From: Ecytonucleospora hepatopenaei
Taxonomy: Eukaryota > Microsporidia > Enterocytozoonidae
Assembly (NCBI GenBank): GCA_026692725.1
Contig: JAPMUG010000004.1
Span: 1 to 64,000 of the forward strand
Direction of reading: 5' to 3'
Length of the DNA: 64,000 nucleotides
The notes under the pieces are model-generated. The model was not told where the DNA came from. It did no database searches and was given only the letters and a program-made list of their open reading frames with translations. Made by a program: the position numbers and the translations under genes. This document shows, piece after piece, positions 1 through 64,000 of this stretch (position 1 is the stretch's first letter; each line of letters starts with the position of its first letter).

Positions 1-1479
<1,479 letters not shown>

Positions 1480-2079
1480 TAGCTTACCGTAGGTAAGATA
1501 TCTAGTCAATAGCTTACCGTAGGTAAGATATCTAGTCAATAGCTTACCGTAGGTAAGATATCTAGTCAATAGCTTACCGTAGGTAAGATATCTAGTCAAT
1601 AGCTTACCGTAGGTAAGATATCTAGTCAATAGCTTACCGTAGGTAAGATATCTAGTCAATAGCTTACCGTAGTAAGATATCTAGTCAATAGCTTACCGTA
1701 GGTAAGATATCTAGTCAATAGCTTACCGTAGGTAAGATATCTAGTCAATAGCTTACCGTAGGTAAGATATCTAGTCAATAGCTTACCGTAGGTAAGATAT
1801 CTAGTCAATAGCTTACCGTAGGTAAGATATCTAGTCAATAGCTTACCGTAGGTAAGATATCTAGTCAATAGCTTACCGTAGGTAAGATATCTAGTCAATA
1901 GCTTACCGTAGGTAAGATATCTAGTCAATAGCTTACCGTAGGTAAGATATCTAGTCAATAGCTTACCGTAGGTAAGATATCTAGTCAATAGCTTACCGTA
2001 GGTAAGATATCTAGTCAATAGCTTACCGTAGGTAAGATATCTAGTCAATAGCTTACCGTAGGTAAGATATCTAGTCAAT
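1480..2079. repeat. Telomere-adjacent 30-bp tandem repeat, 20 copies
   Basis: Twenty head-to-tail copies of a 30-bp unit abut the telomere without a spacer. They are almost identical; one copy near 1672 lacks a single G. Each unit holds a perfect inverted repeat (CTTACC-GTA-GGTAAG) followed by GATATC and CTAG palindromes, so single strands could fold into serial hairpins. The array is open in one minus-strand frame (a 10-residue repeat), but this is a by-product of the 30-bp period and I do not regard it as a gene. A role in end protection or subtelomeric recombination is a guess. Confidence 0.95.
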
Positions 2080-2080
2080 A

Positions 2081-2128
2081 GCGCTCCAAAACTTTAACTT
2101 CGTTACACTCCGTCAAGTTTTCTCGCGC
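2081..2128. repeat. Imperfect inverted repeat closing the 30-bp array
   Basis: Immediately after the last 30-bp unit lies a GC-richer segment. Its arms GCGCTCCAAAACTT and AAGTTTTCTCGCGC pair except at three central bases, around a loop of about 20 bases. It is the only GCGC-bearing stretch in the first several kilobases and marks the change from satellite to AT-rich subtelomere. It could be a recombination boundary or a structured transcript end; the sequence alone does not decide. Confidence 0.5.
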
Positions 2129-3287
2129 TACTAATCATAATCTAATTTTTGTTTTCACGTATTTTCTTTTCTTTGTTTTTACTTTTACTATTCATAAAAT
2201 AGTATTATAATGTTTTTTAGGTACTGTTAAATTAAACTAAACTTTTTGTAATTATTTCTACTATTTTTTCTATTTTATTATTATCATTTTATTAATAGGT
2301 TTATAAATTTATTAATAGTTTTATAATTTTTATATGTAAATATATTTAAGTATTTATTTTAGTTTTTTTATTTTTTTTACTTTATATTTTTTTTATTTAA
2401 TACACTCATTGTTTTTCTCTTAAATTTTATTATCTTTTAAAATATTTATATTTTTTTATAAATTTTATAATATTTCCTAATAAATGTATATATTTTTATA
2501 ATTTATTTATTAAAAACATGTAAATAGTTAATAAAGTATCTTTTTATAATTATTAATACTATTTAAATACATATTAACTTTATCATTCATACCTTTAATT
2601 ATATTTTATTAGAATATTTCTTTATTTTTTTCTAAATTTCTTAAAATAATAATTTATTTAATAAAATATACTAAACTAATGCATTTTATATATTTATAAT
2701 TTATTTACTATTGTTTATATTATGTTTTACACTTATATTAATACATTTAAATTATGATTTTACTATTATTTTAGTTATATTTTATTTTACTATAAGGGTT
2801 AAAAAATAATTATTAGTAATTTTATTAACAATATTTACAACAAAGGGTATACTAACAAATACAAAAAATTGAAAAATGCACCTACCTAAAACTATTCAAT
2901 TTTCAATATCATTGCATTCTATATATACTTTTATTTCATCTTTTTTCTTTTCCTTTATTACCTACGTGTTTTTTATATCTATTATATTTTGTTTTTTATT
3001 GTTTTTTAACATAAAATATCTTAAAACTACTAATATATAATATACACAAATAATTTTATTTATTATACAATTTATTTACAAAACATATAAAAAGTTTTTA
3101 GTTTTTAATATATAGTATAGTTGTGTATTACAAAATATTTTATAAAAGTAATAGTAGTAATACTATTTTAAATTTGTTATTATTGTTAGCTACTAACTAA
3201 TTATATATAGTTATAAAATTGTTTGATAAAATTATTTTTTTCTTAGTGACATTAAATACTTCTTTCTATATATTTTCTAATAAACAC
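2129..3287. other. AT-rich subtelomeric spacer without a recognisable gene
   Basis: About 1.16 kb of very AT-rich sequence dense in stops. On the minus strand, about 2860-3010 has short codon-like stretches interrupted by stops. These may be the remnant of another decayed gene, but the signal is too weak to call. Confidence 0.6.
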
Positions 3288-4070
3288 TTATGTGCTCTCT
3301 ACCTTAAAAATACAATTATGTACTCCTATGGTTACTGCTAAACTATCGATGCATAAATCATTTACTGTCTTCTCTTTATTTGCTTCTTTACTTAAATTTA
3401 TGTTTTTTAATCTCTTCTCGATTATTTTGTTTTGCATATCTTTAAAGTGTAATTTGAAATGTTTAACATTATTATCTTAAAATGCATTTTTCAAAAAATT
3501 CAAATTCATTAATACATTTTCAATTACTTCATAATTTGTCTCTTTTTCTACTACATTTATTATTTATTATTGTTTTTCTATATACAATTCTATTTGATTT
3601 ATCTATTTAATGTTATTGAAAATTCAAAAAAATCTGCTACTAAATTTAAAGCATCATCTGTATTCAAATCTAATGCATAGTATTTTTCTTCAACTAATTT
3701 TATAAAATATTCTTTTAATTTAAAATAATAAATTATATTTTAAAATAAACTTATAAAGTTGTTTAGTAGTTTATGAATTGTTCTTTCTGTTTTATCAAAT
3801 AATATTTTTTCTACTTTTCCACTATTACTTAAACTATTATTAGAATTGTTTATTGTGTTATACCATTTTATTGTTAGTTACCATTTTATTGTTAGTTGAA
3901 AATTAACTGTCAATAAGGTCATTTATCTTTATTTCATTATTATCCCTTTATTTATCAAGTTCTTCCCATATATCTTCTGTTTCTGCATTATTATGCTCAT
4001 ATTTTATTTTAAAAATAAAATTTAGAGTACAAAAAACCACATTTAAAAACAAACAAAAGATTTTCCTTCC
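3288..4070 (-). pseudogene. Decayed protein gene, probably once secreted
   Basis: Read on the minus strand, this region gives long protein-like segments broken by stops and frame changes. Near 4060-3945 there is a hydrophobic leader-like stretch (IFCLFLNVVFCTLNF) followed by an acidic segment (NNAETEDIWEELDK) and a stop. Near 3835-3610 come VEKILFDKTERTIHKLL, an in-frame stop, then LVEEKYYALDLNTDDALNL. Near 3545-3288 a largely open segment (DMQNKIIEKRLKNINLSKEA and onward) has one internal stop and ends in a TAA. Charged, lysine-rich composition sets it apart from random AT-rich DNA. I do not recognise the family. The plus-strand reading frame at 3292-3480 is the antisense shadow of this relic. 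Confidence 0.55.
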
Positions 4071-4142
4071 ATAAATAATCAATGATAACTTAAAAATATA
4101 TTCAATGATAATTAAAAATTTATTGGATTTTCCAACGCAGAA

Positions 4143-4468
4143 ATTATTACATTATTACATTATTACATTATTACATTATTACATTATTACATTATTACAT
4201 TATTACATTATTACATTATTACATTATTACATTATTACATTATTACATTATTACATTATTACATTATTACATTATTACATTATTACATTATTACATTATT
4301 ACATTATTACATTATTACATTATTACATTATTACATTATTACATTATTACATTATTACATTATTACATTATTACATTATTACATTATTACATTATTACAT
4401 TATTACATTATTACATTATTACATTATTACATTATTACATTATTACATTATTACATTATTACATTATT
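4143..4468. repeat. 8-bp satellite (CATTATTA)n, about 41 copies
   Basis: A perfect 8-bp tandem repeat of 326 bp. Because 8 is not a multiple of 3 and no phase makes a stop on the plus strand, it gives a spurious 121-residue open frame with a 24-bp (8-residue) period. The array sits between the decayed gene and the first intact gene. Perfect homogeneity suggests recent expansion by slippage. Confidence 0.95.
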
Positions 4469-5716
4469 GACTTTCATGTTAAAGGAGACAAAATAAATAT
4501 TAGTTTGAAAATTAGAGATTTATTTATTAAACCTTTTTTTATTTACTAAATAACATTTTTTAACCTATCAAAATTATGGTTCTTATTTTTTTAACACTAC
4601 TTATTAATAAACTCTATTTTGATTAAAAACTTATCACTGAATAAATAACTACGGATGACTTTATCTAATACTTGTTTTTTAAGCTGTAAAGTTTAAATAA
4701 ACTTTTCAAACTAATTAAATATAAAAGAATGCTATAATGCTTGTACTTACATAAAAATGCTAAAACTTAGAAATACACAAGTTTATTTTAAACACCTATT
4801 ATTTGTAAATTTTGTCAGGATGTGGCATACAACAATAAAAAAACAATTTTATTTAAAAAACATGTTATCTAATAAAAGAGGTGTTAAATAATTTGATAAA
4901 ATTATGTTTAAGTTAGTTTTTTACCTTTTTCTTGTTTTAATTGTGCTTTATAAAATATTTTTGCCTAAAAAGTTGAAATTATTTTTGTAACTTTTTACTA
5001 ATAAAATTTAACTTTTAAAAAGTTTACATTACTTTTTGCCCTTGAAATTTTACCTATACATAATATTGATTTAAATGATACTATTTTACTATACATTAAG
5101 TTATATGGTTCATTTTATAATAATTCAAAATTTTAATAGTATCATGTGTATTAGTAATAAAAACGTATTTTTTATTTATATCTTTGTTTCTTAACCATAT
5201 AGTGATAAAATTTTTTTTACATATTTGCTTCTATTTGTTATTTTATGTGTTGAATATGAGTGTAGTTAAAACTTTATTTAGGTAAAACATGATGGGTGTA
5301 AAAAGTATTAAAATATATCAAGATGTCATAATATACCAACATTATGATTATTTTTACTTTTTGTATAAACCTTGTTCTTTTCCTTTGTATAAAATAAAAT
5401 TTATTAAAAATCTTTTTTATTTTTATGAATAAATAAATAAGTTTTTGTTGTTTTTCTATTACTAATAAATTGCTATATAATAAAAATATGTTTAAAAGTT
5501 TAATAAATATTTTTCTTACATTATATGTATGTAAAAATATAAATATTTTTATTTTTTTAAACTTTTAAGGTTAAATAATTTAATGAATATATTTATTTAA
5601 AAGAATACACTTTATTACTATGTCTTTTCTATACATTGTTATTAATGTTAAATATATATTGATTTTCTAATTAGATGATATTTTATATTTTTTAAACTCT
5701 ATAAAAAATAAACCCT
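4469..5716. other. AT-rich spacer upstream of the first intact gene
   Basis: About 1.25 kb with no gene that I can support. The only notable element is the 93-bp segment at 5248-5340, which recurs inverted at 12208-12300. Confidence 0.6.
5248..5340 (+). repeat. 93-bp dispersed repeat, copy A (inverted relative to copy B)
   Basis: This segment matches the reverse complement of 12208-12300 with a single mismatch over 93 bp. Copy A lies about 380 bp upstream of the intact 399-residue gene, while copy B abuts the broken copy of that gene. Near identity in non-coding AT-rich DNA implies a recent duplication or gene conversion. Confidence 0.9.
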
Positions 5717-6916
5717 ATGATTTATTTAAAATTTTTAAATTTTTTATATTTTTCTAATGTTATTTATAATGCTATTATTATAAAAAAAGAAAATGAATAC
5801 AATCTTACTAATTCACATTTACACAATAGTGTAGAAAAAGAATTGAACAATACAACAGAAACACTTTTAGATAATGATGATGAATATTTTAAGGATATGG
5901 AAGAATTATTTAAAGGTCATAACAAAGAAGTTTTTGGAAAATTATTTGTTTGGAGACTATTTTTCATAAACTGGTCTGGTCCAATGCACATGAAATATGT
6001 TATAACAATCAAAAATATTTTTAAAAAATTAGAAAAACCTGATTTTAACAAATTTACATTATGTTCCAAAGCTTTATGTTCAACAATTTATTATTTTGTA
6101 AAAAAGGAACTTATACCATTAATTAATACGGAAATGAATAACCATTTAGATGTTAATGATTTTTTCCATAAAAGCACTGTTGCAAGTTTTTGGAGTACCA
6201 CACATCATAAAGTAGATCATTTAAATTTTAAAAAATTGTACTTTAATGTTTTTATAAATTCAATTACTAATCTAATTTTAGCTGCACATAAGTATCATAA
6301 ATTTGCATTAGAAAATTACAAAAAGGTTGAAGAAAAATTAAAATTTAAAATGGTTGCAACTGACATAATATTACATGTCAGTGTTGCACACATTTTACAA
6401 AGTTTTGTTTTATTTGATGAATTTAAAGAATTTTTGAGCACATCTTTAGATAAGATAAAGTTAATATTTTCTATAGACTTTACATTGTATAACAAAATGA
6501 TAAAGTTTAAAAAATACTTTAAAGAATTAGAAAATTTATGTATAATGGAAGAAATGGATTTTATACAAAATATTGCTACTGATAATGTTACAGCTAATGA
6601 ACTAGAAAAGATATATAAAGATTGGGATGAAATAAATAAACTTAAAAACAAATATATTTTACGTGTAAAACGTAAACAGTTTTGTGATAAATATAAGTTA
6701 AAATATATTGATTGTAGTAAACATGAAATAAAAAAATTTATGCAAGATGTAAATGATATGTATAAAAATAACCTTAAAAATATAACAAAAAGTAATGATG
6801 ATAATAAAATATTTATTAAGGAAGAAAGTGATGTAAATATTACTAATATAAATGAAAATATTTCAATAAAACAAGAAGTTGATATAGATATTGTTAAAGA
6901 AGAATTAGATTGTTAA
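5717..6916 (+). CDS. Hypothetical secreted protein with SUMO-consensus tail
   Basis: A 399-residue protein of no family I recognise. Residues 1-22 are hydrophobic (MIYLKFLNFLYFSNVIYNAI) and look like a signal peptide. The middle is probably alpha-helical and includes aromatic-rich WRLFFINWSGPMHMKY. Around residues 314-335 is a basic stretch (RVKRKQFCDKYKLK) resembling a nuclear-localisation signal. The acidic tail holds three psi-K-x-E motifs (IKEE, IKQE, VKEE). A broken second copy lies at 12303-13474, so this is a small subtelomeric family. Secretion with a basic patch and SUMO-type motifs would fit a host-directed effector, but that is inference. Conservation of codons between the copies shows it was a real gene. 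Confidence 0.75.
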   Translation: MIYLKFLNFLYFSNVIYNAIIIKKENEYNLTNSHLHNSVEKELNNTTETLLDNDDEYFKDMEELFKGHNKEVFGKLFVWRLFFINWSGPMHMKYVITIKNIFKKLEKPDFNKFTLCSKALCSTIYYFVKKELIPLINTEMNNHLDVNDFFHKSTVASFWSTTHHKVDHLNFKKLYFNVFINSITNLILAAHKYHKFALENYKKVEEKLKFKMVATDIILHVSVAHILQSFVLFDEFKEFLSTSLDKIKLIFSIDFTLYNKMIKFKKYFKELENLCIMEEMDFIQNIATDNVTANELEKIYKDWDEINKLKNKYILRVKRKQFCDKYKLKYIDCSKHEIKKFMQDVNDMYKNNLKNITKSNDDNKIFIKEESDVNITNINENISIKQEVDIDIVKEELDC

Positions 6917-7471
6917 TATAATAAGTTTTTTATAAAAATATTATAACCTTTTACAGTATATTGAAAAATAGTTAATTTTTTAGTAAGTTAAAATATTTTA
7001 TAAGAGTTTAGTTTAATGTATTTTCTATTATTTTTTATTACAAGTAATTTTTAAATCAAGTATATTTATATGTAGGTGTAATTTAATTTTTATAAACAAT
7101 ATAAAATACATTGAGTTTCTGATGTAATAAAATAAGATTAAATATTTTTAAAACATTATAAGCATATAAATGAAAATATTTTTATTAATAAGTAAATGTA
7201 TTGCTTTTAAATATTTTTTATTGATTACTAACTTTTATTATACCTATAAATAAATTTTAAAAATAGTTTTAAAAAATAATGTTAAAGTCAAATTAGTATA
7301 AATTAGTTTATTTAAAATGATGACAATCTCTACATAATTTGTTATAATAATAATCTACAAAATTATAAAAGATTAAAGGTATTAACAATTAGATATGTGT
7401 TTATTTTAAATAAAAATAGAGAAATAAACAAAAATTGATATTTAAGTTTTCAATGAAACAGTTATAAACAA
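6917..7471. other. Intergenic spacer, nothing recognised
   Basis: 555 bp of AT-rich DNA between the secreted-protein gene and the transpeptidase gene. No tRNA, repeat array or convincing reading frame is visible. Confidence 0.6.
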
Positions 7472-9475
7472 ATGTTACCCTTTCATAAACTAAAAAATAA
7501 TTTTAAAAATATTTTAAGGAATATTTTAAGGAATATTTTTAGTAATAATTTAAAAAATAATTTTAGTAATTATTTGAGTGATAGTTTAAAAATTATTTTA
7601 AGTATTATTTTAATTATAAATTTAAGTGTTTGTTTAAAAATTAATCAATTAATATTATTTAATTTCAATAGTTTAATGGTTAATTGTTCACAAAGTAAAG
7701 AATATGATAAATATGTTATAAATACTGAATGTCCTGTTGCTTCTAAGATTGGACAAAAAATGATAGAAAAAGGTGGAAACGCAGTAGATGCAGCAATTGC
7801 TTCTGCTATCACCATTGGTATTATAAACTCATTTTCAGCTGGTATTGGTGGAGGTGGTTTTTTGTTGTTTTATGACAAGAAAACTAAGGATGCTAAATTT
7901 TTTGATTTCAGAGAAACTACTCCTGGTAGTGTAACAGAAGAATATTTTATAAATAATCCTAAAGAACTTCAATACACAATTAGGTCTGCATGTGTTCCTG
8001 GTGAAATAAAAGGTCTTTCTCAGGTACATAAAAAATATGGTAAGCTTAGATGGGAAGAATTATTTGAAGAAAATATAAAAATATGTGAAGAAGGATTTCC
8101 TGCTTCAGAATTACTTATAAGAAAGTTAAATAACAATAAAGAGGATATTCTTAATGATGAAGGATTTAGAGAGATATTTACTAGAAATGGTGAAATTATT
8201 AAAGTAGGTGATATTGTTATACGTAAAAACCTTGGTAAAACTTTACGTAAAATTTCTAAAGACCCTGAAGATTTTTACAATGGAGAAATAGCAAATAAAA
8301 TAGCAGCATTCAGTAAGAGAAATGATGGGTTTATCACACTGAAAGATTTAAATGAATATAAGTGTGAAGAAAGAGGTGTGTTAAAATCAACATTTAAAGA
8401 GTTTAATGTTATTACAACTTCTTTACCTAGTTCAGGTCCATTTATTGTATTAGCTCTAAATATTCTGTCAAAATACGATTTAAACAATTTTGCTAAAATA
8501 CTCAAAGATACTAAGAATGTATACATTTATCACTTCTTAATTGAAATATTTAAATTTATGTTTTATAGAAGAGGAGAAGTAGAAGATCCATTTTTTATGA
8601 ATTTAAAGAATAATCTTAATAAAACTATAAATAGCAATAATATTGATAAAAATATATATACTAATAATAATGATTACAATTTGAATGCAGCTGATGCTAA
8701 AATACAGAATTTCATTTCTCAAGAATTGGCTAACAAATATTTCAAAACAATTAACTTTGACTCACCTATTGATAAAAGTTATTTTACAGATATGTTACCT
8801 TTCAAGGATGATCATGGTACTACACACCTAAATGTATTTCATGAAGATATTTGTGTTTGTCTAACTACAACAATAAATTTAGAATTTGGTTCAAAAGTTA
8901 TGGATCCAGAAACAGGTATAATATTTAACAACCACATGGATGACTTTTCAGTTCCAAATGTAAAAAGTGCATATAATATTATAGGTAATGGTTTATTTAA
9001 TAGAATAGAACCATATAAAAGACCATTTAGTTCAGCTGCACCAACTATATTAGAAAAAATATCAGAAAATAATAATACTAAAAATTTATTAGATAATAAT
9101 ATAACTAGTTATAATATTTTAGAAAATATTAGTTTAGATAATAATAGTTTATTAGAAGAAACATTTCTTATAGGTGCAGCTGGTGGTACTAAAATACCTA
9201 CATCTATTATCTCAACAATTTTATTTTACTATTTAGATAGAAATTTATATAATGCAATATCTGCACCAAGACTACATGAACAACTCAATAGTGTTGTTTA
9301 TGTTGAACCATCATTTTGTCCTGAACTGCAAATTAAACTTAAAGAACTAGGACATAATATTATGCAATGTGAAAATATAGGATCATTTACAAGTGTAAAT
9401 GCAGTTGCTATAAAAAATGGTAAAATTTATGCAGTTGCTGATCCACGTAAAAAGGGTGATTCATGTGGGACATAA
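7472..9475 (+). CDS. Gamma-glutamyltranspeptidase (GGT)
   Basis: A 667-residue member of the GGT family, which cleaves or transfers the gamma-glutamyl group of glutathione and similar peptides outside the cell. A hydrophobic segment at about residues 41-55 should act as signal anchor. The family core follows: GGNAVDAAIASAITIGIINS, then GIGGGGFLLFYD, FRETTPGS, and DDHGTTHLNV with the predicted nucleophile and autocleavage residue Thr450. FSSAAPTI and AAGGTKIPTSI match the small-subunit oxyanion and glycine loops, and the tail ADPRKKGDS is typical. An Asn-rich insert lies before the cleavage site and a second one later. The N-terminus has short Asn/Leu-rich repeats. It may scavenge host glutathione-derived amino acids. 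The family call is firm; the role is inferred. Confidence 0.95.
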   Translation: MLPFHKLKNNFKNILRNILRNIFSNNLKNNFSNYLSDSLKIILSIILIINLSVCLKINQLILFNFNSLMVNCSQSKEYDKYVINTECPVASKIGQKMIEKGGNAVDAAIASAITIGIINSFSAGIGGGGFLLFYDKKTKDAKFFDFRETTPGSVTEEYFINNPKELQYTIRSACVPGEIKGLSQVHKKYGKLRWEELFEENIKICEEGFPASELLIRKLNNNKEDILNDEGFREIFTRNGEIIKVGDIVIRKNLGKTLRKISKDPEDFYNGEIANKIAAFSKRNDGFITLKDLNEYKCEERGVLKSTFKEFNVITTSLPSSGPFIVLALNILSKYDLNNFAKILKDTKNVYIYHFLIEIFKFMFYRRGEVEDPFFMNLKNNLNKTINSNNIDKNIYTNNNDYNLNAADAKIQNFISQELANKYFKTINFDSPIDKSYFTDMLPFKDDHGTTHLNVFHEDICVCLTTTINLEFGSKVMDPETGIIFNNHMDDFSVPNVKSAYNIIGNGLFNRIEPYKRPFSSAAPTILEKISENNNTKNLLDNNITSYNILENISLDNNSLLEETFLIGAAGGTKIPTSIISTILFYYLDRNLYNAISAPRLHEQLNSVVYVEPSFCPELQIKLKELGHNIMQCENIGSFTSVNAVAIKNGKIYAVADPRKKGDSCGT

Positions 9476-10636
9476 TGTTGTTTAATATTATATGTTATTA
9501 TAAAACGTTTTAATATAAAAAGTGATTTATCAAAGGAATGTTTTAAATATTTTTATGTTAGTTTATAATTACAAATACAATAAAAACACAATATAAAATA
9601 TAATAAATAATAAATAATAAAAAATAAATAATAAAAAATATAATATAATAAATAGAGAGGTTTACTAAAAAATTAAAAATGAATACTTATTAAAAATATA
9701 TGTAATATTTTTGTTGTGTGACAATGTTATGTTTGTCAGATTATTTATCAGGTTCTGTTGAAATTTATTAATAGTTACTTATAACTCAAAGGATTAGCTA
9801 AACTATATAAAACGTTTATATTTTTAATTTAAGTTTATTTGATAAACAAAGAGCAAGACTATATCTTATTAGTTTGTATAAACAAAATGGAAAGAAATTC
9901 TCTAATATTATTATATCATTTTTTATGATATCTTAAAATATATGTAAAAAGTTATATGTTAAATAAATTATATTTAATAGATTTAATACAAATGTTTTGT
10001 AAAAATATATTTATCTATAATTAAAAAATCACATTCATATATCATAAAAGTGTATTTAAAATATTTTAAATTTAATTATATACGGTAATAAAAGAATTTT
10101 AAAACGTGTTAGTTTACTATATTAGAATAATTGAAAAAAAATTAACCTTATAAAAAATAGTATATTTTGATGCATTATAATAATCATGTTTAGCCTAAAT
10201 AAATGTGAAATACAATTATATATATCAAAATCAGATTATAAATCAAGTATTATACGTATCTTATATCTAAAAATCTTATTTGTCAAAAACTTTAGTTCAT
10301 TATATTCAAAACAACAACTTTTTTATTAACTTTTTTCCTTATTATTTAGTAAACTACTTTACTAATTTTATATTAATTAATTAATGATTAAAATACTTTG
10401 CATTAATTTACTCCATATCTAATATATAAATAGGTATGATTACAATTTTTATGATAAAAACATTATATATCAAAATTGTTATCATATTGTGATAAGGCTA
10501 ATAGTTTACTTATGGATATGAACTTTGTTTAGCCTAACATAATAATTTTATCGTTGTTGAAAAAATATATGATAAATCATAGCAATATTAAAATTAAAAA
10601 AGTTTAATAAGTAAAAATCAGAACAAATAACCAAAA
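9476..10636. other. Long AT-rich intergenic spacer
   Basis: 1.16 kb between convergent genes. It contains simple TAATAAA-type runs near 9600-9650 and no gene, tRNA or repeat family that I can support. Confidence 0.6.
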
Positions 10637-11431
10637 TTATTCATTTTGACTTATTTCAAAATCACCAATAGCTGATTCTAAAACAAAAATTTCTTTCATT
10701 TCTCTTTCATATATTGATTCAAGAAAAATCTGACTTGTGATTAATATGTTTAATCTACTTATTGTTTTTGTTTTCTCTGATTCTATGCCTTTTAATCTTT
10801 CTATTTCATTTCTATAAAAATTTAAATCAGCTTCATTTTTACTTTTTCTCTTTTTTAAATCAGTTAAATTTAATTTTAATAAAATTAGAATTGAAGTACA
10901 GATCTCTTGATTTTGTGAAATAATTTTTTTTATTTCTTTTTTTATAAAGTTTGTTTTAATTCTAGTGGAATTGTCCATGTTTTCTCTTAAAAAACAATAA
11001 TATTGTAAAAAATTAGAACAGCTTTTTAACTTGTTTTTTTCTGTTTGATCTTGAGTTGGCCCGATAATAAAAGAGCTTGCCAATAACTTTGATAATGTTT
11101 TTGTAAACTCTAAAGTTGTTGTCTCCCAATTTTTATCAATTAATTTGTTTAAAAAGCAATATATCTTATGACATTTAACATCTAAATCCATTGTAGATAA
11201 TGCATTATTACAAATTTCTGTTTTAAATTCTGCCACTTGATCAGGGGTTAGTAATGCATAATAATAATTATAATCAGCTATTGTAACAGGTACTTTTAAA
11301 CTAAAAATTTGTCTAATTAAACTAGTTGAGGTAGATGGATTGGGTTGATCTTGATTTTCTTCATTTTCATCTGGATTACCATCCCATCTTGCTGCATTTA
11401 AAATTGACAAAAAATTGTATATAATAAGCAT
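10637..11431 (-). CDS. Hypothetical secreted protein
   Basis: A 264-residue protein with no recognised family. Residues 1-13 (MLIIYNFLSILNA) form a short hydrophobic leader with an Ala-Ala cleavage-type end. An acidic, proline-containing segment follows (NPDENEENQDQPNPSTSTS), then a helical domain with several cysteines (EICNNAL, DVKCHKIYCFLNK, CSNFLQYYC). The last 70 residues are rich in charged heptad-like sequence, possibly a coiled coil. Its place among other leader-bearing subtelomeric genes supports secretion to the spore surface or host cell. The function is unknown. Confidence 0.7.
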   Translation of the reverse strand: MLIIYNFLSILNAARWDGNPDENEENQDQPNPSTSTSLIRQIFSLKVPVTIADYNYYYALLTPDQVAEFKTEICNNALSTMDLDVKCHKIYCFLNKLIDKNWETTTLEFTKTLSKLLASSFIIGPTQDQTEKNKLKSCSNFLQYYCFLRENMDNSTRIKTNFIKKEIKKIISQNQEICTSILILLKLNLTDLKKRKSKNEADLNFYRNEIERLKGIESEKTKTISRLNILITSQIFLESIYEREMKEIFVLESAIGDFEISQNE

Positions 11432-11985
11432 TTTAAAGAATGGGTGAAAATTAATTTTAATTTACAAAATTTTGTATTAATTTTTTTATAAAAATTTGTG
11501 ATATTTTATAAATAGTATTTAGAATCTAATCTTACAAGATTTTAAAATTAAAAAATTTTTTAATTTACAAATTTAATATAATAAGTGAGAAGAATCATTA
11601 TACTTTATATTATATACATCGGAAATGATATTATATTAGTTTTCTCAAGAAATTAATTTCAAAATTAAATTTTGCCGCTTAATAAAATTTAAAAAAATAA
11701 ACCCATCCTGAACCTTATTATTAATATATTTATTTAGTTTTAATAAAATATTTTATTTATGAATCACCTTAGATGTGGCATCTTTTAATAAAATTGAAGT
11801 AGGGATTACTTTATTGAGACTAAATTTTGACAGGATCAAAATGGTTGTTTTTACCTTATTTTGACGTTTCATAAAAAACTATTACGCTACGCTCATTAGT
11901 ATTTTTAATAAAAATAATCATAAAGACAATTAAATAAGTTTTTTATTTATATTAAAATAATATATACTGTTTTTTTTCTAAAATG
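11432..11985. other. AT-rich spacer, no gene recognised
   Basis: 554 bp without an intact gene. Segment 11766-11910 is somewhat less AT-rich and codon-like on the plus strand but is cut by stops in every frame. It may be a relic of unknown origin. Confidence 0.5.
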
Positions 11986-12195
11986 TTATTCAAACACATA
12001 AATCTTTTTTTCAAAATTTTTGTTTATCTTAATTTTTATTTTGTTTGTAAAATGTAAACTAAAACAAAGGTAAATTGGTGTAAGTATAAATTTCAAAGAG
12101 TGATAACTAATTAAAAAAGAATTTTCATGTAAATTATATAAATTAATTGTTAAAACACATTTTATTGCCAAAATATATTGTATAAAATTAAACAT
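11986..12195 (-). CDS. Possible small secreted protein, doubtful
   Basis: A 69-residue frame starting with a leader-like stretch (MFNFIQYILAIKCVLTINLY) and ending in a lysine-rich tail. It has no recognised domain and lies just beside the 93-bp inverted repeat at a rearrangement junction, so it may be a truncated gene end or chance. It is kept because the start looks like the leaders of nearby genes and no other feature covers it. Confidence 0.25.
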   Translation of the reverse strand: MFNFIQYILAIKCVLTINLYNLHENSFLISYHSLKFILTPIYLCFSLHFTNKIKIKINKNFEKKIYVFE

Positions 12196-12207
12196 TGTTA
12201 TGAGTTT

Positions 12208-12300
12208 GTTGGTATATTATGGCATCTTGATATATTTTAATACTTTTTACACCCATCATGTTTTACCTAAATAAAGTTTTAACTACACTCATATTCAACA
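12208..12300 (-). repeat. 93-bp dispersed repeat, copy B
   Basis: Reverse complement of 5248-5340 with one mismatch. It ends only a few bases before homology to the body of the 5717-6916 gene begins, so this is where an inverted piece of the gene's upstream flank was joined to a direct copy of the gene, replacing its start codon. Confidence 0.9.
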
Positions 12301-12302
12301 AA

Positions 12303-13474
12303 TTATATGTTTTTTTCTAATATTATTTATAATGCTATTATTATAAAAAAAAGAATTTGAATACAACCTTACCAATTCACATTTACATAATTGTGTAGAA
12401 CAAGAATTAAACAATACAACAGAAACAGTTTTAGATAATGATAATGAATATTTTAAAGATATGGAAGAATTATTTAAAGGTCATAACAAAGAAGTTTTTG
12501 GAAAATTATTTGTTTGGAGACTATTTTTCATAAACTGGTCTGGTCCAATGCACATGAAATATGTTATAACAATCAAAAATATTTTTAAAAAATTAGAAAA
12601 ACCTGATTTTAACAAATTTACATTATGTTCCAAAGCTTTATGTTCAACAATTTATTATTTTGTAAAAAAGGAACTTATACCATTATAAAGAAATGAATAC
12701 TCACTTAGATGTTAATGATTTTTTCCATAAAAGCACTGTTGCAAGTTTTTGGAGTACCACGCATCTTAAAGCAGATCATTTAGATTTTAAAAAATTATAC
12801 TTTAATGTTTTTATAAATTCAATTACTAATCTAATTTTAGCTGCACATAAATATCATAAATTTGCATTAGAAAATTACAAAAAGGTTGAAGAAAAATTAA
12901 AATTTAAAATGGTTGCAACTGACATAATAGTACATGTCAGTGTTGCACACATTTTACAAAGTTGTGTTTTATTTGATGAACTTAAAGAATTTTTAAACTC
13001 ATCTTTAATAAGATAAAGTTAATATTTTCTATTGATTTTAAATTATATAACAAAATGATAAGGTTTAAAAAATATTTTATACAATTAGAAAACTTTTGTA
13101 TATTGGGAGAAATGAATTTTATACAAAATAATGTTACAGATATTATTACAAATAATGAACTAGAAAAGAAATATAAAGATTGGGATGAAATAAATAAACT
13201 TAAAAACAAATATATTTTACGTGTAAAGCGTAAACAGTTTTGTGATAAATATAAGTTAAAACATATTGATTGTAGTAAACATGATATAAAAAAGTTTATG
13301 AAAGATATAAATGATGTATATAAAAATAACCTTAAAAATATAACAAAAAACAATGATGATAATAAAATATTTATAAAGGAAGAAGGTGATAAAGATATTA
13401 CTAATATAAATGACAATATATCAATAAAACAAGAAGAAGATATAGATATTGTAAAAGAAGAAATAGAATTTTAA
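12303..13474 (+). pseudogene. Broken second copy of the 399-residue secreted protein gene
   Basis: Nucleotide identity to 5760-6916 is very high throughout, but the copy cannot encode one protein. The start codon and most of the leader are missing at the inverted-repeat junction. A one-base length change near 12346-12360 shifts the frame. A short deletion near 12686 brings in a stop after LIPL. A one-base deletion near 13007 shifts the frame again. The three resulting pieces (12461-12688, 12693-13016, 13055-13474) keep the family's middle, the basic KRKQFCDKYKLK stretch and the acidic tail with IKEE, IKQE and VKEE. The lesions and high identity imply recent duplication followed by decay. Confidence 0.88.
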
Positions 13475-13571
13475 TATTTAAATAACCTTATATCACTTAA
13501 ATATACTGTGTATATTTTCATATAATAATGTTACATATTAAATCTTATTTAAATTATTATGCAATGATCAT

Positions 13572-13651
13572 TAAATGTTAATAAATAATAAGTAAATGTT
13601 AATAATTAATAAGTAAATGTTAATAATTAATGAGTAAATGTTAATAATAAA
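13572..13651. repeat. 21-bp minisatellite, 3.8 copies
   Basis: Imperfect tandem copies of TAAATGTTAATAATTAATAAG in the spacer between the pseudogene and the large surface-protein gene. Variation is limited to one or two bases per unit. Confidence 0.85.
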
Positions 13652-13723
13652 TTTACTATTAAAATAATTTTAATTATATTTTATTAACCTAATATTTCTT
13701 ATTATTTTATATTACTTATTATT

Positions 13724-16700
13724 TTATACTTTATATGCATTAACTATAATATGAGTAGTAGTAGTATTACTGTTTATACTATTAGTATTATATTTTTTAT
13801 TATTATATTTTTCCTTATAATATATTATACCTATACTTATTAATATTATTATACTTATTATATATAATATTACCTGTATATAAAATATTATCATAAATGT
13901 ACTTGTTTTTATATCTTCTACCTCATCTAATATAATTTCTTCATTTATATCATATTCTTTTATATTACTTATACTACTATCATTATGAGTAATATTGTAT
14001 TTTATATTTTTATTATTCTTTTTTATTAATTTGTTTATTTTCTTTAATTTATTGTTATTATCATATACATTATTGTAATATACATTATTATCATTATTAT
14101 CATTATTGTCATTATTATCATTATTATCATTAGTGTGTGTTATATCAGTATTATATGTATTATATGTATTAATAGTAGTATTTGTTATATTATCTAAAAA
14201 CCTTCTTATTTTATACTGTTTACTATTTATTTCTTTATTTATAATATTTTTTATTTTTACCTTACCTTCCCTTGGTATATATCTATAATACTTACTTTTT
14301 GTAAAATTATCATTTTCTATTAATAATGATATAACACTATATTTTGTATCTTTATTTTCTATTAGGTTTTCTATTAATTTTAATATATCTCTTTTACTTC
14401 TATATAATGATAATTTAATATTAAAATTATTATATCTATTATTGGTATTATATCTATTATTGGTATTATATCTATTATTAGTATTATATCTATTATTAGT
14501 ATTATATCTATTATTGGTATTAGTATATAGTTTATAACTTTTTATTATTATTTGTATTAATTCTATTAATCCCTTTGTCTTATCTTTTACCTTTTTATAA
14601 CATTCTATTTGTTTTTCTGTTATACACTCATTTATTATCTGTAATAATTTTATACTATTTTTATATCTATTATTTACAGTATAATTCCTTATTGATAAAT
14701 ATAATGTTAATAAATTACTTATACTTAAATTACTTAGTATATTCTCTTTATGTCTTTTTATTATTCTATTATGTTTTTCTATATTATCTACTTTATCCTC
14801 TATAAATATGTTACTTGTTAATATACTTATAATAGTATGTTTTATATTAGTATCAGTATTATTGATATTATATTGTTTTATATAATTTAACATTCTCTTT
14901 AATTTATTTCTGTTTATTTTTGTTATAGATAAAATCCATTTGTTTTTTATTGCTTCTGTAGTTATTGGATCAGTTATTAATTTTATTTCTTTTTTAGTTA
15001 AATTATTTAATTTATTATTTTCATTAATATCATTGGTATTAGTGTTAGTAGTATTAGTAGTATTTGTTATTGTATCATTAATATCATTAATATTAGTGGT
15101 ATTAGTAGTATTTGTAGTATTTGTTGTATTTGTTATTGTATTTTCAAATAAACTATATAAATCATAAGTAGATAACTCAGATTCCATATTACCTTTTTCT
15201 TCTAATATACTTATATTACTGTTATTTGTATTTATAATTGTATTATTATAAATATTATTGCCATTTGTTATATTATGTGTATTATTGATAATATTACTAT
15301 CTTCAGATGATATTTCCATATTTATTAAACTATCATCTGAACTTTCTATTTCTTCTCCATATGATAATCTATATAATGTATTAAGTGAAGTATCTACTGT
15401 TGTATTACTTTTCTTTTTATTTCTTAATAATACTTTTTCTTCAATTACAGTATTATCAATGTTACTAGTGGTATTTGATGTAGTTTTATTTATATCAGTA
15501 GAAAATATTGTATTTTCTATTTTATTGTTTGTTTTATTAGAATTTTTATCAAATAAATTATCAACAGGTAAAGGTGTATTGTTTGTTTCATCAAATAATT
15601 CATCAATATTTATTGATGAACTTTCTCTAAGTGAAGTACATGAATTTGAACTACACTCTTCAATTGTTATACTTGGTATTGTGTGTAAATTTTGATCTTT
15701 TAATAAATTATTATCTGAAATAATTTCTATTTCATAACTATTGTCTTTTGTTTCTAAAATATCTATACTATTATTTTCTTTTGATGTTTTTGAATTTTCA
15801 TCAGAAATATTATTTTTTAGTATTTTTAAACTTTCGTCACTACTATCTGGTAGTGCTGTATTTAATGATTTTTCATCAAAAATATTATTTGTTAATGATT
15901 TGTTGCTTTCTTCACTACTATCTGGTAGTGCTGTGTTTAATGCATGTTCATCAAGATTCATTTTTATTTCTGAACTATTTTCAGTATTAATATTTTGTTT
16001 GATATTATCATAATCATTTTCTGATAATGTCTCTGATAAATTTTTATTAATATCTAAATCTGAACTACTCTCTTTACTACTTATATTACTTGTATTACTT
16101 GTATTGGTTAAATTTGATGTATTACTTAAATTAGATAAATTACTTATATTACTTATATTACTTGTATTAGTTAAATTTGGTGTATTGGCAGTTACATCTG
16201 ATGTTTTAGTATTAGTACTGTTTGTAGCTTGTATTGGTTTTGTTTGATTATTTTCTGATATTTTGTATTTATTTAATAATGATTTGTGTAATACGAATAT
16301 ATTTTTTTGTTTTTTGCTTTTAATTCTTATGTTTTTATGCGCATAAAATTTACTTTTTCTTTTATCTTTTAAATATTTGTTTGTGTTTGTAATTTTATAT
16401 TTATTTTTACTTTTTATACTAATCTTATCATTTTCTTCTGTTGTAATGTTAGTATCACTTGATTTTTCTTTTTCCTTTTCTTTTTCCTTTACTTTTTCTT
16501 TTTCCTTTTCTTTTACTTTTTCCTTTACTTTTACTTTTTCTTTTTCTTTACAAGATGAATTTCCGCTAGGTAAATCTTTGTCTCCATTTAATGAATCTTT
16601 TTCTTCATATTGTAAATTTTTATTTTCTTGTATTTCTTCTTCTATACATGCAGTATCATTACCACCTGAAGTACCTTTTTCTTCTTTATTTTGTGTAACA

Positions 16701-17617
16701 CCTTTTAAGCTTAGTTTTTTAAGTGATGGTAATACTAAAGGTATTTTTGATTTTATAGATTTCTTTTTTATACCATCTTCATTTACATTTTTTTGTTCAA
16801 ATGGTTTTGGTATAATTTTAACTGCATGTTGTTTTTGAAAACCATAAGTACTCCTTCTTGGTATAACATTACTTGAATAACTAAAATCTGTTAATGTACC
16901 TGTTAGTGTACCTGTTAATGTATTTGTTTGTGTATTTGTTAGTTTATTGTATTTTGTGCTTGTTGCACCTTTTGTTTTTTCTGGTCTAGTAATAGGTTTT
17001 GTAAAATCATAATGATGTAAAAACATATATGTTTCATATGATATGGTATCTTTAATTATTACATGTATTTTAACATGACTTGTTTTTGTTCCTTTATTTC
17101 TATTTGTTCTAATAAAACAACTTTCTATAATTTCTTCAATTTTGAATTCTCTCTTTAATTTATCCTTATTTTCTGTATTAAAATCTATAAGACTTGTATG
17201 TGTATGAATTACTTTGTGATAGTCATAAAATATTAATATGTCTAATGAATAATCATTCATAAACATTACTGTATACTTGTTATTAGGATCTGCGTGTAAA
17301 TTATGTCTATTTATTTCTGAAAATGGAATAATCAATGGTGAACTGGGTGTAAAAGGTAAAAAACTATGTGAAAATAAACCATTTGCTTTTAATGAGTTCA
17401 TTTTTGATATTAAATTGGTAGTTTCTTGACTGCTACATAACTTTGTATTTAGTGATAGTGGCTTACGTGTTGTACTTAAATGTTTAAATGATAAACTGAC
17501 ATTTTGAATACTATTTGATATTTCATAACCATCATTTGTGGGTGTAACATTTATAGTTAAACAATAAATTATTTTTGTAAATTGTGTTATTAAAAATAAA
17601 ATTAATTTGTTGTTCAT
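13724..17617 (-). CDS. Large repeat-rich predicted type I membrane (surface) protein
   Basis: A 1297-residue protein of no recognised family. It has an N-terminal signal peptide (MNNKLILFLITQFTKIIYC) and a single C-terminal membrane span at about residues 1241-1268 followed by a short, basic, Asn/Thr-rich tail. The first 220 residues look globular. The rest is low complexity: a KEK/VKEK charged block near residues 360-390, Asn/Thr/Ser tracts (NTSNLTNTSN), two copies of an NTALPDSSxES block near 555-600, a TNTT run, five NTNNRY units near 1032-1063, and a DNN run. Many N-x-S/T sequons are present. The layout suggests a variable spore or plasma-membrane surface protein. It is the last gene of the subtelomeric zone. 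Confidence 0.8.
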   Translation of the reverse strand: MNNKLILFLITQFTKIIYCLTINVTPTNDGYEISNSIQNVSLSFKHLSTTRKPLSLNTKLCSSQETTNLISKMNSLKANGLFSHSFLPFTPSSPLIIPFSEINRHNLHADPNNKYTVMFMNDYSLDILIFYDYHKVIHTHTSLIDFNTENKDKLKREFKIEEIIESCFIRTNRNKGTKTSHVKIHVIIKDTISYETYMFLHHYDFTKPITRPEKTKGATSTKYNKLTNTQTNTLTGTLTGTLTDFSYSSNVIPRRSTYGFQKQHAVKIIPKPFEQKNVNEDGIKKKSIKSKIPLVLPSLKKLSLKGVTQNKEEKGTSGGNDTACIEEEIQENKNLQYEEKDSLNGDKDLPSGNSSCKEKEKVKVKEKVKEKEKEKVKEKEKEKEKSSDTNITTEENDKISIKSKNKYKITNTNKYLKDKRKSKFYAHKNIRIKSKKQKNIFVLHKSLLNKYKISENNQTKPIQATNSTNTKTSDVTANTPNLTNTSNISNISNLSNLSNTSNLTNTSNTSNISSKESSSDLDINKNLSETLSENDYDNIKQNINTENSSEIKMNLDEHALNTALPDSSEESNKSLTNNIFDEKSLNTALPDSSDESLKILKNNISDENSKTSKENNSIDILETKDNSYEIEIISDNNLLKDQNLHTIPSITIEECSSNSCTSLRESSSINIDELFDETNNTPLPVDNLFDKNSNKTNNKIENTIFSTDINKTTSNTTSNIDNTVIEEKVLLRNKKKSNTTVDTSLNTLYRLSYGEEIESSDDSLINMEISSEDSNIINNTHNITNGNNIYNNTIINTNNSNISILEEKGNMESELSTYDLYSLFENTITNTTNTTNTTNTTNINDINDTITNTTNTTNTNTNDINENNKLNNLTKKEIKLITDPITTEAIKNKWILSITKINRNKLKRMLNYIKQYNINNTDTNIKHTIISILTSNIFIEDKVDNIEKHNRIIKRHKENILSNLSISNLLTLYLSIRNYTVNNRYKNSIKLLQIINECITEKQIECYKKVKDKTKGLIELIQIIIKSYKLYTNTNNRYNTNNRYNTNNRYNTNNRYNTNNRYNNFNIKLSLYRSKRDILKLIENLIENKDTKYSVISLLIENDNFTKSKYYRYIPREGKVKIKNIINKEINSKQYKIRRFLDNITNTTINTYNTYNTDITHTNDNNDNNDNNDNNDNNVYYNNVYDNNNKLKKINKLIKKNNKNIKYNITHNDSSISNIKEYDINEEIILDEVEDIKTSTFMIIFYIQVILYIISIIILISIGIIYYKEKYNNKKYNTNSINSNTTTTHIIVNAYKV

Positions 17618-18128
17618 TTTTAGATATTTTAGTATTATGAATATAGTATACTATGTTATGTTATTGTTAATTATATTTCTATTATATAAATAAATAGTAA
17701 ATACTTAAAAATATAAGAATATAAGAATATTAAAATTTTAAATTTTAAATTGTGTAAGGGGTTATAAATTAATAAACGTTTTTTAAGGTGTAAAAATATT
17801 TTTTATTTTTTTATATTTTTACAATTGATTATATAATAAGTTAATTTACTATTATTTTATATACGATCACATATTTTAAATAATCAAAATATTGCATTTT
17901 ATTTTTAAAATTACTAAAATTTAAAATTTTACCCTTTATAAAATAAATATACATAAATAATATATAAATATACATAAACAATATATAAATATACATAAAT
18001 ATTTTATATTTTAACTATAATCAATATATTATAGTTTAGTACAATTATTTTTAATATAGACAATTTATTCTATTATAAGTTTATTTAAAAGTAATCAACA
18101 TATTTTTTAAAAAATTATTTTATTTAAA
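17618..18128. other. Boundary spacer with short AT repeat
   Basis: About 510 bp separating the subtelomeric genes from the core genes, between divergent start codons. Positions 17945-18005 carry about 2.5 copies of a unit of roughly 24 bp built on AAATATACATAAA. No RNA gene is visible. Confidence 0.6.
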
Positions 18129-19553
18129 ATGAACTATGTTGAATTAAGCATTGCTATAAAAAAGGAACCAAATACGTATAAAAAAGAATTTTTAAAACAA
18201 CATGATTATCTAATGAGTATATTGATGTTAACTAGGCCTAATCTTATTGAACTAAAAAACGTATTTATTTTTATATTGAGAAATATCATACGATATTCTA
18301 ATGAAGAAATAGAAAATTTTTTGTATACTGATTTATACATAAGATATTTAAAAGTAAATGACATTTATGAGAAATATGGTGAAATTAAAAAATATAATTT
18401 CTACAGTGTTATTTTAACTACATTAAGTCTATTACAAAACAAGGAAAAAATTCCCATTTTAAATGAATTGATTTTGGTTGCAAAATGCAAAATTATTAGC
18501 AAAACTGACCTGTTTAACATTTATTTAACAAATGGATACAACTGTGAAAAACTTGAAGAATTTTTGTGTGAAGAAATAGATGCAATTTTAAAGGAATTCT
18601 ATTTAAAACAAAATTACATGGAAAAAACAAAAAGAATTGCATTTTTTTATATTTTAAAATACATCAGTAAATACAACACCAATGACAAGTTTAATGATAT
18701 TTTGCTGGATGTAATAAAAAATAGAGAAAATATCAAGTTACACAAATATGCAATTTATTTTTTTAATGATCAGCTAGACATTGGCATAAAAAGCTATGAT
18801 AATATTTTTGGTAAGAATTTAAATTTTAAAAATAGATTTATAAGCTTAATACATGATACTTTATTAGAAAGTTCATTTGATAATGAAGAATATTCTATTT
18901 TATTAGACATTTTTATAAAAATATCTGATACAGGTAGCATTGAAATAATTAAGCAACTTGTAAATCATTCTGATGTCAACAAACATATCCAGAGATTATA
19001 CAAACTTATACTTAAATGCAAGACTAAAAGTGATAAATTAAAGGTTATAAATATTGTTTTTGATGATATGATAAATTATAGAGAAGATGAGGTTACTGCC
19101 CAGGGCATAAACTTACTAAGAGAAATGTATAGGAATGAAGAGAATGAAAATATAACTAACAAAATAAAATCAATTGTAGAATTATATAAACAGTCAAATA
19201 ATAAAACACTTGTTTTTGCATATAAGTCATTTATAAATGTTGTTAAAAAGAAAAACGAAAAAAATATAAACAAGCAAAATATAAATCATCAAAGTGGTGA
19301 AATAGATGAAATAGATGAAAATGAGAGTATAGATATTGTATCTACTAGTACCAGTTGTGATGATGTTAATATGTTTGTTGTTAAAAAAACACCAACAAAA
19401 GAAGAAAAAGAAGCAAAGAGACTTGAAGGAAGGAAAAGAATAAAAGAAAACAAATTTTCAAAAAATAAAAAACGTGTGCCTGGTAAAAAAGGCAAGAAAA
19501 AGAGTCAATCTAAAAAGAAGTTATTTTCATATAGGCAAAGAAAAAAGCAGTAA
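18129..19553 (+). CDS. SDA1: SDA1 family 60S ribosome biogenesis factor
   Basis: A 474-residue SDA1 homologue, shorter than the yeast protein (over 700 residues). Helical repeats fill the first two thirds. The family hallmark EVTAQGINLLREMY lies at about residues 320-333 and is followed by the conserved segment ending LVFAYKSFINVVKK. An acidic stretch (DEIDENESIDIV) leads into a very basic tail (KRVPGKKGKKKSQSKKK, then LFSYRQRKKQ) like the C-terminus of SDA1. In yeast the protein acts in nuclear maturation and export of pre-60S particles. It is the first gene of the core block and lies next to two other ribosome-related genes (RPS28, NOB1). Confidence 0.85.
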   Translation: MNYVELSIAIKKEPNTYKKEFLKQHDYLMSILMLTRPNLIELKNVFIFILRNIIRYSNEEIENFLYTDLYIRYLKVNDIYEKYGEIKKYNFYSVILTTLSLLQNKEKIPILNELILVAKCKIISKTDLFNIYLTNGYNCEKLEEFLCEEIDAILKEFYLKQNYMEKTKRIAFFYILKYISKYNTNDKFNDILLDVIKNRENIKLHKYAIYFFNDQLDIGIKSYDNIFGKNLNFKNRFISLIHDTLLESSFDNEEYSILLDIFIKISDTGSIEIIKQLVNHSDVNKHIQRLYKLILKCKTKSDKLKVINIVFDDMINYREDEVTAQGINLLREMYRNEENENITNKIKSIVELYKQSNNKTLVFAYKSFINVVKKKNEKNINKQNINHQSGEIDEIDENESIDIVSTSTSCDDVNMFVVKKTPTKEEKEAKRLEGRKRIKENKFSKNKKRVPGKKGKKKSQSKKKLFSYRQRKKQ

Positions 19554-19789
19554 ATTATTTTTTGAAATTTTTACCCATCTTATTTTTAGTAGTTTATTTA
19601 TTACATAATTTATTTAATATAGTTTATTTACTACTTTATTTATTTAATATAGTTTATTTAATACATAATTTATTTTATAATTATCAATTAATATTTACTA
19701 TTTAATACTTACTAGTTATTAGTTATTAGTTTATATTTATTTTAAATTTACTAAATTTTATAAAGATATAAAACCAAGATATTATTTGA

Positions 19790-20050
19790 ATGTGTGCAAA
19801 GAAAATTGAAAAGAAAAATAAAAATACTGAAAACGTAGAAGATGACAATAAAACAGGAGAAGAGGAAACTTTTCTTGCTGAAGTAATTAACGTGTATAAT
19901 GTTGTTGGTTCTGGTGGTTCTGTTAAACACTGTAAGGTAGAAATAAAAAAGACTAAAAGAATGTTAATACGTTCAATATATGGGCCAGTAAGAGTTGGTG
20001 ATTTATTGCAATTGAGAGATTGTGTTCGTGAGTCTAGAAAATTAAGATAA
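19790..20050 (+). CDS. RPS28: 40S ribosomal protein S28 (eS28)
   Basis: An 86-residue protein. The last 55 residues match eS28: the motif VVGSGGSVKHCKVEI, then RSIYGPVRVGDLLQLRDCVR and the invariant basic end ESRKLR. The first 28 residues form a charged extension (KKIEKKNKNTENVEDDNKTG) longer than the few residues usual in other eukaryotes. It sits on the small-subunit head near the mRNA exit. Convergent with the NOB1 gene across a 31-bp repeat. Confidence 0.95.
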   Translation: MCAKKIEKKNKNTENVEDDNKTGEEETFLAEVINVYNVVGSGGSVKHCKVEIKKTKRMLIRSIYGPVRVGDLLQLRDCVRESRKLR

Positions 20051-20080
20051 ATTAAAATTTTATTATATAATTTACTATTT

Positions 20081-20173
20081 ATTAAATTATTATAAATTAT
20101 TTGTTTTTTATATTAAATTATTATAAATTATTTGTTTTTTATATTAAATTATTATAAATTATTTGTTTTTTAT
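20081..20173. repeat. 31-bp tandem repeat, 3 copies, in a convergent spacer
   Basis: Three identical 31-bp units built on ATTATAAATTATTTGTTTT fill nearly the entire space between the RPS28 and NOB1 stop codons. They may serve as a shared bidirectional 3'-end region; this is inferred only from position. Confidence 0.9.
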
Positions 20174-20174
20174 A

Positions 20175-20855
20175 TTAAATTATATGATTTTTGTTTTTAA
20201 TATATCTTTGATACCTTACATACTTTTTATATTCAGGTATATCTTCACAAACAATATTTAATCCTTTTTTGTCTTTTATTATTTTTTCTTTATAATTATA
20301 CCCCTTCTTTAAACACATAATTTCTTTACCATCCTCTTTTATAAATGCCACTCTTGTCACTGTTTTATGACCACACAATTTACAAAAATCTACTTTCTCA
20401 TTAAACACACTAAAACATGCAAAACAACGATACTTAAAATATTTCTCTGAAATCGTAAATTCACCCATTCCTAAGTCTTTGATTATTGACTGCATTCCTA
20501 TATCATATGTTAGTAAAGTTATTTTGGTATTTGAAATATTGTTTTTATAATTGGTGTCTGAAATCCACTGTCCGTGTATTTCATTGTATAATTCATAAGT
20601 AAGTGCGATTAAAGATATATCACACTCACTTAAATTATTGTTTGTTTTCTTTATAAATTCTTTTATGTTTTTTATGCTTTCTATTGATGGATTTCTAACA
20701 ACTATGTTAAAGTATCTTTCATTAAAAAACATTTTTGTTTGATCATCTTTTATCTCTTCAATCACATTTTCTGTGGTGTAAAGCATAACATTATCACGGA
20801 AATCAACAATTTCTTTTTTTATAAAAATACCAGAATCTAAAATTTTTATTTCCAT
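20175..20855 (-). CDS. NOB1: NOB1 endonuclease (20S pre-rRNA 3'-end cleavage)
   Basis: A 226-residue NOB1 homologue. An N-terminal PIN domain begins IKILDSGIFIK with a catalytic-type Asp at residue 7, and SECDISLIALTYEL carries the second acidic cluster. A zinc ribbon follows with Cys144, Cys147, Cys158 and Cys161 in YRCFACF and DFCKLCGH. NOB1 cuts the pre-18S rRNA at site D in late cytoplasmic 40S maturation. It is about half the yeast length, with linkers and C-terminal extension lost, as is usual in this phylum. Confidence 0.92.
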   Translation of the reverse strand: MEIKILDSGIFIKKEIVDFRDNVMLYTTENVIEEIKDDQTKMFFNERYFNIVVRNPSIESIKNIKEFIKKTNNNLSECDISLIALTYELYNEIHGQWISDTNYKNNISNTKITLLTYDIGMQSIIKDLGMGEFTISEKYFKYRCFACFSVFNEKVDFCKLCGHKTVTRVAFIKEDGKEIMCLKKGYNYKEKIIKDKKGLNIVCEDIPEYKKYVRYQRYIKNKNHII

Positions 20856-20942
20856 GGATTACTAAATTTATTATTTTTTGTATATTAATTAGTAAAATTG
20901 TGTTTTGACAATATTTAGTGTTAACATCTTTTTAGTAACTAT

Positions 20943-20992
20943 CTAAATGTATTTGACTAAACTAAATGTATTTGAACTAAACTAAATGTATT
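20943..20992. repeat. About 20-bp tandem repeat upstream of NOB1 and H2A
   Basis: Two and a half copies of TAAATGTATTTGAACTAAAC lie between divergent NOB1 and histone H2A. The repeat includes the telomere-like string ACTAAACTAAA but is too short to be called an interstitial telomere. Confidence 0.75.
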
Positions 20993-21142
20993 TAATAAAA
21001 AACAACAAATAAGAAGATTTTCCCTCCTAAAAGTAATTTTTAAAAAGTCCAATAATTCACCCCTACATTTCTATTTAAACAAGTTTATTACAGATAATTA
21101 TAATAAAACTAAGTATATTACAAAAATATTATATAAATTACA

Positions 21143-21496
21143 ATGTCAGGCAAAAGTGGAAAGAAAGATATTAAAAAGGGAAGCAGCGGGGAAAAATCCT
21201 CAATGTTTTTTAAACTTGGTCAGGTCAAAAGACTTATGAAAACACACACTCACATGAGAATTTCAAAAGACTCACAGGTCAGTGCTTCTGCTGCACTTGC
21301 ATACATTATTTTGGAGTTGTTGGACGGTGGTAAGGTTATGGCTGCAGAAGATGGAAACAAAAAGAAAATTTCACCAAAACACCTCAATGCAGCAATAAAC
21401 GCAGACGCAGAACTTTCAAATTTGCTTAAGAATTACGTCATTCAGTCAGGTGGATGCAGAAACTTTACATTACCGGAAGTTACAAGAAAAAATTAA
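21143..21496 (+). CDS. Histone H2A, divergent
   Basis: A 117-residue H2A. The histone fold spans about residues 22-100: FFKLGQVKRLMK corresponds to the FPVGRVHRLLR region, YIILELLDGGKV to the alpha-2 helix, KKKISPKHLNAAI to IIPRHLQLAI and NADAELSNLL to the C-terminal acidic region. Of the acidic-patch residues, those matching Glu61 and Glu91 of standard H2A are replaced (Ile and Ala), while those matching Glu64, Asp90 and Glu92 are kept. No SQ-type H2AX tail is seen. The AT-biased spacer upstream contains CACCCC about 85 bp before the start. H2B lies separately at 45107-45505. Confidence 0.92.
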   Translation: MSGKSGKKDIKKGSSGEKSSMFFKLGQVKRLMKTHTHMRISKDSQVSASAALAYIILELLDGGKVMAAEDGNKKKISPKHLNAAINADAELSNLLKNYVIQSGGCRNFTLPEVTRKN

Positions 21497-21686
21497 ATTG
21501 TTAGGTTTATTTTTCTCCTTTTATTAGTGTTTAGTTTAAAATAATTTATATTCTCCTATTTATTTGTTATTACTTATTGTAAAATTATAAACTATTATTA
21601 TAAAATATTATTATAATATATTAAAGTAAATTATCTTTATTGTGATAATATTAAATTTAAAAATAAACTAAATTGCTTATATTGTA

Positions 21687-22862
21687 ATGATAAATAATAA
21701 TTATTTGGTTATTTCTGCAAAAATGAAAAAAATGCATAGAGAAGCATTTGCTACAGGTAAAGAAAAGAATGTTTTTAGTTTTCTTAAAAAATACTTAAAA
21801 TGGATAGAAAGTGATAATGAATCATATAATAGAACCATATTAAACAGCAATCCATTGAAAATGAAAGAAAACAAAAGACACAATAAAGACTTTGATCAAA
21901 CCATAAATCTCTTCCTTAAACAAACATTAGCAAAAAGTTACGAAAATAAAAAACACTCAAAAAAGTACAAGGGAGAAGCATATGCGTTTATGGGTGTAGG
22001 ATATGAATATGGCATTTTTAATTTAGAAAGTAATCCTTCCTACGCATTCGAAAAGTATGAGACAGCAGCACAACTCGGCAATGCGTTAGGAACCTTCAAA
22101 TTAGGACAGTGCTTTGAAAAAGGATTTGGTGTTTATGCCTCAACAGAAAAGGCCCTGAGTTTTTACAGGTGTGCGGCTAAATTGGGATTAACTGAAGCTC
22201 TGCATCTTTATGGTATGATTATGTTCAACGGGTATATTGGTGCTATGAAAGATGAAAATACAGGCCACTACTATTTGAAAATGGCAGTCAAAAATGCAGA
22301 TAAATATTGTCCATATCCACTATATGACATGGGTCTTTTTTATGAAAATGGAGAAAATTCATGTGGTATAACCAAGGACTTTTCCTTCTCACTTGAAAAT
22401 TATGAAAAGGGTGCAGAGCTAGGAGACCCAAACTGCAAGTACAAAATGGGTCAGTGTTACGAATATGGAGACATGGGCCTTGACATAGACAAGAAAAAAT
22501 CTGCTCAATTTTACACGGAAGCAGCTAACAGCGGTCAAATCGATGCCCAGTGGATTTTGTCAGAATATTATCTTACGGGTAAAAAGCCACATATAGAAAA
22601 GTCATATGAAAAAAGCTATGGATGGGCACTTGCAGGAGCAACAAAAGGAAGTGAAAGGTGTGCTTTTAAGTGCGGAGAGTGTGCATTGAGTGGCACAGGC
22701 ACAGAAGAAAATATTTTAGATGCATATTTTTGGTTTTTAATATCAAAATATTTAGGAAGTGCAGATGCAGATGATAAAATAAAAGAAGTAGAGCATAAGT
22801 TAGCAAAAATGGATGCAGGTGCAGAAGTACCATCAACATGTTGTAGTTGTTTATTTGGTTAA
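21687..22862 (+). CDS. Sel1-repeat protein, Skt5/Chs4-like chitin synthase regulator
   Basis: A 391-residue protein made of about six Sel1-like (SLR) helical repeats from residue 95 on, with motifs such as AFEKYETAAQLGNALGTFKL, ALSFYRCAAKLG and SAQFYTEAANSG. The N-terminal 95 residues are basic and unassigned. The end is cysteine-rich (STCCSCLFG), close to the lipid-modified C-terminus of yeast Skt5/Chs4, though not a classical CaaX box. Those proteins bring chitin synthase III to the plasma membrane. Microsporidia build a chitin endospore, so this role is plausible. Only 19 bp separate its stop from that of the convergent tRNase Z gene. Confidence 0.85.
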   Translation: MINNNYLVISAKMKKMHREAFATGKEKNVFSFLKKYLKWIESDNESYNRTILNSNPLKMKENKRHNKDFDQTINLFLKQTLAKSYENKKHSKKYKGEAYAFMGVGYEYGIFNLESNPSYAFEKYETAAQLGNALGTFKLGQCFEKGFGVYASTEKALSFYRCAAKLGLTEALHLYGMIMFNGYIGAMKDENTGHYYLKMAVKNADKYCPYPLYDMGLFYENGENSCGITKDFSFSLENYEKGAELGDPNCKYKMGQCYEYGDMGLDIDKKKSAQFYTEAANSGQIDAQWILSEYYLTGKKPHIEKSYEKSYGWALAGATKGSERCAFKCGECALSGTGTEENILDAYFWFLISKYLGSADADDKIKEVEHKLAKMDAGAEVPSTCCSCLFG

Positions 22863-22881
22863 TATAATAAATATATGTTTA

Positions 22882-24795
22882 TTAAATATTTTTTGATAAA
22901 TCAAATAAATAATAGTCATATGCATATTTAATGTTATTATTGTTATTTGTAATATTATTGTTGTTATTTGTAATATTATTAATGTTATTATTGTTATTAT
23001 TGTTATTTATATTATTATTATCAGATGTGTTTCTATTACTAAAATGTGTTAATATTAAATATTTACCTTTGCTTTTATAAAAAACTTCTTTTGCCTCTTC
23101 CTCTATGCTATGCTTTCTTTTTTCTGCTAAATCTTTCTCTGTGTTATACGTTGCTTCATGCACCATTACATCACAGTTTTTAGACATCTCAATAAATTTG
23201 CATGATGGACGACAATCCCCACTATATGTCACATGGAAATTTTGGATGTATACTGAATAAAATACTGAATCCATAAAATGATCACTTTTTTCTACTTTTA
23301 TTGTATATTCGTGTAAAATTATGTCTTTTTTGCTATTAACATAATCCATCACACCTATAAATACATACTCAGTAACATACTGTTGTATAAAATTATTTAC
23401 ATTTTGACTGCATAAAATATGTATTCTTCTTTTATGCTTTTGATAAATATATTTTATAATTTTACATGTACCTAATATGTGGTCAGCATGAGAGTGACTG
23501 AGCAAAATACAGTTTAAATTGCTAATTATATTTAGTGTAGGATCACACCTGTATACTTGTCCAAAAGTATCCTCTCCACAATCAAAAAGTAAAGAAGTTT
23601 TTTCTGTATAAAGCAGCAAAGAACTTACATTTCTTGTTTTTGAAGGTACTGCACAGCCTGTACCAAGAAATAACAAAAAATCCTTTGGAAAATAATTTTT
23701 CTCATTTTTATTGTGTTCACTAACCTGATAGTTTTTTATTGTTTGTTTGTTAACATCTGAAAAAATAAATGGTGATTGTTTGTTAAAATAAAAAGACATC
23801 TGGTTATACATGCAGTTTTTATATAAATTGAATTCTTTTGATATTAATGATTCTTTTGATGTTATTGTTGTTAATGATTCTTTTGATGTTATTATTGTAA
23901 AAGATTCTTTTGATGTTTTTGTTGTTAATGATTCTTTTGATGTTTTTGTAATTGGTTTGATATCACTTTTATTTTCTAATAATTCTTCGTATTGTTTTAA
24001 AAATTCTATTTGAAATTCTTTTTTAAAATAAAATATCTTCCATATTATATTAATATGATAATTTAAATTGTTGTTGTTCTTACAACTATTGTTTTTTAAA
24101 TTGTTATGATTAATATTAGTTGATTTATATTGTTTCTTTTTTATTCTCTCAAACTTTTTATATAACTTCTTATTATAACAAAAAATCAAATCACAAATTA
24201 AAACTGATTCTTTAAATACAGTATGATATTTTTTTGAATAACATACAAAAATACTACTTACTAAAATATCATCTTCGCAGTAATCTTTTCCATCATACAT
24301 AATGCCGTTTATGTTAACTTTTTCCTTGTTTTTTAAGTTCTTGATTTTATTCTTAGGAAACAATGCACTTAATTTTTCTATTTGAAATTTACCAGCAACT
24401 TTTTTAAAATCTATAGTAAAACTTGTTTTTTTATTGACTGTTATGCACTTAACAGATATGTGAGTGTCTGAAAAAACATTTTTTTGATTTTCTAAAAATT
24501 TAAAAGATGGTCTGTACGCTATTGTGTATAGTGTAGAATGGTCAATGATATATTCTGAAATAAAATCACAAAAAATAACGCCTGCATCTGCGAGTGTTAA
24601 ATATGTTCCCGTCAATCCAGCCATATTTTCTATGTAAGGTGAAAAAACAGCAGATAATTTGGAAATTGAAATTTTATGCTCAAAACACTTTCGTTGAAAT
24701 CCTTCAAACATATTGAAAACATACAGTTTATCTTCTATCTTCAATAAAAGACTATACTCATCTTTATTGGTCAAAATAGTTGCATTTATTTGCAT
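22882..24795 (-). CDS. TRZ1: tRNase Z, long form (tRNA 3'-end endonuclease)
   Basis: A 637-residue ELAC2-type enzyme that removes 3' trailers from precursor tRNAs. The N-terminal half is the degenerate lactamase-like half of long-form enzymes. The active half starts at LLFLGTGCAVPSKTRNVSSL, and its zinc motif HSHADH has His434, His436, Asp438 and His439. Later TYSGDCRPS, MVHEATY and LILTHFSNRN match further metal-binding and conserved motifs. Between the halves are four near-copies of a TSKES-containing repeat. The C-terminus has a long Asn run of about 45 residues. The start codon shares a 49-bp promoter with the divergent EF-hand gene. Confidence 0.95.
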   Translation of the reverse strand: MQINATILTNKDEYSLLLKIEDKLYVFNMFEGFQRKCFEHKISISKLSAVFSPYIENMAGLTGTYLTLADAGVIFCDFISEYIIDHSTLYTIAYRPSFKFLENQKNVFSDTHISVKCITVNKKTSFTIDFKKVAGKFQIEKLSALFPKNKIKNLKNKEKVNINGIMYDGKDYCEDDILVSSIFVCYSKKYHTVFKESVLICDLIFCYNKKLYKKFERIKKKQYKSTNINHNNLKNNSCKNNNNLNYHINIIWKIFYFKKEFQIEFLKQYEELLENKSDIKPITKTSKESLTTKTSKESFTIITSKESLTTITSKESLISKEFNLYKNCMYNQMSFYFNKQSPFIFSDVNKQTIKNYQVSEHNKNEKNYFPKDFLLFLGTGCAVPSKTRNVSSLLLYTEKTSLLFDCGEDTFGQVYRCDPTLNIISNLNCILLSHSHADHILGTCKIIKYIYQKHKRRIHILCSQNVNNFIQQYVTEYVFIGVMDYVNSKKDIILHEYTIKVEKSDHFMDSVFYSVYIQNFHVTYSGDCRPSCKFIEMSKNCDVMVHEATYNTEKDLAEKRKHSIEEEAKEVFYKSKGKYLILTHFSNRNTSDNNNINNNNNNNNINNITNNNNNITNNNNNIKYAYDYYLFDLSKNI

Positions 24796-24844
24796 GAAAA
24801 TAATTCGTTGTTTTAACTCCTAAAAAGAATTTTACCCTTTAAGT
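24796..24844. promoter_or_regulatory. 49-bp bidirectional promoter with TTTTACCC
   Basis: The whole spacer between divergent tRNase Z and the EF-hand gene is 49 bp. It contains TTTTACCC at 24830-24837, 7 bases before the EF-hand ATG. The same string reads GGGTAAAA about 35-45 bp before the tRNase Z ATG. It matches the CCC-type start-proximal element seen at many genes in this window. Confidence 0.6.
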
Positions 24845-25264
24845 ATGAAAGGTTTAAATTCACATGCGCGTATTTTTAAAATGTATGCAAACGAATCACA
24901 GCTTGTTGATTCAAGTGATATTAAGGTAATGTTAAGGTGTCTTGGGTATGTCTTGTCTGAAAAACAAGACATTCCTGAAAAGCTATTTACGCTTGAAGAA
25001 TTTTCAAAATTTATAGAAGAAATAGAAAACAAAGAATATAACAAACTAATTGAATCAAAAGAAAGCATTTTAAATGTTTTTAAACAGCTTGATACTGAAG
25101 ACAGGGGATATGTAAATGCAATAGAATTGAAAAAACTTTTATTAGAAAATTGCAAAGAAATGAATGAAGATGAAATTGTTGATTTTTTTACACTTTTTCC
25201 ACCTAACTCCAAAGGTGAATTGTGCTATAAAGTTCTTATAGAAAAATTATATGCGCAACAATAA
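24845..25264 (+). CDS. Calmodulin-like EF-hand protein, possibly myosin light chain
   Basis: A 139-residue protein with the four-helix-pair layout of calmodulin and myosin light chains. The third EF-hand is the clearest (VFKQLDTEDRGYVNAIELKK, about residues 75-95), but its loop has Arg at a calcium-ligand position. The others are degenerate (FKMYANESQLVDSSDIKVML). Loss of calcium ligands and the short length suit an essential-type light chain such as yeast Mlc1, which binds myosin IQ motifs, better than true calmodulin. The start is supported by TTTACCC just upstream. An antisense frame of 126 codons here is a shadow. Confidence 0.75.
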   Translation: MKGLNSHARIFKMYANESQLVDSSDIKVMLRCLGYVLSEKQDIPEKLFTLEEFSKFIEEIENKEYNKLIESKESILNVFKQLDTEDRGYVNAIELKKLLLENCKEMNEDEIVDFFTLFPPNSKGELCYKVLIEKLYAQQ

Positions 25265-25422
25265 TTTATTTTTTGTGTATTAATTTGCTATGCATAAATA
25301 TAAATTTAAATCAAGATTTTTGTAAATATAACCTATAATTAAATGTATATTGACATGTCTATTGATATTTTACACCATGTTTTAAACAAATCCATTTCAT
25401 CTTTTTATGAAACAAATATGGG

Positions 25423-25442
25423 CACGTGATTAAGACACGCGT
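25423..25442. promoter_or_regulatory. Paired CACGTG and ACGCGT palindromes
   Basis: Two six-base GC-rich palindromes sit 8 bp apart, about 40-60 bp before the start of the Cys-rich secreted-protein gene. In yeasts CACGTG is the Cbf1/Pho4 E-box and ACGCGT is the MBF cell-cycle box. In such AT-rich DNA both are conspicuous. A function as regulatory sites here is inference. Confidence 0.4.
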
Positions 25443-25480
25443 TTCAGTTTCAAGTAAAATATGGCGTTACAAAACACAAT

Positions 25481-25849
25481 ATGTTTATTCAGTACATAAT
25501 AAGTTTGGGTCTTGCACTTGCAAGTAAAGCAGAAACAAAAGATGTTGATAAGAATGCAGTTGAAAGCGAAGAATCTGATATAACCGAGGGAGAAAAGCCA
25601 CAAACTAAACCAACAGAAAAACCAGAAGACAATGAAACTGAAAAAAAGCCAGAGACAAAGCCATCTTTGGACGGAAAGTTTATTTGTGTTAATTGTGATC
25701 CAAACAATGAATCTTCAGAAACTACTGACTGCAGTAAATGCTGCTGCTGTGATAATACTGACCCATGCGGTGGAGGAAAGCCTGATCCTAATGTACCATG
25801 TGCATGCTTGGATGAAAATGGAAACATTGACACGTCTAAAAAATATTGA
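25481..25849 (+). CDS. Small secreted cysteine-rich protein
   Basis: A 122-residue protein with an N-terminal signal peptide (MFIQYIISLGLALASKA). A Lys/Glu/Pro/Thr-rich linker follows (residues 20-65, repeated EKP and TKP steps). The C-terminal domain has 10 cysteines (CVNCDP, DCSKCCCCDNTDPCGGG, CACLDE). No transmembrane anchor is present. The design is that of small spore-wall or secreted proteins of microsporidia, and disulfide bonding or metal binding is likely. No family is recognised. GC content is slightly higher than in the flanks. Confidence 0.75.
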   Translation: MFIQYIISLGLALASKAETKDVDKNAVESEESDITEGEKPQTKPTEKPEDNETEKKPETKPSLDGKFICVNCDPNNESSETTDCSKCCCCDNTDPCGGGKPDPNVPCACLDENGNIDTSKKY

Positions 25850-25968
25850 AAGAATATAATGATAAAATATCGTTTAAATAAATAATATTCCAAAAAATAA
25901 TTTTGTTTTAAACTATTTTTAAAATATAAAACACAAAATATAAATAAAAAAGTTAGGTAAAAATAATA

Positions 25969-26175
25969 ATGATGCGTGATTTTATCATAATCTTAATAGG
26001 GACTATAAAATTGGTGGTATTAATTGCTCTATCAATAAAACTTGCAACAAAAGACAATAAAACAAATGAAATGTGTATACCTGTAATTGGTGCTTTTGTT
26101 TTCATGTGGGTAACATGGATAGTTACATACATTTCACAAATACACCCGTTTATTTTACCAGAAATCGTAAAATAA
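25969..26175 (+). CDS. VMA9: V-type ATPase V0 subunit e
   Basis: A 68-residue protein with two membrane spans (about residues 4-24 and 36-57). The second span and tail, FMWVTWIVTYISQIHPFILP, follow the family pattern in which an aromatic-rich helix ends in Q-x-x-P and a short tail. Subunit e is a small component of the proton-translocating V0 sector. The gene ends only 4 bp before the 3' end of tRNA-Leu, which is on the other strand. The family is short and poorly conserved, so the call rests on size, topology and the C-terminal motif. Confidence 0.75.
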   Translation: MMRDFIIILIGTIKLVVLIALSIKLATKDNKTNEMCIPVIGAFVFMWVTWIVTYISQIHPFILPEIVK

Positions 26176-26179
26176 AAAA

Positions 26180-26263
26180 TACCATAAGCGAGATTCGAAC
26201 TCGCGCACTCTGATGAGTAAAGGATCTTAAGTCCCCCGCCTTAGACCACTCGGCCATCATGGT
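26180..26263 (-). tRNA. tRNA-Leu (anticodon TAA)
   Basis: An 84-nt gene on the minus strand. The acceptor stem is ACCATGA/TTATGGT (one G-T pair) with discriminator A. The D-arm carries GGCCGAGTGGT (A box), the anticodon loop is CTTAAGA with anticodon TAA, the long variable arm typical of tRNA-Leu is present, and the T-arm GCGAG-TTCGAAC-TCGCT contains the B box. No intron is visible. It should read UUA, a very common codon in this AT-rich genome. Confidence 0.96.
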
Positions 26264-26343
26264 TAAATTATAATTTAATTTGTTTTATAGCTTGTACCTC
26301 AGTTTATTCAATACATTATTTTAGTTTTTGTTTTTTGCATAAA

Positions 26344-27747
26344 ATGATAATTTCATATTTTAAGATAATCAATACATATTTTGCATTTGCTATATTGATT
26401 GTGCTTGGTCACTTATCTGATCAACTTTCTAAAATATTCCATCGTAAAAAATATATAAAATATTTCAAACAAGGACAATTATATCCTTTGTTTACAACAT
26501 TTGAAAGTTTTTATGTTAGAAGATTGTACAGAAAAATTTGCGACTGTTGGAATAGACCAATAAATACTGCACCTAAAAAAGACATTAATGTATTAGAAAG
26601 ATATTCAACTGATTGCAATAACACTTTTAAAAACACGGGAAATACCATTTATGCATTGAATTTTGCTAGCTATAACTATTTGGGATTTGCAGATCACAAC
26701 AGTTTTAAATCATATGAATATTTTGATGAGTTGATTGATACAAACCAAGATGTTGTGTGTTCCCTACCCCAATATTATTATGAATCTGATCATATTAAAA
26801 AGTTAGAACTTGCTTTACAAAATTTTTTAGGAAAAGAATCGTGCATTTTGTTTCAAATGGGATATGGAACAAATACCCTAAATTTGCCTTTGTTTGTTGA
26901 TAATTCACTTGTTTTCTCAGATGAAAAAAATCATATGTCTTTAATAAATGGGTTAAAATTTACAAAAGGAACTGTAGTTGTTTATAAACACAACAATTTT
27001 AAAGATTTGGAGAGAAAATTAAAATTTCATCTCGCACAAGGAAAACCAACCACACACAGATCCTGGAATAAAGTCTTTGTGGTATTAGAAGGATTGTTTT
27101 CAATGGAAGGAACAATTCCTGATTTACAAAAATTAATTGATCTTAAGAAAAAGTATGGTTTTTACATATATTTGGATGAAGCACATTCATTTGGATGCAT
27201 TGGAAAAACAGGCAGAGGTGTTTGTGAACTACAAAATATAAATACAAATGAAATTGACATAATTATGGGCACTTTTACCAAAGCATTCAATGGTTATGGT
27301 GGTTTTATTGCAGGAAGCAAACAAATAATTGAGTTTTTAAGAAAAGAAAGTCCTTTTTATAGGTTTGGAGATTCCATTTCACCCATTGTAGTTCGTCAAG
27401 TTTACATAAATCTGATGAGGTTGAGAGAAAATCCTCAGATTGTTGGAGATCTTAAGGAAAAGGTGAAGTTTATGAGAAAAATGCTTAAAGCAAGAAAATT
27501 TATTGTTTTGGGAAATGATAACAGTCCTATAATACCCTTATTAATTTGCAATCCAGGTAAAATAGCAGAGTTTAGCAGATTGTGCTTATCAAGGGGATTG
27601 GCCATGGTTGTGGTAGGATATCCTGCAACACCCATATTAGAAGCAAGAACAAGAATATGCGTATCTGCAGCACATACATACGAAGATATCAAAAAAGCAG
27701 TTAATATAATAAATATAGTTGGTAGTTTATTGGGAATAAAAAAATAA
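26344..27747 (+). CDS. LCB2: Serine palmitoyltransferase subunit LCB2
   Basis: A 467-residue PLP enzyme that condenses serine with palmitoyl-CoA, the first step of sphingolipid synthesis, at the ER membrane. An N-terminal hydrophobic helix (YFAFAILIVLGHL) is the likely anchor. The alpha-oxoamine synthase core includes LNFASYNYLGFAD, YLDEAHSFGCIGKTGRG and the PLP-lysine motif GTFTKAFNGYGGF with Lys313. That lysine is present in LCB2 and absent in LCB1, so this is the catalytic subunit. The ATG at 26344 is used; upstream there is only a TTG. Confidence 0.95.
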   Translation: MIISYFKIINTYFAFAILIVLGHLSDQLSKIFHRKKYIKYFKQGQLYPLFTTFESFYVRRLYRKICDCWNRPINTAPKKDINVLERYSTDCNNTFKNTGNTIYALNFASYNYLGFADHNSFKSYEYFDELIDTNQDVVCSLPQYYYESDHIKKLELALQNFLGKESCILFQMGYGTNTLNLPLFVDNSLVFSDEKNHMSLINGLKFTKGTVVVYKHNNFKDLERKLKFHLAQGKPTTHRSWNKVFVVLEGLFSMEGTIPDLQKLIDLKKKYGFYIYLDEAHSFGCIGKTGRGVCELQNINTNEIDIIMGTFTKAFNGYGGFIAGSKQIIEFLRKESPFYRFGDSISPIVVRQVYINLMRLRENPQIVGDLKEKVKFMRKMLKARKFIVLGNDNSPIIPLLICNPGKIAEFSRLCLSRGLAMVVVGYPATPILEARTRICVSAAHTYEDIKKAVNIINIVGSLLGIKK

Positions 27748-27826
27748 ATTTGTTAAAATATTTATAACATTTAAATAAATGATGATAATTTGAGTTTATA
27801 AAAATATTACAACAAATAGTGTATAA

Positions 27827-28162
27827 TTACAAAGAAAATGAATGTGTTCTGTTTATGTATTCCATCCCTTGTTTTTCCACTGCTAAAATAAACTCATCTG
27901 GTAAGTCCCCATCCACTGTAATTGCATAGAAACCAGGAGCACAATCTTTATTTCGTTGCCACTTAGCAATCCAGCTTTTACTGGGATTTAGCAGATAAAT
28001 CTGACCACTAAAAATATTAGAAGTAGCTGCTTCTGTATTTCTACCCTTATTTAAATTTAAATACGGACAATTTGGACATCCTTCTTTTTTAAACTTTTCA
28101 GATGGTAAAATTATTGCACAATTTAAGCATGCTCTGTTTCTACTTTTGTTTGCTCTTTCCAT
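27827..28162 (-). CDS. SPT4: Transcription elongation factor SPT4
   Basis: A 111-residue SPT4, the zinc-binding partner of SPT5 (DSIF). The four zinc ligands are Cys12, Cys15, Cys29 and Cys32 in RACLNC and EGCPNC. TSNIFSGQIYLLNPSKSWIA followed by KWQR is the family signature, and GFYAITVDGDLPDE matches the last beta strands. Length is normal for the family. A GGG at 28174-28176 (CCC on the coding strand) lies 12 bp before the ATG. Confidence 0.96.
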   Translation of the reverse strand: MERANKSRNRACLNCAIILPSEKFKKEGCPNCPYLNLNKGRNTEAATSNIFSGQIYLLNPSKSWIAKWQRNKDCAPGFYAITVDGDLPDEFILAVEKQGMEYINRTHSFSL

Positions 28163-28225
28163 AAATTATAACAGGGTGTAAATTTTAGTTACTAAAATAT
28201 TTTTATAAATTTTATTTATAATAAG

Positions 28226-29170
28226 CTAATTGTATAAAATGTTGTAAATTTTAAGTTTTTTGGCACTTTGATATTTTTTTCTAATGTTTTGGTATTCGGG
28301 TGGTCTCTCTATAATTTCACGCAAATTCATAAAACATGAATATAATTCACTCTTTTCTGTATTTGTATAGAAATTAAACAAATTTTCATTTGTTTCTTTC
28401 TTTAAGAATTTTCTAGCCATTAGCACTGCTGTTGCTGCTTTTACTCTATTACTATATGAATATGTCTTTTCATGATAAAACATTATTTCTAAAAAATATT
28501 TTCCTAATGCTAGAACTTTATCATCAAAAGAATTAGCCCTGTTAGCGTTGCGAAGAAAATATAAAGGGTTTTGCCATTTTACATTGTATTCTATGTGATT
28601 TAAAAATTGTCTTTCATTTCTGAGTACATCTTGTTTTTTATACATTTTGCTAAGACCATGTTTTCTTGCTATTAAAAGTATTGCTTCTACTGATTTCCAT
28701 TCAGTCTCCTCATATTTCTGTGCTATTAAAATACAGACAACTCCAAACACATAACATTTATTTTCATGTAATTGATTTTTTGATAAGGCCAAATCTATTA
28801 AATGAATGCAAAAATATAATGCATCATCAGAAAAATGTAGATTTTCCTGTAAACCAGTAATCCAATTAACTAACACTGTTCTTTGCTCAAAAAAGAAATT
28901 GTTGTAAAAAACAACTTCCTTGTCTATGGATATTTCATGTTTGAAAATTAGATCTTTATATTTACTTACTGTTCTTATTTCCTTTTTTTCATTTTGCAAA
29001 TGTCTCGTCAAAATATTTCCCTCTTTTAAAGAAAATGTTGGAAAATTTACGATTGGTTTTATGCTCTTTTTTAAATTTTTTTGTTCAGGTTTCTTTTTAT
29101 TTACAGGTGAAATGTTTTCTTTATTTTCCAGGTATTGTATTTCTACATCAGAATGTTTTTGTATGTGCAT
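28226..29170 (-). CDS. B-type cyclin
   Basis: A 314-residue cyclin, the regulatory partner of a cyclin-dependent kinase. Cyclin box 1 begins around FEQRTVLVNWITGLQENLHF (the R-x-x-L-x-x-W core) and continues through VVCILIAQKYEET. A second helical box contains AATAVLMARKFL. The N-terminal 70 residues are basic and Lys/Glu-rich; I do not see a clear destruction box. Which cell-cycle phase it serves cannot be told. Divergent from CAF40 over 53 bp. Confidence 0.88.
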   Translation of the reverse strand: MHIQKHSDVEIQYLENKENISPVNKKKPEQKNLKKSIKPIVNFPTFSLKEGNILTRHLQNEKKEIRTVSKYKDLIFKHEISIDKEVVFYNNFFFEQRTVLVNWITGLQENLHFSDDALYFCIHLIDLALSKNQLHENKCYVFGVVCILIAQKYEETEWKSVEAILLIARKHGLSKMYKKQDVLRNERQFLNHIEYNVKWQNPLYFLRNANRANSFDDKVLALGKYFLEIMFYHEKTYSYSNRVKAATAVLMARKFLKKETNENLFNFYTNTEKSELYSCFMNLREIIERPPEYQNIRKKYQSAKKLKIYNILYN

Positions 29171-29223
29171 TTTGAGGGTAAATAATTTTTGACATTTGCT
29201 ATTACATAAAATTCAACCCATAA
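29171..29223. promoter_or_regulatory. Divergent promoter, cyclin / CAF40
   Basis: 53 bp between two ATGs. Each side has its own CCC element: GGG at 29176-29178 (CCC for the minus-strand cyclin, 5 bp before its ATG) and CCC at 29217-29219 (4 bp before the CAF40 ATG). Transcription starts must lie very close to the start codons. Confidence 0.6.
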
Positions 29224-30174
29224 ATGAGTATTGCTCAACAAAGTTTTAAAAATTTCACTCAAAACATAAAGCAGTTTGATATTGATAAAATCGACAAACA
29301 GACTATAAACTCACTCACACACATCATAAACAATACATTTGAAGATACAAAGATAAATTTAGAGCTGCTTGAATTGTTGCAATGCAAAAAAGAAACCGCC
29401 AAAGAATACTTAAAAGAGATATATTTGTTTACATGGTTTTACCCAGGGTTTCAATTGTATGTGATAAATGCCATATATAAATTTCATAATGAAGAATATT
29501 TACGTGAAAACGGATCGATTGAAAATTACAAGGTAAATTTATTTGTTATTGAAAATATTTTTAAAATATTAAGCTTATTATGTGAAGAATATATTGTGTG
29601 TGAGGATATTTTAAGAGGAAAAATAGACACTTTGTTGCATCCTTTTTTACTGGGTACATTTACTGTTTACAGTGAAAAAATAAAACTACAGGCACTTGAA
29701 GTATACTGCAGTATTTTCAGAACAGTAAATTGTACAAAATGCGACTGTTTGGTTTTCAGTGAAATTCTGCCGATTGTCTTAAAGGTCATTAACTTTCAAG
29801 AAACGAGATTAAAGGTTAAAGGAACTTATTTGATGTTTTTGATTATTTCGTTGCAACTTTATGTGGATGATTTTACACTTGTAAATAAAGGGCTTGAGTA
29901 TTCTGTGCAAACAATTGACAGATTCAATGCAATTGATATGGTAATTTCTCCTTTGGTTGGCCATGGAATAAACAGTAGAAATCCGTTGCTTCTGAAGAAT
30001 GTTTTTAGAATTTATTTAAAGTTGTGTGAAAAACAAAATGTAAAAATAAAAATATTTGAGGACAGTATGCCAGAGGCAATGTTTAGCAAGGAATTATCAA
30101 CCATTTTAAAAAACGATTACGAGCTAAATGAGCTTTATAAGAAGGTGATAAAAGTTTTTGAAGAACTTGAATAA
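29224..30174 (+). CDS. CAF40: CCR4-NOT subunit CAF40 (CNOT9/Rcd1)
   Basis: A 316-residue armadillo-type protein. From about residue 105 it follows the CNOT9 pattern: PFLLGTFTVYSEKIKLQALE, EILPIVLKVINFQETRLKVK, QTIDRFNAIDMVISPLVGHG, then LLKNVFRIYLKLCEKQ, DSMPEAMFSKELSTILKND and a final LYKKVIKVFEELE. This subunit helps the CCR4-NOT deadenylase recognise mRNAs and partners. The N-terminal 100 residues are less conserved. Its stop lies 51 bp before the next start. Confidence 0.88.
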   Translation: MSIAQQSFKNFTQNIKQFDIDKIDKQTINSLTHIINNTFEDTKINLELLELLQCKKETAKEYLKEIYLFTWFYPGFQLYVINAIYKFHNEEYLRENGSIENYKVNLFVIENIFKILSLLCEEYIVCEDILRGKIDTLLHPFLLGTFTVYSEKIKLQALEVYCSIFRTVNCTKCDCLVFSEILPIVLKVINFQETRLKVKGTYLMFLIISLQLYVDDFTLVNKGLEYSVQTIDRFNAIDMVISPLVGHGINSRNPLLLKNVFRIYLKLCEKQNVKIKIFEDSMPEAMFSKELSTILKNDYELNELYKKVIKVFEELE

Positions 30175-30225
30175 AATTTTTCTTTTTTACCAAAATTTTA
30201 AAATTTTTTGTTAAACAAACTGACA

Positions 30226-31143
30226 ATGTTTTGTGAAGAGGGAGAATTTTATAGCGTAGACATAGGAAACACATACTTTTTGGTTGGAGGATGCAATGAT
30301 GAAGCAGTTTTGTATAAAAAAGAAGGCGAGGCAATAAAAACTATAGTAGATAACTTGGAAGAATCTGTTATGTATGTTAAAATTTTACAAGAAACTGAAA
30401 AGGAATGTTTATTTATGCTGGCAACAGTAGGTGGTCTGGCATGCTTAATGACTAATAACAAAGCAATAGAAATAGTGGATTTAAAAGAAAACATTTCTTT
30501 TTGCACATTTATAAATAATGTTTTTTATATAGGAACAGAAATAGGAAATGTTTATGTATATTCACATGATTTTGAACACTTAAATACCATGTCAGCAAAT
30601 GTTACAGTTATTGACATACAAATAAACAATACAAGTGTAGGTGTGTTATGTGAAAATAAAATATGCATAGGCGATAGTTATGGAAATGTTATTTTTGAAA
30701 AATACATTCCAGACATTAGCAGTTTCGTGTTTTTAAATGGCAATGTATTTGCTTTTACAGCAGGAAGAAATTTTGCTATTTACAAGGAACATAACAAATT
30801 ATTTGAAACAACGTTTGAAGAAGAGGCAGATAGTGTTGTGCTGGTGGATGATTCATTTGTGATAGGAGGAAGTTTTGATGGAATTTACTGTGTAAATATT
30901 AACAACTATTCTATTTATAAAATTGACATAGGAATAAACATGATAAAAGACATAAAGGTAATAGGAAAGTATTTGGTTAGTTTTATACAGGGTGAAAATA
31001 AAATTGGTGTTTTGGACATCCGTGATAAATCCAGTTTAAGGCTATATGAAAGTATGGCTGAATTTATTTTTTCATATGGTATTTTAGGTAATGAAATTGT
31101 TATAGGTGGAATAAAAGGATATGAATATATCAATAAAATATAA
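30226..31143 (+). CDS. WD40-type beta-propeller protein, Sqt1/AAMP-like (tentative)
   Basis: A 305-residue protein with seven or so degenerate propeller blades (GGCNDEAVLY, GTEIGNVYVYS, GDSYGNVIFE, GGSFDGIYCVN, GGIKGYEYI) and few true WD pairs. Blade spacing and the absence of extensions resemble Sqt1/AAMP, the chaperone of ribosomal protein L10 (uL16), but the similarity is too weak to name it. The ATG at 30226 is preferred; an in-frame TTG lies 18 bp upstream. Only 28 bp separate its stop from the convergent SNARE gene. Confidence 0.6.
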   Translation: MFCEEGEFYSVDIGNTYFLVGGCNDEAVLYKKEGEAIKTIVDNLEESVMYVKILQETEKECLFMLATVGGLACLMTNNKAIEIVDLKENISFCTFINNVFYIGTEIGNVYVYSHDFEHLNTMSANVTVIDIQINNTSVGVLCENKICIGDSYGNVIFEKYIPDISSFVFLNGNVFAFTAGRNFAIYKEHNKLFETTFEEEADSVVLVDDSFVIGGSFDGIYCVNINNYSIYKIDIGINMIKDIKVIGKYLVSFIQGENKIGVLDIRDKSSLRLYESMAEFIFSYGILGNEIVIGGIKGYEYINKI

Positions 31144-31171
31144 TATTTATTTATAAATTTATACAAAACCA

Positions 31172-31837
31172 TTATTTTTGTAATTCATCGTTTAAGCGCT
31201 TGTCTGTTTTTTCTACCTGTTTTTGTGTATATGCGTTAGCTCTTTGAATATCTTCAAGATCTGTTTTTTGCTGTTTGGCCAATTTGTCTTGAGTGTCTGC
31301 CTCTGCATTTATTTTTTTCAGGTTGTGCAATATCTTTGACATTTCCTTATCTGTGTTATGCTGTCCTTTTATGTATTCTTCCCCTTCTGGAACATACTCG
31401 TTTTCTTCTATTTGCTTGGTTTCTGGGACTGCTCCGCTTCTGTTCATTTTTAGTCCTTTTACTGCTTCTTCTTCTCCTGCGTCTCTTGAACACCATTTTT
31501 TAATTCCCGTTATACATCCAAAATTACATGAAAATGCACTTCTGTTATCTTCGAGTTCTATTGCCAAATCGTTTGCTGCTTTTGCATTTCTATTCACTTT
31601 TTCTGCACTTGTTTTTGCCATACCTATCTTTTCCCCTTGAGCGCGCATTGTTTGTGTTGTTTGCTGCTGTGTGTCTGCAGCTCTTTCTAGTTCAAGTCTT
31701 GCTTGTTTTGCTTTCTGGTAGTTTTGTTGTTCAATCCGTTCTGCCTCCTCCAAAATAGTTGCGTCAGCCTGTTCTTGCTCGTCTCTCTTTTTTTTAGCCT
31801 CTTTTTGAATTTGTTCAGCGTCGTAAATATTTTTCAT
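31172..31837 (-). CDS. SEC9: Qbc-SNARE, Sec9/SNAP-25-like
   Basis: A 221-residue t-SNARE with two SNARE helices and no membrane span. Helix 1 (about residues 40-95) includes MRAQGEKIGMAKTSAEKVN, and helix 2 (about 150-221) includes MSKILHNLKKINAEADTQDK. The linker has three cysteines (FSCNFGCITGIKKWC), a likely palmitoylation site that would tether it to the plasma membrane. Unlike yeast Sec9 it lacks a long N-terminal extension, so it has SNAP-25 size. It would pair with a syntaxin and a synaptobrevin in exocytosis. Confidence 0.88.
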   Translation of the reverse strand: MKNIYDAEQIQKEAKKKRDEQEQADATILEEAERIEQQNYQKAKQARLELERAADTQQQTTQTMRAQGEKIGMAKTSAEKVNRNAKAANDLAIELEDNRSAFSCNFGCITGIKKWCSRDAGEEEAVKGLKMNRSGAVPETKQIEENEYVPEGEEYIKGQHNTDKEMSKILHNLKKINAEADTQDKLAKQQKTDLEDIQRANAYTQKQVEKTDKRLNDELQK

Positions 31838-31981
31838 AGAACGGTTGTTATGTTTTAAAATAAAAATAAATTGTTACAAATATACTATTTGATCAAAATA
31901 ATTTAATTTAGACAAATATCACATATATCTAAAATGAATCATATAAATGGTATGTATATAAAATATATTAATTTTTAAAAA

Positions 31982-32245
31982 CTAAAAATAATCAACATCA
32001 GGAACAAGGAGATCATTAATCTTCCAATCTTCATATTCCCCATCAGGAAGTGTGCGACGTATAATAAAAGGAAGCTTTTTCTGTTCCAATTCCTTCCTAG
32101 CTATTTCTATGCAATCAAACATACCTGCTGTGTCAATAAAAGCAGGTGCATTTTCACTTAGCTGTTCTGCTCTAATTCCTATGATTTTAGCCTTTTCAAA
32201 AATGTTCATTTTATTAGAAGTTTTTTTGTTAATTTGTTCAGTCAT
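31982..32245 (-). CDS. RPB6: RNA polymerase I/II/III common subunit RPB6
   Basis: An 87-residue protein with the complete core: NKMNIFEKAKIIGIRAEQLS, then NAPAFIDTAG, DCIEIARKELEQKKLPFIIR and the tail RTLPDGEYEDWKINDLLV. RPB6 is shared by all three nuclear polymerases and helps hold the clamp. The acidic N-terminal extension of other eukaryotes is almost absent. TTTTACCGTATAAA lies directly before the ATG. Confidence 0.97.
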   Translation of the reverse strand: MTEQINKKTSNKMNIFEKAKIIGIRAEQLSENAPAFIDTAGMFDCIEIARKELEQKKLPFIIRRTLPDGEYEDWKINDLLVPDVDYF

Positions 32246-32290
32246 TTTATACGGTAAAAATTTATTTTTATTTTATAAACAATAAACTTT

Positions 32291-32353
32291 ATTCAATTAA
32301 GTATAGAATATATTCAATTAAGTACAGAATATATTCAATTAAGTATAGAATAT
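32291..32353. repeat. 21-bp tandem repeat, 3 copies
   Basis: Three copies of ATTCAATTAAGTATAGAATA plus T, with one base change in the middle copy, between the divergent RPB6 and delta-COP genes. It may alter promoter spacing; no function is known. Confidence 0.9.
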
Positions 32354-32441
32354 TTTTAATAAGATACAATTAGTAAACACTGTAAGTAAAATATTTCCAA
32401 ATATTTTTAAAAACTAAATGTTTTTCTTTATTACCCTTAAA

Positions 32442-33671
32442 ATGTTTGTTTCACTGTTTGTGGTAAACATAGAAACTAAAGAAAAGGTTTTTAGAAGTAG
32501 CATTAAATTAAATCAAAGCACAATCAACTTTTATATCAATGAATTTATCAATGAAGAATTGGAAAATGAAGGTACCGTTTGCAAAGAAAGACACAAATAT
32601 GTATATACCAGCATGGGTCCATTTTATTATGTGGCACAAATAGACAATTTTACATTTGTTTCAGATGCATTGGATGCAATAAGGTACATTAAGAACTGTG
32701 CAGGGTGTGATTTTTTTGAAATTCTTTTTTACATTGACAATATGCTATATGATGATGGCATAATTGTTGACAATGTACAGATGATAAACACCCTTGAATC
32801 CCAAAACGAAGAGCTTTACAAGTTAATGCAGGCAGACAAGAAAAAGGAAATGCATCGCAGGGCAAAAGAAAACAGACGCAAGGAAATGGAGGAAGAAATG
32901 CTTAGGAGATACGCAGATGCAGTTATGCCTGATCAGCATGTTTTACAGGCAAATAAACCATCTGCAAAACCAGAGAGAAAGAAAAAAGTTATTGAAAAGT
33001 CAGACAAGCCTGTTTTGATTATTTTAAGAGAAAAGCTTAATGTGGTAATGGACAAGGAAAATTTTGTACAAACAAATCAGGTGAATGGGGAGATTTCTAT
33101 GATAATCAGTGAAAGTGCTTTTTTGGATTTAAAATTGAAAATGACAGGATTGGGAAATAACTGTAAGTTTTCACCCTATTTGGATAAGAACTTGTTGCAA
33201 AAAAACATTTTGAAGTTTGAAAAGGAAAGACAGGTAGGAAAGAACATTCCTTTGCTGAAATGGAGCGGTAAGCTTAAAGAATTACCCATTAATTTTGAAT
33301 ATTGGATGGACGAAGACAATGGAATATTTTGCTCAACGTTGACTTTCAGTGCAACAAGAAGAGTAAAAAAATTTAAGGTTAAATTAAACAAACAAAATAT
33401 AAAAGATATAAACATAGAGGGAGAATACAATGAGGATGATGAACACGTATATTTACTATCAAAATACATTGAAAAGGGAAAGTCAGAATCTTTTGAGGTC
33501 AAATACAGTGCATTTGACATGAATGACCTTTTTCCTTTAGAAATTCAATTTTCAGAAGGAATCGAAAGCAAAATTGAAATTGACAAACTTTTGGTTGCAG
33601 ACACAGAAACAGAAGAATATGAGTATCGTCGTGAGATTGAAATAGATAAGTATGAAATACATGCAGAATAG
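32442..33671 (+). CDS. RET2: Coatomer subunit delta (delta-COP)
   Basis: A 409-residue delta-COP of the COPI coat that retrieves Golgi cargo to the ER. The N-terminal longin-like domain (residues 1-135) starts MFVSLFVVNIETKEKVFRSS and contains HKYVYTSMGPFYYVAQI. A charged coiled linker (residues 135-195) carries KENRRKEMEEEMLRRYA. A C-terminal mu-homology domain follows (from about 215, VNGEISMIISESAFLDLKLK). The ATG at 32442 is chosen because TTACCC lies 5 bp upstream and the family starts here; an in-frame ATG at 32418 would add eight residues. Confidence 0.88.
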   Translation: MFVSLFVVNIETKEKVFRSSIKLNQSTINFYINEFINEELENEGTVCKERHKYVYTSMGPFYYVAQIDNFTFVSDALDAIRYIKNCAGCDFFEILFYIDNMLYDDGIIVDNVQMINTLESQNEELYKLMQADKKKEMHRRAKENRRKEMEEEMLRRYADAVMPDQHVLQANKPSAKPERKKKVIEKSDKPVLIILREKLNVVMDKENFVQTNQVNGEISMIISESAFLDLKLKMTGLGNNCKFSPYLDKNLLQKNILKFEKERQVGKNIPLLKWSGKLKELPINFEYWMDEDNGIFCSTLTFSATRRVKKFKVKLNKQNIKDINIEGEYNEDDEHVYLLSKYIEKGKSESFEVKYSAFDMNDLFPLEIQFSEGIESKIEIDKLLVADTETEEYEYRREIEIDKYEIHAE

Positions 33672-33827
33672 AAATAATAAATTTATGTTTATATTATATA
33701 AGTTTATGAGTGTCAATTTTTATTAACATTGTATATTATGTAATAATCTGAAATATATTAAAATAATGTTGATATAAATTAATTATAGGTAATAAATTGT
33801 TTTTTATTTTTAAAAAATTTTAACCCA

Positions 33828-34262
33828 ATGGCAGAACAAAAAAAATCAAGAAATTTCAAAACATTCATGTACAGAGGAAAAGACCTCGACACTTTGATGA
33901 GCATGAAAATGAGTGAGTTTGCACAGCTGGTTCCAAGTAAATGCAAAAGACATTTGCTGAGGGGAATTAACAAGTATGAAAACGATTTGCTCCAGAAAGT
34001 AGAAGAGTGGCATGAAAAGCATAAGCAAACAGGTGAAAAACCAGGGCCTATAAAAACACATGAAAGAACCATGGTGATTATGCCTTCTATGATAGGGTGT
34101 TCAATTGCAGTCCACTGTGGAAATGGTTTCTTTCCACTGGACATAAAGGCAGAGATGATTGGCAAAAAGTTAAAGGATTATGTCTCAACAAAGGTGCATC
34201 CATCCCACGGTAGACCAGGTGTTGGTGCAATTCAATCAGGAAAGTTTGTGCCACTTAAATAA
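33828..34262 (+). CDS. RPS15: 40S ribosomal protein S15 (uS19)
   Basis: A 144-residue uS19. KTFMYRGKDLDTLMSM is the eukaryotic N-terminal part. The universal core is HERTMVIMPSMIGCSIAVHC, then GNGFFPLDIKAEMIGKKLKD, and the conserved end has HPSHGRPGVGA. It lies in the small-subunit head near the decoding site. TAACCC immediately precedes the ATG (CCC at 33824-33826), as in the other strongly expressed genes here. Confidence 0.97.
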   Translation: MAEQKKSRNFKTFMYRGKDLDTLMSMKMSEFAQLVPSKCKRHLLRGINKYENDLLQKVEEWHEKHKQTGEKPGPIKTHERTMVIMPSMIGCSIAVHCGNGFFPLDIKAEMIGKKLKDYVSTKVHPSHGRPGVGAIQSGKFVPLK

Positions 34263-34478
34263 TTTTATTTATGATTTATTAATGATTATTTAAATTTTAA
34301 TTAAATTTAATGGTTTTTTTTATTTGACTTATGTGTTTATATTAATTTTACACTTAAATAAATTAATTATTATGTATTGGTCTAATTGATAAACGTTATA
34401 TTATTTAATATTGCATATATGATCAAATATATTTTTATGTAAAGTTTTTAAATAAAATTTTTATTTTTATCATCCTTT

Positions 34479-35642
34479 ATGTCAGCACAGAAAAATAATA
34501 AAGATAAAATAACAGCACAGAAAAATAATAAAGATAAAGAAAGTAACAATGACGATAACAAAAAAACAACAGAAACACCAAAAACGTTTAAAATAGAAAT
34601 TATTGAACAAACTGATACAAGTTGCAGTGATGAGCAAGAATGCTATGATGAATCTTCAAGCGGAAGCGACATTTTAAACGTGTCGTGTAAGCAGGATGTT
34701 TTTCTATGGGAAGACTCAAGCACTTCTTTGGAAAATGGATATGAGTTTAATTTTGAGGAAGAGACAGTAAAAAAATTCAAGAGAGACCAGGAAGAAAAAA
34801 TAAATTTAAAGGAATGCGTGTTTACAGCAAAATGTAAAATAAAACTGTTTAAAGTATACGATGACATTTTTGTAATTGTAGACACATTTAATATTATTTA
34901 TGTGGTTGATAAAATAACGAAAGGACACAAAACTTATAAAATAAGCTACTTTAAGATTAGTGATTTTATAAAAATAAATGATAACTTGTTTTTTGGGAGT
35001 GAAGTTTCTACATTTTTGTATTGCTTGAACATAAAAACAGGCAAAATTACATCAGTAAATAAACAGTTGGGATATGTTAGAAAATTTAAAAAAATTTCAA
35101 GCACAAGATTTTTGATATTGGGAGAAAAACTAGTGGTTGGAGACGAAAATTTACAAAAAATAAATTCGTTTACAGGGACATTTGCAGCTGTTGCAACTGA
35201 AAAAACTGGTGGTAGGTGCATTGCTCTCAAAAAAACAGGTGAAATATGCGAATTTGACAGTGATTTAAATTTACTGGGTGAAAAGTCTTTTGACTCAAAA
35301 TTTTCTTTTAAAAATATTTTTATTACGACAACACATTTATTTGTAGGTACAGAAATGGGAATGCTTATTTTTGATCATAAATACAATAAAGTTAAGGAAA
35401 TTACGCAATTACCATGTTCTCCCACTGGATTTTCATCCACTTCTAAATATGTTTGTTTATTTGGGACGGAACAGCCATTTTTTAGGATTTATAAAAACAA
35501 CTACACTTTTGAAAGTTTTGAAGGATTTCCTTATGCAACGATTAAGAATGCAACTGGTATTGAATCATTTGAGGATAAAATATTTATAGCAAAAGGATCT
35601 CAGGTTTTAGAATATAATCTTACCACCAACTTACCAAAATAA
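34479..35642 (+). CDS. Beta-propeller protein, UTP18-like (tentative)
   Basis: A 387-residue protein. The first 110 residues are disordered and acidic or serine-rich, with two near-identical ten-residue starts (AQKNNKDK repeated). From residue 110 it forms about seven degenerate WD-type blades (VVDTFNIIYVVD, GSEVSTFLYCLNIKTGKI, GTEMGMLIFDHKYNKVKEI, CLFGTEQPFFRIYKNN, FIAKGSQVLEYNL). An acidic N-terminus plus a single propeller, and blade spacing with the last two motifs, recall UTP18 of the U3 processome. That would suit the many ribosome-assembly genes nearby, but identity is not secure. Confidence 0.5.
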   Translation: MSAQKNNKDKITAQKNNKDKESNNDDNKKTTETPKTFKIEIIEQTDTSCSDEQECYDESSSGSDILNVSCKQDVFLWEDSSTSLENGYEFNFEEETVKKFKRDQEEKINLKECVFTAKCKIKLFKVYDDIFVIVDTFNIIYVVDKITKGHKTYKISYFKISDFIKINDNLFFGSEVSTFLYCLNIKTGKITSVNKQLGYVRKFKKISSTRFLILGEKLVVGDENLQKINSFTGTFAAVATEKTGGRCIALKKTGEICEFDSDLNLLGEKSFDSKFSFKNIFITTTHLFVGTEMGMLIFDHKYNKVKEITQLPCSPTGFSSTSKYVCLFGTEQPFFRIYKNNYTFESFEGFPYATIKNATGIESFEDKIFIAKGSQVLEYNLTTNLPK

Positions 35643-35692
35643 ATATGGATTATTACCAAATAAATATGTATTCTTTTATTAAAAACATTTAA

Positions 35693-36301
35693 TTAAATTT
35701 TATTATCATTTTTGTACAAATCTATAACCAATTTTACTTCACAAGAAAACCTTTCAAATAAAATCGTCAGTGCACGTGAATTTAGAGCTTCAAATCCTGC
35801 CACTTTCATGTATTGGCTAATATATTTGTATACTTCAAGAATTTTTGATGTTCCAGTTTTGTAATTTTTTTGTTTTGGAACTAAAACCATGGGAAAGACC
35901 CTTTCTCGTGTTTGACACAGTGAATCCGAAAGATCTGCCATAAATTGAGCACACTCAACATAATAAGGAACATTTACATTGTACAAAAGACAGTTGGACC
36001 ATATCAAATCCAAGTCGCTTTTAAATTCACTCATACTACGGTATAAATGAATTTTTTTTGTCATTGTTCCCAAATCCATAGGGTTCTTTATAATGTCAAA
36101 ATAGTTCGGTGCTTCTTTTTTAGTTACTTTATGCAAAAAAACGGTAGCTTTTGGTTCTCTTTTTAGCGAATTAAGAATCCTTGTGAGTTTTTTCTGTAGC
36201 ACAACTTCTCGTTCCAGTATGTATCTTTTACTTGTTGTATTACCAAACAGTCCAAAAACAAAATTTGCTCCTGTAAAACCATTAGACATATTTAAGGGCA
36301 T
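35693..36301 (-). CDS. Bromodomain protein with C-terminal histone-fold-like region (SPT7-like)
   Basis: A 202-residue protein. The bromodomain occupies about residues 35-125: FDIIKNPMDLGTMTKKI is the ZA-loop region, and NCLLYN carries the acetyl-lysine-binding Asn (Asn108). The last 55 residues (ILEVYKYISQYMKVAGFEAL and onward) resemble the bromodomain-associated histone fold. The order bromodomain then histone fold is that of SPT7 in SAGA, but the yeast protein is over 1300 residues, so this would be an extreme reduction. Start: ATG at 36301, or the in-frame ATG at 36289, which has CCC 6 bp upstream. An upstream TTG is ignored. Confidence 0.7.
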   Translation of the reverse strand: MPLNMSNGFTGANFVFGLFGNTTSKRYILEREVVLQKKLTRILNSLKREPKATVFLHKVTKKEAPNYFDIIKNPMDLGTMTKKIHLYRSMSEFKSDLDLIWSNCLLYNVNVPYYVECAQFMADLSDSLCQTRERVFPMVLVPKQKNYKTGTSKILEVYKYISQYMKVAGFEALNSRALTILFERFSCEVKLVIDLYKNDNKI

Positions 36302-36422
36302 AAATTTGTCAACTATCAACAAAACATAACATTTGAACAACAATTAACATAAAGAAAGGTGTAAAAAATAGCAAAAAAAATTTTGTAAAAAACTTTTATT
36401 TTTTAAAAAAATTTACCCAAGG

Positions 36423-36821
36423 ATGTACAAGCCAAAAGTTAGTCAACTTAGAAGAAAGCAGCGCAAGAGACTCTTTACATGCACTGGCGAAGAAAGAAAG
36501 AAGAAAGTCAGTTCACAGCTTTCACAGGAACTGAGAAAGGTATATGGACTTAGAAGAACAAAACTTGCAGAAAACGATATTGTTGAAATTTGCGTGGGTA
36601 AGTTTAAAGGCAAAAGTGGCAAGGTAATTGAAATTAATTATGAGAAATTAAAGGTCTGCGTAGAGGATTGCACTGTAAACCGCAGTACAGGCGGAACTGC
36701 CAATGTTCCAATAGATCCAAGTAATCTTAAAATTACTGAACTATCTATGAATGACGAAAGAAAAGCAGAAATGAAGGCTCAGCTTGAAAGAAACCAAAAG
36801 TTTAAGGCAATGAGAGCATAA
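36423..36821 (+). CDS. RPL26: 60S ribosomal protein L26 (uL24)
   Basis: A 132-residue uL24. The eukaryotic start is KVSQLRRKQRKRLFTC. The KOW motif region is ENDIVEICVGKFKGKSGKVI, and NVPIDPSNLKITEL follows. The C-terminal helix is basic. It is among the first proteins to bind pre-60S rRNA and lies near the peptide exit tunnel. TTTACCC is 4 bp before the ATG (CCC at 36416-36418). It is divergent from the bromodomain gene over about 120 bp. Confidence 0.97.
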   Translation: MYKPKVSQLRRKQRKRLFTCTGEERKKKVSSQLSQELRKVYGLRRTKLAENDIVEICVGKFKGKSGKVIEINYEKLKVCVEDCTVNRSTGGTANVPIDPSNLKITELSMNDERKAEMKAQLERNQKFKAMRA

Positions 36822-37002
36822 GAATCATTAAATAAAATAATTATATTTAGTTTTAAATGTTTATGTTATAAAATTTTATAATAAAATATTGGTATTATAA
36901 AAACACCACTAATATGAATTATAGATATAATTTATTTAAATCAAACAATATCTTATGTATAATCAAATACTTAAAATAGTAAAAAATAGATCCTAAAATT
37001 AT

Positions 37003-37629
37003 TTACTTCCTTAACAACATAAGCTTAATTTTTATAAGTTTCTGCCTTATAAATTCAGGTGCCTTGTCAATCTCAGCCTGTGTCATTGTTTTTATCCTAT
37101 GCTCAATTTGGTCACTGTTGCCTGTAATACTGAGATTTTCATATATTAAGTCAATTACATTCTGCTTAATCGAATTGTTTTCTAAAAGCATTTGCAAACA
37201 GGAACAAACCAGTTGTGGGTTTTCCAAAAAAGTCTTTTTAAGATATTCTGGTTGGTTTGTTGCTAGTGATTTTAAGTAAACCAATACTTCTGGATCACTG
37301 CTCTTTATAATCTGTTCGATTACATACTCCTCCCTAACCTCCTCGTTTTGCACCGCAATTTTATTTGGAAGATCGTTTTCTGCATAATTTAACTTTGCAT
37401 TTCTCCCGTTAAAGATTGGCTTAAGTTTTTTAAGGGCTAATGCTGCTATTTCTGGTGACTCGTATTCACAAAAACCGTATCCTTTGGATTTTCCTGTATT
37501 TTTGTCATACATGTGACGATAAGACACTACTCTTCCAACACTTGACAGCTCATTAATTATTTCATCTTCCGTAACCTCAAAATCAATGTTACCAATAAAG
37601 ACAGTACATCCACTTTTTTCTCCACTCAT
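37003..37629 (-). CDS. CstF64/Rna15-like cleavage and polyadenylation factor
   Basis: A 208-residue protein. One RRM spans residues 8-87: RNP2 is VFIGNIDF and RNP1 is KGYGFCEYES. A helical hinge domain follows (SDPEVLVYLKSLATNQPEYL) as in CstF64 and Rna15, where it binds CstF77/Rna14. The last 50 residues (MTQAEIDKAPEFIRQKLIKI) resemble the conserved C-terminal bundle. The Pro/Gly-rich middle of larger homologues is absent. It would recognise the U/GU-rich element during 3'-end formation. Confidence 0.88.
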   Translation of the reverse strand: MSGEKSGCTVFIGNIDFEVTEDEIINELSSVGRVVSYRHMYDKNTGKSKGYGFCEYESPEIAALALKKLKPIFNGRNAKLNYAENDLPNKIAVQNEEVREEYVIEQIIKSSDPEVLVYLKSLATNQPEYLKKTFLENPQLVCSCLQMLLENNSIKQNVIDLIYENLSITGNSDQIEHRIKTMTQAEIDKAPEFIRQKLIKIKLMLLRK

Positions 37630-37993
37630 AAATATTAAAACAAAACTTTAAAAATATAAAAAAGTTTAAAATGTTAATAAACTACAAATGCTTTATTTGA
37701 AATGATATAATAAAATAAAAGTATAAAAAGAAAGTTAAAACAAAAGATAATCCAAATAAAACTAACTAAAACTAAAATAATGAAGCTATAAAAATAAACT
37801 AAAATAAAATAAAAATTGGGGGTAAAAACTAACTTTATTTTTAAATAAATAATTATGTTGTTTAAAATTTAGTGTAGATTAAAAATTTTGTATATTAAAC
37901 TATTTAATATATTGGAGATGTATTAAATATTGATGAATTGTTAATAAATTCTATGAAAATATAACATAAATTAAAAATATTCTAAAACAAAAT
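37630..37993. other. AT-rich spacer, nothing recognised
   Basis: 364 bp between minus-strand genes. Positions 37755-37820 are rich in AACTAAAAT steps that superficially resemble the telomere repeat but are irregular. No RNA gene is seen. Confidence 0.6.
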
Positions 37994-38410
37994 TTATTTA
38001 AGCTTATTTTTAAATTCAGAAACGAGTTGTTTATATTCCTCATCTGAATATTCCCTCCGTTCTGTTGATGAATAATTTCCTGTGCTATCTGCTTGACACA
38101 GATGAAAATGCATGTGTTTTACAATCTGTTCATGTTCGTTGTTATTTACTACCTGGTACTTTTTAAGGTTAAGTTTAATGGCCAAAAATCGAAGCATTTT
38201 AACACACTCAGACAGCGTTTCCTCATTTGATTCATGTAGCTTAACATAATGTTCCTTACTTATCACCAACAAATGGCACTCTGATGCTGGAAAACGATCT
38301 ACTAAAACAAAACAATGCTCATTTTCATGTAAAATAGCTTCTTTGTTGCTTTTAAGCTTACAAAATAGGCAACTTTTTAACGATTCATCAATTTTACTAA
38401 TATCTGACAT
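37994..38410 (-). CDS. HIT-family nucleotide hydrolase/transferase
   Basis: A 138-residue HIT protein. CLFCKLK is the N-terminal zinc or CxxC motif, followed by HENEHCFVLVDRFPASECHL and the histidine triad HMHFHLCQ (His99, His101, His103). Members hydrolyse nucleoside phosphoramidates, dinucleoside polyphosphates or adenylylated ends; the substrate here is unknown. Compared with HINT the triad neighbourhood is divergent. GCCC abuts the ATG at 38410; the upstream TTG is ignored. Confidence 0.9.
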   Translation of the reverse strand: MSDISKIDESLKSCLFCKLKSNKEAILHENEHCFVLVDRFPASECHLLVISKEHYVKLHESNEETLSECVKMLRFLAIKLNLKKYQVVNNNEHEQIVKHMHFHLCQADSTGNYSSTERREYSDEEYKQLVSEFKNKLK

Positions 38411-38413
38411 GGG

Positions 38414-38967
38414 CAAAAAACCTTTATTTTTTTAACATTATGATAAATATGTATAAACATGATAAAAAATTAATTTATCTGCTAAAATTATATTATATAA
38501 TATTTTTTACAAAATACAGATTTTATAATATAAAATTAGAAATTATGTTGTTTTTTTAATTTTTATCACTGTTTATGTTTTTTGATTTTTTTGAATTTAA
38601 AAAATATAGTTTTCAACTTTTAACAACATGGAAGAATCAAAATAAAGTTTTAACCTAAATAACATTTTATCTGAATAAATAAATTTTATACTTTTTTAAA
38701 GAGTATTTTTTATAATTTATTTACCCACACGATACAAAATATAAAATTCTAAGAAAAAAATTGTATTTAAACCATAAAATTAATGTGTAAGGTTTATTGT
38801 TATTAAAAAACAATTTTGTAACTTAAACTTTTATTTATCAAGTAACTTATAAATAAACTTACGAAAGAAATTTTAAGTCTAAATAAGGTTTTTTATAAAT
38901 AAACAAACTTAAATTTTGTTTGTTTGTCAAAATATTTTTATTTTAAAACTTGCATAAATAAACAATT
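38414..38967. other. Long AT-rich spacer upstream of the two-span membrane protein gene
   Basis: About 550 bp, large for the core block. A TTTACCC at about 38722-38728 lies 240 bp before the next ATG and does not precede any start. It might mark an unannotated transcript start, but no RNA or frame is recognisable. Confidence 0.5.
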
Positions 38968-41103
38968 ATGAACACGAGTAATTTAAAGGTTCATTTTGAT
39001 CAGTACACATCACTTAATTTTATGAACAGTTTAAGTCCTGTAATACGGGATATAACAATTCAAGATAGCTCAATATTACGGGTGCGTTTTCTGAAAAAAT
39101 TAAGCATTAGAAATGTTATTTTACTTAAAATACACTCTGCTAAGAAATCTGTCTTGAAATTTCTAGATGAGTCCAGTGTAAAATCAAAGTACATTTTTAA
39201 ACACAACTTACCTCTAAATGTATACCAGATGCTATATAAAACAAATCTCTCAAATGCGAATAAAAAAAGCACGCTATTAATTGAATTCATTATAAAACCA
39301 AATGACATAAAAGAAATCGGTTCTATACGAGAGTACAGAAAACTATCTCTAGATGATAAATTAAAATATTTGTATAATGCAACAGCAACGGAAGAAATAT
39401 ACATTGATTTGTCCAAATGTGGTTTGGATAAAGAAGTTCATTATGGAATATCCATAGAATGTTTTGATTTTGAATTGCAACTGCAATATGTTTCTGAGTT
39501 GAATAAATACGTTGAAATAATGGTGAAAGAAGGAACAGACACAAGAAAATATGCACTTAAAAACATGGAAGAAAGCACTGAAAATCAAAAACAAACACTT
39601 TCAGAAAATGATTCTGTTGACAGCACCTTGTCTACAATTGAATCAGATTCTTTAAGCGAAACACAATCTATTTCATTACAAAATGAGGGTAATTTTTTAC
39701 AAACGACAACTAAAAAAGAAGAAGAAAATCCAATGGTTTCATCAGAATTAAAAAATGAGCCTGATTTTTTTAACAGTCCTCCAAATTACAATAAAAGCAT
39801 GTGCAATGAGAAAAATAGTGAAAATACTGAGAAACAAAAAATTGCAGAGGATGAGATTAATAAACAGTCAAATGTAAATTTAAAAGAAAAAGTATTAGAA
39901 ACAAAAAATGAAGAAACGAATAAAGACACAGTAATTGATTTTGAAAATAAATCAATATTTAATCAGAATAGAGATGGAGAATATAAAGGCTTTAAAAATA
40001 ATATAAATTATACCTCTGAAAATATTATTAAAGAAAGCAATGAAAATAAAAAGAATGAAATAAACACTAATGAGATTAAAAATGATAATGATAGATGTGA
40101 AAGAAAAGTACTAAATAAAAATCATTTGTCTGATGCTGAACATCAACAAAATTTAATCAATCTTGTTGTTGAGCTAAAAGGACAACTAGAAAAAACAGGA
40201 TTAAAAAATGAAATTCAGACAGCTACTGATGTTTGTAAACCTGCGTATATTCATAAAAATGAATCAAATGAATTTGTAAGGACTCACAGAAAAATTGCAG
40301 AAAAGTATCAAAATGAAAAAGAAACAGATGAAATTGAACAGGTTAATTGCGTGGAAAAAGATAATACTTTAGATCTTAAGAATTTAGTTAATAAAATATC
40401 TAAAAGAACCAGAAAATACAAATGGAAATGTGAAAAACAAACCTTCATGCAAAAACTTAAAGAAAAGTTAGGAGTGTTTTTTTCTAAGATATGGGATATA
40501 TGTCAGCTATTTATGGTATTTTTTATTGTTGGGTATTTATTTAGCAGTAGTTTTAGAAAATACACAAATGATAAGGTAGACGTTCAAATGATAAAAGCAA
40601 TTAAAATAATGAGACAAAAAGGATGGATAGAAGACAATACTGAAAATTGGTTAGAATGTGAAATTGAAAAAAATATTGCACTTGAAGAAGTTAAAACAGT
40701 TCAAAACAAGAATGATATGCTAAAAGAACGGGAAAAAGAATTAGAAAAAGAGAAAAGAGAAAAAGAACAGCGTTTAATTGAAGAAAAAATACGTCAAAAT
40801 GAAATTATAAAAAGAGAAAAAGAAATACAAGAAGAACTACAAAGAAAGCTACAAAAACAAGAAGAGGAAAAAAGACTGGCTGAAGCACAAATACAACTAG
40901 AAAGAGAGAAAGAAAAAGAAAAAATAGAAAAAGAAATGACTAAAAAAGAAGTTGAAAATACATTTGATACATTTACAATTATATTTTATACAGTATTATT
41001 TATAACAGTGTTTATAAGCTATAAAAACATAATGGCAAGAGACATACAGCGAATTAGAAGGTATGAGGCAATGGGCTATTATAACTTGAAAGATACTAAA
41101 TAA
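38968..41103 (+). CDS. Hypothetical membrane protein with two spans and coiled coil
   Basis: A 711-residue protein not recognised. Residues 1-195 are beta-rich and fairly hydrophobic, possibly a C2-like or other sandwich fold. Residues 195-470 are acidic, Asn/Glu/Lys-rich and probably disordered. Membrane segment 1 is about 511-528 (FMVFFIVGYLF). A long charged coiled coil spans about 560-665, with EKEREKEQ-type runs. Segment 2 is about 669-688 (FTIIFYTVLFITVFISY). The last 20 residues are basic. The coiled coil is bracketed by two membrane spans, which would place it in the lumen or the cytoplasm as a spacer. An organelle-contact or nuclear-envelope role is only a guess. Confidence 0.65.
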   Translation: MNTSNLKVHFDQYTSLNFMNSLSPVIRDITIQDSSILRVRFLKKLSIRNVILLKIHSAKKSVLKFLDESSVKSKYIFKHNLPLNVYQMLYKTNLSNANKKSTLLIEFIIKPNDIKEIGSIREYRKLSLDDKLKYLYNATATEEIYIDLSKCGLDKEVHYGISIECFDFELQLQYVSELNKYVEIMVKEGTDTRKYALKNMEESTENQKQTLSENDSVDSTLSTIESDSLSETQSISLQNEGNFLQTTTKKEEENPMVSSELKNEPDFFNSPPNYNKSMCNEKNSENTEKQKIAEDEINKQSNVNLKEKVLETKNEETNKDTVIDFENKSIFNQNRDGEYKGFKNNINYTSENIIKESNENKKNEINTNEIKNDNDRCERKVLNKNHLSDAEHQQNLINLVVELKGQLEKTGLKNEIQTATDVCKPAYIHKNESNEFVRTHRKIAEKYQNEKETDEIEQVNCVEKDNTLDLKNLVNKISKRTRKYKWKCEKQTFMQKLKEKLGVFFSKIWDICQLFMVFFIVGYLFSSSFRKYTNDKVDVQMIKAIKIMRQKGWIEDNTENWLECEIEKNIALEEVKTVQNKNDMLKEREKELEKEKREKEQRLIEEKIRQNEIIKREKEIQEELQRKLQKQEEEKRLAEAQIQLEREKEKEKIEKEMTKKEVENTFDTFTIIFYTVLFITVFISYKNIMARDIQRIRRYEAMGYYNLKDTK

Positions 41104-41124
41104 ATTTTATATTTTTATCCTTAT

Positions 41125-42702
41125 ATGAAAAGAGAAGTGAAAAACGACAAATTAGCTGATTATTTGGCCTTTTACAAGAATGCACTAAAACTCATTGATG
41201 AAGATTATGACTTATTTAAAAAATGTATCACAGAACCACTTCCATTTACATTTAGAGTGACAGAAACACAGTATAAAAATAAAATTCTAGAAATTTTAAG
41301 AAAAAGATTCAATGCTATCTGCAAAGAAAAATCAGAAGGTATTTTTACTTTCTACAAAAAGAAGCAGCTTTTTGGTGATGATGGACAATGTATTCTAACA
41401 AAACATAATATTGATTTAGAATCATATAAAAAAGAATATGAATCATTTAATGAATTTCTCGTAAATGCGTGTGAAATGGGATATGTGCAGAGACAGGAAA
41501 TTGTGAGCATGATTCCTGTTAATCTACTAGGGGTGGTTGAAGGTGACTTTGTTTATGAACCATGTGCTGCGCCAGGAAGTAAAACAAAGCAAATTCTTGA
41601 AAAGTTAAAAGGCACAGGACTGTTAGTTAGCAATGACTTATCAAAACAGCGCATTAACGTACTTGTGACAGAATCAAAGAAAAATGACAGCCGTAATTTG
41701 GTGGTTACCAGCAATAATGCAGCAACCATAAAATATAAAGAAAGCAAGGGAACTATTTTATTTGATAAAATATGCTGCGATGTGCCTTGCTCAGGGGATG
41801 GGACTATAAGAAAGAATTTTACAGTAAGAAGTGATTGGAGCGTAGAAAGTTCTTCATCCCAGGTGCATCAGCAATTGCAAATATTAAAAAATACATTGAA
41901 AATGCTTAAGAAAGGAGGAACATGTGTGTATTCAACGTGTAGTCTAAATCCTGCAGAAAATGAGTATGTAGTAAATGAGGTAATTAAAGATAAGAAGTAT
42001 AATCTGTGTACAAGTAGCATGTTTATGGATTTAAAATATAGAGAGGGAATAACTAAATTTGATGCAATACCAAAATATGCGTATGAAAATGAAGAGCTAG
42101 AAAAGTGTTACAGATTTTATCCCCATGATAATGATACAGGAGGATTCTTTGCTGCTATTATATGTAAAAATATAGATGAAGGAAAAAATGAAGAAAATCA
42201 AATTTCTTTTCCATCTAATTTTATACCTTTTACATCTCAAAGCAACCCAGGCGTAAATAATGAATTGGTAATTGATACAGAATGCAGGTATCTTGCAAAC
42301 AGTATGACAATGAACATAATACATGCAATTAATAAGAATGTGTACTGGTTTTTATGTTATAACAATCACATAAGAATTGTGGTGGTAGGTATGCGTGCAT
42401 ATAAAAAAACAAGATGTGTAGAGGATGATGGATATTATTATAAGATTGATACTACTTTTTTAAATAAATGTCCATATGAAGCATTGCCTAGGGAAAAGGT
42501 GGTTGAAATGGACCATGATTGTTTCAAAATGGCATGTTTAAATGTAACAATTGATAGAGAAATGCTTAGAAATAAAAATATACCATGTGGACTATTTATT
42601 GCTTCTTATAAGGATATAAAATACATAGGATATATTTATAAAGATAGATTTACTTTATTTATTAACAAGTTTAATAGGTTAGTATTAAAATATTTAACAT
42701 AA
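41125..42702 (+). CDS. TRM4: tRNA (cytosine-5) methyltransferase TRM4/NSUN2
   Basis: A 525-residue RsmB/NOP2/Sun-type enzyme. The SAM-binding motif is VYEPCAAPGSKTKQILE. DVPCSGDGTIRKN holds Cys222 (release cysteine) and YSTCSLNPAENE holds the predicted catalytic Cys272. A C-terminal PUA-like region of about 180 residues follows, as in TRM4. The enzyme makes m5C at several tRNA positions. Only 21 bp separate it from the preceding stop codon, so its promoter must lie inside or at the end of the upstream gene. It is convergent with MRD1 over 15 bp. Confidence 0.92.
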   Translation: MKREVKNDKLADYLAFYKNALKLIDEDYDLFKKCITEPLPFTFRVTETQYKNKILEILRKRFNAICKEKSEGIFTFYKKKQLFGDDGQCILTKHNIDLESYKKEYESFNEFLVNACEMGYVQRQEIVSMIPVNLLGVVEGDFVYEPCAAPGSKTKQILEKLKGTGLLVSNDLSKQRINVLVTESKKNDSRNLVVTSNNAATIKYKESKGTILFDKICCDVPCSGDGTIRKNFTVRSDWSVESSSSQVHQQLQILKNTLKMLKKGGTCVYSTCSLNPAENEYVVNEVIKDKKYNLCTSSMFMDLKYREGITKFDAIPKYAYENEELEKCYRFYPHDNDTGGFFAAIICKNIDEGKNEENQISFPSNFIPFTSQSNPGVNNELVIDTECRYLANSMTMNIIHAINKNVYWFLCYNNHIRIVVVGMRAYKKTRCVEDDGYYYKIDTTFLNKCPYEALPREKVVEMDHDCFKMACLNVTIDREMLRNKNIPCGLFIASYKDIKYIGYIYKDRFTLFINKFNRLVLKYLT

Positions 42703-42717
42703 TAAATTTATTATAAA

Positions 42718-44028
42718 TCATTTTTGTGCTTTTTGTATTATTAACTTTCTACCATATAAATGTACACTAATACCAAACACTTCTATTATTTTCTCAACTG
42801 CTGCATTGTTTTCAAAGACACAAAAGGCAAAACCACGGGAACTTCCATCTTCTTTTTTTGGAACCCTCACATCTACAACCTTACAAAACACACCAAAAAG
42901 CTCTTTTAAGTCTTCCTTTGTGGCTTGGAAGGGAAGATTTTTTATGCAAACACAATTTGCCTTTGTTTTTAGCTTTTCATCGCTAACTATTCCTGCTGAC
43001 TCCAAATTGATTTTGGGTGCAAATTCAACATAAATTATACCATTCTTATGCCTTTTAAAATTAAAAGCTCTTTGTATTTTTTCTGCTGTTTTTTCATCTT
43101 CAAAAACAACAATGGCCAAGGTTTTACTGGGAGAAATTTCAAAGCTTTTTGTTTTTCCCTCTATTTGTCCAATAACATCCAAAATGTGTTCACATCTCAT
43201 TATTAGTTTGCACTTGTCTATTCCTACTATGTTTTCTTTTTTCTTTGCAAACACACTGTTTTTCTCTAAAAATAATTTTGTTTTTTCTACTAAACTTGCC
43301 TCTAAAATGGCCATCTTAACTCCTAAGCTTTTATCTTCCACATCTACCAATTTGTCTTTTTCTATGTTTTTAAATTCTGCTGTGTTATTCAGTACCATGT
43401 TAAAGTCAAAAAATAAAGTGTTAAAATGTTCAAACTGTTTTCTCTGTAAATCTTCATCATAAACAACTACCTTGATCCTTCTACCGCATATTATCTTTTT
43501 GTTTTTATAAAAATCATTAGCTATATCCTGTGCTTCAAACTCTATTTTATATCCTTTATCCTCTTCGCTTATGCTATGTTTGACTAATTTTTTGTGTTTT
43601 TCAAACAAATAACTTGCTACATCATTTCTAATGCTTTCAATGTCTATGTTTTGTAAATTTTGGATGTAAAAAATACGGGCGTATTTTGATTTTTTGCTTA
43701 GAGTTGTTTCTGAATCTTTAGAAATGTTTTTTGCTTCTCCCATTTCAACTGTTATTTTGTGATTCTTAAACATATTTTCGTTGTAAAATTTTACGGCTTC
43801 TTCTGCCTCTTCAGGTGTACTATACCCTATAAATGCCATTCTTCTAAATTTTCCTTCCTTGTTTTTCAGCATAAAAACATCCGTTGCTGGATTTCGCTTA
43901 CTAAAAAAATCTAAAATGGCAGATTCTTCTAGGAAAGAAGGCAAATTTTTAGCAACAATTCTTGTGCTTTTACACGAAAAAGTTGTTTGCTTATTTTCTG
44001 TGATTTTTTTGTTTTTAAAAATTTTCAT
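42718..44028 (-). CDS. MRD1: Multi-RRM pre-rRNA processing factor MRD1 (RBM19)
   Basis: A 436-residue protein, about half the yeast size. RRM 1 (residues 20-96) begins RIVAKNLPSFLEESAILDFF and continues to AFIGYSTPEEAEEAVKFYN, the MRD1 signature. Middle RRMs are degenerate (YARIFYIQNLQNIDIES; near 290-345). The last RRM (CVCIKNLPFQATKEDLKELF, then RGFAFCVFE and HLYGRKLII) matches RRM5 of MRD1. The factor is needed for early cleavages that release the 40S precursor. TAACCC (44040-44035) joins the upstream stop codon directly to the start-proximal element, with 9 bp between the genes. Confidence 0.85.
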   Translation of the reverse strand: MKIFKNKKITENKQTTFSCKSTRIVAKNLPSFLEESAILDFFSKRNPATDVFMLKNKEGKFRRMAFIGYSTPEEAEEAVKFYNENMFKNHKITVEMGEAKNISKDSETTLSKKSKYARIFYIQNLQNIDIESIRNDVASYLFEKHKKLVKHSISEEDKGYKIEFEAQDIANDFYKNKKIICGRRIKVVVYDEDLQRKQFEHFNTLFFDFNMVLNNTAEFKNIEKDKLVDVEDKSLGVKMAILEASLVEKTKLFLEKNSVFAKKKENIVGIDKCKLIMRCEHILDVIGQIEGKTKSFEISPSKTLAIVVFEDEKTAEKIQRAFNFKRHKNGIIYVEFAPKINLESAGIVSDEKLKTKANCVCIKNLPFQATKEDLKELFGVFCKVVDVRVPKKEDGSSRGFAFCVFENNAAVEKIIEVFGISVHLYGRKLIIQKAQK

Positions 44029-44037
44029 ATTTTTGGG

Positions 44038-45009
44038 TTAAAATTTATTAAATTTAGTTACATCATTATCAATGCTTGTTGCAAATGACAAGTCTTGAAA
44101 ATAAGATTTGTTTTCATTTTCAATTATTGTCTTTACCTTCTTAGAATTATCCTTGTTTTCTTTTATCTTGCTAGATTTTTTAACAGGTTTTTTACTTTCT
44201 GTTTTTTTGTCTAAAAACACCACCGGGTTTGTTTTATTTTTGGTATCTTCCTGGTCAACTTTTACCAGAGTCATGTTGGTGCCTTTTTGATTTTGAATTT
44301 TAGTTGGTTTTGTTATATTTGGCTTTGGAACAAGAGTGGTGTCAAATAAATCGTCTAAAGCAATTTTATTTTTAACTGTGCTTTTCTTTACGGGTGTATC
44401 CTTAACATATGTATTTAATAAAGTTTTATCACATGCTTTTATTACAATTGATGATTCTGGAACAAATAAATCACTATCTACTTTTTCTGTCAATTCCTTC
44501 TTTAATTCTTCTATCTCCTTCTTGTACTTTTCAATCATTTCATTTTTTTGCTCAATCACATTTTCTTTTTCCATAATTTTAGATTTATACAAAATAGTAT
44601 CATCCCTATTTAGTGTTTTGTTGTTATTTTCTGATAAAATACCTTCTAATGTTTTTATTTTTTCTGTTAGTTTTTTATTTGATTCTGTTAACACTTTGTT
44701 TTTACTAAGCAATTCCTCTGTAAGTTTTTTACTTGTTTTATTAAACGAATCTTCTAAAAGTTTGGATTCTTTTCGTATATTTTTTAAAAGACTAACACTG
44801 CTAACTTCATCCTCTTTAGTGTCAATTTGTATGTTTTTTAATTCTGAAATTTTCTTTTGTAGATCTTTATTTTTATTGCGTAACTCTGTTATATCAAATG
44901 CTTGTTTATTGATAGTCTCAAACAATTTGTCAAAAGTACGACTGTAATACTTGTGTTCGTGTGTTCTATTTTCATCTTGTAATTTTTCTAATATAGTTTT
45001 ACATTGCAT
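44038..45009 (-). CDS. Hypothetical coiled-coil protein
   Basis: A 323-residue protein of unknown family. Residues 15-180 form a long coiled coil (ITELRNKNKDLQKKISELKN; LTESNKKLTEKIKTLEGIL; MIEKYKKEIEELKKELTEKV). Residues 195-323 are basic and probably disordered, rich in Lys/Thr/Pro with DLFDT and DLSFATS short motifs. No signal peptide or membrane span is present. A structural role in the spindle, kinetochore or nucleolus is possible but unsupported. It is followed 9 bp later by MRD1 on the same strand. Confidence 0.7.
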   Translation of the reverse strand: MQCKTILEKLQDENRTHEHKYYSRTFDKLFETINKQAFDITELRNKNKDLQKKISELKNIQIDTKEDEVSSVSLLKNIRKESKLLEDSFNKTSKKLTEELLSKNKVLTESNKKLTEKIKTLEGILSENNNKTLNRDDTILYKSKIMEKENVIEQKNEMIEKYKKEIEELKKELTEKVDSDLFVPESSIVIKACDKTLLNTYVKDTPVKKSTVKNKIALDDLFDTTLVPKPNITKPTKIQNQKGTNMTLVKVDQEDTKNKTNPVVFLDKKTESKKPVKKSSKIKENKDNSKKVKTIIENENKSYFQDLSFATSIDNDVTKFNKF

Positions 45010-45106
45010 CTCAAAAATTAAGGTTACTCAATAGCATAAAAATTTAAATCTTTTTTGGAGGGAAAAAATTTTATGTTAATACTTTATTTATAAACTATTA
45101 TAATGC

Positions 45107-45505
45107 TTATTTAGCAGCTTTCTGCTGGTTAAACTTGGTAACGGTGTTTCTGACTTCTCTAACGCACAAATTTCTGAGTTCTCCTATCATTAACAATTCA
45201 CATGCAGATGATACGTCTTCTCCTCCAATTGTTTTCTTCTTTACCTTGTTTGCTAATTCACATGAAATTCTTGAAATATCTTCTAAAACTGCTTCTGCAA
45301 TACCACATAAGATACACAATGCATTTCTGGTAATTGTAACGCTACCATCTGGAACACACTCTTTTACGCACTTCTTGACAGCTGATTTGAAAATTACACC
45401 TGTTGTTGGATCAATCGCTTTCTTTCTGGTTTTCTTAGCATGTTTTGATGCAGATATGCTTTTCAATGGAGCCTTGCCTGATGACTTAGGAACTTGTGAT
45501 GACAT
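45107..45505 (-). CDS. Histone H2B, divergent
   Basis: A 132-residue H2B. The basic tail (KHAKKTRKKA) leads into the fold, where FKSAVKKCVKECVPDGSVTI replaces the usual IYIYKVLKQVHPDTGIS stretch. ANKVKKKTIGGEDVSSAC matches the KRSTITSREIQTA loop, and the end ELLMIGELRNLCVREVRNTV matches [20 protein letters not shown]. Seven cysteines are unusual for H2B. CCCC lies 3 bp before the ATG (45509-45512 on the plus strand). It is not beside H2A, so the usual divergent H2A-H2B pair is broken. Confidence 0.88.
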   Translation of the reverse strand: MSSQVPKSSGKAPLKSISASKHAKKTRKKAIDPTTGVIFKSAVKKCVKECVPDGSVTITRNALCILCGIAEAVLEDISRISCELANKVKKKTIGGEDVSSACELLMIGELRNLCVREVRNTVTKFNQQKAAK

Positions 45506-45512
45506 TGAGGGG

Positions 45513-46008
45513 TTATAAAATTACAAATATTTATAAAATTAATGCGAGGGAAATTTATTTGTTACCTTTATATAAAAAGGGATGTATTTTTTATATTTAA
45601 AATAAAATAAAATGTTTCAAAAGACAAATTGATAAATTGATTTTAAACAACATATACATATACAAACAGTCATTCTTTATATTAAATGCATTTTTGTTAG
45701 ATATAAGAAATTTTTTGTTTTCCCTCTAAAAACAAAAAGACAAAATTATTAAAAGTCCAATTTGTGTATAGTTTTAAAGTAGAATTGATGCAATAATATA
45801 TTTTTATATTGTAAACCAATAATATCAACCAAATAATTGATAAGTACAATTTTACAAAAATTTTATGCATAAAAATATATTTAAAATGCAAAAAACCTCT
45901 TTAAAATTGATCTTTTTCATTTTTAACAAGAAATAAATCAAAATTGAATGTAAAACAATTTAAAATTCATGTCTTATCTTTTTATTGTTTTTACAACGAA
46001 AATTTTCA
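45513..46008. other. AT-rich divergent spacer, H2B / Rad60-like gene
   Basis: About 500 bp. A 64-codon minus-strand frame at 45697-45891 is present but is hydrophobic, AT-driven and unsupported. No snRNA-like or tRNA-like structure was found. Confidence 0.55.
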
Positions 46009-46018
46009 CCCACTTTTT

Positions 46019-47260
46019 ATGCCAAAAACATTAAAGACAGAAGCATTCGTATGTTTATCAACTTCAAATGACAGTGTTAAAATAAATCATATTAAAGAAG
46101 AAGAAATTTTGGCTATCTGTTCAAGCAATAAAGACACTTTCTGTCAAGATTTTAAAACCTGCAAAGAAAAAACTTTAAAAAATGAAGTCGTTTTGGATAA
46201 AATACCAGAAATAAATGACATTGATAATAAATCAGGAGATAAATCTATTAAAAAGAACGAAACAGTAAAAGTTGATGATTTTGTTTTAAAAACATTAAAA
46301 AATATACATAAAAAATCAAATACAACTGCAATTCAAAATGATATTGACACTTCAATAAAAACTGAGATTGTAGAAGCACCAAAAAATTATTTCTTTTTTG
46401 ATGAAAAGCAACTTAAAAGGTACAATTCCATTTATGAAAATAAAAAAAGTAAAATAGAAATAGAAAAAAGTGGAGTGATAATAAAAGAAAAAGATTTTAC
46501 CCACGAAAACCTAGAAAAAAGACTCGGCGTTTTAAAATCTCAAAAACTTCCTATGAGTCAAAAAAACGACGAAACATTTAAAAAAGAAGACACCATAGAC
46601 ATAACAAAAAGAGTCAAACTCATTTCTGAGAATTTTAAGAAAGAGGAGTCTATTATAAAAAAACGGGGAAGACCAAAGAAATTTCCCCAGGAAGAGAATC
46701 CGCCACAGAAAAAAGAAAAACCAGAAAATAAAACAAAGCCTTGTCCAATAGAAAATGCACGCAGAAAATACAAAAAGGTGGAAATAGAAAAGAAACAAAC
46801 AGCCATAAAAGAGTCACCCTCAAAAACAGGCAAATACAGGTGTTTAGTCCAAGGTGAAGAATATGAGAAAATATTTTTTCTGGATGATGATGACAAGATA
46901 GAGTCACTCTATGCATCTGTATTTGAACCAAATCAACATGGTAAGTTATATTATGAAGGAGTATTGCTGCTAAGGTCGTTAAGTGCAAAAGAGTGTGGAT
47001 TATTTGAAGGAACGAATTTGATAGAAATAGAAGAGGGAAAAGTAGCAAGACAGCAAGATGTTTTTTTAATAAAAATTAACAAAATAGATGGCACGTGTAC
47101 AGAACTTAAAATGAATGCAAATGAAAAGATCAGTGAGTATATTAAAATAGATAGGTGTTATGTTAAAAATGGTGTTTTTATAGATCCAGACATGAAGGTA
47201 GAAAGTATTTTGATGGATGGTGAGGTAATAGATGAAATAGATTGTGATTTAGTAAATTAA
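46019..47260 (+). CDS. AT-hook protein with tandem SUMO-like domains (Rad60/Esc2/NIP45-like)
   Basis: A 413-residue protein. Residues 1-215 are charged and disordered. KKRGRPKKF (about residues 211-219) is a classical AT-hook. Two ubiquitin-like folds appear at the C-terminus: about 265-340 (KYRCLVQGEEYEKIFFLDDD to GTNLIEI) and 347-405 (VFLIKINKIDGTCTELKMNA to GEVIDEI). Tandem C-terminal SUMO-like domains define the RENi proteins that act with SMC5/6 and the SUMO pathway in genome stability. Neither domain ends in a processable GG. psi-K-x-E sites (IKEE, IKTE) occur in the N-terminal part. The ATG at 46019 has CCC at 46009-46011; an upstream in-frame TTG is ignored. Confidence 0.6.
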   Translation: MPKTLKTEAFVCLSTSNDSVKINHIKEEEILAICSSNKDTFCQDFKTCKEKTLKNEVVLDKIPEINDIDNKSGDKSIKKNETVKVDDFVLKTLKNIHKKSNTTAIQNDIDTSIKTEIVEAPKNYFFFDEKQLKRYNSIYENKKSKIEIEKSGVIIKEKDFTHENLEKRLGVLKSQKLPMSQKNDETFKKEDTIDITKRVKLISENFKKEESIIKKRGRPKKFPQEENPPQKKEKPENKTKPCPIENARRKYKKVEIEKKQTAIKESPSKTGKYRCLVQGEEYEKIFFLDDDDKIESLYASVFEPNQHGKLYYEGVLLLRSLSAKECGLFEGTNLIEIEEGKVARQQDVFLIKINKIDGTCTELKMNANEKISEYIKIDRCYVKNGVFIDPDMKVESILMDGEVIDEIDCDLVN

Positions 47261-47416
47261 AGAGGATATTTATGATATAAAATAGCTTATAATATATTGA
47301 TTATAATATTAGATTTATTTAGTAAATAAATTGTTTTATATATTTAAATTATTCTAACATTTTATTTATGTTAATTGACTATTTTGTTTAAATGTTGCAA
47401 AAATAATAACCCTGAA

Positions 47417-48643
47417 ATGTATGAGACTGTCACTATTCAACTGGGACAATGTGGTAACCAGATAGGAAAGGATTTCTGGGTTAAAATCATGGAGGAACAC
47501 CAGGCGAATAAGAATGAAAACGATAGAAGAGACAAATTTTTTTACACCACGGAAGGAGGGAAACTTGTTCCGCGCACGGTGCTAATTGATACAGAGCCAA
47601 GGGCAATTTTTCCTGAAATTTCTAACAGCACAAACACTTTTTTGACTAACGAAGGGACCGGCGCTTCTAACAACTGGGCGCATGGATTTAACTTAGCCAA
47701 AACACATATGGAAGACATGATGGACGTGATAAACAGAAACATTGAAGCATGTGACAATGTAGAGAGCATACAGGTTATACATTCCTGTGCGGGAGGAACT
47801 GGATCGGGATTTTCGAGCTTTCTAGGAGAAGTTTTTTCAGAAAATTTTCCAAAAAAAATATTGTGTGATTTTGCAATTTTACCTAACAATAACCAGGCTT
47901 CTGACGTTGTTGTACAACCATATAACACGGTTCTTTCTTTAAATAAGGTAAGAGAAAATTTTAATGTTGTTGTTTTAATGGATAATTATGCGCTTTCAAG
48001 GCATGTGTTGACAAATAAAGTTACATTTGCCAATGATGAAAAACAACTTGTTAACACATACGAAAATATGAATTCAGTGGCAGCAGATGTCATAAGTTCT
48101 TTTTCAAGTTCCGTTCGTTTTCCATCTTATATTTATGCGGAAAACAAGTCAATTTTGAATGCACTTGTTTCTTCACGTAATTTAAATTTGGTTGTTCCTA
48201 GTATAGTAACTTCAGATTATAGAAAATATTCAACTGGAGAAATAGTTGGTAATTTAATAAAACAAAAATCACTGTTGTGTAATTATGAAGAGTCTTCTCT
48301 TTATGGGTATAAGTCAATTTGGAATGTGATGAACCATGCACTGGATGTTTCCTCTGTAATTCGTGCCCAAAAGCTAGTACAAAATAAAATCAATTTTATT
48401 GACCTTCCATACTATACAACAGCATTTACAAACAGAAGAGAGCTGAATGTTAGTTTTAGCAATACAACGGGAATAAGAAGTGCGCTAAGCAAAATAACCA
48501 GTCAGTTTGACAAGCTAATGGAAAGAAAGGCATTTTTAGAGAGTTACAGAAAGTTTGAGCTCGAAGCATCAGAAATGAAAGCAGCAAGAGAAAGTATAAA
48601 TGGTCTAATAGAAGAATATGAGGCACTTGAAGCTAGAAAATAA
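47417..48643 (+). CDS. TUB4: Gamma-tubulin
   Basis: A 408-residue gamma-tubulin, the nucleator of microtubules at the spindle plaque. It begins with TIQLGQCGNQIGKDFW. GASNNWAHGFN is gamma-specific, and CAGGTGSGFSS (about residues 124-134) is the nucleotide-binding glycine loop. The C-terminus (MKAARESINGLIEEYEALEA) matches the gamma-type final helix and lacks the acidic Glu-rich tail of alpha and beta tubulins. The ATG at 47417 is chosen because ACCC lies 4 bp upstream and the family starts here. It is about 40 residues shorter than human gamma-tubulin. Confidence 0.95.
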   Translation: MYETVTIQLGQCGNQIGKDFWVKIMEEHQANKNENDRRDKFFYTTEGGKLVPRTVLIDTEPRAIFPEISNSTNTFLTNEGTGASNNWAHGFNLAKTHMEDMMDVINRNIEACDNVESIQVIHSCAGGTGSGFSSFLGEVFSENFPKKILCDFAILPNNNQASDVVVQPYNTVLSLNKVRENFNVVVLMDNYALSRHVLTNKVTFANDEKQLVNTYENMNSVAADVISSFSSSVRFPSYIYAENKSILNALVSSRNLNLVVPSIVTSDYRKYSTGEIVGNLIKQKSLLCNYEESSLYGYKSIWNVMNHALDVSSVIRAQKLVQNKINFIDLPYYTTAFTNRRELNVSFSNTTGIRSALSKITSQFDKLMERKAFLESYRKFELEASEMKAARESINGLIEEYEALEARK

Positions 48644-48743
48644 ATGTGTGTTCTTTTATAAATAAATTATACATAACGATATAAATTAAATAAAATTGAA
48701 TGTATATATAAAGTATATAAATAATGTTTATTAAATAATACCC

Positions 48744-49805
48744 ATGGTAAAAACTGTAAAGGATTTTCAGGAAAATACAATGACTGTTTTTAGCAAAAAA
48801 AGAAAGGAACTGTTTATATCCATGGCTTTTATGGAGTGTGTAGTTCCGGCTGCTATTTTTTTGGTTAATAGAAAGTATGTTTGTTTTTTAAGCACATTTG
48901 TGGCAATTAGCACTACTTTTTTCCTGAAAAAAATTTCAACTATTTTTTTACTTGTGTTTGGATGTGCCTTGCTTTTTTCAAACAGTTTTATTAGCATAAA
49001 AAATGTAAATAAGATATTTTATTTAGAAAAACAAGGTCATGTTTTAACACGCAAGGTTTTGATTAATTATGGTGCGATGGCAAACACAGCCGTGTGCTTC
49101 TTTGTGTTTCTGTTAGAGTGTATACATTTGTTGTTGAACAGCATAAAAATTAGCAAAAAATACAAAAAAAGAAAGAAAACATCAAAAGGAATAGTTGGCA
49201 TTGTTTTTAGTACTATTATATCTTTTAGTTATAAAAAACACGTGGAAATAATGATAATATTTCATACAATAATGCTTTTGTTTTATTTTACATTTATTAA
49301 GGTTTTCAATGTTTTTCTTGTTTTCGTGCGCTTTAAAATTTGCATAATTTCCATTGGAAAGTATTTGGTTGGTTGTGTAATTTTTGGTATTTCTATTATA
49401 CTGTTTGAAATGATCGTAAATGTAGCAATGGCTATTTTAAAGTATAACTATGACTTTTTTGATTGTAAATATATTTTGCTTCCTAATAATTTTCTCAGGG
49501 AATATTGTAAAGAAGATTTAAATGATCTGTTTGATGCAGCTGAAAAAACAAAAAATGAATATTTGGATATGTATAAGATAGTTGTGCCAAAAGGAACCAG
49601 CCAGGATGTAAAAGTGGTAAAGTGTATAAAATACACAGGTATATTTTATTATATAGCATATGTTATAAAAATGAAATTGTATAAAATAAGAGCAAATGCA
49701 ATTTTATCAGAAATAGAACTATCTCCTACACAGAGAGAAGAATCAAACAGTAAAATTGAAAAGCTAAACGAAGAAACGAGTGTAAAATTTAATAAAATTG
49801 AATAG
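48744..49805 (+). CDS. Hypothetical polytopic membrane protein
   Basis: A 353-residue protein with about six membrane spans in the first 235 residues (for example LFISMAFMECVVPAAIFLV, FLLVFGCALLFSNSFI, IFHTIMLLFYFTFIKVFNVF and VGCVIFGISIILFEMI) and a soluble C-terminal 115 residues. The six-span-then-soluble layout is that of nucleoporin NDC1, but I see no diagnostic motif and would not name it. CCC touches the ATG (48741-48743). Its stop codon lies within the antisense 3' end of the snoRNA candidate. Confidence 0.65.
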   Translation: MVKTVKDFQENTMTVFSKKRKELFISMAFMECVVPAAIFLVNRKYVCFLSTFVAISTTFFLKKISTIFLLVFGCALLFSNSFISIKNVNKIFYLEKQGHVLTRKVLINYGAMANTAVCFFVFLLECIHLLLNSIKISKKYKKRKKTSKGIVGIVFSTIISFSYKKHVEIMIIFHTIMLLFYFTFIKVFNVFLVFVRFKICIISIGKYLVGCVIFGISIILFEMIVNVAMAILKYNYDFFDCKYILLPNNFLREYCKEDLNDLFDAAEKTKNEYLDMYKIVVPKGTSQDVKVVKCIKYTGIFYYIAYVIKMKLYKIRANAILSEIELSPTQREESNSKIEKLNEETSVKFNKIE

Positions 49806-49860
49806 GTCAGAAGTGTCTTTAATCATCAGTCATACTGGGGCGACAAATTCATCATTCCTA
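49803..49860 (-). ncRNA. Box C/D snoRNA candidate, guide matching the LSU rRNA P-loop
   Basis: A 58-nt minus-strand element with every box C/D part. The terminal stem is TAGG (49860-49857) with CCTA (49806-49803). Box C is ATGATGA (49855-49849), box D' is ATGA (49833-49830), box C' is CTGATGA (49829-49823) and box D is CTGA (49810-49807). The D' guide (15 nt, ending CGCCCCAGT) is complementary to ACUGGGGCG, the near-universal P-loop of large-subunit rRNA. The fifth base before D' pairs with the second G of GGGG, which corresponds to E. coli G2251 and yeast Gm2619. The D guide is TTAAAGACACTT, target unknown. It lies between a plus-strand gene end and the beta-adaptin stop, and its sequence is visibly less AT-rich than its flanks. 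Confidence 0.75.
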
Positions 49861-50038
49861 CATTTTTATTTAAATTATATAATAGAAAATATTAAAACAT
49901 TTTATGGGTTTTTAAATGAATGTTATATTTTTATATATTTTATATTATTATACAATATATAAAAATATAAAAATATAAGGGTTATAAAATAAAATTTTTT
50001 TAAAAAATATTTTTATTTTATGTTTTAAGTATGTTATC

Positions 50039-52450
50039 TTATGATTTCTTTAGAATATTTAATACACACTCATTTCCCTTTATTATATGCTGTGAACCAA
50101 AATTCTTTCCATACACTTCCTCCAGTAATAACCTAAATACAAACTTGTTTTTATCTATGAAAAACTTTTCTTCAACCTCTAATCCATCTAATATTTCATA
50201 TCTCTCTATTTCTCCAAATCTTTTGTTAAAAAGTGATACGTCCATACTTATCTCTTCTATTAAATCTTCTGCCTTAATGGTGCAGGTGTATACTTTATCT
50301 TCAATAATAAAATCAACTTTCTCACCAATATCATCAAATTCTAAGTTATAAAGAAGTTTTGTTCCTGGCGTGCATATGTGTGACTTTTCTACCTTTTTGT
50401 TTATTTTTATGTAAATTATTTGCTCTTCATTTATTTCCTCAACATTAATAAAAATGCCTTTTCCTGTTGTAAAAATATTTCCTGTCATGCATTTTAAGTC
50501 GAATCTTATATTTTTTATATTTACGTTGCTAATTAAATTGTCACTTTCCTCACTATTTGTAAGAGATATGCTATCATTTGTATTTACACATATAGATGGC
50601 TTTTTGATTTCTTTTTTGTCTTCTTCCGGGTTGTTAAGCTCTACTTTTACATTTTCTTCAGAACTATCACATATTTTTCCTAGTTTTTGTCTGATATTTT
50701 CAAGGTCAAAACAATTTGATTCTTGTTTTACATCCGATTGTATTTTATCATAATTAATATCAGTATTTAAATCATTAATTACACTATTGTGATTATTAAC
50801 ATCCTTATCATTAATTACATTATTGTAATTTTTGTCTTTTTGGTAAAATATTTCCAACCGTGTAGTATTATCATCTAACTCTCTGTATGTATGCATCAAA
50901 TCATTAAAATTAATTTTTAAAGAATGATGTGTATATGGAAATAGATTGTCTGCTAGTGATATATCTATTTGTTTTAAGATCAAATTGATTATTTTTGTAT
51001 TTTTATTTTCTTTTTTTACAATGTTAAGAAAATTTATGCATTGGTCCTTGCTAATAAATCCATTTTCTCTCATTTTCAGGTAATATCTAATAAGTTGGTG
51101 GTTATTATTTTTTAATTTAAGTGCAAACTTAGGTATGTTTTTGCATGTGTGTGATGCAACCTCTAAATACATTTGTTCATTTTGTGTTGATGGTTTTATT
51201 GTGTTTAAAAATTTTAAAATGTCTTCTTCCCAGTTTAAAAATACTAAGGAATTGTTTTCTATAAATTTTTCTTTATTTCTCAGTAAAATTTCAATAATTT
51301 TGTTTTTTTCTTCTTCTGATACAAAACAAAGAATTCCAGGCAAGTAAATTTGCTTGTTAATGCACATTTCAAATATTTCAGGAAGCAAAAGCTTCCTTCC
51401 CACCAAGTATTTGATCTCACTAATTGCAAATTCAGAAATATTTTTTGATAAAATCAAGAACTTCACTCTTTTTATATCCAAACTGTCATTTTCACATATT
51501 ACAAACAAAGATTCCTCGTATTTTACGCTGTATTTAAATATTAAAAAATACAAATATTTTAAAACATTATACTGCTGTTCATGTCTCAAGTTTAAAAAGC
51601 CTAGTCCCTGGTCAAAAACCATCTGTGCGTATTTTTCTCCTTCCTTCAGAAGAATCAGCTGTCCTACTGTTCCAAATATGCATACATCTCCGCATATTAG
51701 CAATCTCACCAGTATTTCTGTGTCTATGTCTGTGTTTTTCATACTTAACAATATTTTTAATGCATATCCAATACTGGCATAATCTCCTTCTTCTACCAGT
51801 GCCTTTATCATTGAAATTATCTTGTCGCTAGAAACTATGTGCTCATATTTTTCAATTTCAGAAAGTACGACCAGTGCGTTGTACATGGTGTTTTTTCTAT
51901 CCAAGCACTCAATTACAAAATAATCAAACTTGTTTTCCAGAAAGCTTTCTCTGTTTATTTTGTAAAGATTGTACATGTTAAGAAGAAGCACTTCTATTGT
52001 TTCTTTTTTGTCACGGTTACCAGAGTTTGACAAAATCGACTTAAATTCTTCTACATAGCTTTTTATCACCACTTCATCAGAAACTGCAAAACAGTCTTGA
52101 ATGGCCATATTTACTATTTTGCTGTTTGTGCTTCTCATGTCTTTTATAAAAGAATTGGTGTATAAAAGAATGTTAGCTGGTGCATTTGAAAAGTTTGTTT
52201 TTAAATATAAATTAACCATCCGTTTTATTTCTACGCTTGTACTGCACATTAGCTTAACCATTTCCCCATGAAATTCAGAAACATCGTAGCCCTGCTGCTG
52301 CATGCTTATGATTGTTTTTATTGCATCCATACAGGTTGAAGAATATTTTAAATCTTCATGTATGTATGTCAAGGAAGTTGCACTCATTAGGTTATTGCCT
52401 CCAAGGACTTGCTTTATCTTATTTTTTACTAATTTTTTGTATTTTTCCAT
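50039..52450 (-). CDS. Beta-adaptin (AP complex large subunit)
   Basis: An 803-residue adaptin of a clathrin adaptor complex. The HEAT-repeat trunk matches beta-adaptins: CMDAIKTIISMQQQGYDVSE, EIKRMVNLYLKTNFSNAPAN, NSFIKDMRSTNSKIVNMAIQ and SLDIKRVKFLILSKNISEFA. A charged hinge lies at about residues 550-640 with a clathrin-box-like short acidic region not clearly identifiable. The C-terminal 170 residues resemble an appendage but are divergent. Whether it serves AP-1 or AP-2 cannot be told. The ATG at 52450 is used rather than the TTG upstream. Confidence 0.85.
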   Translation of the reverse strand: MEKYKKLVKNKIKQVLGGNNLMSATSLTYIHEDLKYSSTCMDAIKTIISMQQQGYDVSEFHGEMVKLMCSTSVEIKRMVNLYLKTNFSNAPANILLYTNSFIKDMRSTNSKIVNMAIQDCFAVSDEVVIKSYVEEFKSILSNSGNRDKKETIEVLLLNMYNLYKINRESFLENKFDYFVIECLDRKNTMYNALVVLSEIEKYEHIVSSDKIISMIKALVEEGDYASIGYALKILLSMKNTDIDTEILVRLLICGDVCIFGTVGQLILLKEGEKYAQMVFDQGLGFLNLRHEQQYNVLKYLYFLIFKYSVKYEESLFVICENDSLDIKRVKFLILSKNISEFAISEIKYLVGRKLLLPEIFEMCINKQIYLPGILCFVSEEEKNKIIEILLRNKEKFIENNSLVFLNWEEDILKFLNTIKPSTQNEQMYLEVASHTCKNIPKFALKLKNNNHQLIRYYLKMRENGFISKDQCINFLNIVKKENKNTKIINLILKQIDISLADNLFPYTHHSLKINFNDLMHTYRELDDNTTRLEIFYQKDKNYNNVINDKDVNNHNSVINDLNTDINYDKIQSDVKQESNCFDLENIRQKLGKICDSSEENVKVELNNPEEDKKEIKKPSICVNTNDSISLTNSEESDNLISNVNIKNIRFDLKCMTGNIFTTGKGIFINVEEINEEQIIYIKINKKVEKSHICTPGTKLLYNLEFDDIGEKVDFIIEDKVYTCTIKAEDLIEEISMDVSLFNKRFGEIERYEILDGLEVEEKFFIDKNKFVFRLLLEEVYGKNFGSQHIIKGNECVLNILKKS

Positions 52451-52620
52451 GAAAAACAAACAAATTTGTTTTAAAACATAAAATAAACAATTTAATTATA
52501 AAAAAATCATCACCAAATGTTTTAAAATTAATAAATTTGTATATATCATCAAAAATTGTAATGTTAATATGTATTTGATATTCATTTATTTAAAAATAAA
52601 ATAAAACAAAGACAAATACC

Positions 52621-53793
52621 TTAACCTGCTAATGTTTTGAACTTTTCCATGTATTCTGCTAAAACGGATACATTTTTTTCAAATTCTCCCTTGCTAATTT
52701 CTTTTTTCTCAAATAAAACCAAGCACTGAGTTTTATGGTCCAAAATGCCATTAATTTTCTTGTCTAAAATCATAACTCTCAGTTTGTCTTCTATCAAACC
52801 ACCATCAAAACACAATTTTTCTGCTATAAATTGTATTTTTACATGAGAATATGGTTCAATTATCTTTACAATGTTTTTCTCAAACAACCTGTTAAAAAAG
52901 TAGGAAAGGTGTTTGGAAATAAAAAGATCGGTTTCAAGCAAATCTGCACTAGATGTAAGTACTTTTTGATATTCAATGACATCTCTGTTTTTAGCACATA
53001 TTCCTATTTTAATCAATAGAGATATAAAATCATCTGTTTCTTTGGTAACTCCCATTTTCTTGATGAATTTTGCATTAAAAATACCGTTGATCTCTTCAAA
53101 ACGCCCATTTAAAATTTTGTTCAAAATCAAATAGCGCAATGGCTTTTTACCTTCCTCATTTTCCTTGTCCATAATGTATCCTTCAATTGATTCAACAAAA
53201 TACCCTGTTGCGCTGTCGAAACACCCATCATCAACCAAAAACATTCCGTTTAAAATGTCTATTTGGGCCTGAAGCACGGCTGGACATGCAACACTAACTG
53301 ACATTGCTCTTGCGGCTGTCAGTGCGCTTCTTGCCATTTCACTATTTCTAAGCATATAATACACTTTGCTTTCATACAAAAATATTCTTATCAAATTCAG
53401 CTTGTCGTCGAATTTCTTAAAAATTACCACCACTTCTTTTATTAAGTCTAAACACTCCTTGTACATTCCACTCACCAAATAAATGTGCACCAACCTTCTT
53501 TTTAATTCACATCTCAAAAGCGTTTTGTTAACACACCACTCAATTAATCCATTATAAACAAAGATTAATCCTTGAAACGTGTCTTTGTTCACATCAATGC
53601 CGTCTAAAATTTTTAGAAAAATTTTGGTTAGCCTTGCGGTGCTCAGGTCTTCCCATATCCCCTGAATTTTAGTTAATATACTAAGCAATTCTTTAAAATT
53701 ATTTTTTGTGATTTCTTTGTCTGTAAGGTCATAAACAAACTTTTCTTTCTCTTCTAAACTTGTAAATTTTTTTAATTCATCCGTCCATGTCAT
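52621..53793 (-). CDS. RPN6: 26S proteasome lid subunit RPN6 (PSMD11)
   Basis: A 390-residue PCI-domain protein. TPR-like helices run through residues 1-270 (RLVHIYLVSGMYKECLDLIK; ESKVYYMLRNSEMARSALTA with AR following; ILNGMFLVDDGCFDSATGYF). The PCI winged helix contains LFEKNIVKIIEPYSHVKIQF and KLRVMILDKKINGILDH, both close to RPN6. It braces the lid against the 20S core. Length is about 40 residues below human. Divergent from RPB8 with 83 bp between the ATGs; TTTACCC on the coding strand lies about 55 bp upstream. Confidence 0.94.
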   Translation of the reverse strand: MTWTDELKKFTSLEEKEKFVYDLTDKEITKNNFKELLSILTKIQGIWEDLSTARLTKIFLKILDGIDVNKDTFQGLIFVYNGLIEWCVNKTLLRCELKRRLVHIYLVSGMYKECLDLIKEVVVIFKKFDDKLNLIRIFLYESKVYYMLRNSEMARSALTAARAMSVSVACPAVLQAQIDILNGMFLVDDGCFDSATGYFVESIEGYIMDKENEEGKKPLRYLILNKILNGRFEEINGIFNAKFIKKMGVTKETDDFISLLIKIGICAKNRDVIEYQKVLTSSADLLETDLFISKHLSYFFNRLFEKNIVKIIEPYSHVKIQFIAEKLCFDGGLIEDKLRVMILDKKINGILDHKTQCLVLFEKKEISKGEFEKNVSVLAEYMEKFKTLAG

Positions 53794-53876
53794 TTATTTT
53801 AAACTTTGTTTTTTGAATGTTTTTAACTTTGTTTTTTAAAAATGCTTAAGGGTAAATTTACGCTTAAATTTTACCC

Positions 53877-54212
53877 ATGCAACTTTGTGCTAAAACTAAA
53901 ATTTTTAAAATAGACAAAACGCCTTTTGCAATAACACCTATGGCTTTTACGCAAAATGAAGTCATAAAACTTAATTTTAACTATCACAGTGGGCTTCTTA
54001 AACTTAACGAGGGAGACAACGTTGAAATAAAAATTCACTTTCATGAAAAACCATCAAATACTAGTAACCTATACCTTATGAATGGAATAGTTTATGAAAT
54101 TGGTGAAAAACAGCTAAAATGTTCATTTGGAGGGTTACTTTTGGATTATGAGGGTGAATTTGATGATATACATGTTGGTGACAAAACACATATAACAATA
54201 CAGAAAATATAA
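53877..54212 (+). CDS. RPB8: RNA polymerase I/II/III common subunit RPB8
   Basis: A 111-residue RPB8, shorter than the usual 145. The second half carries the family signature: LYLMNGIVYEIGEKQLKCSF, then GGLLLDYEGEFDDIHVGDKT and the terminal strand HITIQKI. The first half fits the OB-type barrel (IKLNFNYHSGLLKLNEGDNV, then EIKIHF). The acidic loop of other eukaryotes is missing. TTTTACCC directly touches the ATG (CCC at 53874-53876), the clearest example of the start-proximal element here. RPB6 is also in this window. Confidence 0.88.
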   Translation: MQLCAKTKIFKIDKTPFAITPMAFTQNEVIKLNFNYHSGLLKLNEGDNVEIKIHFHEKPSNTSNLYLMNGIVYEIGEKQLKCSFGGLLLDYEGEFDDIHVGDKTHITIQKI

Positions 54213-54251
54213 ATTATTTATTTTATATCTTATAATTTATTTATTTTATAT

Positions 54252-56720
54252 CTACTGATTTTCATAATAATCCAACACTATCTTTTTTTCTAAAAAATAC
54301 TTGTCTTTTATGGTTTCTTTTAAATGCCCATTAAAAATTCTTTTTGCATAAAATAAAATAATTTTTGTAAAATAAAAAATAAATGCATATTTTGCAACAC
54401 TAAACAGATGCTTCATATAAACATGAGATAGGCCTATCTCAAAAAACATGAGCATTCCGCAAAACAATACAGTTGAAATATTATATGCATTAGTGGAAGT
54501 GTGAATTGAAACTGTAAAAACACTAGCAATAAAACACATGCAATTTAAAGTTATTGAAGAAACCATAAAAATTTCAGTAAATGCAGTGATTTTCTTGTCA
54601 ATGAGTGTGCGGGTGATTGAAATTACAACAGGTACAAATATGGTAACATATGTAAAAATCAGAATATTTTGAATTGTTTTGTAAAAATCAACAATAAACA
54701 CTACAAAAGAAATTAACAACAAATGACTCAACATTTGCATGTTTAAATTTTCAATGTCAAACGACGTTCTTTTTATAAAATCACATACAATTCCAAGCAA
54801 TAATTTTGTGCCTGTACATAAAACTTCCACATGCATTTTTGTGATTAATATGCATAAAACTTTATGCATAATCAAAACAAAGGACGAACATTTTGGAACG
54901 TATGCAATTGTTAAGTTCTTTTTATGAGATTTCCCAAAATATTTAAAAAATCTTTTTGTATTTATTTCATGCTTGTTGCTCTTTTTTTCTTCATGTGTTA
55001 ATTTTTTAATGCTCTTAAACCCTTCCATATTTTCTGTTTCTAAATCATCTTTGCTTTCTCCACTTTCTTCCATTCCAACTGTCACTTTCCTCAGTTTGTT
55101 TGCCATTTTGACCTTTTGGTCTTGATTCTTTGATTTGTTGCTTACCCAGAACAGTCTGTCTTTGTTAATTTTTACCATTTTTGTACCAAAAAGATAGTTG
55201 TCCATTCCAAATACGCGACTGAGTCCTTTTAACAATGTTAAATAAATTCCAAACAAATAATTTTCTATATTTTTTCTATTTCTAAAAAGACACAAAGCTG
55301 CCAAAATCATAACAAACATTTCCGCCTTTGAATTGCATACAACCACATGCATTTGCCTACATATAAAATCAGTCAAAAACAAGGTAAAAACCATAAATTG
55401 TAAAACATATGTTATTGTTTGCCAAATAGAGGTTTTAAGTGCTTCTTTTACTACTCTACCATTACTGTCATCTGTTTTACTAGTATATAATCCAACTCTC
55501 AGTGCTTTTACAAAAGAGTTTTTTATGCATTTTATCGTATGGAATAAAAAAAGACCCAACATAGTATAAAACAAGATACTATATGTCTTGACAACAGGAT
55601 GGTCTAAACAACCATTATCAAATGATATTCCTTCTCTTTTGTATTTCAAAAAAGTTAACAGTGTTCCTTGTATACAAAAAATATATATTGAACTTAAAGT
55701 TGTGACCAAATAAACTTTGCAATAAAAGAAAGGAACTTTCTTTTTAAAGTCGCTTGAACACTTTTTTAAAATCCACAGTAAAAACACAATTGAAGAAAAT
55801 AAAACCAAAAATACAGAATATCCTTTCAAATAACCCAAGACTTGTTGTTTTTCTAAAAAAAGCAAGTAGCTTTTTACCAAAGAAAAAACACAATTTCCCT
55901 CTAATTTTTTAAAAGTTTCTAACATCACAAGAAATTCGCAAAATTGATCTAAAAACATCTCCAAATAACTGTAAATACTTTTAAACCCTAAAAGTAAAGA
56001 GGCAAAAAATACAGTAGGTGTAAACAAAAAAACATTAGCGTTTTTATCAAATGGTTTGTTATACAGTTCAACAATCTTGTCCAAAATACTTGAAGAATCA
56101 ATTTCTATTGAAGCATTGCTTTCTGTTTCATTACTTTCATCCTCAGATGGTGTGTATACAGCAACACTAGTTGACATACTGGTACTGGTTGCATCTGCCA
56201 GTGTTTGAACAGTGTTAATTCTAAAATTCATGTTTTTAAGAGTACAGAAATATTTTTTCATTTGTTTTTTAATTTCATTATGCATGCTATAATGCATTAT
56301 GTTGTTTAGAATCATAAAAACACCAAGTGCGTTACTAATATAAAAATTATCAACTCTGACTGCATATGTATTGATTTGGAAAATAAAAATCAATTTTAAA
56401 ATTAAAAAGGAAACTTTAAAGGCTTTTTTGGTAAAAAACAGAGCATTTTCAAGAAAATATGTCAAAAACAATTTTACAGGCATCCTTTGTGGTGTATTTG
56501 ATAAATAGACCTTTTTAAATAAATAAGAATGTTTGCATATTTCACATGAAGACACAGATTCACTACTTAACCATTCTTCAAGACATAAAGAATGAATGTA
56601 CTTCATACTTCCTTTGCACTTACAGGGCCTAATTAACTTGTCATTTTCTGTGTCCACTCCGTAACAAATCTTGCATTTTGGATTTTCATCACATTCAATT
56701 GCTTCTGTCAATAAACTCAT
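54252..56720 (-). CDS. RING-CH E3 ubiquitin ligase, Doa10/SSM4 (MARCH) type
   Basis: An 822-residue polytopic protein. The N-terminal RING-CH finger has Cys16, Cys19, Cys33, Cys35, His43, Cys46, Cys59 and Cys62 (CKICYG; RPCKCKGSMKYIHSLC; EICKH). At least ten hydrophobic segments follow, with an acidic loop near residues 180-205. Doa10 ubiquitinates misfolded and short-lived proteins at the ER and inner nuclear membrane. ATG 56720 is chosen because CACCC touches it and the RING follows at once. Reading 37 codons further upstream stays open only by running through the tRNA-Glu gene and is rejected. Confidence 0.88.
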   Translation of the reverse strand: MSLLTEAIECDENPKCKICYGVDTENDKLIRPCKCKGSMKYIHSLCLEEWLSSESVSSCEICKHSYLFKKVYLSNTPQRMPVKLFLTYFLENALFFTKKAFKVSFLILKLIFIFQINTYAVRVDNFYISNALGVFMILNNIMHYSMHNEIKKQMKKYFCTLKNMNFRINTVQTLADATSTSMSTSVAVYTPSEDESNETESNASIEIDSSSILDKIVELYNKPFDKNANVFLFTPTVFFASLLLGFKSIYSYLEMFLDQFCEFLVMLETFKKLEGNCVFSLVKSYLLFLEKQQVLGYLKGYSVFLVLFSSIVFLLWILKKCSSDFKKKVPFFYCKVYLVTTLSSIYIFCIQGTLLTFLKYKREGISFDNGCLDHPVVKTYSILFYTMLGLFLFHTIKCIKNSFVKALRVGLYTSKTDDSNGRVVKEALKTSIWQTITYVLQFMVFTLFLTDFICRQMHVVVCNSKAEMFVMILAALCLFRNRKNIENYLFGIYLTLLKGLSRVFGMDNYLFGTKMVKINKDRLFWVSNKSKNQDQKVKMANKLRKVTVGMEESGESKDDLETENMEGFKSIKKLTHEEKKSNKHEINTKRFFKYFGKSHKKNLTIAYVPKCSSFVLIMHKVLCILITKMHVEVLCTGTKLLLGIVCDFIKRTSFDIENLNMQMLSHLLLISFVVFIVDFYKTIQNILIFTYVTIFVPVVISITRTLIDKKITAFTEIFMVSSITLNCMCFIASVFTVSIHTSTNAYNISTVLFCGMLMFFEIGLSHVYMKHLFSVAKYAFIFYFTKIILFYAKRIFNGHLKETIKDKYFLEKKIVLDYYENQ

Positions 56721-56765
56721 GGGTGATAAAAATGTCAAAAAAGAAAAACCAATTAAACTAAAAAA

Positions 56766-56837
56766 TTCCTCGTCCGGGAATCGAACCCGGGCCGGCTGAG
56801 TGAGAATCAGCAATCCTAACCACTGGACCAACGTGGA
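56766..56837 (-). tRNA. tRNA-Glu (anticodon CTC)
   Basis: A 72-nt minus-strand gene, 46 bp upstream of the Doa10-like ATG. A box TGGTCCAGTGG; anticodon stem GCTGA/TCAGC with loop TTCTCAC (anticodon CTC); T-arm CCGGG-TTCGATT-CCCGG (B box). The acceptor strands TCCACGT and ACGAGGA pair except for an A-A mismatch at the fourth position, with discriminator A. The mismatch is unusual but the rest is canonical. Confidence 0.93.
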
Positions 56838-56870
56838 TATATTTTTGTTAACAATTATTTAAAATTTAAT

Positions 56871-57566
56871 TTACCTATTCCTATAATGCAAAATTATTAG
56901 CAAAAAAATAAACAATAAAATTAACTTGTATACAAATCTTTTAAACCAACTTCCATTTTGATTAAAATAAACTTTGTTAATTTTTTTAAATACATCTTTT
57001 GTATCTTTGTTTGTCTCGCAAATATCATCTATTCTTTCATTCTGAACCAATAAATGTTCGCCTATTGCTGTTTGTACTTTATTAATTTGTCTTAATTTTT
57101 TTTGTGTTTCTTCATATTGCCTTGATTGTAAAATTTGTTTGTTTTCACATTCTAACTGTTCTAACATATTACCATTTATTTCTTGTTTAGCTTCTTTTTT
57201 GTCATTTAGTGTATTTTCTGTATATTCTTCTTCATATATTTCAGTAGAATTTTCTAATTTTCTCTTCTTTAACAAATTCTTTACATGTAATAATCTGTTA
57301 AACAAAATCCATTTTATACCATCAAACACGTCTTCCAAACCTTCTATTTTTAACAAATCCAGTGCATATACTTCTTGTTGTAACTTAAATAAAGTTTCTT
57401 CAAATGCTAAAATGTTTTGATAGCGTTTGTTGGTCTTTAATAAGTCTTCTATTGTTTCCATTTCCTTATATATTTTTAAATAAAAAATATCTTTTTTTCT
57501 AATAATTTTTTTCTGGTCCGTAAAAGTAATTTTTTCATAAAATTCATTTGTTCTTTCTACAAACAT
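56871..57566 (-). CDS. Qa-SNARE, Ufe1/syntaxin-18-like
   Basis: A 231-residue tail-anchored SNARE. The N-terminal region (residues 35-105) is helical. The SNARE helix spans about 135-200: LECENKQILQSRQYEETQKK, then INKVQTAIGEHLLVQNERID with the zero-layer Gln in LLVQNERI, then a basic juxtamembrane patch. The terminal membrane span is LILLFIFLLIILHY. ENKQILQSRQYEE before the SNARE core and an ER-type short tail point to Ufe1/STX18, which receives Golgi-derived COPI vesicles; delta-COP is also in this window. A downstream in-frame ATG (METIEDLL) is an alternative start. Confidence 0.75.
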   Translation of the reverse strand: MFVERTNEFYEKITFTDQKKIIRKKDIFYLKIYKEMETIEDLLKTNKRYQNILAFEETLFKLQQEVYALDLLKIEGLEDVFDGIKWILFNRLLHVKNLLKKRKLENSTEIYEEEYTENTLNDKKEAKQEINGNMLEQLECENKQILQSRQYEETQKKLRQINKVQTAIGEHLLVQNERIDDICETNKDTKDVFKKINKVYFNQNGSWFKRFVYKLILLFIFLLIILHYRNR

Positions 57567-57699
57567 CCAAGATATTATTTAATTTTATTGTTTTTTTAAT
57601 TTAAATGAAATATTTAAATAAAATAATGTTAAAATATTTACAAACAAAAAACAATCAGGGTGGTTAATAAAATATTCTTATAACCTTTACCCTCATAAA

Positions 57700-58086
57700 A
57701 TGAACATTTTTATATTTTCTTATTTAAATGAAACTGAATGTGCATTTGCTGAAATAAACAGCCGTGTTAGACACTTGTCATCTGTATTTAAGGAAGATAT
57801 GGTACGCACTAAAAATTGCATGAAAAAATCCATTTCTAATGCGGTGTCTTACCTTAGACAAAAATCAACGGAATTTGCTGATTTTGTTAAAAAAACAGGA
57901 ACTCAAACATCTGAGAGACTGAAAGAATATCGTAGCCAAAAACAAAAAACAGTGGGTGAATTTAAAAAAGAGATGGAAAACATCGTGGAAAAATCCAAAA
58001 AAATTGAGAGGGAAAAAGAAAGTGAGGAAAATAAAAGAACGCAGAAAAAGGATTCATCAGAATCTAAAGAGAATAACGCATTATAA
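57700..58086 (+). CDS. Hypothetical small coiled-coil protein
   Basis: A 128-residue protein with no recognised family. Residues 1-30 hold a few hydrophobic positions. Residues 35-85 are predicted helix with Lys/Thr/Ser (DMVRTKNCMKKSISNAVSYL; FADFVKKTGTQTSERLKEYR). Residues 90-128 are a strongly charged, Ser/Lys/Glu-rich tail. TTTACCC at 57686-57692 lies just before the ATG, which supports expression. It is placed between two divergent genes with its own promoter. Confidence 0.65.
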   Translation: MNIFIFSYLNETECAFAEINSRVRHLSSVFKEDMVRTKNCMKKSISNAVSYLRQKSTEFADFVKKTGTQTSERLKEYRSQKQKTVGEFKKEMENIVEKSKKIEREKESEENKRTQKKDSSESKENNAL

Positions 58087-58129
58087 AATAAAATATTTTT
58101 CTTTTTATATTTTTGTATAAACACCCCAA

Positions 58130-58396
58130 ATGTATTCACAAAATCCAGATGAACATAAAGTGCAGCTTGCCGAAATAACCAACAACACACCTGTCAAAAA
58201 AAGAGTCAAAGAATTGGATGAAATAGAAAAGTGTGAGTTTGCAGATAGTAGCGACTGTGTGTCGTTAGATTTAGAAAAAGAAAATGTGTGTTTTAGATAC
58301 AAAACCCAAAATAATTTTCCCTCCCAAAGTGATAGTGAAGAAAATAAAGAAAGTGATTATTTCACAGAGAAAGATATTTTAAAGTTATTAAAATAA
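58130..58396 (+). CDS. Hypothetical small acidic protein
   Basis: An 88-residue protein, not recognised. It is rich in Glu, Asp, Ser and Lys and probably disordered, with a NTPVKKR stretch (a possible TP phosphosite by a nuclear localisation-type basic run) and a helical end (TEKDILKLLK). CACCCC is 2 bp before the ATG, and only 43 bp separate it from the preceding stop, so it is likely a real gene. The role is unknown. Confidence 0.6.
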   Translation: MYSQNPDEHKVQLAEITNNTPVKKRVKELDEIEKCEFADSSDCVSLDLEKENVCFRYKTQNNFPSQSDSEENKESDYFTEKDILKLLK

Positions 58397-58614
58397 AAAA
58401 TGTTAATTTGTTTCTTATATCATTTTTATTTATTCTTAATTAAAAAATAACATGTAAATTCCTTTGTTTTCAAAACTTTTAGATAAATATTGGTTTGTGG
58501 TATTTATTCTAGTAAGAAACATGCTTGTTAACTTAATGTTATGTTTTAAAATATTTTAATTTTCTTAAAAACATTTAAATTTATAGAAAAATAAAATTTA
58601 TGCCTTAAAATAAT

Positions 58615-61242
58615 ATGAGAAAAAAACAGTATAGTTTGGAATCTAATGATACGTTTTTAAACATTTCCAAAAATACACATGAGAATACAAATGATAATCC
58701 AAATGAAAATACAAATAATAATGAAGACACATCTATAATAAATTTTAACACAGATGATATTTTAACATCCGAGGTAAATAACAAAAAGAATGCAAAAAAG
58801 CAAAAGTATAGTTCAGACGATTTTTTAAGTTTTAGTACAAGTGTAAACAATAAAATTGAAAGGGAAGAAATGCATGAAAATTCAAAAATAAATAAAATAT
58901 GTGAAGATTCAAAACAACTATCACACATTGAAATAGAAAGCAGTATGGAAAATTACAAAAGTAAAAAAATAAAAAGAAACTTTATTTGTGATACGCAAGA
59001 GCCAAAGGAAGAAAATACGCTTGAAAAAACAGACTCATTTATAGCGGATAGAAAAAGATGTTTGGAAGAAGGACTGACATACTATTCGCTGGAAGAAAGT
59101 AGCACAGTAAAAGACGTGAGTTTAGGAGAAGCTCCTCATTTAACATGCAAGGAAGAGCATGAATATGAGACGTATACAGTTACATCTGATACAGAAAAAC
59201 CAAACAAATACATAGAAACACATGCATGTGTTAATTTAAAAGACGAGTCCTCAGAAAAATGTAATGAAAAGAGCTTTATTGAATTTTCATCAGATGAAAC
59301 CTGCAAATTGATGGAAACAGAAAAAAATATTAAACGGCTTCAAAAAGGACGTAACTCTTTAGACAGTAAAAATAAAGAAATTTATGATTTTTGTAGCCTT
59401 TCAACGGATGTAGAAAAAAACACTGTAAATAAAGAAGAAAATTTAAAAAACAACCAAATGACTTTTGAAGATGCATTTGAAGAAGTTGCCATGACCAATC
59501 ATTTTAATATAGAATTGGAATCAAATCACTCTGAAAATCTTCCTAAAACACCTGAAAGATGGTTTTTACAGAATGTTTTTGGACTGGTAGATTTTAGATT
59601 TGACCAGGAGAAAATAATACAGGCTTCCCTTAAAAACGAAGATGTCTTTGTATTGATGCCAACTGGAGGTGGCAAGTCGCTTTGCTACCAACTGCCTGCA
59701 CTTATGGCTTATGGAATTACACTTGTTGTTTCTCCCCTTTTAAGCTTAATTCAGGACCAGGTAAATGGTTTGCTAAATAAAAATATTCCTTCTGCTGCTT
59801 TAAATTCACACATAACATCCACAGAAAGAGAGTTTATTTCCAGTACAATTTTAAACACGGATTACTTAAAAATCATATACGTTACACCTGAATTAATAAG
59901 AAATTCTTACAGCTTCAAAAATGTTTTGAACAGACTTTATGGAGAAAATAGACTTGCAAGATTTGTCATTGATGAAGCCCATTGCGTGTCTCAATGGGGA
60001 AATGACTTTAGGCCAGACTACTACGAGTTGAGACAGTTGCGTAATTTGTACCCAACAGTTCCAATCATAGCCTTGACTGCGACAGCTACAAAAAAAGTCT
60101 CTGAAGACATTCAAAAGACACTCCAGCTTAAAAATTTTCGCACTTTTAAAACATCATTTAATAGAAGCAATTTAACTTACAAAGTCATAAGAAATTGTTC
60201 CGATAAAAAGAACGACATTTTAGCATTTATCACTTCATATTATCCAAATAGTCCAGGCATCATATATTGTACATCAAAAAAAGACTGTGAGATTATCACA
60301 GAAAAATTACAGTCTGACTTAAAAATTGTGTATTATCATGCAGGACTTTCTAAAAACGAAAGGTGTAGAATTCAAGAACAGTGGAACGATGGAACATATA
60401 ACATAATAGTAGGTACTATTGCATTTGGAATGGGGATTGACAAGCCAGATGTTCGTTTTGTTATTCACTATTCCATTCCAAAGTCTCTAGAGGGCTATTA
60501 CCAGGAAACTGGAAGGGCTGGAAGAGATGGAATGGAATCAACATGTGTTTTGTATTATTCGTATGGAGATACAAAAATACATGAATTTTTAATTTCAGGA
60601 AGTGCAAACACTTCAAAAGAACAAAAAACAAGGTTAAGAAACGAATTGCAGAAGGTTATTGAATATTGTCAAAACAAAACAATTTGCAGAAGAAAAATGG
60701 TGCTGAAGCATTTTGACGAGGATTTCGATGAACGTAAATGCAGGGGTACCTGTGATGTATGCGCAACGAGGAAAAACATTAAAAGTGTTGATTATACAAA
60801 AGAAGCCAGGGAAATACACAAAATTCTAAAGGATGCAAATAAACATACCCAAATAACTTTAAATCAACTCTGTGACATATACAGAGGATCTAGCAATAAA
60901 AAAACAAAGGAAATTATTGTAAAAATGGGAAATATAAATTTTAAAGCTAACAAAAAGTTGAGCAAAGAAATATTGATGGAAATTATAATGAAAATGGTAG
61001 GTTTAGGTATTGTTGAAAATGTTGTTGAGAAAAAAGGGAAGTTTATACATAAATACATTAAAGCCAAAAATAGATTTATAAGCAAAATAGAAATACATGA
61101 AGAAAATAAAGAAAATGCTAACCATAACAATGTGGACAAACTTGTTGGAAGTGGGTCAATCTTTGACAAATATGTGGGTGAGAGGTATAAAGAGGAAGAT
61201 TTTTTTAGTGAGGATTTTAACCAATATGAACATGAATTATAA
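58615..61242 (+). CDS. SGS1: RecQ-family DNA helicase (Sgs1/BLM-like)
   Basis: An 875-residue 3'-5' DNA helicase acting in recombination and replication-fork repair. The first 310 residues are disordered and acidic. The helicase core begins at FGLVDFRFDQEKIIQASLKN. Walker A is PTGGGKS (Lys354), motif II is DEAH (453-456) followed by the RecQ aromatic loop CVSQWGNDFRPDY, motif III is ALTATAT, and motif VI is QETGRAGRDG. A zinc-binding RQC part follows (Cys ligands in CQNKTICRRKM and CRGTCDVC) with a winged helix to about residue 820. I see no HRDC domain after it. Confidence 0.94.
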   Translation: MRKKQYSLESNDTFLNISKNTHENTNDNPNENTNNNEDTSIINFNTDDILTSEVNNKKNAKKQKYSSDDFLSFSTSVNNKIEREEMHENSKINKICEDSKQLSHIEIESSMENYKSKKIKRNFICDTQEPKEENTLEKTDSFIADRKRCLEEGLTYYSLEESSTVKDVSLGEAPHLTCKEEHEYETYTVTSDTEKPNKYIETHACVNLKDESSEKCNEKSFIEFSSDETCKLMETEKNIKRLQKGRNSLDSKNKEIYDFCSLSTDVEKNTVNKEENLKNNQMTFEDAFEEVAMTNHFNIELESNHSENLPKTPERWFLQNVFGLVDFRFDQEKIIQASLKNEDVFVLMPTGGGKSLCYQLPALMAYGITLVVSPLLSLIQDQVNGLLNKNIPSAALNSHITSTEREFISSTILNTDYLKIIYVTPELIRNSYSFKNVLNRLYGENRLARFVIDEAHCVSQWGNDFRPDYYELRQLRNLYPTVPIIALTATATKKVSEDIQKTLQLKNFRTFKTSFNRSNLTYKVIRNCSDKKNDILAFITSYYPNSPGIIYCTSKKDCEIITEKLQSDLKIVYYHAGLSKNERCRIQEQWNDGTYNIIVGTIAFGMGIDKPDVRFVIHYSIPKSLEGYYQETGRAGRDGMESTCVLYYSYGDTKIHEFLISGSANTSKEQKTRLRNELQKVIEYCQNKTICRRKMVLKHFDEDFDERKCRGTCDVCATRKNIKSVDYTKEAREIHKILKDANKHTQITLNQLCDIYRGSSNKKTKEIIVKMGNINFKANKKLSKEILMEIIMKMVGLGIVENVVEKKGKFIHKYIKAKNRFISKIEIHEENKENANHNNVDKLVGSGSIFDKYVGERYKEEDFFSEDFNQYEHEL

Positions 61243-61244
61243 AT

Positions 61245-61730
61245 TTATTTTGTTTGTACAATAAAATGTTTGTTTGTTTGTTCAATTATGCATAAAATTT
61301 TGTTTTTATGTTTTTTGAGTTTGAATATCAGGTCTGATTTATCTCGTAAGAATGTAATAATACAAGAATTGTGTTTGTTCAGTTCATTAACTTGAAATCC
61401 AAGCTCAATAATTAGTATGTTTAAAATACGTTCAATTGAGTAAAGAAGAATGTAGGCATTATTAATGAATTTGGAGTATAATTTTGATGTTTTACTTTGC
61501 AGGTTATTGTTTGATGTTAAATTGTTTTTTCTGTTATTAATTAGGACTAAACTTTGTTTGAAAATGTTATTTACATCTTTTTCCAAAAAATAAAAAAATA
61601 TTTTAGAATTTATATAGTTTTTAACTAGTTGATTTGGCATTTGATCTTTTATTGTAAGTTTTTTGTAAATTGAGTTTTGTATTAAGTTGCAAATACAAAA
61701 ATATAATTTAAAAAGTAGCAATAAAATCAT
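61245..61730 (-). CDS. Hypothetical secreted protein
   Basis: A 161-residue protein with a hydrophobic leader (MILLLLFKLYFCICNLI) and a helical body with a hydrophobic segment in the middle (AYILLYSIERILNILIIELG). Two cysteines occur after the leader (HNSCIIT, ILCIIEQ). It has no recognised family. Its stop is only 2 bp from the stop of the convergent RecQ gene, so the two transcripts must overlap. Probably real, since the frame is Lys/Asn/Leu-rich like known genes here and the leader is clear. Confidence 0.55.
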   Translation of the reverse strand: MILLLLFKLYFCICNLIQNSIYKKLTIKDQMPNQLVKNYINSKIFFYFLEKDVNNIFKQSLVLINNRKNNLTSNNNLQSKTSKLYSKFINNAYILLYSIERILNILIIELGFQVNELNKHNSCIITFLRDKSDLIFKLKKHKNKILCIIEQTNKHFIVQTK

Positions 61731-61909
61731 AAAATTTATTATTAAGGTTAAAATATTTTTGTTTTTGAATTAAAATTAATTTTTAAATTGAAAAATTAGA
61801 ATTTTAATTATAAACTCTAAAATAAAAACACTGTATGTTTTGATTAAAAACACTGATAGTTTCAATACCTGTTTCAAAATATTTATAAAATTTCATTTAT
61901 GTGTATGGT

Positions 61910-63262
61910 ATGATAACAATTAAGAAAATTTTAGAAAATGACACAAAAGATTTTGAAATGGAAATAACAAAACAAATTAAAATGATTAAAGAAAAAGGAA
62001 AAAACAACAATAAAAAGAATTTTACACCAGAAGAAAAAAAAGAAATGCATAAGAAGCTGTTAGCTATGAAAGAATTTTTTGATAGTGAGGTAGTTTACGT
62101 TGAAGACATGAAATTGTGGGATACAAGTTTTAGAAAGGCCATTCTAAACATGTCGTGCATTCCAACAAAACAAAAATATTTTTTAAATGAAATAATTTTT
62201 GCTAATTTATCTGATCTGGTTAAAATACACAATGTTTTTTTAGGAGAGTATCAGAAGAAACATTTTGAAATTTTAAAAAGACACAATAAATCAAAAAACC
62301 AGGAAACAGATAAGAGTTTAAAAAATAAAAGAGAGTTTATAATTCCAACAAATGAATTTGTTAATTGTTATGATTTAGAATACGCAAGTTTAGATCTTAC
62401 TATTTTTATAAAAGCAGTGGGTGCTTATATCAGATATATAGAAAACTTGCCAAGTGCAGTTTACGAATTTGAGTCACTAATGCATAAAAATGAGAAATTC
62501 AAAAAGGCAGTAAATGATTGGTTTAAAAAGAATAATGTGATTGAATTAGGTTACAGACACTTTTTTTATCGCCCGACTTCAAGAGTAGTTCGATATGGTA
62601 TTTTAAACGATGCAATAGTAAAGCATGAAACAAATCCAATTAATTTACAATGTTATAAAATTGTTAACGAATCGTTAGGACCAGCCATACAGGTATTGGA
62701 TTTAAAGTTTAAGGAAAGAAGCAGTTTTTTTAATATTTACAAGCTTATGAATACATTTGTATTTAGCGAAAAGAACTTTTCTATGTTTAATCTTAAACTT
62801 ATGGACCAAAGAACAAAAATTGAGTTTAATCAACAGCTAATTACGAAAAGTTCAGTTATAAAGCCAGCTTCATTTAAAGATATTTTTGTAATAAATAACA
62901 TTATGCTGATATGCAGAACACGAGAAACACAGTTTGACAATATTACAATAGATGAAAAGCCAATATTTTTATCAAAATATGAAATGACAAAAGAAAAGAT
63001 TTCTTTTTTTGATATGTCAGACAATTTAGAAAGGTACTTTCCTATTTATTTTGTACAGAAAGAAACACTGGACATAAAAGCAATTTATTTTACAGATACA
63101 TATTCAAGAGAAAGTGCATATGAACTGTTTAAACAGATGCTTAAAATGCAGTGCCAAAATGCAAAGAATATAATGTTTTATGTAGAAAAAACAACAGATA
63201 TGAGTGTGACTTTAAAGAAATATTATGCGTATTTCAGGTGTATGGGGAAAGTGAAGAATTAG
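61910..63262 (+). CDS. Rho guanine-nucleotide exchange factor, DH-PH part (frame broken)
   Basis: A 450-residue frame that fits the N-terminal part of a Rom1/2-type RhoGEF, which activates Rho1 for wall synthesis and polarity. The DH domain covers about residues 50-245 (EVVYVEDMKLWDTSFRKAIL, FANLSDLVKIHNVFLGEY, AVGAYIRYIENLPSAVYEFE). A PH-like domain follows to about 440, ending in ESAYELFKQMLKMQ. The frame then runs into a stop at 63260-63262. Coding continues at once in the -1 frame (63238 onward) with a CNH-like domain. ATG 61910 is preferred over the upstream GTG. Confidence 0.72.
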   Translation: MITIKKILENDTKDFEMEITKQIKMIKEKGKNNNKKNFTPEEKKEMHKKLLAMKEFFDSEVVYVEDMKLWDTSFRKAILNMSCIPTKQKYFLNEIIFANLSDLVKIHNVFLGEYQKKHFEILKRHNKSKNQETDKSLKNKREFIIPTNEFVNCYDLEYASLDLTIFIKAVGAYIRYIENLPSAVYEFESLMHKNEKFKKAVNDWFKKNNVIELGYRHFFYRPTSRVVRYGILNDAIVKHETNPINLQCYKIVNESLGPAIQVLDLKFKERSSFFNIYKLMNTFVFSEKNFSMFNLKLMDQRTKIEFNQQLITKSSVIKPASFKDIFVINNIMLICRTRETQFDNITIDEKPIFLSKYEMTKEKISFFDMSDNLERYFPIYFVQKETLDIKAIYFTDTYSRESAYELFKQMLKMQCQNAKNIMFYVEKTTDMSVTLKKYYAYFRCMGKVKN

Positions 63263-64000
63263 AGCAAAAAGCAGACGAGCCTATTGTTTTTGAAAGTTCA
63301 AACCTGTCAAAAGGTGAAATGGAAAATATTGAAATAGGCAATAAAAAAGCAGAGGAGGTAGTTTCTGTAAATACATCAGTGGTTGAATGGAATGTGGGAA
63401 TGGATATAAAAAATGATTATTTGGTCAATGAAACAAAGGCAGTTAAAGAAAGAGAATCTTATTTTAATAAAAATAGTTCAGCATTTCAATCATTTAAGAA
63501 CACACTCTTTGAAAAGTTTTATTTAGAAAAGCACAGAGGTAAAAAAGAAGATGGGAATGGTTTGCCTTTAGAAGAGGAAATAGTGGAGGAAAGTGATGAA
63601 AAAACCATAGCAAAAGCAAATTGCTGTGGATTTGTTAAACCAAGTGATTTTTTTACAATCGACATAAGAATAGAATGCGAGAAAAAGATAAAAAATGAGT
63701 CAATGACCATATTTTCAACAAAAAATGGTATTTTTAAGACGATGAATGGATCAATGATTAAATTGTGGAATAAACCTGCTAAAAAGTTTCTTTATGATAA
63801 TGAAAACCAGATGTTGATATATCAGATAGAAAATTGTGTGTATATTTCTGCATTTACATCAAATTCAACAAGCATAAAACCACAAAAAATAAACTTGAAG
63901 ATTACAGATTTTTTTATAGGGCAAACGAATGAAAGAACATATTTAGTATTGACAATAAAAGGAGATTATAACTTTTGCTTGATGTACGTGTTATCGGTGA
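63238..64000 (+). CDS. RhoGEF, CNH-like part (partial, cut by the window end)
   Basis: An open frame from 63145 to the end of the window, one base behind the DH-PH frame. From about 63690 it resembles the citron homology (CNH) propeller: IFSTKNGIFKTMNG, then NENQMLIYQIENCVYISAFT. Before that is an acidic linker (EEEIVEESDEKT). DH-PH-CNH is the normal order in fungal Rom-type GEFs, so the two parts most likely belong to one gene with one missing base or a -1 frameshift in the overlap 63145-63262. Reading as a separate gene from the ATG at 63319 is less likely. Confidence 0.65.
   Translation, partial: MYGESEELEQKADEPIVFESSNLSKGEMENIEIGNKKAEEVVSVNTSVVEWNVGMDIKNDYLVNETKAVKERESYFNKNSSAFQSFKNTLFEKFYLEKHRGKKEDGNGLPLEEEIVEESDEKTIAKANCCGFVKPSDFFTIDIRIECEKKIKNESMTIFSTKNGIFKTMNGSMIKLWNKPAKKFLYDNENQMLIYQIENCVYISAFTSNSTSIKPQKINLKITDFFIGQTNERTYLVLTIKGDYNFCLMYVLSV

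Follow-up and report, generated by a model that had tools for sequence, protein, structure and literature searches.

A 58-nt element on the minus strand (49803..49860) of the 64,000-nt stretch analysed here, hereafter the window, very probably encodes a compact box C/D snoRNA of this microsporidian that has a single guide and is functionally equivalent to, and probably related by descent to, SNORD31 of vertebrates, snR67 of yeast, and GLsR4 of Giardia. Taken singly, box motifs and complementarity are each close to chance level, and neither is proof; the snoRNA call has its weight because boxes and complementarity agree with other lines of evidence. This kind of snoRNA is already known, as are its compact size and its P-loop target in other organisms, and the element is a further member.

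Read on the minus strand from 49860 to 49803, the element is UAGG-A-AUGAUGA(C)-AUUUGUCGCCCCAGU-AUGA(D')-CUG-AUGAUUA(C')-AAGACACUU-CUGA(D)-CCUA, which agrees with the initial annotation of a 58-nt unit carrying a terminal stem and C, D', C', and D boxes in this order. The two strands of the terminal stem, UAGG (49857..49860) and CCUA (49803..49806), form 4 bp that bring together the C box (AUGAUGA, 49849..49855; consensus RUGAUGA), separated from the stem by a one-nt spacer A (49856), and the D box (CUGA, 49807..49810), the arrangement characteristic of box C/D RNAs. The D' guide UGUCGCCCCAGU occupies 49834..49845 and the D' box AUGA occupies 49830..49833. The earlier reading gave spacers of 15 and 12 nt, the second of which implies a C' box CUGAUGA (49823-49829) touching D'. 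The guide-bearing spacer from C to D' is indeed 15 nt long, but AUGAUUA (49820..49826) is the more likely C' box, with a spacer of 9 nt between C' and D, because D' and C' lie 2–3 nt apart in four distinct sister guides found elsewhere in the genome; in the element, AUGA and AUGAUUA are 3 nt apart and in register with these guides.

The element sits between two convergent genes, namely an orphan plus-strand ORF of 353 aa (48744..49805) and a minus-strand ORF of 806 aa with an Adaptin_N domain (50039..52459), the stop of which is separated from the snoRNA by 178 nt. The last three bases of the element, within the 3' strand of its stem, are the complement of the TAG stop codon (49803-49805) of the plus-strand ORF, and the overlap described previously is therefore real. 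No Pfam family was found in the 353-aa ORF at E ≤ 0.01, and the sole match in a protein search with it was a 327-aa copy of itself.

According to the initial annotation, the D' guide is complementary to the P-loop of the LSU rRNA, and the fifth-base rule places the methyl group on the equivalent of E. coli Gm2251 and yeast Gm2619. In all three rDNA copies checked, the P-loop of this organism reads GCUGGGGCGG (fuller stretch GUUUGGCUGGGGCGGCACGA), and the guide UGUCGCCCCAGU pairs with GCUGGGGCGGCA (LSU 2061-2072) over 12 continuous positions, including two G·U pairs, one of which adjoins D'. The complementarity itself thus stands, but the exact complement ACUGGGGCG is absent from the LSU and occurs once in the 3.09-Mb genome, inside the element itself. 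LSU position 2061 (E. coli 2247) is G here and A in E. coli; it is the first position paired with the guide, hence a G·U pair, whereas the A that yeast has there would make it an A-U pair. Opposite the fifth guide base upstream of D' is LSU G2065, which in an alignment to E. coli 23S rRNA corresponds to G2251, and the predicted target is accordingly the Gm2251-equivalent G of the P-loop, as had been proposed. On the D' side, the element therefore has the approximately 10 or more pairs upstream of D or D', with the target at D+5, that are expected of a methylation guide; on the D side, 8 pairs to rRNA were found at best, and no second guide is convincing. Comparison of the guide with this organism's own rRNA, which had been suggested as a check, identified the P-loop as the best 14-nt window of LSU and SSU by duplex energy (−24.5 kcal/mol); the runner-up site gave −19.8 kcal/mol, and reversed rRNA reached −20.3 kcal/mol at best. 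The corresponding base is methylated in E. coli (Gm2251, by RlmB), yeast (Gm2619, by snR67), human (Gm4196), and Arabidopsis (Gm2620) (PMC11121408; PMC11542601), and this P-loop G lies near the CCA end of the P-site tRNA (PMC11542601).

The same duplex bears on the idea that the element encodes a genuine C/D RNA that leaves the P-loop unmethylated, being instead a decayed guide, a chaperone of pre-rRNA folding, or an RNA regulating the convergent gene in antisense. The two wobbles in the guide and the 3-nt antisense overlap with the end of the 353-aa ORF would fit such a role. All boxes and the stem are intact, however, the 12-bp duplex around the target G is continuous, and the overlap with the opposite reading frame amounts to 3 nt only, although a 3' UTR could overlap further. 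We consider this explanation very unlikely.

It is likewise highly improbable, in our view, that the element is a chance look-alike, that is, an AT-rich intergenic stretch in which C, D, and stem motifs coincide with a GC-rich 12-mer complementary to rRNA and from which no RNA is made, even though each feature taken alone is near chance. In 60 dinucleotide shuffles of the window, C..C'..D patterns numbered 0.17 on average (maximum 2) and C/D frames with a 4-bp stem 0.22, compared with one observed in each case. A guide score of at least 14 was reached at 12 of 7341 NTGA sites, the element included, and reversing the rRNA gave 15 such sites out of 7341; with counts so alike, complementarity was dropped as a stand-alone test. 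A first complementarity count (56 vs. 13 of 5340) was also dropped because the sequence L011/L012 contains an rDNA copy. A frame at C5:310886-310930 even scores higher than the element: its 14 pairs to LSU are the top rRNA complementarity among the 41 C..D'..D frames listed genome-wide, and it fits the C..C'..D pattern. It was set aside as probably due to chance, having two stem pairs only and lying within an open frame of 400 codons on the opposite strand. The C-guide-D' motif is also present in genome contigs of other organisms (at least 120 matches, those listed nearly all bacterial) and in viral contigs (76 stretches), and a D box is in reach at 13 of the 196 loci listed from these two sets.

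What speaks against coincidence is that a leave-one-out covariance model, the exact placement of D+5 on a base whose methylation extends from bacteria to humans, and sub-threshold matches to SNORD31, U31b, and GlsR4 agree on the element and its target. A scan of 270,808 bases (rDNA included) returned three stem-closed C/D frames, two of which score at least 8.5; the element's guide scored 14.0 and the best decoys 10.5 and 9.0. Among the 41 frames listed genome-wide, the element ranks third, and the highest of 82 decoy values was 13.5 vs. 14.0.

The covariance model was built from four distinct sister sequences with the element left out. Searched over 276,287 genome bases, it placed the element next after the training loci, with exact ends (32.9 bits, E = 2.5e-4), and the best other non-member reached 18.7 bits (E = 0.39). 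Over the window alone, the element was found at E = 5.7e-5 and the next match had 17.1 bits; these E-values are rough, the model is derived from four sequences, and the leave-one-out procedure is not fully independent, as the sisters were found by a pattern sharing box motifs with the element. In a five-row alignment whose rows had been trimmed to the stem beforehand, and which takes the homology of its rows as given rather than demonstrated, 19 of the 20 stem cells are paired and each of the four pairs varies on both strands of the stem, which none of 500 shuffles reached.

The sister guides were identified in the whole genome (3,094,744 bases in 13 contigs). A C..C'..D pattern matched 11 places, compared with none for a reversed-pattern control, and six of these places are the element and five sister loci (four distinct sequences). 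At least five distinct compact guides, including the element, are thus present at six loci. In all five sister loci, 3–6 pairs form a terminal stem, and a single A separates it from the C box, as in the element. None of them lies in a long open frame, and no stop-free stretch of at least 60 codons is present within 1.3 kb of C5:58214 and C13:15661; C5:420944 and the C6 pair are overlapped by stretches of 70 and 71 codons without a stop, so that "intergenic" is not strictly established for the sister loci.

The guide at C5:58214-58262 has the longest stem (6 bp), 9 bp of complementarity to SSU at U341, and weak Rfam matches to snoR12 and SNORD2. The guide at C5:420944-420988 has an identical copy at C13:15661-15705, with a D' guide forming 11 bp with SSU at U157 and a D guide forming 10 bp with LSU at U889. 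The two copies are identical over all 55 bases, and their flanks are 63–79% alike; shuffling the upstream flank gave a mean agreement of 58% and a maximum of 63%. Such identity within diverged flanks speaks for selection on the putative RNA.

Two further guides are neighbours on C6 (193995-194039 and 194061-194109), with 21 nt between a D box and the next UGAUGA. The former forms 12 bp with ACAGGGAUAACU, and its D+5 base, LSU 2256, aligns to E. coli 2446. By arithmetic from yeast Psi2826, which equals E. coli Psi2457, we infer that this target is the yeast Gm2815 site. The best Rfam match of this guide is snoR38 (35.3 bits; gathering score 45), which is listed for the Gm2815 site under another numbering, Gm2812 (PMC3511168; PMC2656528). 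The latter guide forms 9 bp with the sarcin-ricin loop, and its D+5 position is the equivalent of A2660 (LSU 2464); its score of 11.5 falls within the decoy range and its first position is unpaired. In plants, the sarcin-ricin loop is seemingly without 2'-O-methylation (PMC11542601). In Tetrahymena, extensive complementarity of a guide to the base of the sarcin-ricin stem is reported to have given no methylation there (PMC6315972). With low probability, the guides kept by this microsporidian are a pared-down set of C/D RNAs with one guide each, close to archaeal ones in size, that target functional centres, namely the P-loop G2251, G2446 beside the peptidyl transferase centre, and the sarcin-ricin A2660; if so, the ricin-target adenosine of this microsporidian would carry a ribose methyl.

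The remaining four of the 11 places (C6:136712, C7:131240, C8:74120, and C10:17340) were set aside by eye, only C7:131240 having been scored against rRNA. A second genome pattern matched 15 places (control 1), five of which are the sister loci; seven of the other ten (two mutually identical) were scored against rRNA, with C1:86292, C5:631337, and C6:73936 left out. A third pattern matched the element alone (control 0), and a fourth matched ten places (control 0); five of these are the element and four sister loci, and the remaining five were all scored against rRNA. None of the places beyond the element and the sister loci in the second and fourth patterns was accepted as a member. A further pattern matched 216 places (control 55). 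Complementarity to rRNA was also noted at C6:267676-267728 (12.0; decoy 8.0), C9:57859-57912 (12.0), and C1:111790-111828 (11.5).

At curated cut-offs, Rfam reported two tRNAs only in the window, and at E ≤ 1 over the 64-kb window these two tRNAs were joined by SNORD31 at 49862..49801 (E = 0.27). At E ≤ 2 on the 3-kb locus, SNORD31, plant snoU31b, Giardia GlsR4, and archaeal sR23 all matched at the element, and a fifth match, FtrA, lay away from it; this listing omits one lower-scoring match of the same clan, and Rfam E-values are lenient on short stretches (28 families at E ≤ 5 on 301 bases). All C/D matches at the element are below their gathering scores (SNORD31, 25.3 vs. 40 bits; snoU31b, 23.2 vs. 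37 bits; GLsR4, a weak 22.6 vs. 70 bits). We therefore call the element U31-like by its guide and predicted target, and not a curated member of clan CL00053. The part that the Rfam alignments of SNORD31, snoU31b, and GlsR4 have in common with the element is the guide CGCCCCAGU together with the boxes; GLsR4 and U31 are P-loop guides according to the literature, and U31b is one by name.

With SNORD31/U31 (RF00089, clan CL00053; human 28S Gm4166), the element shares its C and D boxes, its predicted target, and the D' guide CGCCCCAGU with UGA after it. The Rfam consensus of plant U31b/snoR35 matches the element over AUUUGUCGCCCCAGU. In yeast, snR67 additionally guides Um2724, whereas the element lacks a convincing guide for a second target. 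The shared feature with snR67 (RF01177) is the guide for G2619, the equivalent of E. coli Gm2251 (PMC11121408), and Arabidopsis Gm2620 is guided likewise (PMC11542601). The element differs from SNORD31 in length (58 nt vs. a 69-position model) and from human U31, which is intronic (PMC2656528), in its location between two convergent genes. U31 Gm4166 is paired with snR67 in PMC3511168, and human Gm4196 with yeast Gm2619 and E. coli Gm2251 in PMC11542601; we infer that human 4166 and 4196 are one base under two numberings.

The compactness of the element had initially been regarded as unusual, a view that is not supported, as Giardia GLsR4 (RF02473; 23S Gm2040) has the same target and nearly the same size (61 nt). 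GLsR4 is listed as a homologue of snR67/U31, and another compact Giardia RNA, GLsR6, is 51 nt long (PMC11427974). A P-loop guide, PFS5, is also known from Plasmodium (PMC2656528). Microsporidian snoRNAs have been reported before, including 10 in Encephalitozoon cuniculi (Belkorchia et al., 2017, as cited in PMC6461891), and 15 of 18 Encephalitozoon snRNAs and snoRNAs are also found in Nosema (as cited in PMC13276322). No list of microsporidian guides was found in the literature consulted, including passages of PMC10815200, PMC3749934, and PMC3629993.

The genome encodes fibrillarin (PF01269; one match, E = 1.2e-94), the closest named relatives of which, among the best 120 of 5879 matches, are from Enterospora canceri (72% identity over 97%), Enterocytozoon bieneusi (80% over 84%), and Nucleospora cyclopteri (72% over 95%); the organism probably belongs to the group of these three. 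Two Nop56/58-type proteins (PF01798) were identified, both with Nop56 as the best PDB relative and Nop58 below it. Five matches to the L7Ae family (PF01248) were found, including a 116-aa protein that matches archaeal L7Ae, Snu13, and Nhp2 chains; Snu13 is likely encoded, without being pinned to one gene. The core proteins of box C/D RNPs (fibrillarin, Nop56, Nop58, and Snu13) thus appear to be represented in this genome.

As a methylation guide, the RNA might be transcribed from a promoter of its own or derive from the 3' portion of the transcript of the upstream adaptin-type gene. Boxes C and D would form a K-turn and bind a Snu13-like protein, Nop56/58 and fibrillarin would then join, and fibrillarin would methylate the 2'-OH of G2065 in the P-loop of the LSU rRNA. 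The findings suggest that a eukaryotic genome reduced to 3.09 Mb has retained the machinery together with at least two guides for methylations that are deeply conserved (Gm2251 and Gm2815 sites), and they provide a short, testable list of predicted methylation sites for microsporidian ribosomes. Because the Rfam matches at these loci are below gathering scores, annotation at curated thresholds can miss such genes.

The SSU rRNA used here fits the Rfam microsporidian model with 1186.6 bits, and an LSU search of the genome returned two places. A third rDNA unit, absent from the listing of that search, lies to the right of the window, at about 66–70 kb of C8 (L011/L012). Within the window, near-identical 24-mers are present on the minus strand at 15840 and 15915, 75 bases apart, and form part of a possible repeat.
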